Assembly (NCBI RefSeq): GCF_965363235.1
Contig: NC_134844.1
Coordinates: 22,302,646 to 22,366,645 of the forward strand
Direction: 5' to 3'
DNA length: 64,000 bases
DNA from: Mytilus galloprovincialis
Lineage: Eukaryota > Mollusca > Bivalvia > Mytilida > Mytilidae
Both the position numbers and the translations under genes were made by a program. Positions within the stretch are counted from its first letter, which is position 1, and each line of letters begins with the position of its first letter. Shown here piece after piece: positions 1 to 64,000 of this stretch. The notes beneath the pieces were generated by a model that searched no databases, was not told the origin of the DNA, and saw nothing but the letters and a program-made list of their open reading frames with translations.

Positions 1-1620
1 GTGTCGATGGAAGATATTCGAAGGATTCTGTAAACTTGAGTCACAACTGAAATAGGCAGAGGACAATTCATAACTTAAAATATTGTATAAAAATCTTCTT
101 CTGTTAAATACTGTATGTTGCCTTCTATTTTCTTTTTAAATACTTTTTATCATTGGACTGTTGTCTAATTGATGTTGATCCCACATCTGCTGTCAAATAC
201 TCTATTTTCTGTTTGTAAACTTCATACATATGCAAAAGAGAAAAATGCGAAAGTGATATACCCTTAAATCGATAACAAACTGATGATACCATAGCAAAAA
301 ACGAAAAATAACAAAATAGTGCTTAAGTGAAGGGGAAAAAAGGTAGTAATACGCTTGCTTATTTGTATTGTTAGACACATTCAGGTGTAAAGAAACAACT
401 ACATAACAAAATTACGGTACAGTAGAAGTTCCTTAACGAGAAACCGTTAAAGTTCGTGTCTTTCTTATCTTTCTTACAAGACGCGCGTCTGGCGTACTAA
501 ATTATAATCCTGGTACCTTTGATAACTATTTACACCACTGGGGTCGATGCCACTGCTGGTGGACGTTTCGTCTCCGAGGGTATCTCCAGCCCAGAGTCAG
601 CACTTCGGTTTTGACATGAATATCAATTATGTGGTCATTTTTTTTATAAATTTCCTGTATTCAAAACTTTGAATATTTCGAAAAAGTAAGGATTTTCTTA
701 ACCCATGCATATATTACCTAGGCTTTAGTCTTAAATCCTGAAAATTATATTCATGCATTAATGTTAATGGCTTAACGGAATTTGAGAGTAATTTAAAAGA
801 AACATACATTTTGTAAGTAATCAAATAATAAAAACTGAAGTTTGAATATTAACTAAATGAAATGAAATCATTACTAAAATATTGATGCTAAAAAAAATCA
901 ATGAGTATATGTAAACTTGTTGGATAGTTGTCTTTTTTGCAATCGCAATACATCTAGATTTTGACTTTCATATTGATAGAAACGATTTTATTGATTTTTT
1001 TGGTTACCATTTTTAACAGTGGTTTTTTTTCTAATATGACAAGAGGTTAAATGTATATCGTACTAGAATAAAGTTGAATCATGATCCAACTCGTTTTCTC
1101 TTTTTTTTTTTCTTCACGATAGACGAATTCCACAAACAAAACGACATCAATAACGACCAACATTTTCAGGTTTTGGACAGGTTTGTTTTCCACTGAAAAT
1201 ACCGTCTGATTATTGACAAATATATTAAATGAGTCAAAAAGCACTTTCATTCTCTGAAATTGTAAATTTCGCTGGCTGTTTTTCCCCAATCATATTTTGG
1301 ACCCCCTTCTTCTAACAGGGCGTGTCTAATTAGTCATACTCGATAACATTTTAGCAAATTAAACCTCAACTTAGAGACCTACACAGGGTTAATAAGTTCG
1401 AGGTACAATAAGTAAACAAAAGATATCCTTAATGTAACGAGATCGTCCGAGGTATCTTTAATAATTATTTTGCGTTGAATAACAATGAAAATTGCAAGAA
1501 AAGGTTCGTAATGCACAAAATAATATATTTTATGATCAACACCATTAGTTTAACCATAACCTAGTCCCCACCAAATACTGTTATTGTGTCAAAATGCTGA
1601 AGTATCTGTTGTTTTTCCAG
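1..1620. other. No gene recognised upstream of the CD225-family exons
   Basis: I see no supportable coding exon here. The missing 5' exon of the CD225-family gene should end with a single base of a split codon, and none stands out. The only recognisable item is a dispersed repeat from about 480 to 700, whose first part matches the 3' half of the hammerhead repeats described elsewhere. Confidence 0.5.
480..700 (+). repeat. Dispersed repeat carrying the 3' half of a hammerhead unit
   Basis: The stretch ACGCGCGTCTGGCGTA followed by 'aattataatcctggtac' and 'gataactatt' matches the 3' part of the hammerhead-bearing repeat at 7295-7452. The CTGATGA half is missing. Beyond the match the sequence continues into a separate module with a GATGCCACTGCTGGTGG-type segment. 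That module looks like the longer version of the family, but no second copy of it occurs in this window. Confidence 0.55.
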
Positions 1621-3683
1621 CTAAGTTGATTATCAGCAAAGAAATTATAGTAAATGTAGATGAGCTACAACGACAGTCTTCGATCAATGCGAGTAGCCAT
1701 ATTCGTTATGTTGACGTTTTAAAAACAAGCGAGGTAAGCTTATTCTAAGCTCACAAAACACATAAAAGAAGAAATCTTTCTTTAATTTGTGAAATTATCT
1801 CCCATTTATGACCTTTCAATATGATCACTTAAAGTGATTTTTCAACATGTTCAAGAACATGTACATTTATAGAAATTATACAATTGCATTTTCTTGTATA
1901 AATGATTCAAATGATAAATTATATCTCCTATTTGTTTTTAACTCATATTTTATATCAAAATTAAGGCGGTCAGTACAACATTTGAAATAATGTGATAAAT
2001 AAGAGAATAATTGCACGTAAACTCAAATAAATCGACAAGAGGGAAATAACTATTATTCATATTTTGTCAATCAAAGACTATCTAAACAATGTGAAATCCC
2101 ATTTAAACTACCAGTGTTTTTATTTACACAACAGGAATCGGAACCCGTTGATTTTATATGTCCTTCTGGTCTTGCTATTTTGTGTTGTCTTCCGCTTGGA
2201 ATATGTGCCATGTTGGCTGCAGACACTGTAAGTATATTATTATGTATCAACAATTTAATGTATCTTAAACTCTGTTTTTGCAGAACGACGATCAAAATTA
2301 TATTAGTTAAAAAAATGACCAGGTTTAAAAGATATTCCCGTTACTCTTTGGATTTATAACGTATGTCTAGTTACTTATATGAATTAAATCCATTAACTCT
2401 TCTATGGCCGGATTTTCATTGTTCTTTTCAAATTTTCAAATTGATGTAAGTCTTTATCAATTAAATCAAATCATTATATCGGAAGATAATTAATAAAAGA
2501 GAGGCGATAAAAACCAAAAGGGATATTCAAATTCATCAGTCGAAAGCAAACCAACAATGCAGTGCTAAGAGGGTTCAAATAATGGAGGAGAAGCCGACAA
2601 CGCCTTGGCAAAAAGATGAACATCTTCGATTTGAATAGAAAAATAAAAGAATACATTAAAAAAATATAAACATTTCTATGAACAGTTTAATAAAGAGTAA
2701 AATAACAAAAATACCAATCTCCGAGGAAAATTCAAAACAGAAAGTTCCTAATTAATTGGCAAATTCGAAAGCTCAAACTAAACAAACGAATGGATAACAA
2801 ATGATATATTCCTGACTTGGAACCGGCATTTTCTTATGTAGAAAATGATTGATTAAGTTTGTTTTTTTAATCAATCATAATGATTTTTGTAGATTCTCAG
2901 CAAATGAATCGAATTATATGTTTTACAAAAGCCTAGATTACAGTTTTCCCCTTTTTTTTAAATTTCCCAATGATACAATCTATTATCTCTTAAACAGATA
3001 AAGGATATGTAATGAATATTTCAATAATTAGTTACCAAACATTGATATTGCAAAAAATATCCTGAGAAAATATACCACGAATATCGTATAAAACGTATAT
3101 GTGTGTGTTTGTGATAATGATGATAACGCATACAACGAGACAATCATTTCATTTGAGTTATTTAAAACTTCATGTTTGGTATAAGCTAAGACTCCTAGTT
3201 AAATGCCCTAATTTGACCTGTAATTATTTACTTTTAACACATTGGTACTTGGATGGAGAGTTGTCTCATGTATTGTAGGAACAACTTTAATTTGGAGAAT
3301 ATGAACTCAAATTTGGGTCTCCCTTTTTATCTATAGTTATATTCCCTCATTTACATCACAATCAAACAAACAACAGTATATGCATACTACTTTGATTTTT
3401 TGGGTTTTTTTTCTTAATTTTTTCGGGGAGAGGGGTTTCGTGTTTTAATTGCACCAGGCCGTTGGTGCATTCATAAGATACACCACTTTGACAATTTATC
3501 TCCAATAAATATTCATAGACTTCTAGAATAATTGAAGCAAACCATTACTTGTAGGCAATCAAATCCAGAGCTAGTGGAGATCATGATAAAGCTAGAAAGA
3601 AGAACACAGTAGCATTAGTGTTGATAGTTGTTGCGTTGGTGATTGGATCATCGGGTTTATTAATTTACCTCAGTCATATCTGA
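1621..3683 (+). CDS. CD225/dispanin (IFITM-like) membrane protein, 3' exons
   Basis: Three exons were found: 1621-1733, 2135-2227 and 3555-3683 (TGA). All have AG acceptors and GT donors; the two inner junctions are phase 0, and the first exon begins with two bases of a split codon. The middle exon gives ESEPVDFICPSGLAILCCLP and then LGICAMLAADT. The last gives AIKSRASGDHDKARKKNTVA, a hydrophobic helix, and ends YLSHI. This is the CD225 pattern: P-x-D-[FY]-x-C, a first membrane segment with PLG, then a K-S/T-R...GD...A loop and a second helix. CD225 proteins (IFITM, PRRT, SynDIG) are membrane proteins that often influence membrane fusion or trafficking. The 43-codon last exon leaves only about five residues after helix two. 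The about 37-residue segment before the domain is polar. The 5' exon is not identified and may lie outside the window. Family assignment is firm; function is not. Confidence 0.82.
2474..2875. repeat. Dispersed mussel repeat, two adjoining modules in a CD225-gene intron
   Basis: From about 2690 the wording (ataccaatctccgagg, aaagctcaaac, aaacgaatgga, tcctgacttgg, cattttcttatgtag) recurs at 17800-17919 plus 19674-19810 and at 21838-22000. The piece at 2480-2660 weakly resembles 58015-58140 ('acaacgcc' and 'ggcaaaaa' segments). It lies in the intron between the second and third exons found. The open frame on the other strand at 2474-2656 is part of this repeat, not a gene. Confidence 0.6.
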
Positions 3684-6600
3684 CAAAAAGTTATCTTACA
3701 GCAACTTATTTAATTATAGTGTGTTGTTATGTTATAATAACCTTAGATAATAGCATTATTTACTTATTTATATACATATATATGTCCATGTGTAGTTGAC
3801 TTTATCTTTCCTCCTATACATATCTAGGAATATGATTGGTTAAAAGCGTCGCGTGCAAACCGTGTATATTTGATATTAGGTTAGTAGGGAGTCGGGGCTT
3901 ATTTCATACACGGTTAGTTGTGGTGTTACGTCCCTTTATAAAAACAAAACGGTTCTGAAAAAAAATCTTAAAGGTTTTCAGCAGACAAAGAAATTGATGA
4001 TTAAGATGGAAATAAATGGAAATAAATTCATAAAACACATTTAAACCTTACAAGTTGTTATTGTTTGCATCTGTTTTTGAGAGCGAAGCTCGAATCCCCA
4101 TATGGAACCCATATATACCGTATTACGTCACTAGCACACTATGTATCTAATAATATCTCTTAATTAAATTTGGATATCAAGCAATATAATTCTTAAATGT
4201 GATCTCGTTAGAAGCACTAGTGAATATAACTTTCGTCTGTAGTACTAATCATATGTGTGTTTTCTTTGATAGGTTTTGAACTTGCTAAATGTCGAGTTTT
4301 TTTTTTTTAACTTAATTCAATTAGGTACACTCTGACCAAAACAAGTCGCTTCATTTTCATCAATATATCTCTATTTTGCGTTGTTCGTTAGTTTCTTCAT
4401 TTACTCATTTACCACACACACTTATATATAGTAAACAATATTAATTTATTGATGGTGTTAGCCACCTATTTATATATTCGGTAAAGTTTCGAGACGAAAC
4501 CGTTGATTGATAGCATATAACAATGCTCTTTAATCTCGTTTTCAGATGTATTGATGATTGAATGTCACCCAATTACCCCATCCCATTTCTGTTTTGTTTT
4601 TGACTGGAATATTTTTTATTGGTTTTAATAACTATGCATCCTCGCAAAAACAAAACAAAAGAATAAAGAAAAAAAATTCAAGAAGAAAAGAATAAAGAGG
4701 GGAAAATAAGTCAAATAAAATGAGATCACTTGCATTCGTATTTTTTTCTCAGTCTCTTATAAACACATGTACATAAATATATACTTACAGATGTTTACAC
4801 AAATGCGCATGTTTAAAAACAAATGTACTGAATACATTTGTTTCAAGATCAAAACGTTCTTTATAGTAATCCTTTATAATATAGGGTGGAGTACAAAAAT
4901 TTCAATTTGCAATTTAATAGGCATACGACATGTAGTGGTTTTTTTTTAAATTATATAACTCTTTATTTATTTTAATCAGTATACACCACTTCAGTAATTA
5001 TTCAAGATTTGATTGAGCTCCCGTAAAATATACAACCCAGGATACATTCATAGTTGCAGTACATTTGTAGTAACCCAAAATGAAAATAAGTGAATTTGTA
5101 TTTTAATTTTAATTTAAATTCAATTGAAGCCATGCCTCTTTTTAACTTCCAAATTGCTTAAATCCAGGTGATGTACACTGTAAGTAACACCTTTTGAAAT
5201 AAGCATAAACACGTTCGTGGGTTATCCTTGAAAGGGTATCAACTTGAGAATGACGTTTTGGCATTATCGTATACATTTGTTCTATTTCATCTCTTTAATA
5301 ACGCATATTTCTATATTTTACTTGTATATAATAGAAATAGATCTATTCCTTGAAAGCAATTTTTTCTTTTTTTTTAAGTACCCAGCTTCTCCTTAGAAGT
5401 CATTAATACTATAAATAAAATGCTAAGTTTTAAGAAACTCTAGATCTCAAATATATCGTAACATGGCTGAAATACATCATATCACCAGATAACTGAAATA
5501 AACTAGGGTCCTTGTCGTTGACGCCATTCATTTTTTTTAAACAAAAACGCGTATAAGTAACAAAATTCTGAACTGCTAATGCTAATAATATAAAGTTTCA
5601 AATGTAGGCAAATTATCAGACTCTTTATCCTGCATGTCGACTTTTAATAATAATAAATGATAATGAAAACTTATAAAGCGCCCTATGTAAAAAATAAAGG
5701 TTACTCTATTGCGCTGTACATTCACATAGACATTAAAACAAATCAATGACAATAACATAAAACATAAAACATACATACTTTTACGTCAGTTTATAGTAGT
5801 TGACTTCTTTTGTAACAGACATTTTTGGAAGTTATTTTCCCAAGTCGACATTTTGCCACTCACTGGTAATAACATATCGGTAATTAATGCATTTCCTATC
5901 GTTTTGACTAGTAATACAATTTACTTTGTAAAACTGCTTATTTTATTTAGTCAATCTTGTTCGTATTAATTTTTAATAGATCTATTATAAAATTATTTGT
6001 AGGGCCTTTTTTTAAATGACATGACAACTTCAAGGGTTATATATGAAGAGTTGTAAGTATTAAAAGTAAACCTGTTAATTACCCGACCCTACTCATATGG
6101 TCCGGAACATATCTATTTTAACAAAAAGTTGATTTGGTATTTGATTTGACATTTTGTGGGTACATGACAATTTAGTCTGATTAACGTAATACAATAAAAG
6201 ATATTAAAATAACTACAAATTACTGATATGAAATGTTTTTTTGTATTGTTATTCTTTTTTTTTTTTATTTGCATGTCTCTGAAACTACATATGACCATTA
6301 ACAGTTAACATGGTTAATTATATAACAAGTTCGGTTACGTAGATAATGAAGATACTTTTGAAATCTTTAAAACTTTTGAAGCATTAAACTTGCTCCTTTT
6401 CCCATTGCTTTGTTAAGGTAGATTCTGACAATAGACCATTTTTAAATATAGAGAAAGCTTTTACTTCTTTTCTTTTTCTATTTCATAAATAGTATGCTTT
6501 ATCTTTACTAAATAATACTCAAATAGATTTCGTTCCAATCATCTGTTTTATATCAAAATATTACGTTTTCTGAACTTATAATATGATTTCCAAAATTTAG

Positions 6601-7280
6601 GTCTTCAAGAATTATTCTAACTATTTTAAATATTCTTTTACATGGCAATACACCATGTAACAGTTTCCACTTTAATATTTTATATTAATCATCGTTCAAA
6701 TATCTAAATTGAAACGTTGAATAGTGTTGTTGTATTTATGTATAAGTTAATATCTTCACATTGCAAAATGTTGTTTTTTTTTCACTTTACAAACATGTTG
6801 ATGTTATATGTTAGATCGTAAAAGTATATTTATATTTCTAATGTTGTTACACATGTTTTTAATAAAATTATAATTTTGTCTTTAATAGTAAACGTTTGTT
6901 CCCATTGGTTTTTAGTAAATTTAATTTTGATTGGACATGTTGGACAATTTCTTTTACTATCATTTTGTATATTCTGAGAGCCGATTTCAACAAGATGATT
7001 GTGTATTTGATATAAAATTATGAGAAATATAAGCATTTTCATCCTGGATATTATTCATTCATATATGTAATGTTAAAACATTTATTCTAGACTAAAAATA
7101 TAATATGTTATTTAATGTATTTCTTTCTCCATATTTTGCTGTTTAATTTTGTCTCGTCTCAGTCAGGGACTTTCTATACTTGAAAGTCCCTGTCTCAGTT
7201 AAATTATTTAGTCCGTCACATTTTTTTTTTTTTTTAATTGTGACGAAAACAGATTATAGTTTGTTGGTTAGTTTGCCATG
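3684..7280. other. Intergenic AT-rich DNA, no gene recognised
   Basis: Long A and T runs and only short chance frames are present. AATAAA at 4011-4016 and 4021-4026 could serve the CD225-family gene as polyadenylation signals about 330 bases after its stop. A short inverted repeat around 7164-7198 (agggactttctata...aagtccctg) has a counterpart at 35663-35695 and looks like a small palindromic repeat. Confidence 0.45.
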
Positions 7281-7294
7281 ATGCAACTTTGGCA

Positions 7295-7452
7295 CAACCT
7301 TTTGGAATTTTGGGTCCTCAATGCTCTTCAACTTTGTATTTATTTGGCTTTTTTAACTATTTTGATCTGAGCGTCACTGATGAGTCTTATGTAGACGAAA
7401 CGCGCGTCTGGCGTATAAAATTATAATCCTGGTACTTTTGATAACTATTTAA
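7295..7452 (+). repeat. Hammerhead-bearing short interspersed repeat, copy 1
   Basis: About 160 bases matching the copies at 16045-16215 (+) and 38525-38690 (-): a 'TTTGGAATTTTGGGTCCTC' segment, 'ATGCTCTTCAACTT', 'TATTTGGC', then the ribozyme core, then 'TATAATCCTGGTAC'. No protein is encoded. The unit resembles a small non-autonomous retroelement. Hammerheads of this minimal kind are known from small bivalve retroelements (established knowledge); the classification here is inference. Confidence 0.75.
7371..7414 (+). ncRNA. Hammerhead ribozyme, minimal type I, core intact
   Basis: Every core element is present in order. Stem I 5' strand GCGTCA (7371-7376). CTGATGA box (7377-7383). Stem II GTCT/AGAC closing a 5-base loop (7384-7396). 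GAAA (7397-7400). Stem III of two pairs, A7400-T7407 and C7401-G7406, around the loop GCGC. Cleavage triplet GTC, with the cut predicted after C7408. Stem I 3' strand TGGCGT (7409-7414) pairs over six positions with two G-U wobbles. Very short stem III is typical of retroelement hammerheads, which may act better as dimers. Self-cleavage is predicted from sequence, not shown. Confidence 0.85.
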
Positions 7453-7459
7453 CTAATAA

Positions 7460-8940
7460 AGTGTGTATTCTCGTGTTTGTGCTGTGTTGTTGGGTGTATC
7501 AATTTCACTTGTACACGGACGACAAAGGCCGAGTAAACTCTTTAACCAAACTCTTTAGGGTTACCCTAAAATTCTACTGGTAGCGTGATTAAGGGAATCC
7601 TGGTCACATAAATAAATAAATGGATCCTGGTGTAGTCTGAACGAAGTCTTACAAGTTAACATAAACACAAAGTCGATTTAAAATCCAATACAGTATTATT
7701 CAAAATCCAAAGTACATGTAACAGTAATACAAATTGACAACCTCTTAAGAGCGGGCTAAATATAACGGTGGTATACTCGTGAATCGTAAGTACACGCCTC
7801 TCGTACACAAAAGTGTCTCTCCTCGTATATCATATATCTTTCTCTACAACTATTTCTCTCTTTTATACTACTCCAGTAACCTGATTAAAATATGGTTAAA
7901 TGACTCTGAACAAAGAAATATTCTACAGGGGCTAAATTACAGGAGCCCGGAGCCCAGAGCCTGGAGCCAAGATCAACCGAAGCTGAGGTCAACCGAGGCA
8001 CCTGTAAAAACAAAGCAACAGGGCACCAGCTGATTAACATGATTGATTTGACATTTAACAATTAATTACAATCTTATTGAAGACGATAAAAATAGATCGA
8101 AATAAATTACTTTATAACGATTAATGAGAATAAGTAATTTGATTATACAATGATAATGAAACCCACTGATGCATATGCATGTAATAAACGAAAAACGTTA
8201 CTGACTTCTTAATACTTTGTGTATTTTCTATGTTCCAATAAAAATTCTGTTGATTGGATGTTGGTTGCTTAACATCCAGTTGCAATAAAAGAATTCAATA
8301 GTTTGTGTGTAGTTTAAACAGTAAATCTGAACATTAACGTTCAAAATCGGTAATTTATTATTTTTGTAAACTAAAGTTGTTATCAATTCCATGTTTTAAT
8401 AATTTATCTATCTCAATAATGTACAATCCTAAATTTGAATACTGTTCACAAACAACATATATCTTAACCTTTATTATGTATTTTTCTGCGACCTTCAACA
8501 ATGATTAAAATCCAAACAGTATAGTTGGCAAACGAAAACACTTACGACAAAACTATAAATAATAGAACAAATGACATGGACAACCAATGAACTAAAGATC
8601 TTCTGGCTTGGGAGAGGCACATATAGAATAGGGACCGAGTTAAACATTCTTGAAAAAGCTTTGCCATCCGCATAATTGGGTCAGCAGTGTCAAAGCACAA
8701 CATAAGTACAAAGTGTAAATTAAGTTAGAATTTGTCCAACTCCAGAGATCTGTGCAAATCATAAAATCAACTAACATTAAAACAATAAGCACAACGCAAC
8801 TACTGAGTTCATTTAAAAGGGCACTAGCTACGAGATATATAAAATATCTAGAGTATGATTTTTTTTCAATTATTAAATGAAAGTTAAATAGTGAAATAGT
8901 TATTCGATTTTAGCAATCAGCATGGGTTTTTTTTTGTCAA
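7460..8940. other. Intergenic, no gene recognised
   Basis: The part from about 7470 to 8040 is less AT-rich than its surroundings and includes a repetitive purine-rich stretch (GGAGCCCGGAGCCCAGAGCC) near 7942. It could be a piece of an old mobile element, but I cannot name a family or define ends. 8040-8940 shows nothing recognisable. Confidence 0.35.
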
Positions 8941-8947
8941 AACAAGA

Positions 8948-9192
8948 TAAAATTGAGAATGGAAATGGGGAATGTGCCAAAGAGACAACAACCCGACCAT
9001 AGAAAAAAAACAACAGCAGAAGGTCACCAACAGGTCTTCAATGTAGCGAGAAATTCCCGCACCCGGAGGCGTCCTTCAGCTTGCCCCTAAACAAAGATAT
9101 ACTAGTTCAGTGATAATGAACGCCATACTAATTTCCAAATTGTACACAAGAAACTAAAATTAAAATAATACAAGACTAACAAAGGCCAGAAG
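8948..9192 (+). repeat. Dispersed mussel repeat (R1), 5' portion
   Basis: It begins around 'aaaattgagaatggaaatgg' and runs through 'agagacaacaacccgacca', 'aggtcttcaatgtagcgag' and 'caagactaacaaaggccag'. The same wording occurs at about 18404-18840 and 20600-21330 (+), 29905-30080 (+) and 41742-41872 (-). No intact reading frame is present. Confidence 0.75.
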
Positions 9193-12016
9193 TTATATTG
9201 ATTATGAATTATTCACTTGCAAGTGGATATTTCGATCTCATTGAATCTGTATTCATGTGAACTTCAACTTAACCCCTTACCTAGAGATGGATAACGCATG
9301 CATTGTGCGTGGAAAGTTATTTAAAGAAAAAGAATGTCAACATTGAAAGTGAGATAAAGGTAAATCATTTGATTAACTGATTCGATCCACAAAAAAATCA
9401 TTCTTTTACAGTTAAAAACGATGATAAACATATATTTTTAATGTATAATATGAAATCAAACAGACTGAGAAAAAACCAATAGCACGAGTTCGCTTAATCT
9501 ATTTATATCTATATTTATGTTTACATCGCTTATATGGTAAAGAAATGACTTCAGAGGTCAACTCGATAGTTAATTAGATGGCGACTAGACTCAAATACGC
9601 ACGAATTAAAGCTACATATTATTGAGCCTATGTGCACTGTAAATTGTTTATTTGAGACTTTTAATAGTTTGGATAAATGTTTTACATTGATATAAATCAA
9701 ATATGAGAATTTGAGTTAAATCGGTGAACGTAAATTTGACAGCTAAGCTAGTGCCCCTTTTATAAACATTGGACTATATGTTCTTAATTGACAGAAAAAT
9801 TGTTGCTGTGCAGTTTCTTCAAAGTTTGTTTTTCGACTAATGAATCTGAATCTTTCCTTTACAAATCTCAAGACTTACATTCAAACGCGCGCGATCATCG
9901 GAAGGGTAAGTTCAACAGTTAAACACTATGCAACCGTCAAGGCAAGTAGAAATTTGGTGAAAACTCTTTTTTGCCATCGATAAATGAAGGTCGAATCATA
10001 ATTCCCATATTGATTTCATTTGTTACCAAGATATGTTTACCGGTAACCCAAATCGTGATGGATGGCGGCAGTTAAAAACATTTTGAAAGGATACATTTAC
10101 CCTTGCAACTTGTTAAAAATGTTTCAACGATTTGCAATCCGGTTTTTTTTCTGGTGGCAAATTATTCAAAACATATGCACCAGAGTTCATATATATCTTC
10201 TTAAAATTGATACTTGGCTTTAGCTGGTGTAACATTTTTAATGATTAAAAGAACATAACTGACAAGTTTGAAGCATTCAAAAATAATGAAAGTGTCCCTC
10301 TAGCTAGAAGCACTTTGAGCTTGTGTCGCTGTCCTGAATATATGTGGATTTTCAACAATGGGCAGTCTCCATCATTAAAGACTTGAATATAATTCATGAC
10401 TTGATTAACATTTCTATATATCGTGTCTTACTGATCATATTATTTTCAATAGTTTCTCTCTTTATATTTTCGTTGTCCCAAAAGATAAAGGTGAAAGTCG
10501 TATTTAAAGGGTTATAACTCATGACAGAGGGAAATGAGTCCACTATTTTGAGATATATGAAGGTTGTCTTGCTGATTATTAATGCTATTTGAATTTCAAA
10601 TTTCTGTTTATCTGTTGAAGTTTTTCGCGATGATAAGTGAAACGCAAATACATCGGTACGAAGTGTAATGTAATGGAAAACCCTCTAGCGTTAACTCATA
10701 TGTATCTTGTCCTTACTGATTTTGTAGGAATAACTTCATTTATAAATTTCGGCAAAATGACTAGTTTATTGATTATTTTTGTGCGAACTCAAGTTTCTCC
10801 TGTACAAAGTAGTCATACAGTTTGACGTGAATGAACGGTGGGAATATCGCACCTATCTGAATATTTTTTTCCAGTCATATTTTCTGTATTGATAATTTTG
10901 AAACAAGAGGTTAAGAGAAGTATACCCAATTATGTTTACTGTTCAATGGTTATTAACGAACTGTTTTAGTATTGTGTCTGTTCTATATGAACATGGGAAG
11001 GAATCAACAAAAGTAAAATATGTTTGGTAACCTTTAGAAAACATACACATGTAAACATATATTAAATCAATGCATCATACATGCGATCTTCGTATTTACT
11101 TTTAACAACAGATGTACATGTATAGCTGTGCTATAAAGGGAAAAGGCAACAAACGTTCCATACACAGACTTGTAATTGTGACAAACCAAGAAGGTAAAAG
11201 GTATGTCTGTGGGTTTATTTGATTTGTTTACGCAATTTTTTTTTAAAAGAACGAAGTAAACTATTTTGTATTATGTTTTTCTTCTAATTAATTTCTTTCG
11301 ATATTTTTTAAGTTCCTCTCATATTTTGTTTCTATTAACCGTTGACTAAATGACTGTTCTTGTATTTAGTAATAACATGCCTGCATCATCAGACCAAGGG
11401 TTCTAATGACTAAAATGTTCGTGACATATAAAGATTTTTTTTCGTAATTTTTTTTATCATAGACTAAAGTTTATAATTTCTACACCATACACACGTTTTG
11501 TCTACATAAGACTCATGAGGAACACTCAATTCACAAGGTTTTGCCATAAAAAAATGGTAAAAGGTGATTAATTCAAAAAGCGAAGTAGTATTGACAAAAT
11601 ATCCAAGCATAAATAGTCCAAAAGTATCCCGAAATGATTATAAAACCCCATATAGGTAAAAATGTTCCCCTTATCAACTGTGAAGAACTCTTTTCTTTAT
11701 TGTGAAATATTTGACAAATTATAATAGATTGAATCTGCAAAATTATTTTACCAGAACATTTGAACGGCATATGGAAAATGAGGACATGATAATTATAGAT
11801 TGAAAGGTTGCGTTAACTAGTTATCCGTTACCTTTTGATCTTGCCATTTGCTTATGGCCTTTCTGTATAGAAATTTCTTATGAGTTCAGTATTATAATGT
11901 TGTTATTTTAGTTTTTACATAGGCAAAATACGAATCTGTAATTTGTAATGTTTATTTGTATTGTAAAGTTAAACATACCAAAACAAATAACAAAGTGTTA
12001 CTGTTTTTTTCTTTAG
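9193..12016. other. No gene recognised; region upstream of the C4-like exons
   Basis: The missing 5' exons of the C4-like gene (signal peptide and N-terminal region) might lie here, but none is clear. A TATAAAG sequence lies at 11132-11138, with a possible untranslated exon ending AAG/GTAAAA near 11195. This is weak, and I would not build a gene model on it. A decayed hammerhead repeat lies at about 11480-11530 on the minus strand. Confidence 0.4.
11480..11530 (-). repeat. Decayed hammerhead repeat
   Basis: Read on the minus strand, the stem II segment GTCTTATGTAGAC is retained. The box reads CTCATGA instead of CTGATGA, and AAAA replaces GAAA. The 3' flank (ATTATAAACTTTAGTC) still resembles the family. 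This copy should not be catalytic. Confidence 0.6.
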
Positions 12017-15000
12017 GTGTGACATATGTACGTTGGGGAAAGAAATCATGTAGCAGAGAAGTAGAAATTGTATACACAGGTAATTGAAAGAAAATGTTGT
12101 ACACTTTTTACTTTTCATAATGTTTTAAAGTGAAAGTAGTCAAAGGCTGTTTTTTAAGTGTTTGATTTTTATATGTTTTAAATATAAACGGATAAACCAC
12201 AAAGCAAACAGTCGTGTTATATTCTGCTGTAACAATGTAAGATAGACTTTTTTTATTATTTTTTTCATACTATGAACCGTGGGTCTAATTTGATGACTAA
12301 TAAATTTAATCTTTATAGGTGTCAGACCACCAATTACTCCCTCCAATTTAGAACGTATGTAAAAGTAGCCCTACTCTGACACAAAATAGTGATTTTGATG
12401 TCCTTGTTTACTTAAACTAACAAACAAATTTGCAGAAATGAAACTTTTGGTGAAAAAGAAATATATCTAGATCATTTTGAGCCAAAATTTACTTGTCTAT
12501 GCGTTTGCATTAAAATTGAGGATTAATGCGCTCCATAGTATACTAATTTTAGATTTCCAGAAAACCAGGTTTTTGTTTTGGAGTACCTCTGTTTGATGGT
12601 CAGTTATTTTGTTAGAAGGCTTTAAAGGTATGGTGAAAATTGGCATGTAGAAAGCTGATACATGTACAATTAAGGATATACCTGGTTTCTATGAAGTTAA
12701 ACTTATGGTAAAATATTTAAAAAGCTGTGAAAATTGCAAAATTTGGTTGAACAGATAGGGATTTTTAATTGGTGGTCTGACACCTATAAATGTATATTAA
12801 GCTATATTTTGATTGATTGATAGGTTGGTTGATTGATTGATTGCCAGAGTCAAAATAACATATTTCACAAATCTTCATAAGCGTCGACATAACTTGATTT
12901 GGTTTAACATTATGTATCTGCTTGATTGTTGTTTGCTTAACGGTCAGAAAATACACGACAAAAGAAAATATTTTTTTTTTTTATTTCAGGTCAGGTTGGT
13001 GGTAACCATTATACAAATAAAGGAGGAGGTGTAAATTATTTATGCCTACCAAACGACCCTGAAAATGGAGAACCAATCAAAGGTGGCAATGTTCAGTTAT
13101 TTGGGGCCGAATATCAGATTAATTCATTTTACAGACCATCGGAAATGAAAAGCGATATGGTTCAAAAAGAGGTGCCATGTACGGTTTGCTACCAAAGAAA
13201 AAGATCGAATGTTCTCATGATACCAGGTACAAATATCATTTGTATTTGTTGAGAGATAAGAAATGATAGTGTCTTAATTAAATCATGTATAATCATATTT
13301 TGTCAGGTCTTCGACATTACTTAATTAGTGTTTACAAATTGAAACTAAGTATCGGTTGAAATAAAATTGACAACTGCTGATTTCAATTTCCGCTTTTGGT
13401 TGGGTTTTTTTTTTTTTTTTGTGGTAAAAAAACATCTCAGCAGAACCTGCATATCCAATATTCATATTCCCACTGATTTATTAAAAAAAAAGTATGCATG
13501 TATGATCTTTGTTTCATCAAAAGAGGATTGAAGCTTTCAAGGTAATAACTGAATCGATGGCTCCAAATAATGCAGTTTAAATCAGATCTTCAAAATGTGC
13601 GTTGTCGTCATCCTTACTTTGCTTACCATTTTTGTAAACCAGTGTCACAAATGCCCATGAATATCTCCCATGACTATAAGTCTCAGTCAAAAATCTGTTC
13701 TCTTTTCATGGTTTGTGACATTATTAAATTCGACTTATGTCTGGATGTTCACTTGCAATGAGCAATACGAAGGATGCCGATTCAGCATCTGTTTACCATT
13801 CTCAATCACCTGGTTAAACATTGTTTGTGATGGAGTTGAATTTGCTTGATACTTTAATTTCTAGATAGTCGTTTTTGAATCAATTGCTTCTTTTTGCACT
13901 TCATTCTAACCTCGAAGGCGAAGTATTTATCTAATGAGTGAATTGTTCGTTTGTCCGTTTGATCTTCATTTTTTTGTGCAAATAATATACTTGTCCGATT
14001 GACAGAATTTCTTAAAACTTCAGAGTATCTAAAACACAAAATGTGATCGTGTACCGCTCTCTGACCTTTTGCACGGAACATGTTAGGTTGATCTATAATC
14101 TTAATTTAAGGTTTCCGATTCATACCTTCAGCTTTTTCAACGGGAATGCATTGTATATCTGCAACTAATCCTTACAGTTACCCACTTCAAACAAATTTTT
14201 GAAACGCTTTTTGAATCATAACTTTATAGATTACTTGTGTAACTCTTTTTTTAAGGTAAAGCGGAGATGCTATTTTGTATCTGCAATCATATTCATATCC
14301 TCCGAATTCAAGGAATCTTCTTTTGTCAAATTATTACAATACAATACTTCTCAGTTCTGTTTTTTATCTAATCTATTTACTTTGTTGTCAACCATACAAA
14401 CACATTTAGTTTTGATCTGCTTTGGGTATTTGTTTTTGCTAATCTTCTAAGATTCGTTTATCTTTCCCTGGTGAGTAATTGCTTAATGTATATGCTATAT
14501 TTAATGATGTTGAAAAACAGTAAACAAACAATCGCAGAGAACCAACTTATTAAATCTGTACCTGTAAACATGTTATACAAGAAGAAACTGCAAAAGGAAT
14601 AAACATGTTTGCAAATACACAGAGGTTAAAGTCACATTAGTATCATAAAGAGACGGGGTTCTTTGTTTGACTTTCAATGGCATGAAAACAATATGAAACA
14701 AATTTAGGTAATGTCCGTATCAAACTTATTTTATGCAGAAGAGGAATACGCTTTAATCAAGCTTAAATTTATAATTTCAGGGAGAAAAACCTGCTACAAG
14801 GGCTGGACATTCTAGTACACCGGTTATCTTATGTCAGATTATAAAGATTACAGTTTCAAGGACTATGTATGTGTTGATAAAGATGCAGAGCCTGTGGACA
14901 ACAAAACTAGTGATGAAAACGGAGCTTTATTTTATGGTATCAGCACCAACTGTGGCAGTTTAAGGTGTCCACCTTACAAAAATGGAGTTTCTGTTAAATG

Positions 15001-15019
15001 CGTTGTTTGTACAAAATAA
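12017..15019 (+). CDS. Short-chain collagen C4-like secreted protein, 3' exons, with an in-frame stop
   Basis: Exons 12017-12079, 12990-13226 and 14781-15019 (TAA) join in a consistent phase 1. Exon A gives VTYVRWGKKSC; exon B gives GGGVNYLCLPNDPENG, FGAEYQI and VPCTVCYQRKRSNVLMIP; exon C gives TCYKGWTF, TGYLMSDYKD, LFYGIS, CGSLRCPPY and CVVCTK. These are the hallmarks of the C4-like globular domain common in molluscs and sponges: YxRWG, GGGxNYLC, FGAEY, VPCxVCY, GWTxxYxGYLM, CGxLxCPPY and the CxVC end. The conserved cysteines suggest an extracellular disulphide-bonded protein. A TAG stands at 14813-14815, where relatives normally have a codon between GWT and YTGYL. It would remove about the last 68 residues. 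The rest of exon C shows no other damage, so this is either a very young null allele or pseudogene, a polymorphism, or an assembly error. Signal peptide and N-terminal exons were not found. AATAAA lies at 15033-15038. Confidence 0.8.
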
Positions 15020-15032
15020 ATGATTTGGGTTA

Positions 15033-15038
15033 AATAAA
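15033..15038 (+). promoter_or_regulatory. Polyadenylation signal of the C4-like gene
   Basis: AATAAA lies 14 bases after the TAA stop codon. A further AATAAA overlaps the stop itself, so the 3' untranslated region would be very short. Confidence 0.5.
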
Positions 15039-15039
15039 G

Positions 15040-16040
15040 AGAAGAATCGCTATGCAATAATGTTTTTCCTTAAAAGGCTTCATAACATTTACTGCCCACA
15101 TTTTTGTATCGGTAATAAACTATTAAGTTAGTATCCTTCATTCAAGATGCAAGAGTCCTATAGTTTTATTTTTTTTCGTCCATCTGTCGTCTTCTTAAAC
15201 TCTTAAACTACAAATGTGCGATACAGACTTATGCGTAATGTGTTATGATGTTTGGTGTGTTTCAGTTCAATTTTGCCATTTAATAAAGGACTTTCTGTTT
15301 TGAAATTTCCTTAGAGATCGGTCTTTTGGTTTTTTATTTTCCTTGGAGATCGGTATTTTGGATTTTTAATTTACTTTTGACAATAGTTGAGCATGATATT
15401 TATTTTTTTCTATTGAAATTTACTTGTCGTAAGTAAAAAGTAGATTATTGAAAGACTTTCGAGAACAATAACTTTGATTCTTTCTTGCTTCTCGAATTTA
15501 TTTTCTTTCTTATGTCTTATTTTTGTTTTGTAAAATGTCGAAAGGCGTTACCGTTGAATTGAATTTTGTTTATCTTTGGTATCCCATCATCTTGTGATAA
15601 ATATAAAGAAAAATAGACACAGACAACGTCTTTTTTTTTTTTTTTTTATATTTTTCGTTATATCCACAATAGTGAATAATTTGACAGAAGCGACACAGAG
15701 AAATCTTTACGTAGTATAGCGGTTTTCAAGCAATAATAGAACAAACGTACATTTAACCCTTATATGTACTTTTTCTTATTCATCTCAGACATGTTGGTTG
15801 GGCCAAAAAAGATTGTGGTTACATTTGTTGTCTTTGTACTGCTATGTGTAACAAATTTCACTGTGTACCGGTATTTTAAAACGTCATTAAATTAAAGCAG
15901 CATTAATTTTCTTTTGTCAAATCTTGTGAATTGATTAAGATTCTAAAGTTGCTTGGAGCGGAACCAAATTATCGTGCGCAGTTAGGGCAAAGATACAACA
16001 ACATCAAAGAGAACTTATCAATGTCAGCAAAAAGTTAATC
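15040..16040. other. Intergenic, no gene recognised
   Basis: T-rich DNA with runs of T near 15165 and 15632. A short imperfect duplication lies near 15300-15370 (the phrase GAGATCGGT..TTTGG..TTTT occurs twice about 40 bases apart). No exon is supported. Confidence 0.5.
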
Positions 16041-16044
16041 AATG

Positions 16045-16215
16045 TATTGGCAAAACTTTTAGGAATTTTTGGTCCTCGATGCTCTTCAACTTCGTACTTT
16101 ATTTGGCCTATTCAACATTTTTTTATTCGAGCGTCACTGATGAGTCTGTTGTAGACGAAACGCGCGTCTGGAGTATATATGAAATTTCAATCCTGGTATC
16201 TATGATAAGTTTATT
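16045..16215 (+). repeat. Hammerhead-bearing short interspersed repeat, copy 2
   Basis: It has the same layout as the repeat at 7295-7452: 'TTTTGGTCCTC', 'ATGCTCTTCAACTT', 'TTATTTGGCC', ribozyme core, then 'TCAATCCTGGTA' and 'GATAAGTTTA'. Confidence 0.75.
16131..16174 (+). ncRNA. Hammerhead ribozyme, core intact, one stem I mismatch
   Basis: CTGATGA lies at 16137-16143, stem II GTCT/AGAC with loop GTTGT at 16144-16156, and GAAA at 16157-16160. Stem III has two pairs around GCGC, and the GTC cleavage triplet ends at 16168. Stem I pairs GCGTCA with TGGAGT; the A at 16172 opposes G and breaks one pair. All catalytic core bases are kept, so activity is plausible but probably weaker than the copy at 7371. 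Confidence 0.75.
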
Positions 16216-16247
16216 TGTAACTGAAATAAAGACAAATTTAATTAAAT

Positions 16248-16717
16248 CAATATAGTATGACTGCAAAATTAGAAGATAAAGTAGAAATGTTACAACAACA
16301 AAACATTCATTCACTACAAATTAACAATTCACAAATAGAACGAATGTAGTTCATGACAGTAAATACTTCTAGAAATTTTAAGAAAGACATTCAAGGCCTA
16401 AAACAATTACAGAGCATTTCAGATCTTCAAGCTATCCTTTTGCTAAACAATAGGACAGCGGTGTTGTTTTAATTCTATGTTGGTTCAACCAAAATAGAAT
16501 TAAAACAACAACAAACAGAAAATACTTCACAACCGGTTCTGCTAGATCCCACTACTTTTTAGCACTGTTAAATAGACATGAAATAAGTGATAATACCACT
16601 ATTTAACTGGAAAGTGGAATAGAAAAAATAGATAAAAGATTAAACCAAACTGTTTCCGATATGAGACTAAGACTAGACTTTGAACTACAAATTATGCAAA
16701 ACGCTCCGTCCAAGTAA
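16248..16717 (+). pseudogene. Decayed open frame for a helical protein, family unknown
   Basis: One frame shows long helix-like runs, including MTAKLEDKVEMLQQQN from 16248 and KIDKRLNQTVSDMRLRL further on, ending NAPSK. The composition (Q, L, K, E, N) suggests coiled coil. The region is clearly broken and contains a perfect hairpin (16462-16510) between the two better-preserved parts. I do not recognise the family. It could be a host retrocopy or part of a mobile element, and it follows the hammerhead repeat directly. Confidence 0.35.
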
Positions 16718-17399
16718 CAATTTTTAAAAGTAAACCATTATGAGTCAAGGTTTGGCCTTCTGAGATATATATACTTTTAAAGATTAACTCGTTTTTATTA
16801 TCTTATTTCCAGTTGATATGCGTGGCATGCGTTATAAGTAAGGGGTGCGCGTATCCTGTTTCAGGCGTGGGCAAATAAGAGGCCTTCAGAGAAGTTGTTA
16901 TTAATTTTTCTCAGGTGTATAGCTAATCATTTAAATACAAGACATAACTATGTGATGCATTTCTATAAGACGGTATGCAACCTGACTACACCTATTTAAG
17001 AGTTAATGCGATCCCGAATATTTCGTTTACATATTGTTTTATTTTGACTCATGATATAGATGATACTCACGTCTGTATTGACAAATGTTAAGAGTCTGGT
17101 ATCTTTCAATTGATTTCATATTCAGCATATAAATTTGAACTGTTAGTATTTATGGTCAACTAATTTCGATTTTTTGCGAATTTGGGAAAAATTATTTCAT
17201 CTCATGTATTTTTCATTACGGGCTTTTAATTTTCTTGCTTTAATGTGTACGGTACTCTTGTCATGTAATAATGTCATTTTAGTGCTATATCTAACATTTC
17301 CACAACAGCGCGAGGTTTGACTAGCCACAAAAAAAGGTTCAATTCACTATTTTATCTTACAATGTCATGTACCAAGTCAGGAAAATGGCAGTGGTTATC

Positions 17400-17600
17400 T
17401 TATAGTTCGTTTCTGTGTGTGTTGCATTGTCGTTTGTTTTTTGTTGCACTTCAGTGTTTCTTTTGTTTTGTTGTTTTGTTTTTCTCTTATAGCTGATGTG
17501 TTTCCCTAGGTGTTAGTTTGTAACCCGGATTTGTTTTCTGTCAATCGATTTGTGACTTTTGAACAGCAGTATACTACTGTTGCATTTTTCTAACTATTAA
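17400..17600 (+). repeat. Dispersed repeat fragment, tail-like
   Basis: T- and G-rich stretch with phrases I associate with a common mussel repeat tail (TGTTTTGTTGTTTTG, AGCTGATGTGTTTCCC, TAACCCGGATTTG, AGCAGTATACTACTGTTG). It has no reading frame. There is no second full copy in this window, so the assignment rests on memory of mussel repeats. Confidence 0.4.
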
Positions 17601-17799
17601 AGTAAAGATACGTTCGTTATTTGCTTGAAACATATTCCAAAACGTTGCAAATGACCCAGTTTTCGATCTCATGTTACAAAAATAAATGGAGGCAAGCAGC
17701 TAGTTTAGAACTGTAAAGATTGACATATTCAGTGCATAACAAAATCTCCCTGTACTTATTCAAAATATATATCATATACTTGCATAAGTAAAAACAAAA

Positions 17800-17919
17800 T
17801 TACCAGAAAAAATCTATTCAGAAAGTGTCTTATCAAACTGCATATTTAAAAGCTCGAACACATCAAACGAATGGAAAACAATTATTCTTTTCCTGACTGG
17901 GAACAGTCATTACATAAAG
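17800..17919 (+). repeat. Dispersed mussel repeat R3, left piece, split by a DNA transposon
   Basis: It matches the copies at 2690-2875 and 21838-22000 ('aaagctcgaacacatcaaacg', 'tcctgactgggaacagtcat'). The right piece resumes at 19674-19810 (TATGTAGAAAATGG, CTGGTTTTATAGCTAGCT, a CT microsatellite at about 19722-19740, ATTCCATTATATTGA). The 1.75 kb element at 17920-19673 lies between the pieces. Confidence 0.7.
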
Positions 17920-18403
17920 CCCCAGTCCCACTAGACCACGATCGCACCACGCTCACCGCAATGTAAAATAAATTTAGATCGTGATGAGGTCGCGGTATGA
18001 TCGGCATGAAAATATTAATTTTCGTTGCTTTCACGATGCTACTACGTCCTAATTACGCTTCTACAACGACCCCGCTGCGATTAAACCACGTTCTCACCGC
18101 GCTTATTCTGCGACCTCACTACGCTTATAAAGATCTTTCTACGCTCTTCACGTTCTCACTACGACCATACCTTGCAACACGATCTTACTGCGATTATAGC
18201 ACGTTCTTACCACGATTATACTACGTTTATACCGCGATCTTACTACTTTCTCAGCAATATCGTGTTTCATATCAATATAGTTCCATTCCTTCTATTACTG
18301 ATTAAAACGGAAATTTCTCGGAAACAATACAGTCATGCCATCAAAATCTACTAGAACACGTGGGCGTGGTGGTAGGGGTTGGTGTATAGGCAGAGGGAGC
18401 AAA

Positions 18404-18840
18404 GTATGAACTCCATACTAAACTCCAAATAGTACACAAGAAACTAAAATTAAAAATAGTACAAGACTAACAAAGTCCAGAGGCTCCTGACTTGGGACAG
18501 GCGCAAAAATAGTGGGGTTAAACATGTTTGTGAGATCTCAACCCTCCCCCTATACCTCTAGCCAATGAAGAAAAGCAAACGCATAACAATACGCACATTA
18601 AAATTCAGTTCAAGAGAAGTCCGAGTCTGATGTCAGAAGATGTGACTAAAGAAAATAAACAAAATGACAGTAATACATAAATAACAACAGACTACTAGCA
18701 GTTAACTGACATGCCAGCTCCAGACTTCAATTAAACTGATACTATACACATAAGTAGTGTAATACTTGTCATCAAGAGATGTCGGAACGACCAATCAAAC
18801 CTAAATTACAACCTATTGCTGGTCCATAAAGCTCAAATGA
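18404..18840 (+). repeat. Dispersed mussel repeat R1 nested in the 17920-19673 element
   Basis: It shares 'acacaagaaactaaaatt', 'caagactaacaaagtccag', 'aggctcctgacttggg' and 'gggttaaacatg' with the R1 copies at 8948-9192 and 20600-21330. No coding frame survives. Confidence 0.7.
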
Positions 18841-18889
18841 CGATATTTTAGTGAACGATAGCAGAGATGACACAGATGTGTCAATATAT

Positions 18890-19090
18890 ATAGGAAGATG
18901 TGGTATGAGTGCCAATGAGACAACTCTCCATCAACGTAAAAATCTATAAAAGTAAACCATTATATGCCAAGGTACGGCCATCAATACGAAGCCTTGGCTC
19001 ACACCGAACAGCACGCTATAAAGGGCGAAAAAAATACTAATGTTAAACCATTTAAACGGGAAAAACCAACGGTCTAATCTATATAAAAAC
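18890..19090 (+). repeat. Dispersed mussel repeat R2
   Basis: The phrases 'GATGTGGTATGAGTGCCAAT', 'AAAGTAAACCATTATA', 'GGCTCACACCGAACAGCA' and 'GGTCTAATCTATATAAAA' recur at 39555-39645 (partial) and 51136-51345. The block is non-coding and directly follows R1 here. Confidence 0.75.
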
Positions 19091-19673
19091 GAAAAGCATG
19101 GTTGAGCCGTTAGAGCAAATGGATAAAATAAATAAATTCAGACAAACAAAATCTAGGGAGTTTTTTTTTTATATATTTAATGTGAAAATGACAATAAAAA
19201 TGATGGTCGTAGTGTGAACGTAGTAAGGTCGTGAGAAGAGCGTGATGAGGACGACAAGGGCGTGCTAGAATCGTACTATGGACGTGATCAGCGTGGTAAA
19301 GTCGTAGTGGAAGCGTAGTTGGGTCGCGTTGAGAACGTGATGGTCGTAGTAAGGTCGTGATAACGTCGCTGTGAGATCGAAGCGCAATCTCTCCGAATAG
19401 AATCACGCTCTCGCTACGATTGTACAGCGACCTTTGCGATCTTACTTCGATCTTAATGCGCGCTCACTACGCTTCTACTACGACCTAATTTCGCCACGAC
19501 CGCACCACGATTGTTTTGAACATGTTCAAAATTGGCCACGCTCTTCACGATCTTGAAGACCTCACCACGACCGTGTTACGACCTTACTGCGACCTACACG
19601 ATCGTACCACGATCATCAAAATTTGCATTATTTTCACTGATCGTACTGCGATCGTGGCCTAGTTGGACTGGGG

Positions 19674-19810
19674 TATTATGTAGAAAATGGTGGGTCAAAA
19701 CCTGGTTTTATAGCTAGCTCAACCTCTCTCTCTCTCTCTCACTTTTATGACAGTCGCATATAATTCCATTATATTGAAAACAAGTGTGAGAAAAAAACAA
19801 ACAGACATGA
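19674..19810 (+). repeat. Dispersed mussel repeat R3, right piece with CT microsatellite
   Basis: Continuation of the R3 copy interrupted by the inverted-repeat transposon. A run of CT dinucleotides lies at about 19722-19740. Confidence 0.6.
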
Positions 19811-19989
19811 TAATATGTAAAAATGTCATTTATAATATTGATATAAGGTTGACTAGGTTGATCATATATATCAACCGTGGCCCAATCGTATCGATTGATT
19901 ATGATCGATACGATTGTGTTCCGTTCATAAGACAGTCGACTGGGTTGATTACATCAATCAATCGTGTCAAAATCTGGAGCACCTGAGAT

Positions 19990-20600
19990 CACCCGAAGTT
20001 TTTGGTGGGGTTCGTGTTGCTTAGTGTTCAGTTTTCTATGTTGTGTCTTGTGTACTATTTTTGTTGGTTTGTCTTTTTCTTTTTAAGCCATGTTGGCAAA
20101 TCAGTCAAGATCGAACAATTTAAATGCAATTGATTCAACACGTTCTAATACTTACAAATTAGGAATTCATTATTTCGTAAACAGAGCCTGATAATCCTTT
20201 GGAACCAGTTGGGAGAAAACATAGTGTGTGCTTCGTCAGTCGAGAACTTCTAGACAGCTATCCAGTAGCGTGAATATGCCCTGCGCTTTCGCCGTCAATA
20301 AACAGCCAAATCAAATTGGAATATTTGCATCTTCGCTAGCCAAGGATTAGAATACTGTACATATCGTAAAGATGGAATCTTAGATGTATCAATACATTAT
20401 ACAAAATACAAATTATACAATATGCCACCTCTTTCCAACCATTTAAAAAACAGTATTGATAAATCATCTAGAAAAACATGATAAATCGATGCAACTTTTT
20501 AAATTGTATTATAATATATGAATAATTTGCATGGAAAAAGAGAAAAAAAATCATCTACTTTGGATAAGATTAAATATGTTAGATACAATTGATAATGGAA
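19990..20600. other. No gene recognised
   Basis: AT-rich sequence after the R3 repeat. No exon with convincing splice sites or a known domain is visible. Confidence 0.45.
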
Positions 20601-21330
20601 ATAGAAAAATGTCAAATGTCAATAACCCGACCAAACAGCAGATAACAGCCGAAGGCCACCAATGGGTCTTCAACACAGCGAGAAAATACCATCCCCAGAG
20701 GCGGGCTTTAGCTGGCTCCTAAATAAAAATAATTATAGTACAGTGAAAATAGATGTCATACTAAACTAAAAAAACCATAAATGAACTTAAAAAAAACAAC
20801 ATACAAGACTATGAAAAACCAGAGGCTCCTGACTTTGGACAGACGAAACACTGCGGCGGGGTTAAACATGTTTTGTGAAACCTCAACCATACCCCTTTCC
20901 TTTACCTCTAGCTAATGTTAAAAACAAATAATAGTACACATCAATACACACATTAAAACTCAGTTTTAAAAGTCCGAAATGACAATGACACATGAATTAG
21001 CAAAGGACTACTAACAGCTACAGGCCTCAGTTAAACTGATTGAAAGGGTATGTCTTTATCATGAGAAATCAAGCACAATCCCTCCCGTTAAGGGCTTTAT
21101 TTCATGCCATCATAAAATATATGAGAAGAATGTAGCCCGTGTCATTGAAGACCTATTGGTGACCTTCTGTTGTTGTCTGTTCTATAGTCGGGTTGTTGTC
21201 TCTTTGCCACAATCTCTATTTCTATTCTCAATTTTATGTCAACAACTTGTTTTGAATAAATGTTTATTTCTAATGCAAAGACCCTATGCGTGAATAAGTA
21301 TCAATACCAAATTGTGCCATCTTTAATTAC
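20600..21330 (+). repeat. Dispersed mussel repeat R1, longest copy, with a nested fragment
   Basis: This copy runs through 'AACCCGACCAAACAGCAG', 'GGTCTTCAACACAGCGAG', 'GGCGGGCTTTAGCTGGCTCC', 'GGCTCCTGACTTTGGACAG', 'GGGGTTAAACATG', 'CTAACAGCTACAGGCCTCAG' and 'CACAATCCCTCCCGTTA'. At 21144-21238 it is interrupted by an inverted fragment of the R1 5' end, flanked on both sides by TGTCA. Confidence 0.7.
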
Positions 21331-21339
21331 CTAACAACA

Positions 21340-22640
21340 GTATCGTAACTTCGTCCCTCTGTTCTCTACGTTTGTTTAACGGTTTGGTTAGCTTTTGGGC
21401 TTAATGTCTGACATTTTTGTGCTTTGTAAGGAATATTACCATAAAAGATTAGATGTGAAATACGTATAAGATGTCTGCATGTTGAATTTTAATTACAAAT
21501 GACGTCCTTGTACCGATGATAAAATTCTGTAAATGTATTGACTAGTTTGTGATATCGAAAACCCTGGTATAATATTTTTTCAGTAATACATGTAGAGATT
21601 AATTTCGGCTTTCGTTTAAATCAAATACGTTGAACATTACATCATGCACGAACGATTCGAACAAGTTGTGATATATAAACAACATTATGATTGTAGTCAT
21701 AAATTGCAACTTATAACAATACCAAAAAAACAGGTCCGCAATAAGTGGTGCATATTAAGTCCCCATTGGAATTCCGATACATTGACGACGATATACGGAA
21801 ACTCTATATATAGCGAACAAAAATATTCAAAGGCATTTAGTAAAAAGTAAAATAACAAAAATACCGAACTTCTAGGAAGATTCAAAACGGAAAGTCCGTA
21901 ATAAAATGGAAAAATCAAAAGCTCAAATACATCAAACGAATGAACAAGAACTGTCATACTCCTGACTTTGTACAGGCATTTTCATATGTAGAAAAGCAGT
22001 TTTACTCCTTTAAAAATAACACTATGTAACGGTCCACAACCACAATACCAGTAGGTACCTTTGCGGTTGAACTAAATATGAACAAAATAATATAGTAAGT
22101 ATTGGTTAGGGAACGACCATTTTCAACAGGGCTTTTTTTTTGGGGGGGGGGGGGGGGGGGAATTCCGACTGATCATTCTGGTCAAGCAGATGACAAAAAA
22201 ATATTCTGAATCCAGATTTTCTTCATACCTAATACTAAGGTATTGAAAAAATATTCTGATTGATAACGTTGAAAAACTAAACAAATTGTGCTCCCCCCTT
22301 TTTTATTTTTAAATTTAAATGAAATCGAAAATGAAGCAACTGCAAAATATATTCAGAATAAGGTAAATTATTAAAGTTGTTCAGAGAAGAAGCCTGATAT
22401 GACAATATTATTTATTGCTATTCAAGAAAAATATCGATTTTTGTTTGAACAGGTATTTTTTGCATTTGTTGCGCACCTGTCATGCGTCATTTTCACACTT
22501 CCTGTTTACCGTTAGCCGGCAGGATATTTCATGTTCAGAAAATGGGTTGTATATGTTCAAAGCTTTTCTTATGGCGAAGACCAAGACACGAAGAGTTACA
22601 AGAAGAACAGCCGAAGCAGTTTTCATGGCAAGTGAAAATT
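21340..22640. other. No gene established
   Basis: It contains an R3 repeat (21838-22000), a T9G19 run (22133-22160) and, at 22571-22642, a basic open stretch beginning MAKTKTRRVTRRTAEAVF that is interrupted by the Mutator-like element starting at 22643. The stretch follows a GC-richer segment and could be a first exon, but I recognise no family and found no downstream exon. Confidence 0.3.
21838..22000 (+). repeat. Dispersed mussel repeat R3
   Basis: It shares 'gtaaaataacaaaaatacc', 'gattcaaaacggaaagtcc', 'aaagctcaaatacatcaaacg' and 'ggcattttcatatgtagaaa' with the copies at 2690-2875 and 17800-17919. The open frames across it on both strands are shadows. Confidence 0.7.
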
Positions 22641-22642
22641 GT

Positions 22643-22935
22643 GGGATAAAGGGTGTGACTTTTTACCCCAATATACCCCAACATACCCCAATATACCCCA
22701 ATATACCTCAAAAAACAGTTTTAACATATTATTATTGAATAATGATATCATTTCAGGCATTTATATGTTATTTTAACCCCAATACAAGTTTATTTTATAA
22801 ATATATTTAATTTTAAATCACTTTTTCCTCGTAACTTTAACTTGTCCAATTCGTGTCAGCCGCTTACGATCACAAAATGACTTTTTACCCCAATATACCC
22901 AAATATACTCCAATAAAACGTTTCAATGTAATATT
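22643..22935 (+). repeat. Left inverted end of the Mutator-like element
   Basis: It contains several near-identical 10-11 base ACCCCAATAT units at 22666-22710 and again near 22884. It pairs over most of its length with 25055-25335. Confidence 0.75.
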
Positions 22936-25054
22936 CACGGTGTGAAATGATATTTAACCCATATTTATTATTAAATAACAGTCCTATGCACATTTGTGTG
23001 TATTTAAAAGCTTTTAAAATTACAGTTAACTCGAAAATTGATAATGGTAACACTAACAAAATTAAACGTGCTCCTTATTACTATTTAGTGCAAGAAAACG
23101 TTTGTGAACTGTTTAAGACAGACTGGACTCATCAGCAGCCGAGTGTTAAACGCACCCCTGGAAGAATCGGGTTCCATGTGCTTTATATCTTGTTCCAGAC
23201 ATCAATACTGCTTACTACCAGACACGCAATAGTATTTTTAAATTTAATACCAAGTTGAATAACAACCATCGATATTAATTTGATACTCAATATGTTTCCT
23301 TGAATATAAACATATTCTCTTTCGGTCTGAAAATAAGATATGAAATTGATATACAGAACATTCAGAAATGTGAATGTTACAAAATAAAAATGTAATTATA
23401 TATGAGAAAGGTATTGAACGCAATATTAAAAGATGAGCATGCAGGTAATATACATTGTACATGTTGATCTGTAATGCCCGGAAATGTCAAGGTATATATC
23501 ACTACCTATATAGCTATACAGAATGTACCATGGCAAAGAAATAAAAAAAGGATGACCATTCATGATTTAAGTGGGGTCCTTAATATGGGCTACAAAGTTA
23601 TTAATAGATATAATTGTTATGCCTTTTTTTTTCTTTTTTCTTTCTATTATGTGTGTGGCTCTGATCTGGCTGTGGTTTAACATCTAAGAACTGAGATGGT
23701 TATATTCATATTTATACGCTTACAGCATTGTGCATGGCCTGTTTAAAGTCAATATGTATTGATTTCGGAGAGAAATGCATATGGGGTGACTTTCCACATG
23801 CTGACATTGAAAAGTACTACAATGTCCAATCTGAATAGTATCTACATGTTGAACATGTTGAAGGAATTATATTGTCATAATAAAATACAAATCAAGAAAA
23901 AATACTATACTTAAATAAAGTCTTATATATCATTATTACCTATCCTCCCCTTTTATATGGGCTTGGGACCGACAGGTTTGACCTTAAAGAGTTAAAATCG
24001 TATTTTTCTTTATGAACAAATTTAAAAATCGTTTCATAGAACATTGATATATGTTTAAAAGTTTATATACAGCTAAAAGTTAACATTATAAAGACATAAA
24101 ACAAGTATAGTCATCACAGGTCAGTGTAACTTCATAACTGAAGACAAAGGAGTGAACAAATTTAGCTCTTCAACTTGTTATCTGTTCTGACGGGTATTTC
24201 GCCCACATCTCAAACAAATAATCAAGTTTCTTTTTCTCAATTCTAGACCGGGGTGCCTGTTCATCAATGTCACGAATCTTAATGTAATTCATAAAATTGT
24301 ATGTTCTTAATTAAAGATTGTAAGGTGTCGACTTTTTCTGCTTAATACTTTTGATATGTTCGTTAATAATAATGAAAAAATCTTTGCCATAAGTAATTCC
24401 AAGATTTTATAGTGTATAATTCGCCATAAATACAATTTTTATTGTCATATAATAGCGGTATTTTTAAGAAATTGCCATAGAGCATTGCCATTGATGATTC
24501 ATATTGGCCATTTGGTATATGTTTGTGTTCAAAGCTAAACGTACATGTAGGACAAATTATTGAGCAAGGACTTCTTGGCGTAACAAAAAATATGTTGGTC
24601 CGAGAAACGTGAACACAGAAACCTGATCAACATTGAATTTCTGCTGACCAATGTCCACACTGAGTGAAAGATACATACATTTTATTAACATAAAAAGAAA
24701 ACTTTCAATGTTAACTTAAACGTATAAGGATCATTACTTCAAAAAAAAATTTGAGATTTTTTTTTCAAAATTTGAGAATTTTTTTTTCGAGTTACATTTA
24801 AAAAAAAAATATATCATATCTTACTGTAAAGAGAAAATAAAACACAAAATGCATTTTCTATCTCCATATTTTAAGGGAGAAAAAAAAATTGCAAAATTTA
24901 ACACAGTATATTTTTAGGTTCGTTCGTTCTGGTTTTTAGTGAAACCTTCGTCAATAGATGAATAAAGAACGTTTTAAAAACCTCTAAATGCACAAAAACT
25001 GTAAACAGTTGTGTTAAATTTTCATATATCTGCATGTTATATAATTCCTTATCA

Positions 25055-25335
25055 TTGGAATTGTATTGAAACTGTTTATTCGAGTATATTTGGGTATATT
25101 GGGGTAAAAAGTCATTTTGTGATCGTAAGCGGCTGACATGAATTGGACAAGTTACGATGAAAAAGTGATTTAAAATTAAATATATATATAAAATAAAGTA
25201 TTATTGGTGTTAAAATAAGCTGAAAATGCTTAAAATAATAATATTATTCAATAACAATATGTTGAAACTGTTTTTTGAGGTATATTGGGGTATATTGGGG
25301 TATGTTGGGGTATATTGGGGTAAAAAGTCACGCCG
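25055..25335 (-). repeat. Right inverted end of the Mutator-like element
   Basis: This is the reverse complement of the left end, with GGGGTATATT-type tandem units at 25278-25322 and the shared GATCGTAAGCGGCTGACA block near 25120. Small differences between the arms indicate some age. Confidence 0.75.
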
Positions 25336-25619
25336 GAAAATTGTCAAATGTCAGCACACTTACACTGATACTTTTCAGTCTTAAATTATGACAGGTGAAA
25401 ATACCTGCTCAGAAGAATCACCAAAACCATGCATCAACATCATTTTATCAGACCACCAATCAGAATATACTTCCTCAAATTAAGCTTAACCCGTAAACAA
25501 TTAAAACTGAAAATCAATACCACCGCACATTTTCAACAAGTTTTAGAAATGTGTCACTGCATGCATGTCAAAAGAGACAACCTAATCAAAGAGGGTAGGA
25601 ATGCCCTTTACAATCAGGC

Positions 25620-28438
25620 CACAGGCACTTGTCTCAGAAAAAAAAATTCCTATATACCTTAAAGTCCTTAATAAAACTCAAGGTACTTTACATTGAAAAA
25701 TGTCAGACGGTCACGAAAATCCATCATATACCAATTTCTCTGTTGTCAACCCCACTAAAACTTGTTATGTCGTAAATCTAAATAATTTATCTACACAATG
25801 ATGTACATTATAACTCGCCTACGTTTGTTGTCGGAATCATCTGTAGTTATCCTACCCAAGTATATCAACAGTGATTTTGTTAGCGCTCTTCACTTTCCTA
25901 ATTTATCAAATGTTTATGAAACAGTTTTCGCATTGACGAAAGAATTTCAAATCAATTTCGTCACTTATACATGTATAAATTTTGAAAGTGTAAAAATATT
26001 TTTGTATCAAAATACTATAAATCTACCTGTCTTTATGTTTTTGACAAGTTTATGCATATGACCCCCAGGTAATTAAAATTTGCAACAGATGTTACAAGTT
26101 GTGATTACAACTAATCAGCTTATCTCCATCGGATGGGTCACTAATCCGTTAATTAAACCTCATAATTGACCATCATAATTATTTTTCCTAGGAAGATCAG
26201 TCAGTCGATATTTCATCAACCATTTGATCAAAATTGTTTCCCCCCAGACAGTTTGCATATGAATTTTAATATTTCTCAAACGATCACAATTTGAAGTTTG
26301 TTTGTCATAGATTCGTCATTCGAACATGTTTTCGTCATATTTGATATAAATTTTCATCAAAAACTTTCTACAATTTCTATTTAAAATATAGAACTTTATT
26401 CAAAATGTTCAGAAATGTTTTCACGAGTCAAACAGGTGCTTCCAGTACTGCTTGCTACGCATACTTGAAAGTATTCCCTTGACTATTTATCATGTTTATA
26501 GACAGCAAAAATGTAAAATATGAAATCATTTAGTATGAATTAAATGAAAGAGACAAATATATATCTCTTACTAAAGGAACTTAAATCGAAAAATTACAAT
26601 TTCTTGATGAATCCGGACTCGTTTTGAATTTATTATCCACGTGTCACTTCCTGTTTTCATTTCATTTTAAAACCAAAAGTAGAAAACATGATCCAGTGTT
26701 CTCCCCAGGCCGTTTTAGCGTCGCGGTACCGCGACGCTATATTTTCTTCCTACGACGCTATAATAATTTCCGCAACGCTATAATTATATTGAGGATGTTA
26801 TTTTTCTCGTTTCTATATGGCAAAACCATGTCCTAAATTTTGAACTTTCATCTAATTACCGCTTATGATCATAAAAAATATATCACCTTTAATCCCTTCA
26901 AGTCGGACAATAGACAATTAAGAGTGATCAAATAGGTGTTAATTGCCCTTTGGGGGATAACTGTTTGGATAGGAATACCCCAAGCTGTCACTTGTGACAT
27001 GATTAATACCACATGGTCTGCAAAATATTACAGTAGTATTACTTTCTTTCTCTTCCTATCACTTTTTGTAAATCGAGAGTGAAAAGTTTGATTATGAACT
27101 AAATAAGTTTTGGTCTTTCTTGAGGAAGTGATCATTATTGGCTTTATTTTATGTTTCATCCATTTAATGCATTAAAAACGCCATATTCATTCCAAATCTC
27201 TTGTCAAACATTGTCTATTTTCGTATTTTTCATTGCTTTCGGCGGCCATTTAATATTTTAGTGTAAACTACTGGTTGGAACCGGACTAGATATGACAAAA
27301 ATCCGTATTTTACGATAATAACTACATTTGCACAAATGGCACAGTAGACAGAAAACAATGATACCTAAAGAGAAAACCAAGCATTAACAGATTTTTTGTT
27401 AGATAACTTTGTTAAGAATATATATCATTTTGATAAAAAGAAACATCGGTCAACGTGGACTGATTCATTGAATACCATGAAATAATATATTTCATAGACA
27501 TGATAAAGATTTTTTGTTTTAACTGGGTAGGTAGGGTAACTGGAACCACACATATATTTTTATTTGGCCCAAGAGGAAAAAATAATTTTTGAACTATAAA
27601 TGAATATAGAAAACATAAACTGAGAATACTGTAATCATGGTTATAGTTTAATTGTATTCTCAGTCATGAATTCAACAATACTGAATGACACAAAGAATAG
27701 GGTTGAAAAGATATTTTATTCACCAAATAAGGACCTATAGCATACAAAAAATATAATACATTTTGTAATAAACAATAACGCATATATCATAATAGAAATA
27801 GAGCAGTCTGCCACGACGCGACAAATTACATTGAAAAAATACATTTTTTTTTACGCCAAATGTGATGCTATCCAAAATTTCTGGGGAGAACACTGTATAC
27901 ATTTTAATTCTTGATTTCAGATTTGTTTACAACCTCCTCACACTTGAGTTACAGTAATTATATTTGTTCCAAAAAGGATTGTATTCATTTCCAACTTAAT
28001 AGAAATGATTTCCAAATATTGATTTAGATGTTATTAAGGGTAAATTATGAGTATGGAGTGAGATAATCATTGCAAGTTAATTTCTGCTGTGATTCCTTGT
28101 TTTAAAAAAAAATGGAATCTAACATTTGTTGATCAGGAATGTTCTCTGGAACAAACTGAAAAGAAATTGTGAACTAAATTTCCGGATCCCATGTCAGAAT
28201 CTTTCATAATAAGAACCAATACAGTCAAATCATACAATAACTGCCAATCATGCCTAAGTCCTTTAAAATCTGACAAAGTCAAAGATGAACCTTAAGTAAT
28301 ATACAAATGTACATCCTTGGTCCCTTTCTATTACACAAAAAGGTTGATTTTTATAGCGCGCAAAAGTGACTAAAGCCCTCAAAATCCTAGCTTGAACCCT
28401 GTATCAATCGTAATTATTTTGTCTACCGAGTGCCTGTG
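25620..28438. mobile_element. 2.8 kb DNA transposon with perfect 8 bp target duplication; hosts a nested hAT-like element
   Basis: The ends are inverted CACAGGCACT (left from 25620; right reads AGTGCCTGTG and ends at 28438). The 8-mer AATCAGGC flanks it perfectly at 25612-25619 and 28439-28446. The first 270 bases match the left arm of the foldback element at 50004-50873, including CCCCACTAAAACTTGTTAT and TCCTACCCAAGTAT. So it belongs to the same family, probably hAT-like given the 8 bp duplication. Most of the interior is unrelated DNA. A second transposon (26694-27895) is nested inside. No transposase is recognised. Confidence 0.78.
26694..27895. mobile_element. hAT-like non-autonomous transposon, copy A
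   Basis: The left end CAGTGTTCTCCCCAGGCCGT and the right end (CTGGGGAGAACACTG) form inverted termini. The same ends flank 51750-53095. Just inside, GCG-rich palindromic motifs (GCGTCGCGGTACCGCGACGC at 26718) resemble subterminal repeats. The flanks ATGATC and TATACA do not give a clean duplication. A fragment of the MITE at 60476-60712 (GGTAACTGGAACCACACATA) sits at about 27530-27567 inside it. No transposase is seen. Confidence 0.72.
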
Positions 28439-28846
28439 AATCAGGCGTCAAACTGTATTTTTTGGCTGTTGTTAACACAAATTGGTTACAACTGTACCGT
28501 AATTCGTCAAAATATTCTAATCATTATTCGTCAAAAAGCATACATAACATTTGATCATCATTCACCTATAATTACTGCATCGTTTGGCAAAAAATGTTTA
28601 CTGTTATTCCTCATGAAGGTACAAATGTATCCCGGTATTATATACCTTACCCGAGAATCTGTACTGCTTGAATTTTTGACGTCATACATCAATCACCTTT
28701 CCATTGTGGTGTCAGATATTTTTTATTAAGATATCATATTAATTTTACAGGAACTTCTTTGATGGCCAGTAATGGCGGACAAATAGCGTTAAGGTGTATT
28801 ACAATCCTTACCAAAGAGAAAACCACCCATACATGTAGCTTCCAAC

Positions 28847-29899
28847 CAGGGTTTCCGCTGGCGGTCGCCATTTTCGCAATTTGCGAAAAAATAATAATTG
28901 TGGTGATTTTAATTCGTCATTGGCGAAAGAAATATATAACGATTTATTTTCAACCATCTTGTTAAGATTTGACAGAAAATCGATAATCAGCTGATTGCAT
29001 TTTATAGTTATCGACAACAAAGGACTAATAAGGATACATGTAGGTGTTGATTGTATTGTTTGACAAAATAATATCGTTAAATGGCGTCTGTCACATGTCA
29101 CATAAAGGATTTATTAACCACTTTGGTGGCACTTGTTTGAAGCAAAACTTTGATGTCTCCTCTCCTTCTGTTAATGATAGTCCAGAAAAGAAAACTGTTA
29201 TTATGACGAAAAATGTTCAAAAGCGTGGGTACTTTAAAGTCGTTTCAGTGACCAACATGTTTCAAGTATAGTTTTACTTTTCAACTTTTTCATTTACAAT
29301 GGTCTAGAAAAGAAAAATCTTTATGAAGAAATTTATTCAAAAGGTTGGGAAGATCTGGGAATAACCCCTCGAATGAGAGTAACCCTTCAATGTATTGACT
29401 ACACCTTAAATGAGGGATCAATTTCTAGTGATAAAAAGTTTTGTTTTGTTGTAAAACCACTTCTTAGTACAAGAAGGCACATATTTCTATTTTGAAAAAA
29501 CTTTCCCAAAGAACTGTACATCTTTCTGGTATTATATGGTTAAAACATGTTCTAGAATTTTGTTCTTTCCGGGACTTATATCTTCTTTATTTTTAAAAGT
29601 TAGTGGCCCCCTTCTTTTAAAGTTGCTCAAAATATAATAAATTTTTCCTCTTTCAAGTTAAAAATGTTCTTCTTTTAAAAAGTAAATGTTTAGTGTTTAT
29701 TAATTACAATGTAGACTCTAAGATAAGTTTGAGAGAATAATCATAGACAACAATTGGGCAAACTCATGTTATTTAAGGGGGGAAGGAAAATTTTAAATGA
29801 AAAATATATATAAATGTTACTTGGCGAAAAAAATAATAAAGTGGCAAAAAATAGACGAAAGAGGTGGCAAAAAAAATAATTGACCTAGGGGTAACCCTG
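28847..29899. mobile_element. hAT-like non-autonomous transposon with 8 bp target duplication
   Basis: The left end CAGGGTTTCCGCTGG and the right end (CCTAGGGGTAACCCTG) are imperfect inverted repeats of the CAGGG type. The flanks CTTCCAAC (28839-28846) and CTACCAAC (29900-29907) match at 7 of 8 positions, as expected for an aged hAT duplication. Short GGCGAAAAAA-like motifs recur in opposite sense near both ends. The interior has no recognisable transposase. Confidence 0.75.
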
Positions 29900-29904
29900 C
29901 TACC

Positions 29905-30080
29905 AACAGGGTCTTCAATTCTGCACTGAGAGACAGGCTTTAGCTGACTCCTATATACAATGATGTATACAAGTTCAGCAAAATGAATGCCAAACTAGAG
30001 TCTAATTAAACTCAGAAAAATTCAAATTAACCAATTACAAAAACATGCATGGCTAACAAAGATTGTGGGTTTCTGGGCTT
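29905..30080 (+). repeat. Dispersed mussel repeat R1, diverged copy
   Basis: Phrases such as CAACAGGGTCTTCAATTCTG, GGCTTTAGCTGACTCCTA and TTCAGCAAAATGAATGCC align with R1 copies elsewhere. It is more degraded than those. Confidence 0.55.
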
Positions 30081-30169
30081 GGGATGGGCACAAAATTGCA
30101 ACTCTTTCATGAATACACATGATACACATCCATTATCTTCTACATATATAAGAGCATATGTAAAGCAAA

Positions 30170-31235
30170 ATTATATCCGGGTGAAATTTGATCCGGAGGA
30201 AAAAATGTCGCAGTAGTTGTTGTTATTTTTTTATCCGGAGGAAACTATTTCCCTGGGATATTTTATCCTTTACCGTGAAATTCTATCTGGGTAGTTAACG
30301 TATTGAATAGTTATTTGGAAAAAATTATCCTTTAGAAATACAATGAAATAATAATAGTGTATTTGAAATAAAGCGAAATTATTAAAAAAAAAATATTATA
30401 ATAGGAAATAATTTTACAAATTATCCTTGAAAAAAAATTCCTGAAATATTCAAGTCAGTATCATCCTTTTAAAAAGAAAATTATCATGAAACATAGGGAA
30501 GAAAATCAGAAGTAATTTCAAAGATCGTAAAATTTTGTGAAAATAATATCATGATTAATTAAGGTAAGTGAAATTCATGTAAAAGTGAGTTGTTTTCAGA
30601 TCTCAGTACAAAAATAAATTTAAAAGTAAGGTAGAAATATAGTTGCATATTGCTACTGTTAACAGTAATAGAAGAATTTGATTATGATGATATTTTTAAC
30701 TATATAAATAGTTTGTCTGGGGACAGAGATGTCGTTGTTCATTATATGGAAATCAGATAAATCATAGCATAACAATATATTGGAACAATAGCATCATAAG
30801 CATGTTTAACAGCTGGATAGTTTTTACCTGTGAAATGTTATCTGTCTTATTAAATCAAGTTGTAAGTCATCTTTTTATATAAATGAATATATAAAAAATA
30901 AGATTCAAAGAAAAATTTCGCTATAAAATAGATTCAGAAATATATTATATTAATGTCTTTAAAATATAAAACATTGTTGAAACATTTTATAATTATAGTC
31001 AGGTATATATTGATTGTGAGTAACTTACATAGTAGTTAATGGGACTCTATTTCACACGGTTCTGTGAAATATAGTACGGCAAATATATACCGGTACATAC
31101 TATCTGCAAAACACAGATAGATTTTCACTCCTCTAGAAAAAATCAACCTGTGAAATACCATGCCTGGAAAAGAATTACCGGGACAAATTATCCTCAGGAT
31201 AAAATATCACAGAGGAAGAAATAAAACCGTTACAC
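30170..31235. repeat. Region with scattered TATCC / GTGAAAT motifs, possible old element
   Basis: The words TATCCGG, TTATCCT, CCGTGAAAT, CTGTGAAAT and CCGGGA recur near both ends (30175-30330 and 31040-31205), in mixed orientation. This is like transposon subterminal repeats. I cannot define inverted ends or a target duplication, and no protein is encoded. Confidence 0.35.
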
Positions 31236-31567
31236 ATACACCGTGAGCATGGGGATGCACTCTACTGGCTTTATACAACATGTACAGTGGGGAATATAAG
31301 TTTACTTGGTCAAAAATATAAAGACTTCAACTTGAACAAAGTGTCTAAGACAGCTCATGGTTATTAGTCTTAATCTTATTTATGTCTCTTGTTTAGACAC
31401 ATATTTAAAATATTATGTCAGAACAAAAAATATAACCATATGATAAATAGTCACTAAATTTGACAAAATATTTTAACAGCAATGAATCATGCTAAGCACA
31501 AAATTTATCTAAGTCATATCTTAATTGATTCATGTATTTAGGTTTTCTGAGACATTCATTCATTTTA

Positions 31568-32552
31568 AGCTCACCTGGTCTGATAGGCCAAGTGAGCTTT
31601 TCTCATCACTTGGCATCAGTCAATTTCGTTTACTTTTACAAAATTCTTCTACTCTGAAACTACTGGGCTATATTTAGCCAAACTCAGCCCCAATTATTTT
31701 TAGGTAAAGATAGCAGGAAATGCTATCAAAACCTTATGGGACTGACTTGATATCTAAATCTTCCAAAACTTATCATCACTACCTTTTTGATACACAAAAT
31801 ATAGTGCATTGATCATAACATTCTATACATCATGTACATCCTATCCATGAACATTTCCAGAAATTTATCTATGTAATGTATGCTCAGATATTCAAGGCAA
31901 AAAATGATGTTACATTTGTCAAAAAAATTACATTACTTTTACAAGGTGCATTGGAATCTAATATTGGCTCTATAATTGTAAATGATGTCATTGTTAAAGT
32001 TACCTCAATTAAAAAATAGGAGTAATCTTCCTTTGTTTAGAATTGCTGTTTAAAAATAAGGTGGGTCGAAGGGGTCATGATCACGAAATCGCAGGCTTAA
32101 AAACATGAAATCCCGAGGTCCGAATTTTAAAAAAAATAAATCCCGAAATCCCACATTTGAAAAAAGAAATCCCGGATCCTGTAAGGGTCAATCCTGAAAT
32201 CCTGAGCTTAAAAACACTGATCCCGACGTCCTCAAAAAGGTCCTGCCCCCTCTCTTAAATCATCTACATACAACCAATGCTATATTTAATTTTACATCCC
32301 ACTAATAAACTGAAGCAATCTTTACCATTCAGTGCTTCCTACAAGCACTAAAAGTCTTTGATTGAAATGTGATTTTTAACCTTGAAAACTTTTAATGATT
32401 ATAAATAGGTATAAAGGGTGCAATTAAATTTGAAACAAAAGATTAGATTTTGATTCACAGAGATTAAAAAAAAAAAAATTATTTTATGATGCATTGTTTC
32501 ATGCATCAATTGTAAATAAAAATATCAGGTGAGTGACACAGGCACTTGATTA
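31568..32552. repeat. Common bivalve repeat starting AGCTCACCTGG
   Basis: It starts with AGCTCACCTGG...CCAAGTGAGCT, a small hairpin at 31568-31599, and runs to CAGGTGAGTGACACAGGCAC near 32526. This is a repeat wording I know from many bivalve genomes. A second repeat rich in AAATCCCG words (about 32045-32260) is inserted or embedded. There are no coding frames. Confidence 0.65.
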
Positions 32553-32624
32553 TCAAGTTTTACTTAAGGTTGGGGCTTGATATAGGATTTACACAAAATA
32601 TTAAATATTAATTTTGTTTATAGT

Positions 32625-32770
32625 TAACTCAACCGCCAGTTAAATCTGAACCGCCAGTAGAATCAGAACCGCCGGTTAACTCAACCGGCAGTTGAATCTG
32701 AACCGCCGGTTATCTCAACCGGCAGTTGCCGGTTATCTCAACCGGCAGTTAAATCTGAACCACTGGTTAC
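32625..32770. repeat. GC-rich minisatellite of AACCGCCGGTT / AACCGGCAGTT units
   Basis: About eight units of 17-19 bases alternate between an AACCGCC core and an AACCGGC core (approximately reverse complements), separated by AAATCTG or TATCTC spacers. The array is sharply GC-richer than its surroundings and each unit is nearly self-complementary. Confidence 0.8.
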
Positions 32771-32812
32771 CATATCTATATAAACAGGGTGCAAACATTA
32801 ATCCACCATTCT

Positions 32813-32853
32813 GCCTCTGATGAAGGTCCTTTTTGGACCGAAACCAGTCAGGC
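32813..32853 (+). ncRNA. Hammerhead-like motif of a second type
   Basis: CTGATGA (32817-32823), a five-pair stem II GGTCC/GGACC with a T5 loop, GAAA (32840-32843) and a GTC triplet (32847-32849) occur in the right order. The flanks GCCT and AGGC form a perfect four-pair stem I. Two features weaken it: an extra A (32824) between the box and stem II, and a stem III loop of only two bases. Penelope-like retroelements are known to carry related short hammerheads. I see no such protein here. Confidence 0.5.
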
Positions 32854-34055
32854 TATGAAACATCACCAGGCGCTGTTAATTACATGTATGTGTATTGGTA
32901 TATATATACTATATTTTTATGCTTTCACAATTTTCTCACTGATACACATAGTTAATATGGCTTCTACTAACGAAACCTCCATTTTGAGTTAATGTGTTTA
33001 GAGACCACTTATGTCAGTACACCTTTCCTGTATATTGCCTATTAAATATTACCAGTTAAATACATGTAGTTAAAAATCCTGTATTACATGTATAACCTGT
33101 TTATTTTGAATGTTTAAAAATCATTATTGATATATTTTGAATACACTAATTTTATCATATTATCATGACTTTTTATCATGCTTATATTTCAAAGTGAGAA
33201 ATGAAATACCTATCATTTGTTATTCACAATGATGTACAGTAATTTATTAAGATTGAGTAATTGCCCTTTGTCTGATTCTTTTTCAGAGGATTTACTTAAA
33301 TGAGTGATTTTTAAGCGTTCCAAACCGAATAAAAAACTGTAACACATCATTATTTGAACATGCTACATGTTTGACTTTATTTTAATTTTAAAGGTGAACT
33401 TGACTTAATCCTTCATCATCCATTTTTATGAAGAGATGCATGAGATATGATTTTTTTTATTATGTTCAAATTGTTGTCTTTTTTCTTGATTATATTTTTT
33501 TTTCAATTTCAAGAGACTTTAATATAGATTAATATTAAGATTAAAATTACTTGCACCTACATGACCTACACTTACCCAAATAATAGCTGTTATCTGACAT
33601 TAACAGTTTTCATTTAAAGATGCGTAACATTTAATATGCTTGTATACTTTTTTTGATTCATTTCTTCTACATGGTTGATTCAGACTACAAGAAACTTATT
33701 AGACTGTTAGATCTTAAAATATGCAGATGTGATATTAGTTAGGCTAACTGGACAGTTATAGTTACATGTATGATCAAAATTTTTGTTTCTATAAATCAGC
33801 TGAATCAGGAGATAACTGTATAACATTTTTAGCTTGGCAGGATTGGCAAAGTATTACTCGCCAGGGAAAACCCAGGTGCCGGGGAAACTTACAGAAGTCA
33901 AAAAATGCATTTATAATAAAAATGTGTTTTCATTTTCAGACTTATTTAAGTCAGAAAATGTCAGAATTGTTTAAGTCTATATATATGTTTATGAAAAGAC
34001 TTAATTTTGTTTGCTGGCCAAAGTGTACCACCTATGACAGCATAAACCTGTCTGA

Positions 34056-34143
34056 GAGTTCACAATGATATCATCTATCTATATTTAATTATCTAATGAG
34101 AGTTCACAATGATATGATCTATCTATATTTAATTATCTAATTA
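34056..34143. repeat. Perfect-looking 44 bp tandem duplication
   Basis: GAGAGTTCACAATGATATCA starts a 44-base block that is repeated immediately, with one difference (ATCATC versus ATGATC). It is a recent local duplication. Confidence 0.85.
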
Positions 34144-35501
34144 AACATTTTTACCTAACATAAGATTATTTTCCTTATTTAGTGTGGCTTTTGATGGTTG
34201 CATTGTAAAGCAAATAAACATTATTTCTGTTTTTTTTCTCGTTTTTTTGGCTCTCATGCATATTTTCTTTAGAAGATAAAGCATTGTCTTTCAATGTTGG
34301 CATAATTTCATATAGATGCATGACCTTTATACAAATATGCTTGGGTCTCGAAGTTGACCAATTTTGTTAACTTAAATTTTGTATCAACTTGTAGGAGTCG
34401 ATATTTGCAACTTTTGAATTTAGGTCAAATATTTCTAATTGACTTATTGAAGTCATAAATTGACTTTAATTAAAGGGAGACAAATCTTTGAATCTTCAAA
34501 TTTAGACCTGACTGAGTCAAGGCAGATTTTAACTTATTGAGCTCTGACTGACAATCAAAATATTTGTAATTTGTTTGATCAGATGTCCAATCAAAATCTT
34601 CTTTACAAATGTATTGCATTAGAATATTGTATATGTTGTATTTATAAATAGATTTGAATGGGTAATTTTCTTTGGATTCATATCCATAGATCATGTTGAT
34701 TAAGCAGATAATATTGGATTTTTTTATGCAATATGCATTCAGTATATAGTTTTCCTGACAAATCTTAAATGGCGATGCTGATTGATATCAGACAATTTGT
34801 GTAATAAAAATGTTAATAAATGTGTTCAGTTTATTATCATATGTCACGATAAAAATAAATTATAATCATAAAAGCAGAAATAGAAGTTATTGTGTTTCTT
34901 TTAAGTGACACACCACAAAAAGAGATACTATTTTGAATAGGCAATCAATTCTCTAATTGCTTTCTTCTGTAATTTTCTAAATATAGATGGAAAAAACACT
35001 GTAATGAATAATTTATTGACATTGTTGATTATCTTTTGATTATTCGTTACTAAGGTAGGTTGAAAGCAAGATTAAATAGAATAGTTGCAAAGAGACTTTA
35101 ATGAAACATTAATTTCTAAAGAAATACCTTTTGTAGATAGTAAGTAAATTATGTATATGAATGTACAGAAACCTTTCCATTATATAAAAACCTGAAAGAC
35201 ATCTATAGGTCAACAATTTTTCAAACTGACTCTTATTAGTCAAGCCTAGAACACATCCGTGAAATCGTGGGCATTTAGAGAGTGGTTTAAAGTATGTAAA
35301 CTGTAACTGTTGAAGGACGTATTTAAAAAAAAAAATATGACGAGAATTTCAAGAAAGGTATCAAAAGGTTTTAGTTGTTCTTTAAAAAAAATGAAGTTAA
35401 CTAAATAAATTAAACTTGCTCACTGAAAATGCAGAAATATAAATCCCTCCATAATTTTCTTCTTAAAGTCTTTTTTCTGCAAGTATGGAGATATATCCCA
35501 G

Positions 35502-35650
35502 TGGTGGATCCAAGGGGGGGGGGGTCCGGGGGTTGGAACCCCCTTTTTTTTGGACGATCAATGCATTTGAATGGGGACATGTAGTTAGAACCACCCCCTT
35601 TGTCCTGGGTTAGGAACCACCCCTTTCTAAAATGGCTGGATCCGCCCCTG
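35502..35650. mobile_element. Small GGATCC-ended MITE, copy 1
   Basis: The ends CAGTGGTGGATCCA and GGATCCGCCCCTG are inverted. The body is G- and C-run rich. Two relatives lie at about 37328-37478 and 63213-63363. The open frame across it on the minus strand is a shadow. Confidence 0.65.
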
Positions 35651-36193
35651 TATCCAACCACTCAGGGACTTTCTATACTAGTATAGACTGTCCCTGAACC
35701 ACTACAATGATATAAAACAATACAGAGACATAGTTCACATTTACTGTTTCTTTTTCATTGATCGGCTAAAACGCGTCCTTTATCAATGTTTATAGTGACA
35801 TCACCATATCAAATTCAGATGAAAACAAGAAAATTTGATGTAATTAAAGTTTGACCAGACTTAACATGGGATCAAGCTAACCACTTGTCGATTTAAAAAT
35901 ATTAATCAACAGGTCATTCAGGGAAAGTTTAGAAAAATAAATGATAAATATTTTATTGCAAATGAAAAATTGTTTACATAATGTGATTTACTTCGTTATT
36001 TTAATAATAGACAGCTCAACATCACTTCTGTATTTAAGTTGTTAACTTATTGGAAAAAAGATAAATTGATGTTCGATACAGTTTAAATCTGGTGTACACA
36101 AATTTGATCTAATTAGCAATATTCAAAATTACGAAATCCGTGTGATGTTTACATAGTCTTACACAGTAATGCACTTTGGAGAATACGGAATAA

Positions 36194-36214
36194 TGACGTC
36201 AGGAAATTGATTGG
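36194..36214. promoter_or_regulatory. CRE-like palindrome with inverted CCAAT box, possible RP2 promoter
   Basis: TGACGTCA (36194-36201) and ATTGG (36210-36214) lie together about 860 bases before the tentative RP2 exon 1. Such pairs are common in TATA-less promoters, but no other support is visible. Confidence 0.25.
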
Positions 36215-37059
36215 TTAATGAAACAATATCCTGAATAATGTATTGCATCAGGGAATAAAAGGAAAACAGGTATTCTTTGTCATGTTTGTTATTTGAAGTT
36301 TTGGTTTCAATATTTTTTCTTTAATCTTTCTGAATCCTATGAAAATGAATAGATACTGTTAAAAGGTATGACTTTTTGTGAAACTTCACTAGAAAGTTGT
36401 ATAGATGTCGATATATAGTACATTTGTTTAAAATAAAAAAATGATGCAAATATTGCGTGTTCAAAGCTAATTGGGGATGTAAGGGAATAGTTAAAACTAA
36501 TGGAATCCTTATGGTATCTGGTCATAAAAGACCAAGTTATGTCAGAAAGAGGCAATACATGAATTGATAAAAGGAATATTGTATGTTACCTCATGATTTA
36601 TTTGTAATCCTATTAGTTTTATTCATGTTATTAGTGTGGAATTCTTAGATAACATATCTTTAGAAGAAGAAAACACATACAGCTAATACAAAATGAAGTT
36701 TGAGGAGAGGATTTTGTATTAAACATTGTGAATCATTGTTTATAATAACCATAATAAACATATTGTATTTTAATGTGGAGTAAAGTTCTATTGGAATTAC
36801 AGTTGTAAATGACTTGCAATTCAAATATTCTTTAGAGAATTGTAATGTTATCTCACAAAATTGACATATTAAATATTTAAATATGTCAGTTGTGTATTAA
36901 TTTATATTGTATTTAATATGAAGTGTGAAAAACAGAAAACATATATATTCAAAGAGCATATTAGGATATGATATCAAATTAATTAAACAAGTGTCAGATA
37001 CAAAAATTGTTAAAAATACATGTACCAAAAAGTTGTCATATAATTCAATGGAAGAAAAT

Positions 37060-37124
37060 ATGATAACTGGATGTTTTACAGTTTACTGTAGAAAATGGAA
37101 ATCTTATCATGCCAAAAAGAAAAG
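37060..37124 (+). CDS. Tentative first coding exon of RP2
   Basis: This open stretch begins [20 protein letters not shown], ends with two bases of a split codon before GTAAAA, and joins the next exon in frame to give KKKR-DKRREG. With it the protein would be about 346 residues, close to human RP2 (350). Human RP2 starts MGCFFSKRR and is myristoylated on Gly2 and palmitoylated on Cys3. Here GCF occurs at residues 4-6, so the N-myristoylation signal is absent. The true start may be another exon. Confidence 0.4.
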
Positions 37125-40100
37125 GTAAAAAATAATTTTAACTTAAATCACACTTAAGTTTGATTAGAAGTTTTCTTGTTTCTTTCATGAAAATGTTTTT
37201 AACCAATAATTTGGCTCAATAAACTAGAGAAGCAAGAAAATTATCAGTATTAATAAAGAAGATTGCAAAAAAATAGGTGAAATTGAATTTAAACACTAAT
37301 TACTTATGATAAATGAAAACAGGAACCATAGGCGGATCCTGGGGGGCCTGGGGCCCCCTTTCGTGGGGAAAATTTGGTTGATTATATAGGGAATCATTGA
37401 AGCATGACTGGAGCAGGCGCCCCCCCCTAAGGTCAGTCAGCGGGCCCCCCCTTAGGAAAAGTTCTGGATCCGCCACTGGGAACTTAGTTTGGTCTTATGT
37501 ACTACCCTATATCTTTATGTTATTCTTGTTATCCGTTTTACATGTATGAATAAAATTCCAGATAGTTATATTTGATACCCCACACAAAGAAGGCGTGGAG
37601 GGGTGGTAAAGCTAAGACATCTGACATTTATATCATTGCATTTTCATGCCTTCAGATCTTATTTGGTTTTAAATTCAAGTCAAAGATTTAATTAGCTATA
37701 TTAATGTCTCAGCTGACAAGTCAAAGTTAGGTGAACAGATTGTTTTTTTTTTAGATATGTTAGAGGCAGATATATATGCCTTAGGGAAATGTTTATAATA
37801 TCAAAGTTGAAAACGTTCTCCTACAAACACAAGTTAATAACATTTTTATAAATATCTTAAATGTATTGAATTTGTGTTTGATCAATGACTCCTCTTTAAA
37901 ATTTAAGGCAATATTTTATATTACCCAGTAAAAACCGGCTTTTCCCGGTATTTCTCACTGGGTTGGGCAATACTCATAAAACCCTGGTTTTTGTCAACCC
38001 TACTGGAGAAACTTTATAATTTTCATACTTTATACTTGACATGTTTATTAACCAACACCAAAGTGTGTGTCATCATGTATGTACATTTTCCTAGCTCAAA
38101 GATGAAGGTCAAAAACTTTGGTTTCAGTTGACAACCCCATGTCTTATGGTAAAGATACAAATTTTTGCCACACATTATTCACAGAGATGGCTCCCATCGC
38201 AATGATATCTATTTGTTTTCTGTTCACAGAGCTCCTTATATTAATCTGCAGTTTGTGAATGAATGTTATTTTTATAGATATTGCAAAGTTTCATATATGT
38301 ATATACAAGAATGATAAATAATTTTGAACAGGAATTTGAGTGTTTTACTTTGTCCTTTCAGGGATAAGAGAAGGGAAGGATTGAGAAAAGAAGATTATAT
38401 CATAAAAGATCAGAAAGATGCTACATTAGGCAGAGTTCCTGGTACAGTCAATGGTCAACAGTTTCTTGTTCAAAACTGTGAGGTAAAACTGACATATCTT
38501 TTGAAACGCTTAAAAAAGTTATCAAAGGTACCAGGCTAATAATTTAATACGCCCGACACACGTTTCGTCTTCATAAGACTTATCAGTGATGCTCAAATCA
38601 ATATAGTTAAAAAGCCAAACAAGTATAACCAAAGTTGAAGAGCATTGAGGACCCAGAACACAAAAAATGAATGTATTAATCCTCACTAATCAGAGACTGT
38701 AGCCTTTGATATTTTTGCTTAATGAGACAGTCTGTTGTTTATTTTGTTGTTTCATACATGTATGTAAATGTACTCTAGGGGCCTCGATGCCCGAGTGGTC
38801 TAAGTAGTTACTACTGTTATCACTAGCCAGTCAACACTGAGGTTGTGAGTTCGAACCCCGCTCGTGCAGTTGCACTTGACTCAAATCTTAATTGACTAGG
38901 ATTGTCAGTTTTCCTTTTGAAGGTCAGGGTTTTCTGCGGGCACTCCAGCTTCCTCCACTAATAAAAAACTGGTCGCCACTAAAAAGCCTAAATGTGGTGC
39001 TTAAAAGTGGCGTTAAAACACAAAAAAATCAAAATGTAAGTGTCCTGAAGCTGTTAAATCAAAAACCAATGTAGGAGAATGAAATAGGTTAAGTTGAATT
39101 ATTCCTTATTGTGAAAAGCTTAAGGCAGTATGGTTGCTTATAATTGCTTATAATTGCTTAGATCCACTTCATTTGAACCTTGGTGGATAGTTGTCTCATT
39201 GGCAATCATACAGGATCTCCTTATTTTTATGCCCCATTTATGGGCATTATGTTTTCTTGTCTGTGTGTCTGTTCGTCTGTTCGTTCATTCGTCTGTCCCG
39301 CTTCAGGTCAAAGTTTTGGGTAAGGTACTTTTGGCTGAAGTTGAAGTACAATCAACTTGAAACTTACTACACATGTTCCTTATGATATGATCTTTCTATT
39401 TTTGTTGCCAAATAAGAGTTTTTATCCCTTTTTCACAGTCCACTGAAGAAAGAAAATGATAGTGTGGATGGGGCTTCCGTTTACTTGGGACACATTTGTG
39501 TTTTAACTATAATAATGATGTAGTCCAAATTTCTTAGAATAAAAATTTATAATAGTAAATAGATATAAGAAGATGTGGTATGAGTGCCAATGAGACACCT
39601 TTCCATCCAAGTCACAATTTGTAAAAGAAAACCGTAACAGGCATGCTTTTGTTTAATGTAACAAAAAGTTAACTCCTAACAGTCTGGTTTGGTACAATGG
39701 ATATATCATCACCAATTCCATCCTTTTGTCTATCTTATTCCATATGGATTTTTTAACGACCTTGGCTGGCTATAAAGCCCTGGCATGGTTGTTGTCTATC
39801 TCATTAACTACTTACTTTCCATTTTATAATTTATAGAAATTTACCTGTTAAGATCAATGGCCGTTACTTTAATTAGAGAGATTGTTGAAATGTTTGTTGT
39901 TCATGTCAAACTTTATTGATTCTTTGTTTGTTTCACTATGTCAAAATTAATTCTTAATTACTTAAATGTTGCTTGGATAGGAATTAGAAATCAATGGTTG
40001 CTCTCTTGTGGTAAAGATGAATAATAAATACACCTTGATTATCATTGTTAGATTAACTCTTACACAAAGACTAATACATCAATGATGTTTATATATTGGT

Positions 40101-43100
40101 TCCAGCTCAAAACAATGTTATAAATACAATATATAATTAACGGACATTATTGTACATTGCTTGTGGTTAACTGTAAGATAGAGATAACATCATCATAAAG
40201 ATAACATTATTTTAAAACCAATTTGAGATGTTATTATAGAACAAATAGAATTGCTGTTTTATGCACTGGTTAGTAAATGCAATGACAGATAGTAGAGAAA
40301 GAGAAACATTCAACATGCTGGGTTTTTTTTACTGTATATATCATGTGTATAGGTAAATAATAACTTTGTATAATTTTTTACCAAAAAGGTACAAAAGGCA
40401 GACAAAACTTGTTCTATTTTTTTATTCTGATACTATATGGTGATTAATCAAACAGGGGTATAAAATACCTTTGTATAAACAGTAAATTCACCAGAAACAT
40501 CCATACTTGGAAGTAAAATACTAGTATGGCATAATGACATATATGACATAGTGACTGTGTAAAATGGGTTATTTGGTATAGTGTATACCCCTTCTGAGAC
40601 AGCAAACAAACAATACAAAAACAACAGTTAAAGCATGCATTTAAAAAAAATAGAAAAAGTGTTTGCACTTTATTTCAAGCTGGAAAGTTGAAAAAAATTA
40701 GAGGACTTTAACGGACACTACTGGTGGTCTGTCATCAAGACTAAATTATTTGAAAAACAAAAACAATAAATTAGATCATAACTAAAGCAAGCATGAGATA
40801 TCTCCAATATTATCATCATTAGGTAAGAATAAAGGTCTGTATTGTTTTAAATCAGTTGTTAAGATGTAATTTCTATTAATGGTGCAAATATGAAGATACC
40901 ATTTCATATAACTATTTGGTATGTTTAGATATAAGGGGATTGACATGTTTTGCTTTGAGTTTTTTACTATTGTTTCATCATAATTATATTTTTGATGCAT
41001 AATTAATTGCTATCCTTTTAATATCAGAAATTAATTGCTATTATTTTACTTTCAGAATTGTAATATTTATGTATTTGACCACTCAGCAGCCATAAATATA
41101 GATGATTGTGTGAATTGTAATTTCTTCTTGGGACCAATTAAATCTAGGTAAGTACAAATTGTATTGAGAATGAAAACTGGAAAAAGCTTTCCTATATAAA
41201 AGGCTATCAGATTGTGCCATATATTTTAAAGGACCTTTAAAAGGAACAAGGAAGTTCCTACTGGGTTGCAAACATTTACATTAAGTTTACAGTAAAAGAT
41301 TTTTTTCGAGCCTGCCACATTTGTGTTGCCAAAGTATGACATAAAGAAATGGGGTTAAAGTTTGTTACAAGTCAATTACTTTGTCAAACTATGGCAGAAT
41401 CTTGACATAATGTTTTGAAAATACTTTTTTTCACTCTCAATTTTTATTGAATTTCACATAAAATGGGTTGAAGTTTCATCATGATTATACATGTAGTATT
41501 AAAAGCAAAATTTTCAAAGCTACACCTGGTATTGAAAATGGGTGTACAAACAAGAAATCAAAAGAAAGTTAAAGCTATATAATAATATCAAACATGCTCT
41601 AGTTCATTACTTTAGGAATGTTTATCAAAAAGTAGTATTTCAATATTCAGCCCCATTCTACTAATTGGTCAGCCATCAGTCCTACCCTGATATACACTAT
41701 CTTTTTCGGGTAATTAATACTGATAGCGTTTGACATTTTCAGCCGACCTCCGGGTGCGGGAATTTCTCGCTACATTGAAGACCTGTTGGTGACCTTCTGC
41801 TGTTGTGTTTTTTTATTTTGGTTGGGTTGTTGTCTCTTTGACACATTCCCCATTTCCATTCTCAATTTTATGTCACACAAAGAGTTAATTTTGATATTAT
41901 GGATATTTTTTTTCTGAATGTATTTCATGTAAAACATTTTTACAAATTTGTTTACTATTTATTAAGTCTCTTATTATTTATCGTGACTTCATTTTGCTGA
42001 TTTTCTCAAGACTTACAAACATTTTTTTTCTATATTTCAGTGTATTCATAAGAGACTGTAAAAACTGCAAGTTTATTCTGTCATGTCAGCAGTTTAGAAC
42101 ACGAGATTGTAACAAGATAGACATATTTCTGTGTTGTAATACACAGCCTATAATAGAAGCCTCTTCGGGAATGAGGTTTGGATGCTACCAATATTTCTAC
42201 CCAGAACTAGCAGGTATATCATTGTGTTATATATGTAATGATATTTATTGTCATTAATGTTCCATAATTTAATAGAAAAGTTCATTTAAGCCTTACAAAT
42301 CAATTATTGAAAAAGTGATGAACAAATATCTGAATTTGAACACTAAATTCCAAATAATGATAATTAAAATTAACGTTTGCTGACATATGACTTTCATGGA
42401 TACATGTTTTATAAGAACATTTTTATCAGTGTGCATGTAAAGGGTGAATTTTAATTTCTCTTATGGCTGCAAGCATGTGGCCTGTTACCTATTTTTGCAT
42501 TGCATGAATAGATATTTCTCGTATCACACTGCACAGATTGTGAAATGAAAATCTGCATTAATTTGATTGGCATATCCAGCATTACAAGACAATATTACCA
42601 TTATTACTGCATTTCCATTGATTATTCGTTAGGTCAATGATGATTTAAAAGGGTAACAACGATGTACATTTCATCCATGGCAATAGACATATGTAATTTC
42701 TTCAATAATATACAAAACACTCACACCTTTTACTTGTCAATTTTCTTTTCATATGACCTGCAAAAAAATAGTTTAGGACCGTTTAATGGTATCATGTCTG
42801 AATCGCCTTCTTCCACAGACACATTTAGTTTCTGGACAATAACTTTAGTTTAAGTGAATGGACTTCTATGAAATTTTATCAGAAGGTTCAATACCACAAA
42901 AAGAAGGTTTGGATTGATTTGGGGGGTTTTGGTACCAAAGGTTTAGAAATTAGACACCAAAAAGGGGCAAAAATAAGCATGTTTGTAGTTTCTGGACACT
43001 AACTTGTGTGTAAATTAAGTGTATGGATCTCTCTGAAATTGTACCACGAGGTTTCATATCTCATAGGCATCTATTGAGTTTGGGGGTAGTTGCCCCAAAT

Positions 43101-46100
43101 GACAGGATTTGGGGGCAAAAAAGGGGCCTAAAACAAGCATGTTTCTATTTTCCAGACAAGAACTTGTGTTTAAGTGTATGGATCTATCTGAATTTGTTGT
43201 ACAAATCCATACATCAAATGGAAGGCTGGGAAATCCCCATTTTTTTCTTTGGGATTTTTTTTCTCAAAAATTTTGTTCAGTTTAACATTGATTAATATCA
43301 GATGATACTACATGTAGGTACATGAACTGTCATTTTTCAAATATTTTTTTTTCACCATATTTTTTTGTTGTTGACAGAAAGCTATATTATGTCATATTTT
43401 TTTTTAACACAATCCAAATTCAGACAGTATCAAGCTTGGAATTTTGTATCCAAATTTGAACGAACCGTTCAGGGTTTGACCTTTGGTTCGTATCAGGCTG
43501 CTCTTGACGAAGCATTTATTGTTAAATTCTATTATACTCTGAACCATACAAAACATATCAAAATGTCTGATGTGAAGTTTGAAAATGGAAAAGGACATAT
43601 GACATTATACTTAGAAATGTATAAAAGGCTAGATCAACATTTCACACAATTTTCAATTGAATACATTGAACGTGGTTTAACATGGTCAACAACTTGTGAA
43701 AATTTGATGTTGCTCATTATTTAATTGAAATCTTAATATTAAACTCACTGAAAGCTCATTTATTATTATATATTGAAATTAAGTAACTCAAGTTGATATG
43801 AAGCGATATCCTATTCTCATTTGTCGAAACCTATGTATCTTATTTTTATCTTTACATTACAGATCATTTTAAGTCAGCTGGTGTGACAGTTTTTAATAAT
43901 AACTGGGGAAACATACATGATTTCACACAAGACCCTGATGAACAGCATTTTTCTAATTTACCAGAGGTAGGCTTCCAAAGTTATGGCATATCTTGTGTTC
44001 TTTTTTTGGTTGTTATTTTTTTTAGATACTTTCTTGAATAAACTAAAGTTTTCTTAATAATATAATTACATGATGACTGAAGTTTGTTATGGAATTGAAA
44101 TACTTTTGGCCTTGAAAATAAGGTTATGTTTAATTTCAACAAATTCTTTAAATATCTTATAACGCATAATAGCTATAAACGCCAGTTTTGTGTAGGCAAG
44201 AGTTTTTTCTAAGACATCACTTCTTATATGTAGTAAACATGTTTTTCCAACTACTTTTCATAGAGCATTTGTTTCATTTTGACTTTGCTTAAAAGAGTAT
44301 CTGTCTTGTTAATTTAACAACCTTGGATTAAGTAAAGATTATGTTTAAACCTCAGATGATATTTCAACAAGAACTCTATGGAATGTCTAGTTTTCTTGGT
44401 ATGATACTTTAAGTAATTTTCTTTTTTAGGATGCTAAAATAGATGATTTTTTGTCAATTCCATTAGCAGAAGAATTTTCCAAAATGAATATATCCTTAGA
44501 CGTTAGTAAAAGTGTTGTTCCTAAAACACATGGCAATCGACGGAAACCTTCTGACGAGGTAAGAAAGGGATAAAATTAAGTCTCTTACTACTGTATTTAT
44601 TTGTAGGGTTCCTGTGGAAATGCATTTAATGACCCACCCTAACATTACTCTTTTTAAATTCAGGCATTAATTTACAAATGTTGGGAAATATTTACATAGT
44701 AATTACAAAAAAAAAGAACATGTGATATGATTGACCATGAAACAACTCTCAACCAGAGACCAAATGACCTATATTTGATCTATTAAGTAGACTATATAAC
44801 ATACCATTTTACATGTTAAATCTAGGGAATGTAATAAATACATCTTATATTTCCATAAATTGTACTTATTAAAGTTAAACTGGGTTCGAAACTCCCTTTG
44901 TTTACAAAATGGATGAAAGTATCAACAGTAATCATCAATACAAAAAACTGTCCACAAGAGACCAAAGTTTAGGATGTAAACAACTATAACATGTATAAGG
45001 CAATGTATAACCTTTAACAATGAGAACAACCTATATTGTATAGCATACACCAACACTATTTTAATGAAAGAATAAGTTATTTTTCCCAGTAAGATGGCAC
45101 TACTGTGGATAAATTATTATTCATTTGTTACAAATTTTCGTGGGTTTCGCAGGTACTTGTGAACCACAAATTCAAATGTTCAAAAATTACAAATTTTCTA
45201 TAGGCTTTTTATGCAGAGATTGGCAAAACCATGAAATATAATATCCAGGAAAATGTAAGTTTTCCTCAATACACGAAAATTTAATCAACTGTACTCTAAT
45301 CAGTTGGTTCTACCAGAAGAATGCTTGTAAAGAATGCAGATATAATATATACATGTATTTAGGTATCATGTGCTTAAAAATGCATTTTCTGTTTATGTTA
45401 TAATGTTGTATTGTTGTTGTTTTTTTCTTTATGACTAATCTGATGTTACCTTTGTATTGACAGTCGACGCTGGTTGTGTTCTTCAATGATGGCAGCTGTT
45501 CAGCCAGAGCGTTCTCTTTTATCAATGCAATGAGGAGTAGTCATGTATGTATTAGACACTTCCTTGGTCCTGTTAGAACTGTCTTGTCAATGATTCAATT
45601 ATGACTGGTGATCTTTCAGTGATTCATTGTTTTAGTTCTATTCAGATAAATTGTATTAAAATCCAAGCTGCAAATTTAAAGTAGCAAACATTTATATATG
45701 TGCATATGGTATTTGACCCATCGGTTTGTCAATTTTGTTCATGTATACTCAATCAAATACTCTATCAGATTGCAACCTTACTTGGATATATATGGTCACA
45801 TTGATTGTAAGGAAGGTCCCTTTTTATTTATAGCTCATCTCTAAGGTCAAGTTCAAGGTTATTGAGAATATACTGTACTTTTATGCGAAAACTGTTGAGG
45901 TATTAAATAAAAAATCTTTATTTTATGATAAATGGACTTTTTTTGCACTCAATATTTTCATATATAGTCTAGGATAAATATTACTACATCAATAACTTTG
46001 TTAAACTTTCATTAAAATGAACTAAAAAGATTGTTTTAAACTGCACAATTTTTACCTGTGTCTCCAAAGGCTAAAGCAGATCTAGTAACTGCTCAACTCT

Positions 46101-49100
46101 ATCCATCCATCTTTAAGACCTTGGATAGGAAACTTTATTAGGTTCGCATATTAAAAGTTTAATTGAATTATTTTGTAGCAAGAATGTACACTTATACAGA
46201 CTAAAGAGGTAGAACTTAAACCTGAAGATGCCCAACGTGTGTTCAACACAGATTCATATAATAATATTGTACAGCAGGGTGAGTATTATTTTATATTGGG
46301 ATAAGAATTTGAAAAATAACTTTTTTAGTCATTTGGTAGATCTAAGCTGGTGGTATATATTGCAGCTATATATAATAAGTGTGAAGTGAATGAAAAAGGA
46401 GATTTGTTATGATTGTTGATGAGAAAACTACTCACAAGATATACTTAATGGCATAGATGTAAACAACATCTGATCATTGTTTTGATGTGGTTATTTTCCA
46501 GTGCATTGGTTACTTGTAGAAAGTTAATTGTTAGTGATTGAAAACTCCTGTATCCATAAATAAACAAGAATGTGTCCCTAGTTAAGGAATGACCCATCCA
46601 CACTATCATTTTCTATGTTCAATGGACTGTGAAAATGGGAAGAAATCTCTAATTTGGCATTAAATTCCGAAAGATCATATTATAAGGAACATTTGTACTA
46701 AGTTTCAAGTTGATTGGACTTAAACTTCATCAAAAACTACCTGGACCAAAAACTTTAACCTGAAGCGGGATGAACGGACACACAGACGAACGAACGAAAG
46801 AATGAAAGGATGCTCAGACCAGAAAACATAATGCCGATAAATGGGGCATAAAAATTAGAATGCCTAGAATTTGTACCAGTATGATAAAAAAACAAAGGAT
46901 ATGGGGTATGAATTTATAAAAGGGACATTGAACCCAAAACCAAACTTACCCATTTATATGTATGTATCTAAATATTTTCTCATGGACTTAAATATCTCAT
47001 AGTGACTAGGTTCTTGGTTAGTTAATTTGTAAAATATTGGATCACATCAAAAAAGCAGAGATTTTAACCTGCATAATGTCTGTTTAAAAATAAATCCCCT
47101 CATGACAATGCATGATGAGCAACAACCCGTTCCCGAAGATATTTGAAAAAAATCTTAATAAAATAATTAGAAAATGTGTGGCAAAATATATTTTGGTGAT
47201 GTCATTCAAAAAATACTAAAAATTTCTATAAAGAGGCAATATTTGCAGTTTTTATGCCCCACCTACGATAGTAGAGGGGCATTATGTTTTCTGGTCTGTG
47301 CGTCCGTTCGTCCGTCTGTCCGTTCATTCGTCCGTCTGTTCGTTCGTCCGTCTGTCCCGCTTCAGGTTAAAGTTTTTGGTCAAAGTAGTTTTTGATGAAG
47401 CTGAAGTCCAATCAACTTGAAACTTAGTACATATGTTCCTTATGATATGATCTTTCTAATTTTAAAGACAAATTAAACTTTTGACCCCAATTTCAGGGTC
47501 CACTGAACATAGAAAATGAAAGTGCGAGTTTCAGGTTAAAGTTTTTTGTCAAGGTAGTTTTTGATGAAGTTGAAGTCCAATCAAGGTGTAATACCACCAT
47601 TGATTTTTCCCTATTAGTCTTTGTTAAATTGGCACTTTTAAAAAAATCGTACAGTATTTACCTTTATTTCAACCAAAGAAATACTTTGCATGTGTAAAGT
47701 TCAATCCTTTCCAGTGATACAGTGAAAATTTCACACTACATTTCATTGCATATAAGAAAGTAACCACCGCCGAGGGTAGACAACCCAATTTTTACACTGT
47801 TATTTACTGGTTACCTGCTTTGGTAACTATATAACCTTAACGTTCCAAAATATTTTATAAGACCATCAAATAAAAAAAGAATGATGCTTTCAGACACCCA
47901 ACATACATATTTACGACTCAGAAAAATTTAAGTGCATTGAAATGCAGGGTTAATTTTCTACAACTGTCAAATTCAAGGGAATATTTTTTTAGGCCTACTT
48001 TCGTATGCAACCGGATGTGACGTACCATGATTTGGTGGTATTACACCTAAAGAACACCTAAATGTCAAATAAACTTAATGCAATTTTTTCCCCTCCAATT
48101 GCAAGTTATTTCAAGCATAACTGTCAAGTTTTGTCTCAGTCAGAACTATAGTTTCAGAGAAAATCACTATAATGTAAGGCCATATCCTACGGCAATTTCA
48201 GTCCAATTTCTTCGAAAAATCCTAATTTCAGTGTATCATTATAAAATGCAGTGTTGACTAATATCTGATCATAAACTCATGATATATGCATTCAAACAAT
48301 TAAATAGAATACAAAAGACAACTTTAAGATGATAAACAATTTTATTGCACCTTTTAGAGTTCATTTGAAGGTCTGTTTTGGTCTGTTTTGGTCCATTTTC
48401 CCTCCTTCCTTCCTTTTTCATCAAAACTTGATATCTTTTGTCTAAAAAATAAAACAAATGTGATTATTTTCCCACAAAAATGAAATAAATGTAATGTTAA
48501 ACAATAATTAAAGTGTTTTAGCTGAAAGAACTGTCTCTATAAATGTTAACAGTCTACACGGAAGTTTCTATAAGCCCTTATGTGTAACTTGAGTTTTTGG
48601 TCTGTTCCCCTAGTGTGAGAAATAACGGTTCCCTTTCAGTCAATCATTTATTGCTACTGGTATCAAAGTCTTTTTATTTACTCATAACAGTATATTTCTA
48701 ATAGATTTACACAAAAAGTCCACTTTCTTGTATTTTACATTAGAAAATGGGGAGAAAGAGTAATAAAAAAATACCTCAAAATGTTTTTAAAAAGGGTTAT
48801 GTCCCTTGGAATGCTGGTACAAAAAATAATTGGTAAGAATTATAAAGTTTAAGTATGTGAGACTGGATTCTGATGTGTATAAATCCAGGACAAATAAGTG
48901 TTTAGATGAGTTATTGTCTGTGCAAAATGTAGACGGCACAATAGCAAATTGTAAACTTTTGCAGCCAAAACAACAAAAACATGATGATAGTTGATACATA
49001 CTTTAATGCTGAAGTGTCATCTGCAGACCAATTCACATATAAGATTTTTCAACAGAATGCTCTTCAGAACATGGTTAACACTGAAATAAAAAATTCACAT

Positions 49101-51627
49101 GTTGTATAAACAAAACAAAAACTGTAAGGGTAATTTAAAATTCAACACACTAATCTAAATACAGCTTCGTCTGTCCACCCATTTGACTAAGAAAACACCC
49201 GTAAACCCCCATTTCAATGCAATTTTACCTCAAACGTACTTTCTGTGTCTAAATCCATTCCGAATAGTCCATGTTTACAATGTATGAACTGGTTTATTAA
49301 TAACTTTTAAAAATGAAAGTACAATAGGGTCACGAGTGCACATTTAGTTTCCCTAAATAGGTGTAATACCACCATTGATTTTTCCCTATTAGTCTTTGTT
49401 AAATTGGCACTTTTAAAAAAATCGTACAGTATTTACCTTTATTTCAACCAAAGAAATACTTTGCATGTGTAAAGTTCAATCCTTTCCAGTGATACAGTGA
49501 AAATTTCACACTACATTTCATTGCATATAAGAAAGTAACCACCGCCAAGGGTAGACAACCCAATTTTTACACTGTTATTTACTGGTTACCTGCTTTGGTA
49601 ACTATGTAACCTTAATGTTCCAAAGTATTTTATAAGACCATCAAATAAAAAAAGAATGATGCTTTCAGACACCCAACATACATATTTACGACTCAGAAAA
49701 ATTTAAGTGCATTGAAATGCAGGGTTAATTTTCTACAACTGTCAAATTCAAGGGAATATTTTTTTAGGCCTACTTTCGTATGCAACCGGATGTGACGTAC
49801 CATGATTTGGTGGTATTACACCTCAACTTGAAACTTAGTACAATGTTCCCGATGATATGATCTTTCTAATTTTAATGCCTAATTATATTTTTTACCCATT
49901 TTCACGGTCCATTGAACATGGAAAATGATAGTGCGAGTTGGGCATCCGTGTACTTTGGACACATTCAGTGATTCTTGTTTCACTCTCAGTAGGAAGTTTG
50001 AAGCACAGGCACTTGTCTCAGAATTTTTTTTTGTATATACCTTACTATAACACAAGGTACTTAACTTGCATTTTAGAAAAATGTCAGGTGGTGACGAAGT
50101 TCCGTTATATGCCGCTTTATAGGCTGTCAACCCCACTAAAACTTGTTATATTGTAAATCTAAATTAATTTATTTTTACAATGGTGTATAACATGCCTACA
50201 TTTGTTGTCGTAATCTTCCGTAGCAATCCTACCCAAGTATGTCAATTGTAATAATTTTGCAAACCGCTGAAGAATTGGCAATAAACGTGTCACGTCTCCT
50301 TGTATATCTCGGTTTCCGATTGGTCAATTCTATGGGAAAGTTTCAATGATTCTCAGAGTTATCTGATCTTGTTTCATTCATAAGTAAAGCCAAGAGAGAG
50401 TCTGCATGACATTTACGTCATGGGAAAATTTGTAACTTATTAGACCACAAACAACACTTGTTAGATTTTTTTCACGGTATATTATACATTTTTACTAACT
50501 GTATGATAAGTTCTATTCATGAGAAAACTAACAGTTTTTTCTGAAACAAATTTTATAATAAATCATTTACTGCGAGACGTGTATTGCCAATTTTGGGTAG
50601 GTTGACGAAATAATTACGATTGACATACTTGGGTAGGATTGCTACGGATGATTACAACAACAACAATAGGCGTGTTATACCCCATTGTGAAGATAAATCA
50701 ATTTAGATTCACGGCATAACAAGTTTTAGTGGGGTTGACAGCCGAGACACAGCATTTTTAATGGAATTTTGTCACAGTAATAATGCATATGACATTTTTC
50801 AAAATCGCGAGTTCAGTACCTTGTGTTATATAAAGGTATATAGGGGGAAAAAATTCTGAGACGAGTGCCTTTGGTTTGAAGGTAAAAAACAAATGTGAAA
50901 AAACTTACCCTATGTGAAGGAGAAAGTAAAACACAAGTTGACTTTTTAAGTTAGGTTACTTAGATTAAAAAAAAATCACCAAATAAACCAGACTATAATT
51001 ATCAACTCCAGATGTGTGATATGTCTACAAAAGACTCATCAGTGACACTTAGGTAAAAAAATTTAATGTATCCACCAAGGTCAAAATAATGATTAAGGAA
51101 ATTGAATAGGTCTCTCTGAATCTCCTTTTAAATAGTTTATAGATATGAGAAGATCTGGTATGAGTGTCAATTGACAACTCTCCATCCAAGTCACAATTTA
51201 TAAAAGAAAACCATTATAAGTCGAAGTACGGTCTTCAAAACAGAGCCCTGGCTCACACCGAACAGCAGGCTATTAAGGGCCAAAAATAACTAGTGTAAAA
51301 CCATTCAAATGGGAAACAGTCTAATCTATATAAAAAGCGAGAAACGAGAAACACTTATGAACCACATCAACAAACAACAACTACTGAACATCAGATTCCT
51401 AAACATATAAGATTTATTTTTTATCAGATATTTATATTTTTCTTCCTATAGGTGCTGTGATTGGAATGGAGTATAATGGTGATGACTGTGTAGAGACATG
51501 TAAAACAGAAGCTTTAAATTTCATGAAAGGTTCAGTTGGACTGGTATTCGTTAGTCAAAGTCAATCGGAAGCAGAAAAACAAATTGAAGACTTCTATAAC
51601 TTTGCAGATATGCAGATGGCTGTTTGA
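37060..51627 (+). CDS. RP2, ARL3 GTPase-activating protein, nine exons
   Basis: Exons: 37060-37124 (tentative), 38362-38482, 41056-41147, 42041-42213, 43863-43966, 44430-44558, 45464-45544, 46179-46278, 51452-51627 (TGA). All junctions have AG/GT borders and keep frame. RP2 stimulates GTP hydrolysis by ARL3, releasing lipidated cargo for cilia and photoreceptor outer segments. Exons 2-4 encode the TBCC/C-CAP beta-helix: [58 protein letters not shown] and [12 protein letters not shown]. The arginine finger (human Arg118, in QQFR; codon 42096-42098) and Glu138 (in QPIIE) are both present. [12 protein letters not shown] follows. Exons 6-9 form the NDPK-like C-terminal domain, ending FYNFADMQM as in vertebrates. 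Length and motifs agree with family norms. The 5.2 kb intron 8 carries several transposons. Identity is secure; only the first exon is uncertain. Confidence 0.93.
37328..37478. mobile_element. Small GGATCC-ended MITE, copy 2 (RP2 intron 1)
   Basis: GGCGGATCCTGGGG at the left and GGATCCGCCACTGG at the right are inverted ends. The body has GGGGCCCCC runs and AGGGAATCATTGAAGCATGA, shared with 63213-63363. Confidence 0.7.
37990..38270. repeat. Fragment of a bivalve periodic repeat
   Basis: TTTCAGTTGACAACCCCATG and 'acttgacatgtttattaacc' match units of the array at 57070-57770. It lies in RP2 intron 1. Confidence 0.55.
38525..38690 (-). repeat. Hammerhead-bearing repeat, decayed copy
   Basis: On the minus strand it carries the same flanks as 7295-7452 (GGGTCCTCAATGCTCTTCAA, TTTGGCTTTTTAACTA) and a core with CTGATAA in place of CTGATGA. 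GAAA, stem II and the TC cleavage context remain. The changed base corresponds to the catalytic G8, so activity is unlikely. Confidence 0.7.
38778..39035 (+). repeat. tRNA-derived SINE
   Basis: The head resembles a tRNA: GCCTCGATGCCCGAG, an A-box-like TGGTCTAAGTAG (38796-38807) and a B-box GTTCGAACCCC (38849-38859). A body with GTTTTCTGCGGGCACTCC and AAACTGGTCGCCACTAAAAA follows, ending GTGGCGTTAAAACAC plus an A-rich tail. It lies in RP2 intron 2 in the gene's sense. The long spacing between the boxes suggests a serine- or leucine-type ancestor with a variable arm (inference). Confidence 0.8.
39226..39490 (+). repeat. Bivalve 'ATGCCCC' repeat, copy 1
   Basis: It starts TTTTTATGCCCCATTTATGG, continues through CTGTTCGTCTGTTCGTTC and CCCGCTTCAGGTCAAAGTTT, and ends near ACTTGGGACACATTTGTG. 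The same unit is at 46560-46858 (-) and 47250-47580 plus 49823-49975 (+). Confidence 0.75.
39555..39645 (+). repeat. Dispersed mussel repeat R2, short copy
   Basis: AGAAGATGTGGTATGAGTGC, CCAATGAGACACCTTTCCAT and AAGAAAACCGTAA correspond to the 5' part of R2 at 18890-19090. Confidence 0.65.
41742..41872 (-). repeat. Dispersed mussel repeat R1, 5' fragment
   Basis: It is the reverse complement of 8948-9070: CCTCCGGGTGCGGGAATTTC, AGACCTGTTGGTGACCTTCT, GGGTTGTTGTCTCTTTGACA and ATTCTCAATTTTATG. It lies in RP2 intron 3. Confidence 0.75.
42831..43300 (+). repeat. 160 bp tandem repeats in RP2 intron 4
   Basis: TCTGGACAATAACTTTAGTT (42831), TCTGGACACTAACTTGTGTG (42991) and TCCAGACAAGAACTTGTGTT (43151) start three units exactly 160 bases apart. 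Each continues with a GTGTATGGATCTCTCTGAAA-like segment and a GGGGGCAAAAAAGGGG-like segment. The third unit is partial. Confidence 0.85.
43404..43724 (+). other. Unrecognised open frame in RP2 intron 4
   Basis: The frame from about 43404 to TAA at 43724 reads like protein rather than AT-rich noise: [20 protein letters not shown], then [20 protein letters not shown] and [19 protein letters not shown]. It has no signal peptide or membrane segment. An internal ATG at 43563 is possible. It matches no family I know. It may be a fragment of a mobile element or an intronic retrocopy; coding status is unproven. Confidence 0.3.
46560..46858 (-). repeat. Bivalve 'ATGCCCC' repeat, copy 2
   Basis: Reverse-complement copy running from AATGACCCATCCACACTATC to GATAAATGGGGCATAAAAAT, with CGAACGAACGAAAGAATGAA in between. 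It lies in RP2 intron 8. Confidence 0.75.
47585..48047. repeat. 463 bp terminal copy 1 of the composite element
   Basis: It begins GGTGTAATACCACC and ends GGTGGTATTACACC (inverted tips). It differs from copy 2 (49360-49822) at only a handful of positions, for example CGAGGGTAG versus CAAGGGTAG and TTCCAAAATA versus TTCCAAAGTA. Confidence 0.9.
49360..49822. repeat. 463 bp terminal copy 2 of the composite element
   Basis: Same length and orientation as copy 1, and nearly identical. This indicates a recent duplication or recent insertion of the whole unit. Confidence 0.9.
50004..50873. mobile_element. Foldback transposon, 870 bp, with perfect 8 bp target duplication
   Basis: GTTTGAAG occurs at 49996-50003 and 50874-50881. 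The ends are inverted: left CACAGGCACTTGTCTCAGAA and right, read backwards, CAAAGGCACTCGTCTCAGAA. The inversion extends about 250 bases on each side (for example CCCCACTAAAACTTGTTATA on the left and its complement near 50720). It is related to the element at 25620-28438. It sits beside the tail of the 'ATGCCCC' repeat in RP2 intron 8. The 8 bp duplication suggests hAT. No protein is encoded. Confidence 0.85.
51003..51048 (-). repeat. Decayed hammerhead repeat in RP2 intron 8
   Basis: On the minus strand CTGATGA and the stem II segment GTCTTTTGTAGAC are intact, but GAAA is replaced by ATAT. ATCTGGAGT and the TAATTATAGTCTGG flank are still recognisable. Confidence 0.65.
51136..51345 (+). repeat. 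Dispersed mussel repeat R2
   Basis: It contains AGAAGATCTGGTATGAGTGT, AAGTACGGTCTTCAAAACAG, CCCTGGCTCACACCGAACAG and AGTCTAATCTATATAAAA, in the same order as at 18890-19090. It ends about 110 bases before RP2 exon 9. Confidence 0.75.
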
Positions 51628-51749
51628 TGTTATTTATTATTTATGACTTTAAGTTTCGTAGTCATTGTTATCCAGTCAAACTTTCACATATATCACTTAT
51701 GATTTGTTGTGTCTATTTGGTGGCATTATTTGTAGATTTATTTTGATAC

Positions 51750-53095
51750 CAGTGTTCTCCCCAGGCCGTTTTAGCCCGCGATGTTCAGCGCTATTTGAAT
51801 TCACCGCGGTGGTATTTGGGCAGACCGCAGCGCTATCCAATCAAATATCAGCGCTATTGTTTTTGAATTTCAAACTTCCGGTATTATTTGTACACATTCC
51901 GATCACGTGATCAACTGGTTTATTAATCCGAGAGATCGTTAATTCACCCAACGATGTCAAATATCGTAGGGGCCAGTTCAATAAATGATCAAAATGGCAC
52001 CATTTGCAAAACTTTTACTGCCAAATAAACCTTTCCTTCCTAAAGTTTTTCGCTTTAAAAAGATGCCGAAACTTATGAAAGGAATAGACAGTGCTAACAG
52101 AGACATATAATACATGTCTCGGGTGCTGAAAAGTTCATTTCTAAATGATAAAAGGGAAGTTTTACCCCCTTCTCTGACAACGTGGTCTCGACCATTTTTT
52201 GAACCATCTACGATTATATCATTACTTTTTTTGCGTTTACAACTGAACTGTCGAACCTGTACTGCTTGATGGAAGCATCCCTGTTATCAAGGGATTCATT
52301 ACAAACCCGTATTTTACGATTACTTGTCCATCCATGGCTCTTTTTCAAATGGATAAGGGAATAAAACAAAACGAAAATAAAATTATCAAACACAACCTCT
52401 AAAGGTGGTAGTTGTTTCAATTGGCATAATGTATTTGATTGGTAATTCACCTTTGAAATAAAAAAATCTCTTTAAAATATTTTTATAGGATTTCTTTCAT
52501 ATTCATAAGTGGAATATTTTAGCCTTTTTTTAAGCAAGTCTTTGATAACATTTGAATATTATTGAAAGGGCAATTTCATTTCTTCCTTTGAAATACTATA
52601 CTCATTTTTATTGAAAAGTTGTATTTTGCTAGAAATGTTAATAAAAGTAAATGTAAAAAATACCAATCTTGTCATTGAAAACTTTCTCACAGAAGCTGAC
52701 AATGACTTTATTCTTGGTCCTACATGTTCTGCAACATCACCTGTTAGTGATAAGAAATCTTAACATAGGCAGTCTGGTATAGACCCACCATGGAAAAGAC
52801 TTCTCCTTGGGTTTTATAGACAGATAATATGAGGATTATATGAATTTACAATGGAGAAAAAAAGACTTTTCTTCTATCATGTCTATATCCAGACAATAAC
52901 ATTAGCAAACAATGGGGTAACTTCCATGAGCATGATGAGGACATCATTACAAGAGAAAACATCAATAGCATAATATAAGAAAAACACATAACAAATCAAT
53001 TACAAACCAACCGCGCGCCGTGACAAAGTTACTGAGAATTGTCGAAAATCACGTGCTTACCACAGCGCTATCCAAAAATCCTGGGGAGAACACTG
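51750..53095. mobile_element. hAT-like non-autonomous transposon, copy B, just after RP2
   Basis: The ends CAGTGTTCTCCCCAGGCCGT and CTGGGGAGAACACTG are the same as at 26694-27895. GATAC flanks both sides (51745-51749, 53096-53100), a 5 bp duplication. It starts 123 bases after the RP2 stop, so it may supply or disrupt RP2's 3' untranslated region. AGCGCTAT motifs recur near both ends. No transposase is seen. Confidence 0.75.
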
Positions 53096-53100
53096 GATAC

Positions 53101-54845
53101 AAAATCATAAGGATTTTAAAAACAATTTGTTATCTATATACCATAGTTGCAATTTTAAAATCTTAGATATGAAATTATAAGCTTTATTCAAGAAATTACT
53201 AAATGGGTAAGGGAAATAACTAGACATTTTTAACCCAATTCATTCACTGGGTTTCCAGTTATTTGTTCAAAAACTTCATCAAAATACCATGAATAGTTTA
53301 TTAAAAAATAACACACACACATTTCAATCTTAAGTTCCATGAAAATGGTTAATATAAAAAGTTTCTTTTACTGATACTTGTATTGCAAAAAAAAATACAA
53401 CTCAAACAAAGAGGTGATAAAATGAAAATTCAACATTACTTTGAAATGGCTTGATTAAGAAAAATCCCACTTACAAAATTTTAAAGATTTCTTTTTACCT
53501 TAACAACATTGGAAATCAAAATTTTATCCTAAAATTTTGTTTCTATGTAGGATGTGAATAGATTTATTAATAGCAAAATTTAGATGAAAATCCACAGAAT
53601 ATTTTTATAAGCTGTTTATATTAGATATTTCCTTTTTCCACCAAAATATTGGTTCTGTTACATCACACCTAATCAGTTAAATGTATAAATTTCTTTTCTG
53701 CTTATCATCTATTTGTTACACAACATTTGAATATAATTTATTCGGCTTTATTCACATAGAAGTTGTCAACTACATTCATTATTGTTTATTTTTTTTATAT
53801 TATTTATACTTGTATTTATGAATATCAAACATTGCATTGGTTGTTAAATTTTATTTTTTTCAAGTAAAAATCAATGAACTTATATTTAAAGAGAATGAAA
53901 AGATAGCCTTTACTTTCACTTTTTTTTCTATAATTCATTGAACAACTGATCACTGACACCATAAAATCATACTTTACATATTGCAATTGACTTCTAAACA
54001 TTCCACATACTATACTATGACCTAATACCCAGTTGATAAATTTTAAATAAGAATCTGACCATTTCAAAAATGAAAGCTTACATTTTGTTAGTTTTGTTAG
54101 TATTATTGCAGCAATATTAAATCTTCACTTTTTGTTCAATATTTAACAATCCCAATGATAAATGCATGGAAACATTAGAGATAATCTTCTTATGCATGTA
54201 GAGTAAGACTTTGGTTAGCTTGCATGCTTTGTTTGTATATTGTTCAATTGTATTTGGGATAATGCTCAATCAAATTTAAATATAATATATACAGGTTTAA
54301 CTATGCTTATCTATATTGTTTGCAGCAGTTTATCTTTATTACAATGCTTGAGCAAACATAAATGCAAACAAAGCAAGAAAGCCAAACCATGTCTTACTCT
54401 TAAAGTATTTGGACATTAGCTCTAACATAAAAGTACATGTCTACATTTGTGCCATGAAAATATTGATATTTCAGAATAAAAGTGTCCACATATAAACATG
54501 CTCACAAAAGTGAATCATTTCATATGTTTATTGTTCTAATCAAGAAATACACTTATCATCTGTTAAAAGAAGTGCAATTTTGATGTCATTTTATAAGATT
54601 TTACATTTTACTGTTGAAGTGAAATATTGTTTTTGTAATGTTTGGAGGTGTTTAAAAATATTTCATTGATTAATTTTCTAGTTAAATTCATTTATTTTTC
54701 AATCCTAAAATTTAATTTTGCAATTAATTGCAATGGGTTTCAATATTTCAGCACAAGCTTCATAATAGAAATTTAGTTGAGAAGTTAGCTACAATATTTT
54801 CCACACTAATTTCTTTACATGGTATTTATTTATGCACAAATAGTT
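53101..54845. other. Intergenic, no gene recognised
   Basis: Very AT-rich. The minus-strand frame at 53825-54067 has no recognisable domain. The TMEM101 first exon was sought here and not found. Confidence 0.45.
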
Positions 54846-54849
54846 ATCA

Positions 54850-55795
54850 TAGTGTCGAGCCTGCAACTTTAGTTGCAGAAAGTTCGACATAGGGATAGTT
54901 ATCCGGCAGCGGCGGCTTTAGCTCACTTCTTAAAAGCTTTATATTTTAGAAGGTGGAAGAAGGTGGAAGACATGAATGCTTCAAACTTTGTTTATAGATG
55001 CCTCATGTTATGAAGTTTCTGTCGGTCACATGTCCAATGTCATTGACCTCATTTTCATGGTTCAGTGACTACTTGAAAAAAAAGTTCAAATTTTTTGTTA
55101 TATTAAATTATTATTATAAGTAAGAGGATAACTATATTTGGAATGTGCATACCTTGCAAGATTCTCATGCCCGTCAGACAGTTTTCACTTGACCTTGACC
55201 TCACTTCATGGATCAGTGAACCATGTTAAGTTTTGGTGGTCAAGTTCATAACTCAGATACTATAAGCAATAGGTCTTGTATATTCGGTGTATGGAAGGAC
55301 TGTAAGGTGTACATGTCTAACTTGCAGGTGTCATCTGACCTTGACCCCATTTTCATGGTTCAGTGGTCAAAGTTAAGTTTTTGAGTTTTGGTCTTTTTGT
55401 ACAATTCTATATGCAATAGGTCAACTATGTTTGAGTATGGAAATATTTAATGATCTATATGTCAGTCGCACAAGTTTTATTTGACCTTGACCTCCTTTTC
55501 ACGGTTCATTGCTCAGTGTTAAGTTTTTGTGTTTTGGTCTGTTTTTCTTAATCTATAAGCAATTTGTCAACTATATTTGTTGTATGGAAGAATTGTTAGC
55601 TATTCCTATCTACCTGGCATTGTCCATCTGACCTTGACCTCATTTTCATATGGTTCATTGGTCAATGTTTAGTTTTCTTGGGTAATGTTAAGTTAATGTG
55701 ACAGTTGTAATAAAGCTTTATATTCAGGACTATCAACATAATATCAATAATTAGTAAAGAAGGCGAGACATTTCAGTGTGTGCACTCTTGTATTT
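54850..55795 (+). repeat. Bivalve repeat with roughly 150 bp internal period
   Basis: It starts GTCGAGCCTGCAACTTTAGT, where TGCAACTTTAGTTGCA is a palindrome, and ends near GGCGAGACATTTCAGTGTGT. The phrase GACCTTGACCTCATTTTCAT recurs, in slightly varied form, at about 55040, 55192, 55339, 55482 and 55630, each followed by GGTTCAGTG-like and AGTTTTTG-like words. It is non-coding. Confidence 0.75.
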
Positions 55796-55799
55796 ACTT

Positions 55800-57060
55800 A
55801 TGCCAAAAAACCTGATACAGTGTCAGAACATTTCTACTTACCACTATTATTTAGATTTTGATTGCCATGATTATTTAGGTTTTGATTGCTAATTTATGAT
55901 ATCCCCATTATATGCATAAGGTGATGAGCTATGGATGTAAAAATGCATCACAACATATAGAATTCTCACATGAAGCTTGATATTAAGCTTCAGGTAGATC
56001 TGTTTTGTAGTTCGATTAAAAATGTACTTAAAATTCCTGGGATGAAAGGACAGTAATTAACCATTTTACCCTTCCTTTGGTATAATCACATTTTGTAATT
56101 GTAAGCATTTACAGTGCTGTTATTTATCTGGATTTAAACAAATTGTCCCTTAGATTAGGTCCCTTAGATTAGCCAATTTTATTGATAAAATCTAGAGAAT
56201 CTCCACTTTGACATTTATTTGATTACAATACAGTGAAACGTCAGCAAGCCACAGCTGATCTGTACATCTGATCAGTAGTTTTATCATACATTTTATTTAT
56301 CAATGAACTGGGGCCAAAATAATTAAAAGAAGTACATTCGTTTTTAGGCACTTAATACTTTGTTAAATTGTATTTGTTTATTTTTGGTATTTGTAGTGTT
56401 GATTTCAATGCTTATGTCATCAATGTTCAATGTATATTCATGTCACTGTGAATCCTTATTGTGATGATATTGAAGAAAAATCCATTCATCTGTCACATGT
56501 TCAATTAAACATGTTCCGTCCATCTTTCAGCTCATAGATCTGAAATTTTGTACTACATTTTATTTTATATTTATTTTGTTGTGATTATTTTGTTTTGATT
56601 ATTAATGTCAAATTAGTACTAAAATGGAATACAGTTTAAAATTTTACAGACTCTTTTATCTATTTTACCTCCTCTTGATTTATTATTAATTGTGGGGCAC
56701 CTGTTTATTCCAATAACACAATCACAAACAAAACCATGGTATACAATATTGTATCTTAAAATACTAGAAGTTTACCTACACATTTCATATAACATCCTGG
56801 TTTAATGGAGATGTAAAATACTAAGAGCAATATAACATCACATAACATTGATGCTTTAAGGCTATATGGAGAACATCCAGTTAAAGCAATCTCAACTCTC
56901 TTTCAACATTCATATATGGATGCCTGAACTGTACACTAGATTTCAGAAAACAATGTCAAATGCAGATAAGAAAGACAAGATCTTGCATGATGCAAACAAC
57001 ACATCTGATCAGAAGTTTAATACAGTAATAACAAAGGAAATATTTCACAACGGCTTCAAA
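55800..57060. other. Intergenic, no gene established
   Basis: One 66-codon open frame begins at 56866 (MENIQLKQSQLSFNIHIWMP) and ends at 57066. It is hydrophilic and unrecognised. I see no splice context or conserved motif and give it little weight. Confidence 0.4.
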
Positions 57061-57069
57061 CTATAATTA

Positions 57070-57770
57070 TGGCCCAGCCTATTGGTGGGTCGCCCTATAA
57101 TGATCAGTCTGTCCCTCTGTCCATCCGTAATAGATTGTGTCTGCTCTATGTCAGGAGGACGGTTATAATTTCATATTCATACTTGACAGGTATATTAATC
57201 AATACCAAATGGTGTTTCATAATGTATGGAAGACTTCCTAGGTCAATGTTCAAGGTTAAAAACTTGAGTTTCAGTTGACAATACCATGTCCTATGGTAAA
57301 TATCATGTCCACTCTATATCTTGAGAACTGTTATGATTTCAAAGTTTAAACTTTACATGTATATTAACCAACATCAGACAGTGTGTCCTAATGTATGTAC
57401 ATCATCAAAGGTCAAGGTAAAAAGCTTTGGTTTCAGTTGACAACCCCATGTCCTATGGAACAGATCATGTCTGCTATATGGAGAACTGTTATGACTTCAA
57501 AGTTTATTCTTGACGTATATTAATCAACAGTAGAGGAGGTGTTATAATGTATGAACAACTTGCTAGGTCAAAGGTCTATCTGTCTGCATGTTGTTCCATC
57601 CGTCCCTTAAAAATTGTGCTCTATCTTGAGAACCGATATGATTTCATACTTTATACTTGACATGTTTATTAACCAACACCAGAGTGTGTGTTCAACTTCT
57701 AATTCATAGGCCAAAGGCCAAAATATTTGAGTTTCAATTGACAACCACATGTTATAAGCAGTCATATCAC
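57070..57770 (+). repeat. Bivalve periodic repeat with TTGACAA..CCATGTCCTATGG units
   Basis: Units carry TTTCAGTTGACAATACCATG (57270), TTTCAGTTGACAACCCCATG (57431) and TTTCAATTGACAACCACATG (57731), with 'TATGATTTCA..TTTATACTTGAC' between them. A fragment is at 37990-38270. Confidence 0.7.
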
Positions 57771-58014
57771 TATTATACTGTGAAAGTAAGTTCAGGGTAT
57801 TTTTAATTTAATTGTATTGCCAAATAGAACACTTTCGACTAAAAACAATACAATAAAATCACATCAAGCAGTATAATGAGATTGTAATAACTTAAAAAAG
57901 TGATTCAAATCAGCTTGTCCATACACATTTTTACCACACCGTTATTTACAGCAGGCCCCAGAAATGGTTGTCTAGCAAATTAATGTTCATCCCAAAAATC
58001 CAGGACAAATGAGA

Positions 58015-58690
58015 GGCGACAGATATCAAAGGGACATTAAACTCATAAGTGGAATAGAAACAGACAACTGACGCCATGGCTAAAAAGAAGAGACTAACTA
58101 AATTACACAAAACACAACATAGAAAATTAAAAGACTATATGCAACACACATCCCACCAAAAACTGTGTGATCTCAGGTGCTCCTGAAGGGTATGCAGATC
58201 CTGTTTCACATGTGGCACTTGTATTGTACATTGCTCAATTTGGTACAAACCCAGTTTTGGTAGGTCATCAAGGCCAAACAACTTGTGATGATGCCTGTAA
58301 AATTTACAAAGGGATGATTTCAACTTCACCACTTCAAACTCTAGGTTTAATAGCTTCTGTGTAAAAATGAATCTTTGATCAAGGAAATAAAAGCCCTGAA
58401 GCATTTGTCAATTTGGAGACATTTGTTCCATGTGCAGGCTACTGGAATGTTGCTAAATAGAAATGGAAAATTCACAATTGGGAAGCTGAAGTAATCTCTT
58501 TTTTTTTTGTTAAGTTTTTTCAACTGATATCCTCATTGTCAATTTCTAGATGACAGTCAAGATATGAGGCAGACTTACCTGTATCTGTTGTATCCTTTAT
58601 CTCTAGGGAAATGGGATAGATGCGTTCAACATTGTCACCAAATTTTGAATTATGAAGTGAGAGAGTATGTAAGCAATATATAAATTAAAT
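58015..58690 (-). mobile_element. Retroelement fossil with reverse-transcriptase remnants
   Basis: Read on the minus strand, pieces such as SASYLD, HLEIDNE and TQKLLNLEFEVVKLKSSL resemble the C-terminal part of a reverse transcriptase I know from bivalve repeats (probably Penelope-like; class uncertain). The copy is 5'-truncated or partial, clearly broken at several places, and old. The left edge (58015-58140) is a mussel repeat module ('ACATTAAACTCATAAGTGG', 'ACAACTGACGCCATGGC'). Confidence 0.6.
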
Positions 58691-58699
58691 AAACAAGAC

Positions 58700-59900
58700 A
58701 AAACTTTATATGAAATTACTATGGTACACAAATTTTTACGGCTATCAAAATGTAAATTGGATAATATGATGAACTAATATTTGTATATTCAAAAGGCATA
58801 CTGAATGTTTTATGAAATCAACCAACATAATCAACAGTATACTGCCATCTTGGATTGTAAAATAGTAGTTCACAAAAGGTCTAGTTCTTTGTTTAAATCT
58901 GCAAATTTGAGACCGATTGGCAATTAATGTGTTAGACTGTTGACTGTTGACTGTTTCACGCTGACCCCTGCTGCTGCTGCAGATAATATTACGTCATACG
59001 CGCAAGTGTATGATGAATTTGTGACATGCGCATTGCAATGGCCGGACAAATAGTCTCAGCACTATTTGTCCGGCTAGCCGGACAAATAGCCACTCCGTAT
59101 AAATAAAGAGAAATAAGTGATGTATTGCACTGTTCCGCCTTATCTATCAAATACCAAATATTTATGTTTGTTCGAATCAAATTGTTATCTTAGCCATTTA
59201 AGGGGTGATAACTCAATTAGAAATATTTTTATGAAATTTTCAATATTTACTTGTTAGAAAACAAGGTTGGTGACACCATTTTTATTATCATTTTCTTGAA
59301 GTATATTTCTAAACCTATCTTCTCATAAATGATTTCAAATTAATTAATTATCTCTCATGGAATTCTTTTTGAGTCACAAAAAAAAGAATGTTTTCATAAA
59401 CAATCTGTAAATCTACATTCTTGCAAAGCATAATACAATTATATCTGGGAAAATATATACCAATAATCAACCTTAATAGAAAGTCATTTCATTATGATAC
59501 CTTGAAGAGAAGATAGTTATTGCCGTAGAAAATTCCATCTCAATATCATGTCCGTGACAGCGTACTGTACTGTGACTGGTTTTTGTTCAGATCGTTGAAA
59601 TTACCTCCCTTGAAAAATGGAAAAGATCAGTAATTTTTGCTGGGATCTCCCAGAAATTATTTTAGCTCGCTTCCCATTTATAAGTGCATTTACATTACTA
59701 ATGATATTAGCTGAAAGAGACGAAAAGTTAGTTTAAATTTAACTTGCCCAAAGGTTGATTATATGAAACCACCACTTCTGAGAAACAAAAACCCATTTTA
59801 TAGCCATTTCGTACCACACCATTTCGTACCCTTTTACAATATAGAATCAAAGCTCAGTGTAAAATATCGACAAATATAATGCCTACCCATGTTAGAATGA
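58700..59900. other. No gene recognised
   Basis: It includes a CTG microsatellite (58969-58980), a CpG-bearing segment with TACGTCAT (58990), and the inverted triplet at 59041-59089. It might contain the TMEM101 promoter and first exon, but I found no matching exon. Confidence 0.4.
59041..59089. repeat. Perfect 13 bp inverted repeat plus third copy (GCCGGACAAATAG)
   Basis: GCCGGACAAATAG (59041-59053), an 8-base loop, CTATTTGTCCGGC (59062-59074), then GCCGGACAAATAG again (59077-59089). It is GC-rich in an AT-rich background. Confidence 0.85.
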
Positions 59901-59906
59901 TCATGA

Positions 59907-60023
59907 CTAGCTGCGGAACCGTAGCTCTTTAATAGGTCCTTATGTTATTTTTTGACTATTTGCGGACCATAGACAAATAGTCAAAAAATAACAAGGACCT
60001 AAGAGCTACGGTTCCGCAGCTAG
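59907..60023. mobile_element. 117 bp hairpin MITE
   Basis: The left arm CTAGCTGCGGAACCGTAGCT plus CTT (59907-59929) is perfectly inverted at 60001-60023. The inversion continues through AGGTCCTTATGTTATTTTTT, giving arms of about 55 bases with a small loop. CATGA occurs just outside each end (left abutting, right two bases away), a possible target duplication. Confidence 0.75.
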
Positions 60024-60325
60024 AGCATGACATGAAGGAATTATTTCTTAAATAATTTTGGCATCAAATGTAACTGTATGCTTTGAATTGTGATGTTGAA
60101 TTTTAGTAGAACTTGTTTGACTTAACGTAATGGTGGACAAATTTGCGTACAAGTGTAAATACTTTATAACTTATTTATCTAATTTACATATATATATCTT
60201 ATCGCTAGTTGTTCACCATTACTGGTCATCACACATTGTCACAAAGGTTCCCTTCAAATTTTTATGTGACAATAAAAAATATCTGAGGCCACAATCATGA
60301 CAATGAAAAAGTGATTGATGTGTAC

Positions 60326-60369
60326 ATGTGCATTCAAAAGATGCAGCAACGCATCTTTTGAATGCACAT
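60326..60369. repeat. Perfect 19 bp stem hairpin
   Basis: ATGTGCATTCAAAAGATGC, loop AGCAAC, then GCATCTTTTGAATGCACAT. No flanking element is recognised. Confidence 0.85.
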
Positions 60370-60475
60370 AAAAAAAAGGAAATGACCACACTCAGGGGTT
60401 TCATTATCTTTCATGTTGACTGGTACTTTCCACGTTTCTAGGTGGTACTTTTTAATTTATTCCTTGAATATCTTA

Positions 60476-60712
60476 GGCCAAATAAAAAAGTATGTGTGGT
60501 TCCAGTTACATCTGGAAAAAAATTAGGGTAGGTAGGTAGGGATTTTTTTTTATTTTATGTTTTTTTTTTACATTGAGTCTATGGGATCAACATTCTGACT
60601 TTAACAGTGCTTAATGAAAAATGACAATAAAATCTTTAGGGTAGGCTATTTTTAAGCTGAAGAAATAGGGACGGTAGGGTTACTGGAACCACACATATAT
60701 TTTTATTTGGCC
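60476..60712. mobile_element. PIF/Harbinger-type MITE with TTA target duplication
   Basis: The ends GGCCAAATAAAAAAGTATGT and, inverted, GGCCAAATAAAAATATATGT both continue GTGGTTCCAGTAAC or close variants. TTA flanks both sides (60473-60475, 60713-60715). GGCC tips with a TTA duplication are typical of Tourist-like Harbinger MITEs. A partial copy lies inside the hAT-like element at about 27530. Confidence 0.8.
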
Positions 60713-61002
60713 TTATATAAAATTTCCTACATTTAGGCGGTACTTGTCAATAGCATAGGAGGGTAAACGTACCGGGTACCGCCTCCTAATGAATGGCCTG
60801 CACACTAACTGAAATTTCACAATGCAATGTAATGTCCTATCATGCTGATTAAAAAATCCTGTCTTTTTACAGTATATATGTATATCTGTGGACACAAATA
60901 CTGACTGTTCTTTAAAAAAAAAACATAAAAAAATTATAGTTTGTTCAGATAAGACAGTATTTATCTTTCCCAAGAATTATGATAGTTTGTAATACTTTTC
61001 AG

Positions 61003-62429
61003 ATATCCTCCAATACCACCAAGATTGATTTACAGCCACATAGCTATCTTCCTAGCAGTTGGATTCCTCATGTCAGCAAGAGTGAAAAGAAAAGAATTGT
61101 CCTTGGTTTATGCTGGACAGCTGTTATATTTTGCTTACAATACATATACAAATGAAAATCTACGATATACTGAACCACAAAGGGTAAGACCAAATAAAAT
61201 AATAAACATGTATTTCTTTTAGCATGTTTAGACAAAAAAGCTATAGAAATTTCATTTTAACAGAAAATATTTGTTTATATTGTTTAATTTAAACATACAT
61301 GTATACATATCAGATGTTTAATTCGATGTCACCAGCTTTTATACTGAAAAATCACCACAAAAAATGTTTCACTAATGGTCACCAGCTTTCACACAGAAAA
61401 TCACCACCAAAATTGATTCACTTATAGTCACCTGTGCATTTACACAGATAAATCATGAGGAAAAGGATTCACTCAAAAGTTGCTAGCACTGAATCAGAAA
61501 ACTCATCACCAAAAGTGATTATCTGATAGTCAACAGCATTTCCACAGAAAGTAATCTCCAAGATTGATTCACCCACACATGCTAGCATTGAATGGAAAAA
61601 ATCACCACCAAAAGTGATTTACTAATGCTAATAGTCACCAGCTTATATACAGAAAATTCATCACCAAAATTGATTCACTCAATCTCCAGCTTTTACACAT
61701 AAGAAATCACCACCAAAAGGGATTCACTCATACATCATGTATACAGACACCAACTTTTACACAGAAAAAAAAATCAGCCAAAAGTGATTCATTCACAGTC
61801 GGTAGCCTTAACACAGAAAAATAATCACCAAAAGTGATCGATTCAGTCACTGAATCACATTGTGAAAAATGTTTATTTATCTTTTCATTTTTGCAACAAC
61901 TTAAAAGTTCATACTAGAGACTTAAATGGGTCAATACATTATGTGTTTTTTTTCCTTTTTTTTTCAGATAAGGATGTCAGTAAGATTGGTTGGCTGTGCT
62001 GGTGTATTGGTATTATTCTCCTATTTCCAAGAGCAAGTCAAATCCAGACAACTTAGAAAACTTGGAGAAACATTAGTTGGAATATTTCTAATTGCCTATG
62101 TATATATAATCAATAACACTTATGAAGATAAGCGAGCCTTCCTAATGCACATCCCTGGTGGGGATTGGAGTAGATATTTCATAACTTTAGTTTTAGCTTG
62201 TGGTGCTATAAGCTTCTTCTCAGGATATTTTTTACGTGATGTGTCTATATCATTAGCAATAGTCTTCGCAATACTGACAGTAGCTATAGACTGTGACATT
62301 CAGTATTGGGTGAATAAAAGAGGGATGCTATATTGGAACCAAGTTAGGGTTATTGCAGATGATTTATGTATAATTATTGGATTTTGTTTGTTAATTTCAA
62401 GGGGAGATAACAAAATAAAAATGGATTAA
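61003..62429 (+). CDS. TMEM101, 3' exons (multi-pass membrane protein)
   Basis: Two exons, 61003-61183 and 61968-62429 (TAA), join in phase 0; the first begins with one base of a split codon. Together they encode 214 residues against 257 for human TMEM101, so about 45 N-terminal residues lie in a missing 5' exon. The sequence aligns along its length with the human protein: IPxPxL, R.KR near helix 1, VRM at the exon join, GI.LI...Y......ED..A.L.H.PGG (here GIFLIAYVYIINN then TYEDKRAFLMHIPGGD), FLSGY-like FFSGYFLRD, AIDCDIQYWVNKR and a final WNQ segment. Several hydrophobic helices are evident. TMEM101 is a poorly understood membrane protein reported to activate NF-kB in overexpression screens. 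A minisatellite fills the intron. AATAAA lies at 62723-62728. Confidence 0.88.
61328..61858 (+). repeat. Degenerate minisatellite, about 50 bp units, in the TMEM101 intron
   Basis: Roughly ten variable units follow the pattern AGTCACCAGCTTTTACACAG then AAAATCACCACCAAAAGTGA then TTCACTCAT. It nearly fills the intron between the two exons found. It does not affect either splice site. Confidence 0.85.
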
Positions 62430-62722
62430 ATATTTATTTTCTCATTTATAAAAGTTTTGTATTAGGCCGCCTCAGCAATCTTGATCCAAATAGATTTGTG
62501 CATATATGTGACTCAATACTTGATTATTTGTTTAAAATTTCAGTTAAAATTTTACTATTATTTATAAGAACAATTCTTAGTAATTTATAACCAATAATCT
62601 TTCGAGTTTATTAGCAATATTATTTTCTATAATTTTTTGGCGTTATTTAATATAATAATGAGTATTTTTTGGGGGGAATATTCTTGGCCCATTTTAACCT
62701 AAATGGCTGTAATTCATGTTTG

Positions 62723-62728
62723 AATAAA
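62723..62728 (+). promoter_or_regulatory. Polyadenylation signal of TMEM101
   Basis: AATAAA lies about 290 bases after the stop codon and is followed by AT-rich sequence. It is the first canonical hexamer after the stop. Confidence 0.5.
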
Positions 62729-62729
62729 C

Positions 62730-64000
62730 AAATATTGAATGATAATACTTGTCTATTACCATTGAGATCATTACGAGTTGATTACTTTAAAATTCATGAT
62801 CATAATTATATAAATCATAATTAAAATGCTTGATTTTGTTTGTTATACTATCTCATGATTATACCATGTATACGAAGGACAGTTACGTATCTTTTTATGT
62901 TAATAAAAACATTTTATACTTTATTTGATATCAGTAGTATTGTATTTAATATCAGAATTATACTGTATGCTTGGTTCCTAGTATGTTTAGTTTTGTTAAG
63001 GGGCTAGGTTGAGTTAATGCTGTAAGTTTCCATAAAATCACTAGGCCAATTTGAACTGTACCAGAATAAACAAAGTATGAGTGATATATGGTTAACATCA
63101 AGGAGGCAGCATCCAAAGAACACAATAAAAGATATTAATACAATGTACATCTATCAACTTACAGATCTGTTCCTTTCAATTTTCTGGTTGTAGTTCGAAT
63201 TTTCAAGTCTACAGAGGCAGATTTAGAGGTGGACCCTTGGCCCCCCTTGACCTCCGAAAAATTTAGTTGATATTAAAGGGAATCATTAAAGCATGACCTG
63301 AGTGGCCCTCTTAGTCGGTCAGTGGGCCTCCACCTATGAAAATTTCTGGATCCGCCACTGGTCTACTTCTGTCTCATTTTGTATGTTTATTTATCTTCCA
63401 TGAAGAAGTACATTATAAAACTTATATACATATATTTTATGGTAGAAATTACTTGACTATGGTAAGTAAGTATATAAACTTGTAATTTCCTTCCTAAATT
63501 CAATATCTGTAAAACTAGAGCATGCCTATTTGTATTATGTTGATTAGTGATCATTAGTATATAGTTTTGAATGCTTTGACCTCTAATTATGTACCATATA
63601 TAAATAGAAGGAGGCGTTCTACAAATTAAAGAACCTTTGCAGCAAATATCAATGGATCCAAAGGTGACATGAAGCAGGGGAAATATTTGCCCATATCCAT
63701 CTTGCCTTCATTTCCAGTGGCAGTCTGAATTTCTTTACTGAACCAGCCTATAGTCATGATAGTATTGGTTGCTCTTTTCCTGGATATGCATGAAATATTT
63801 GCTACTAGACGTCAAGCAAGCAATTAATAAAACAACCCTTCCCAAGATATATTTTCTTATTCCTCTTAAATACATAAACACACTATGATTTTATTACATT
63901 TTTTAAAAACAATCAACACAAAAATAATAGGCATTTGTATAATAAAATACTTTATTTCAACCATACTAATTTATACGATTTCATTCACATCTCTTACAGA
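62730..64000. other. Intergenic to the window end, no gene recognised
   Basis: AT-rich. It contains the third GGATCC-ended MITE (63213-63363). No exon with a known domain was seen. Confidence 0.45.
63213..63363. mobile_element. Small GGATCC-ended MITE, copy 3
   Basis: It shares AGGGAATCATTAAAGCATGA and the right end GGATCCGCCACTGG with 37328-37478. The left end (AGAGGCAGATTTAGAGGTGG) is diverged. Confidence 0.65.

Follow-up and report, generated by a model that had tools for sequence, protein, structure and literature searches.

Type I hammerhead ribozymes of Mytilus galloprovincialis have been described in repeats of ~350–390 bp, which are present in thousands of copies and carry two similar ribozyme families (Cervera and de la Peña 2020, PMC7229834). 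These retrozymes self-cleave, form abundant circles in mussel tissue, and are circularised by RtcB in vitro. Circles dominate over linear RNA, which accounted for less than 5% in one set of extracts and up to 10–25% in another. The mussel hammerheads lack loop-loop contacts, and a cloned repeat cleaves slowly, at about 0.1 per minute. Penelope-like or LINE enzymes were proposed to copy the circles, with the Penelope-like enzymes named "a strong candidate", and that paper left the enzyme that moves retrozymes and the form of RNA it uses as a hypothesis. Two other systems are close to these elements. Plant LTR retrozymes (PMC4918200, as presented in PMC7229834) likewise yield ribozyme-processed RNA circles from non-autonomous elements. 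They are described with a type III hammerhead, LTRs, a primer-binding site, and 4-bp duplications, whereas the mussel elements have a type I hammerhead and no LTR was noticed in them. In the Penelope-like elements, a purified lizard protein starts reverse transcription inside its own RNA, downstream of the hammerhead cut and at an AC-rich stem-loop, and it prefers AT-rich DNA, favouring ATT (Frangieh et al. 2024, PMC11167929).

Here, we analysed a 64,000-nucleotide stretch of the M. galloprovincialis genome (the window), in which a 164-bp insertion at positions 7288–7451 of the plus strand carries a hammerhead. Compared by description with the published M. galloprovincialis retrozyme, its family has the same type I hammerhead, the same lack of a protein, the same unit size, thousands of copies, and two similar ribozyme types; the window copy differs in being one truncated piece. 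Judged by unit size and ribozyme type, the element belongs to a class that is already known, and the remark in a preliminary description of this DNA that hammerheads are established in small bivalve retroelements agrees with what has been published for this mussel (PMC7229834). We assign a probability of roughly 0.7 to the reading that 7288–7451 is a 5′-truncated retrocopy of an animal non-LTR retrozyme, produced by reverse transcription from a fixed start on a ribozyme-made circle, most likely by a Penelope-like enzyme.

The hammerhead at 7371–7414

The preliminary description proposed an intact hammerhead within 44 bases, and this proposal holds. Its label "minimal" would refer to the loop-loop contacts that mussel hammerheads are reported to lack (PMC7229834). 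The core and all three stems are present at positions 7371–7414 of the plus strand, with six pairs in stem I (two of them G-U), four in stem II, and a short stem III; cleavage is predicted after position 7408. The Rfam Hammerhead_1 model matches the site over its full length (model positions 1–45) with 33.0 bits in cmscan, corresponding to E-values of 2.4e-4 in the window and 6.6e-7 in the local 181 bases. The curated gathering score of this model is 34 bits, and a default Rfam scan lists nothing at the site because the match lies one bit below the cut-off. The type I hammerhead expected of an animal non-LTR retrozyme is thus found as a full-length match one bit under the threshold. The Infernal search suggested earlier as a check therefore supports the ribozyme through the full-length match and through genomic matches over the cut-off, but the window copy itself scores 33.0 against 34. 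When folded alone, the 44 nucleotides favour another structure (−9.2 versus −5.7 kcal/mol, a difference of 3.5). A loose core pattern finds two sites in the window, where 0.22 would be expected; two or more sites occurred in four of 100 shuffles. The other hammerhead of the window, at 16131–16174 of the plus strand, was found by this loose pattern and scores 28.3 bits, below the Rfam cut-off. A custom hammerhead pattern gave one match across the examined loci and was too strict to be informative.

In the 1.38-Gb host genome, 8,870 occurrences (4,270 + 4,600) of the exact 32-base core were counted, against 0 in the reversed control, so chance is excluded for the hammerhead family. About 5,000 hammerheads were reported in PMC7229834, which used another assembly and another method. 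In a genome-wide Rfam hammerhead search, in which 74 of 224,653 candidates were scored, 29 of the 37 matches listed exceed the cut-off, the best of those listed reaching 42.4 bits. The exact core was found in 0 viral and 0 prokaryote contigs, in a search that may omit near records, and no match was found among solved structures. On the core, stems, and model match taken together, the hammerhead at 7371–7414 is confirmed as real.

Several other features of the window were recorded. A twister-P1 match on the minus strand at 23939–23998 reaches 32.1 bits against a cut-off of 67.2 and contains several non-standard pairs. The segment 59907–60023 is a long, near-perfect inverted repeat with a sub-cut-off microRNA model match on both strands; it looks like a short inverted-repeat transposon. 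On the plus strand, 61926–62429 is an open frame of 167 aa that includes several hydrophobic segments; it probably represents one exon of a gene for a membrane protein, and we take it to resemble TMEM101. No tRNA gene was found in the window, and no tRNA, 5S, or 7SL, the possible sources of the Pol III-type head of a SINE, was among the Rfam matches.

The repeat unit and its pieces in the window

The hammerhead was initially placed in a repeat of roughly 160 bases found several times in the window. Six related pieces do occur in the window, but the unit to which they belong measures about 356 bases. Many matches in the genome search lie 356 bases apart (among 40 scored of 1,784 candidates), and hammerheads are mostly spaced by 354–367 bases or multiples thereof in the arrays L009–L014, L016, and L022. 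The L009 array includes six complete units of 356 bases each that do not differ from one another, and in part of L011 a spacing of 356 bases alternates with one of 367. Head-to-tail retrozyme arrays elsewhere in the genome extend up to ~5.3 kb. Tandem units within the range of about 150–450 bp are therefore present in the family, the window copy itself being a single partial unit. By this spacing, the real unit is ~356 nt long and the ~160-base stretch is a 5′-truncated piece of it. Reading of the whole 356-nt unit indicated that it is too short to encode any enzyme; it cannot hold a frame for a reverse transcriptase with GIY-YIG, and we therefore did not file it as a Penelope-like element.

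We numbered the unit from the first base 3′ of the cleavage site. The copy at 7288–7451 comprises unit positions 236–356 followed by 1–43, is 99% identical to the L009 unit, and lacks positions 44–235 (192 nt). Its 3′ end (7444–7451, plus strand) falls in the 3′-end zone of the family, unit 36–49, where reverse transcription putatively starts. The remaining pieces are more divergent. A related piece of a divergent type at 16047–16208 (plus strand, 84% identical) ends at unit 36, the fragments at 38513–38667 (minus strand, 85%) and 50970–51105 (minus strand, 69%) both end at unit 42, and the fragment at 11454–11536 (minus strand, 76%) ends at unit 36. Five of the six 3′ ends thus lie at unit positions 36–43. 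The sixth piece, at 476–719 of the plus strand (90% identical; unit 343–356 then 1–227), is the sole exception: its 5′ start lies within the hammerhead, and it continues beyond the common 3′ end to position 227. A second retrozyme type, with an altered stretch after the cut, was observed in L070, L076, L081, and window positions 16047–16231; the sequence CCTGGTATCTATGATGAGTTTATTTG is found in L076 and L081.

These pieces also bear on whether the ~160-base stretch could be a self-contained ribozyme retroelement that circulates alone. Six related pieces in the window and the frequency of 106–187-base copies in our genomic sample are what such an element would leave. The 5′ ends nevertheless vary continuously, and longer copies reveal the ~356-nt unit and its arrays, which leaves this explanation with almost no credit. 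As a truncated retrozyme, the window copy cannot release a unit-length RNA or circle, because it has one hammerhead only and 192 nt are missing, and it is probably a dead end.

Insertion ends across the genome

The ends of retrozyme insertions were compared in 76 aligned loci, which represent 69 distinct insertions, 61 of them with both ends visible and an identity of at least 0.80; the eight insertions dropped had an end too close to the locus edge or an identity below 0.80. The loci comprise the best matches (L001–L023), the first 30 exact cores along contig C1 (L024–L053), and the best Rfam scores (L054–L083), so that most owe their inclusion to a high Rfam score or to their likeness to the window copy. 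L002–L008, which lie within the arrays L009, L011, L012, and L014, were left out. A common 3′ end was observed: 56 of the 61 insertions end at unit 36–49, that is, 36–49 nt beyond the cleavage site, and the other five end at positions 29, 33, 34, 162, and 335. Among the near misses, L070 and L081 are members of the second type, whose sequence is different downstream of the cut. In the 56 insertions, the 5′ ends are scattered round the unit, and the lengths range from 72 to 5,284 bases, the longest being nearly 15 units. More than one lap is present in 25 of the 56, and 18 are at least 479 bases long, leaving room for two ribozymes. A 5′ end no more than 5 nt from the cleavage site was seen in only one of the 56, where a uniform spread would give 1.7; there is thus no pile-up where a ribozyme-cut linear RNA template would run out.

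The same end was found in the C1 sample, which is not ranked by similarity although each locus must contain the exact core. Its 30 exact-core loci represent 23 distinct insertions, of which 22 end at unit 36–46; two are imperfect, as the 5′ part of L032 extends as far as the edge of its locus, whereas L053 is composite with an identity of 0.68. Genome-wide counts of exact 22-mers drop stepwise at the common 3′ end, from 17,985 (unit 342–7) and 12,542 (unit 20–41) to 5,158 (unit 32–53) and 5,511 (unit 60–81), with 0 in the reversed controls. We regard these counts as support rather than proof, because divergence influences them as well as ends. A shared 3′ end, a variable 5′ end, and a step in word counts together form the pattern of RNA-mediated insertion, from which we infer that reverse transcription begins at one set point inside the RNA, the template being either a circle or an uncut multimer. 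The earlier suggestion of a protein-free ribozyme retroelement that circulates as RNA circles is thereby retained in part: its class has been published with circles (PMC7229834) and the insertion ends suggest RNA-templated copying, but the ~160-base repeat is not the element.

Units that overlap within an insertion resemble each other more than units of different insertions do in 18 of 23 insertions; the other five fail this comparison, with within-insertion identities of 0.48–0.79. Such homogeneity suits one circle read repeatedly and equally suits local homogenisation or unequal crossing-over. The latter could be part of a DNA-level satellite, spread by crossing-over of this kind and by DNA circles that reinsert, with the hammerhead incidental, an account that the partial alternation of 356- and 367-base spacing in L011 would also fit. 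Random breakage of a satellite would, however, scatter the ends on both sides, yet the 3′ end is shared by 56 of 61 insertions and only the 5′ ends scatter, and we consider this account very improbable. A closer competitor is reverse transcription from the same fixed start on uncut multimeric transcripts in place of circles, since the enzyme would again cross the cleavage site and make arrays, leaving the same footprint. The predominance of circles over linear RNA in mussel tissue (PMC7229834) speaks against it, and a single circle is the simplest source of the identical units of L009, although they could equally stem from a parent array that was itself homogeneous. We judge multimeric templates unlikely, though they deserve more weight than any other competing explanation considered here.

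The flanks of the insertions were compared for target duplications. In 67 flank pairs, the longest shared word averages 5.746; the corresponding value for 20 permutations is 5.553 (range 5.242–5.742), and a shared word of at least 8 nt occurs in six of the 67 pairs. This marginal excess, just over the top permutation, is too small to show target duplication. Matches of at least 4 nt between the two ends are present in 21 of 56 insertions against 10.0 expected, the observed mean being reached in 0 of 200 permutations; they may be microhomology or the trace of a short duplication. When the length and the offset of a duplication were varied over a grid, no value was clearly preferred. Metazoan retrozyme target duplications, "when present", exceed 4 bp (PMC7229834), and because of this wording the absence of long duplications does not exclude a retrozyme. 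Paralogous empty sites for L017, L042, and L062 are near-flush by eye, within about 0–4 bases. The reference for L017 is 73–84% alike on the two sides, and for L042 the automatic alignment leaves a 12-nt junction gap, so that this site is near-flush only if AAAGCTT is read as target sequence. The repeat that supplies the empty site for L042 lies in the window at 55561–55806. A fourth empty site, L035 versus L044, was set aside at 74–76% identity. The insertion flanks are AT-rich, as is the window (31.6% G+C).

These junctions also concern the source of the enzyme. LINE-driven SINEs typically have a fixed 3′ end and variable 5′ truncation, so the end pattern would be equally typical of a LINE that provides the enzyme and recognises the last ~43 nt, which would then correspond to the LINE-like 3′ tails of many SINEs. 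Visual inspection of the 56 junctions listed revealed neither a shared poly-A tail nor a shared simple-repeat tail, long target duplications are not evident, and multi-lap arrays are unlike ordinary SINEs. A LINE partner accordingly seems improbable to us, somewhat more so than the multimeric template.

A candidate enzyme and a proposed route of copying

GIY-YIG matches were obtained for 147 of the 150 scored among 1,001 candidates, with open frames that reach 911 aa. Four translated pieces match GIY-YIG alone in Pfam, one of them, L091, below the cut-off. The label "Penelope-like" is based on the GIY-YIG domain together with a YIDD motif in L084, which we take as a Penelope-like mark. On visual reading, L084 has two inverted copies of a core resembling a hammerhead, in which stem III is all but absent. 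Its hammerhead region gave 44 matches, four of which end 57–71 nt past the cut (positions 203–217). Another 37 break off at the point where the element used as query itself gives way to another repeat, and two break off shortly after it; these matches are uninformative on ends. Matches to this hammerhead region of L084 also repeat at spacings of 1,065 and 1,074 bp, head-to-head, at C9:76618590–76622542 and C11:39633526–39636398, as read from match coordinates alone; they are possibly a second, longer ribozyme-bearing non-autonomous family.

The mussel retrozymes resemble the Penelope-like elements of Frangieh et al. (2024, PMC11167929) in a fixed internal start of reverse transcription downstream of the hammerhead, putative in the mussel, in tandem copies, and in AT-rich targets. 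They differ in having no gene and a fuller stem III, and no sequence likeness was detected between the unit and eight GIY-YIG loci (best E-value 0.14). A Penelope-like enzyme is the best candidate partner; with no sequence in common between the unit and these loci, the partnership is one that we infer. The mussel 3′ end adjoins the sequence ACACCAC, where a predicted stem-loop has its foot. In an alignment of 38 of 46 sequences, two-sided change was observed in seven of 31 pairs of this stem-loop, a count matched by 0 of 500 shuffles. Slid controls gave six pairs and the same eight cells, and the support for the stem-loop is weak because these controls nearly equal it. The RNAalifold fold of the start region differs in part from the predicted stem-loop. 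L053 was rejected as an autonomous parent, as the stretch between its GIY-YIG piece and its hammerheads, judged by eye, is unrelated sequence that includes a long AT run. In the same locus, two retrozyme types are nested in opposite orientations at L053:940–1740, with the GIY-YIG fragment 1.2–1.4 kb away.

Under the favoured retrozyme reading, tandem copies elsewhere would be transcribed and their hammerheads would cut the RNA into ~356-nt monomers, which a host ligase would close into circles. A reverse transcriptase, most likely Penelope-like, would then begin at one internal site about 36–49 nt past the cleavage site, as the insertion ends suggest, and travel round the template anywhere from less than once to almost fifteen times, with no fixed stopping place. 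The far end of the cDNA would be joined with little or no target duplication. At 7288–7451, copying would have stopped after 164 nt, having passed across an unbroken cleavage junction, and the product would be a copy with one intact ribozyme from which no new circle is possible. The sub-cut-off Rfam score, the alternative 44-nt fold, and the passage of 476–719 beyond the start point count against this sequence of events. As a general rule for the family, we tentatively propose rolling-circle, target-primed reverse transcription of circles by Penelope-like enzymes, with entry at the AC-rich foot of a stem-loop ~43 nt past the cut and with array length equal to the number of laps; this proposal is more likely than not to be wrong in one or more of its parts.

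The presence of a ribozyme in a mussel repeat is already explained by earlier work, and the useful part of the present analysis is the anatomy of the insertions, namely their fixed 3′ end and lap lengths. No description of a fixed 3′ end or of a lap distribution in retrozymes was found in the accessible parts of the open-licence literature. Taken together, the fixed start, the unconstrained stop, and the lap counts would constitute a genomic footprint of retrozyme copying, for which a single purified enzyme and a single circular RNA would suffice as a test system.
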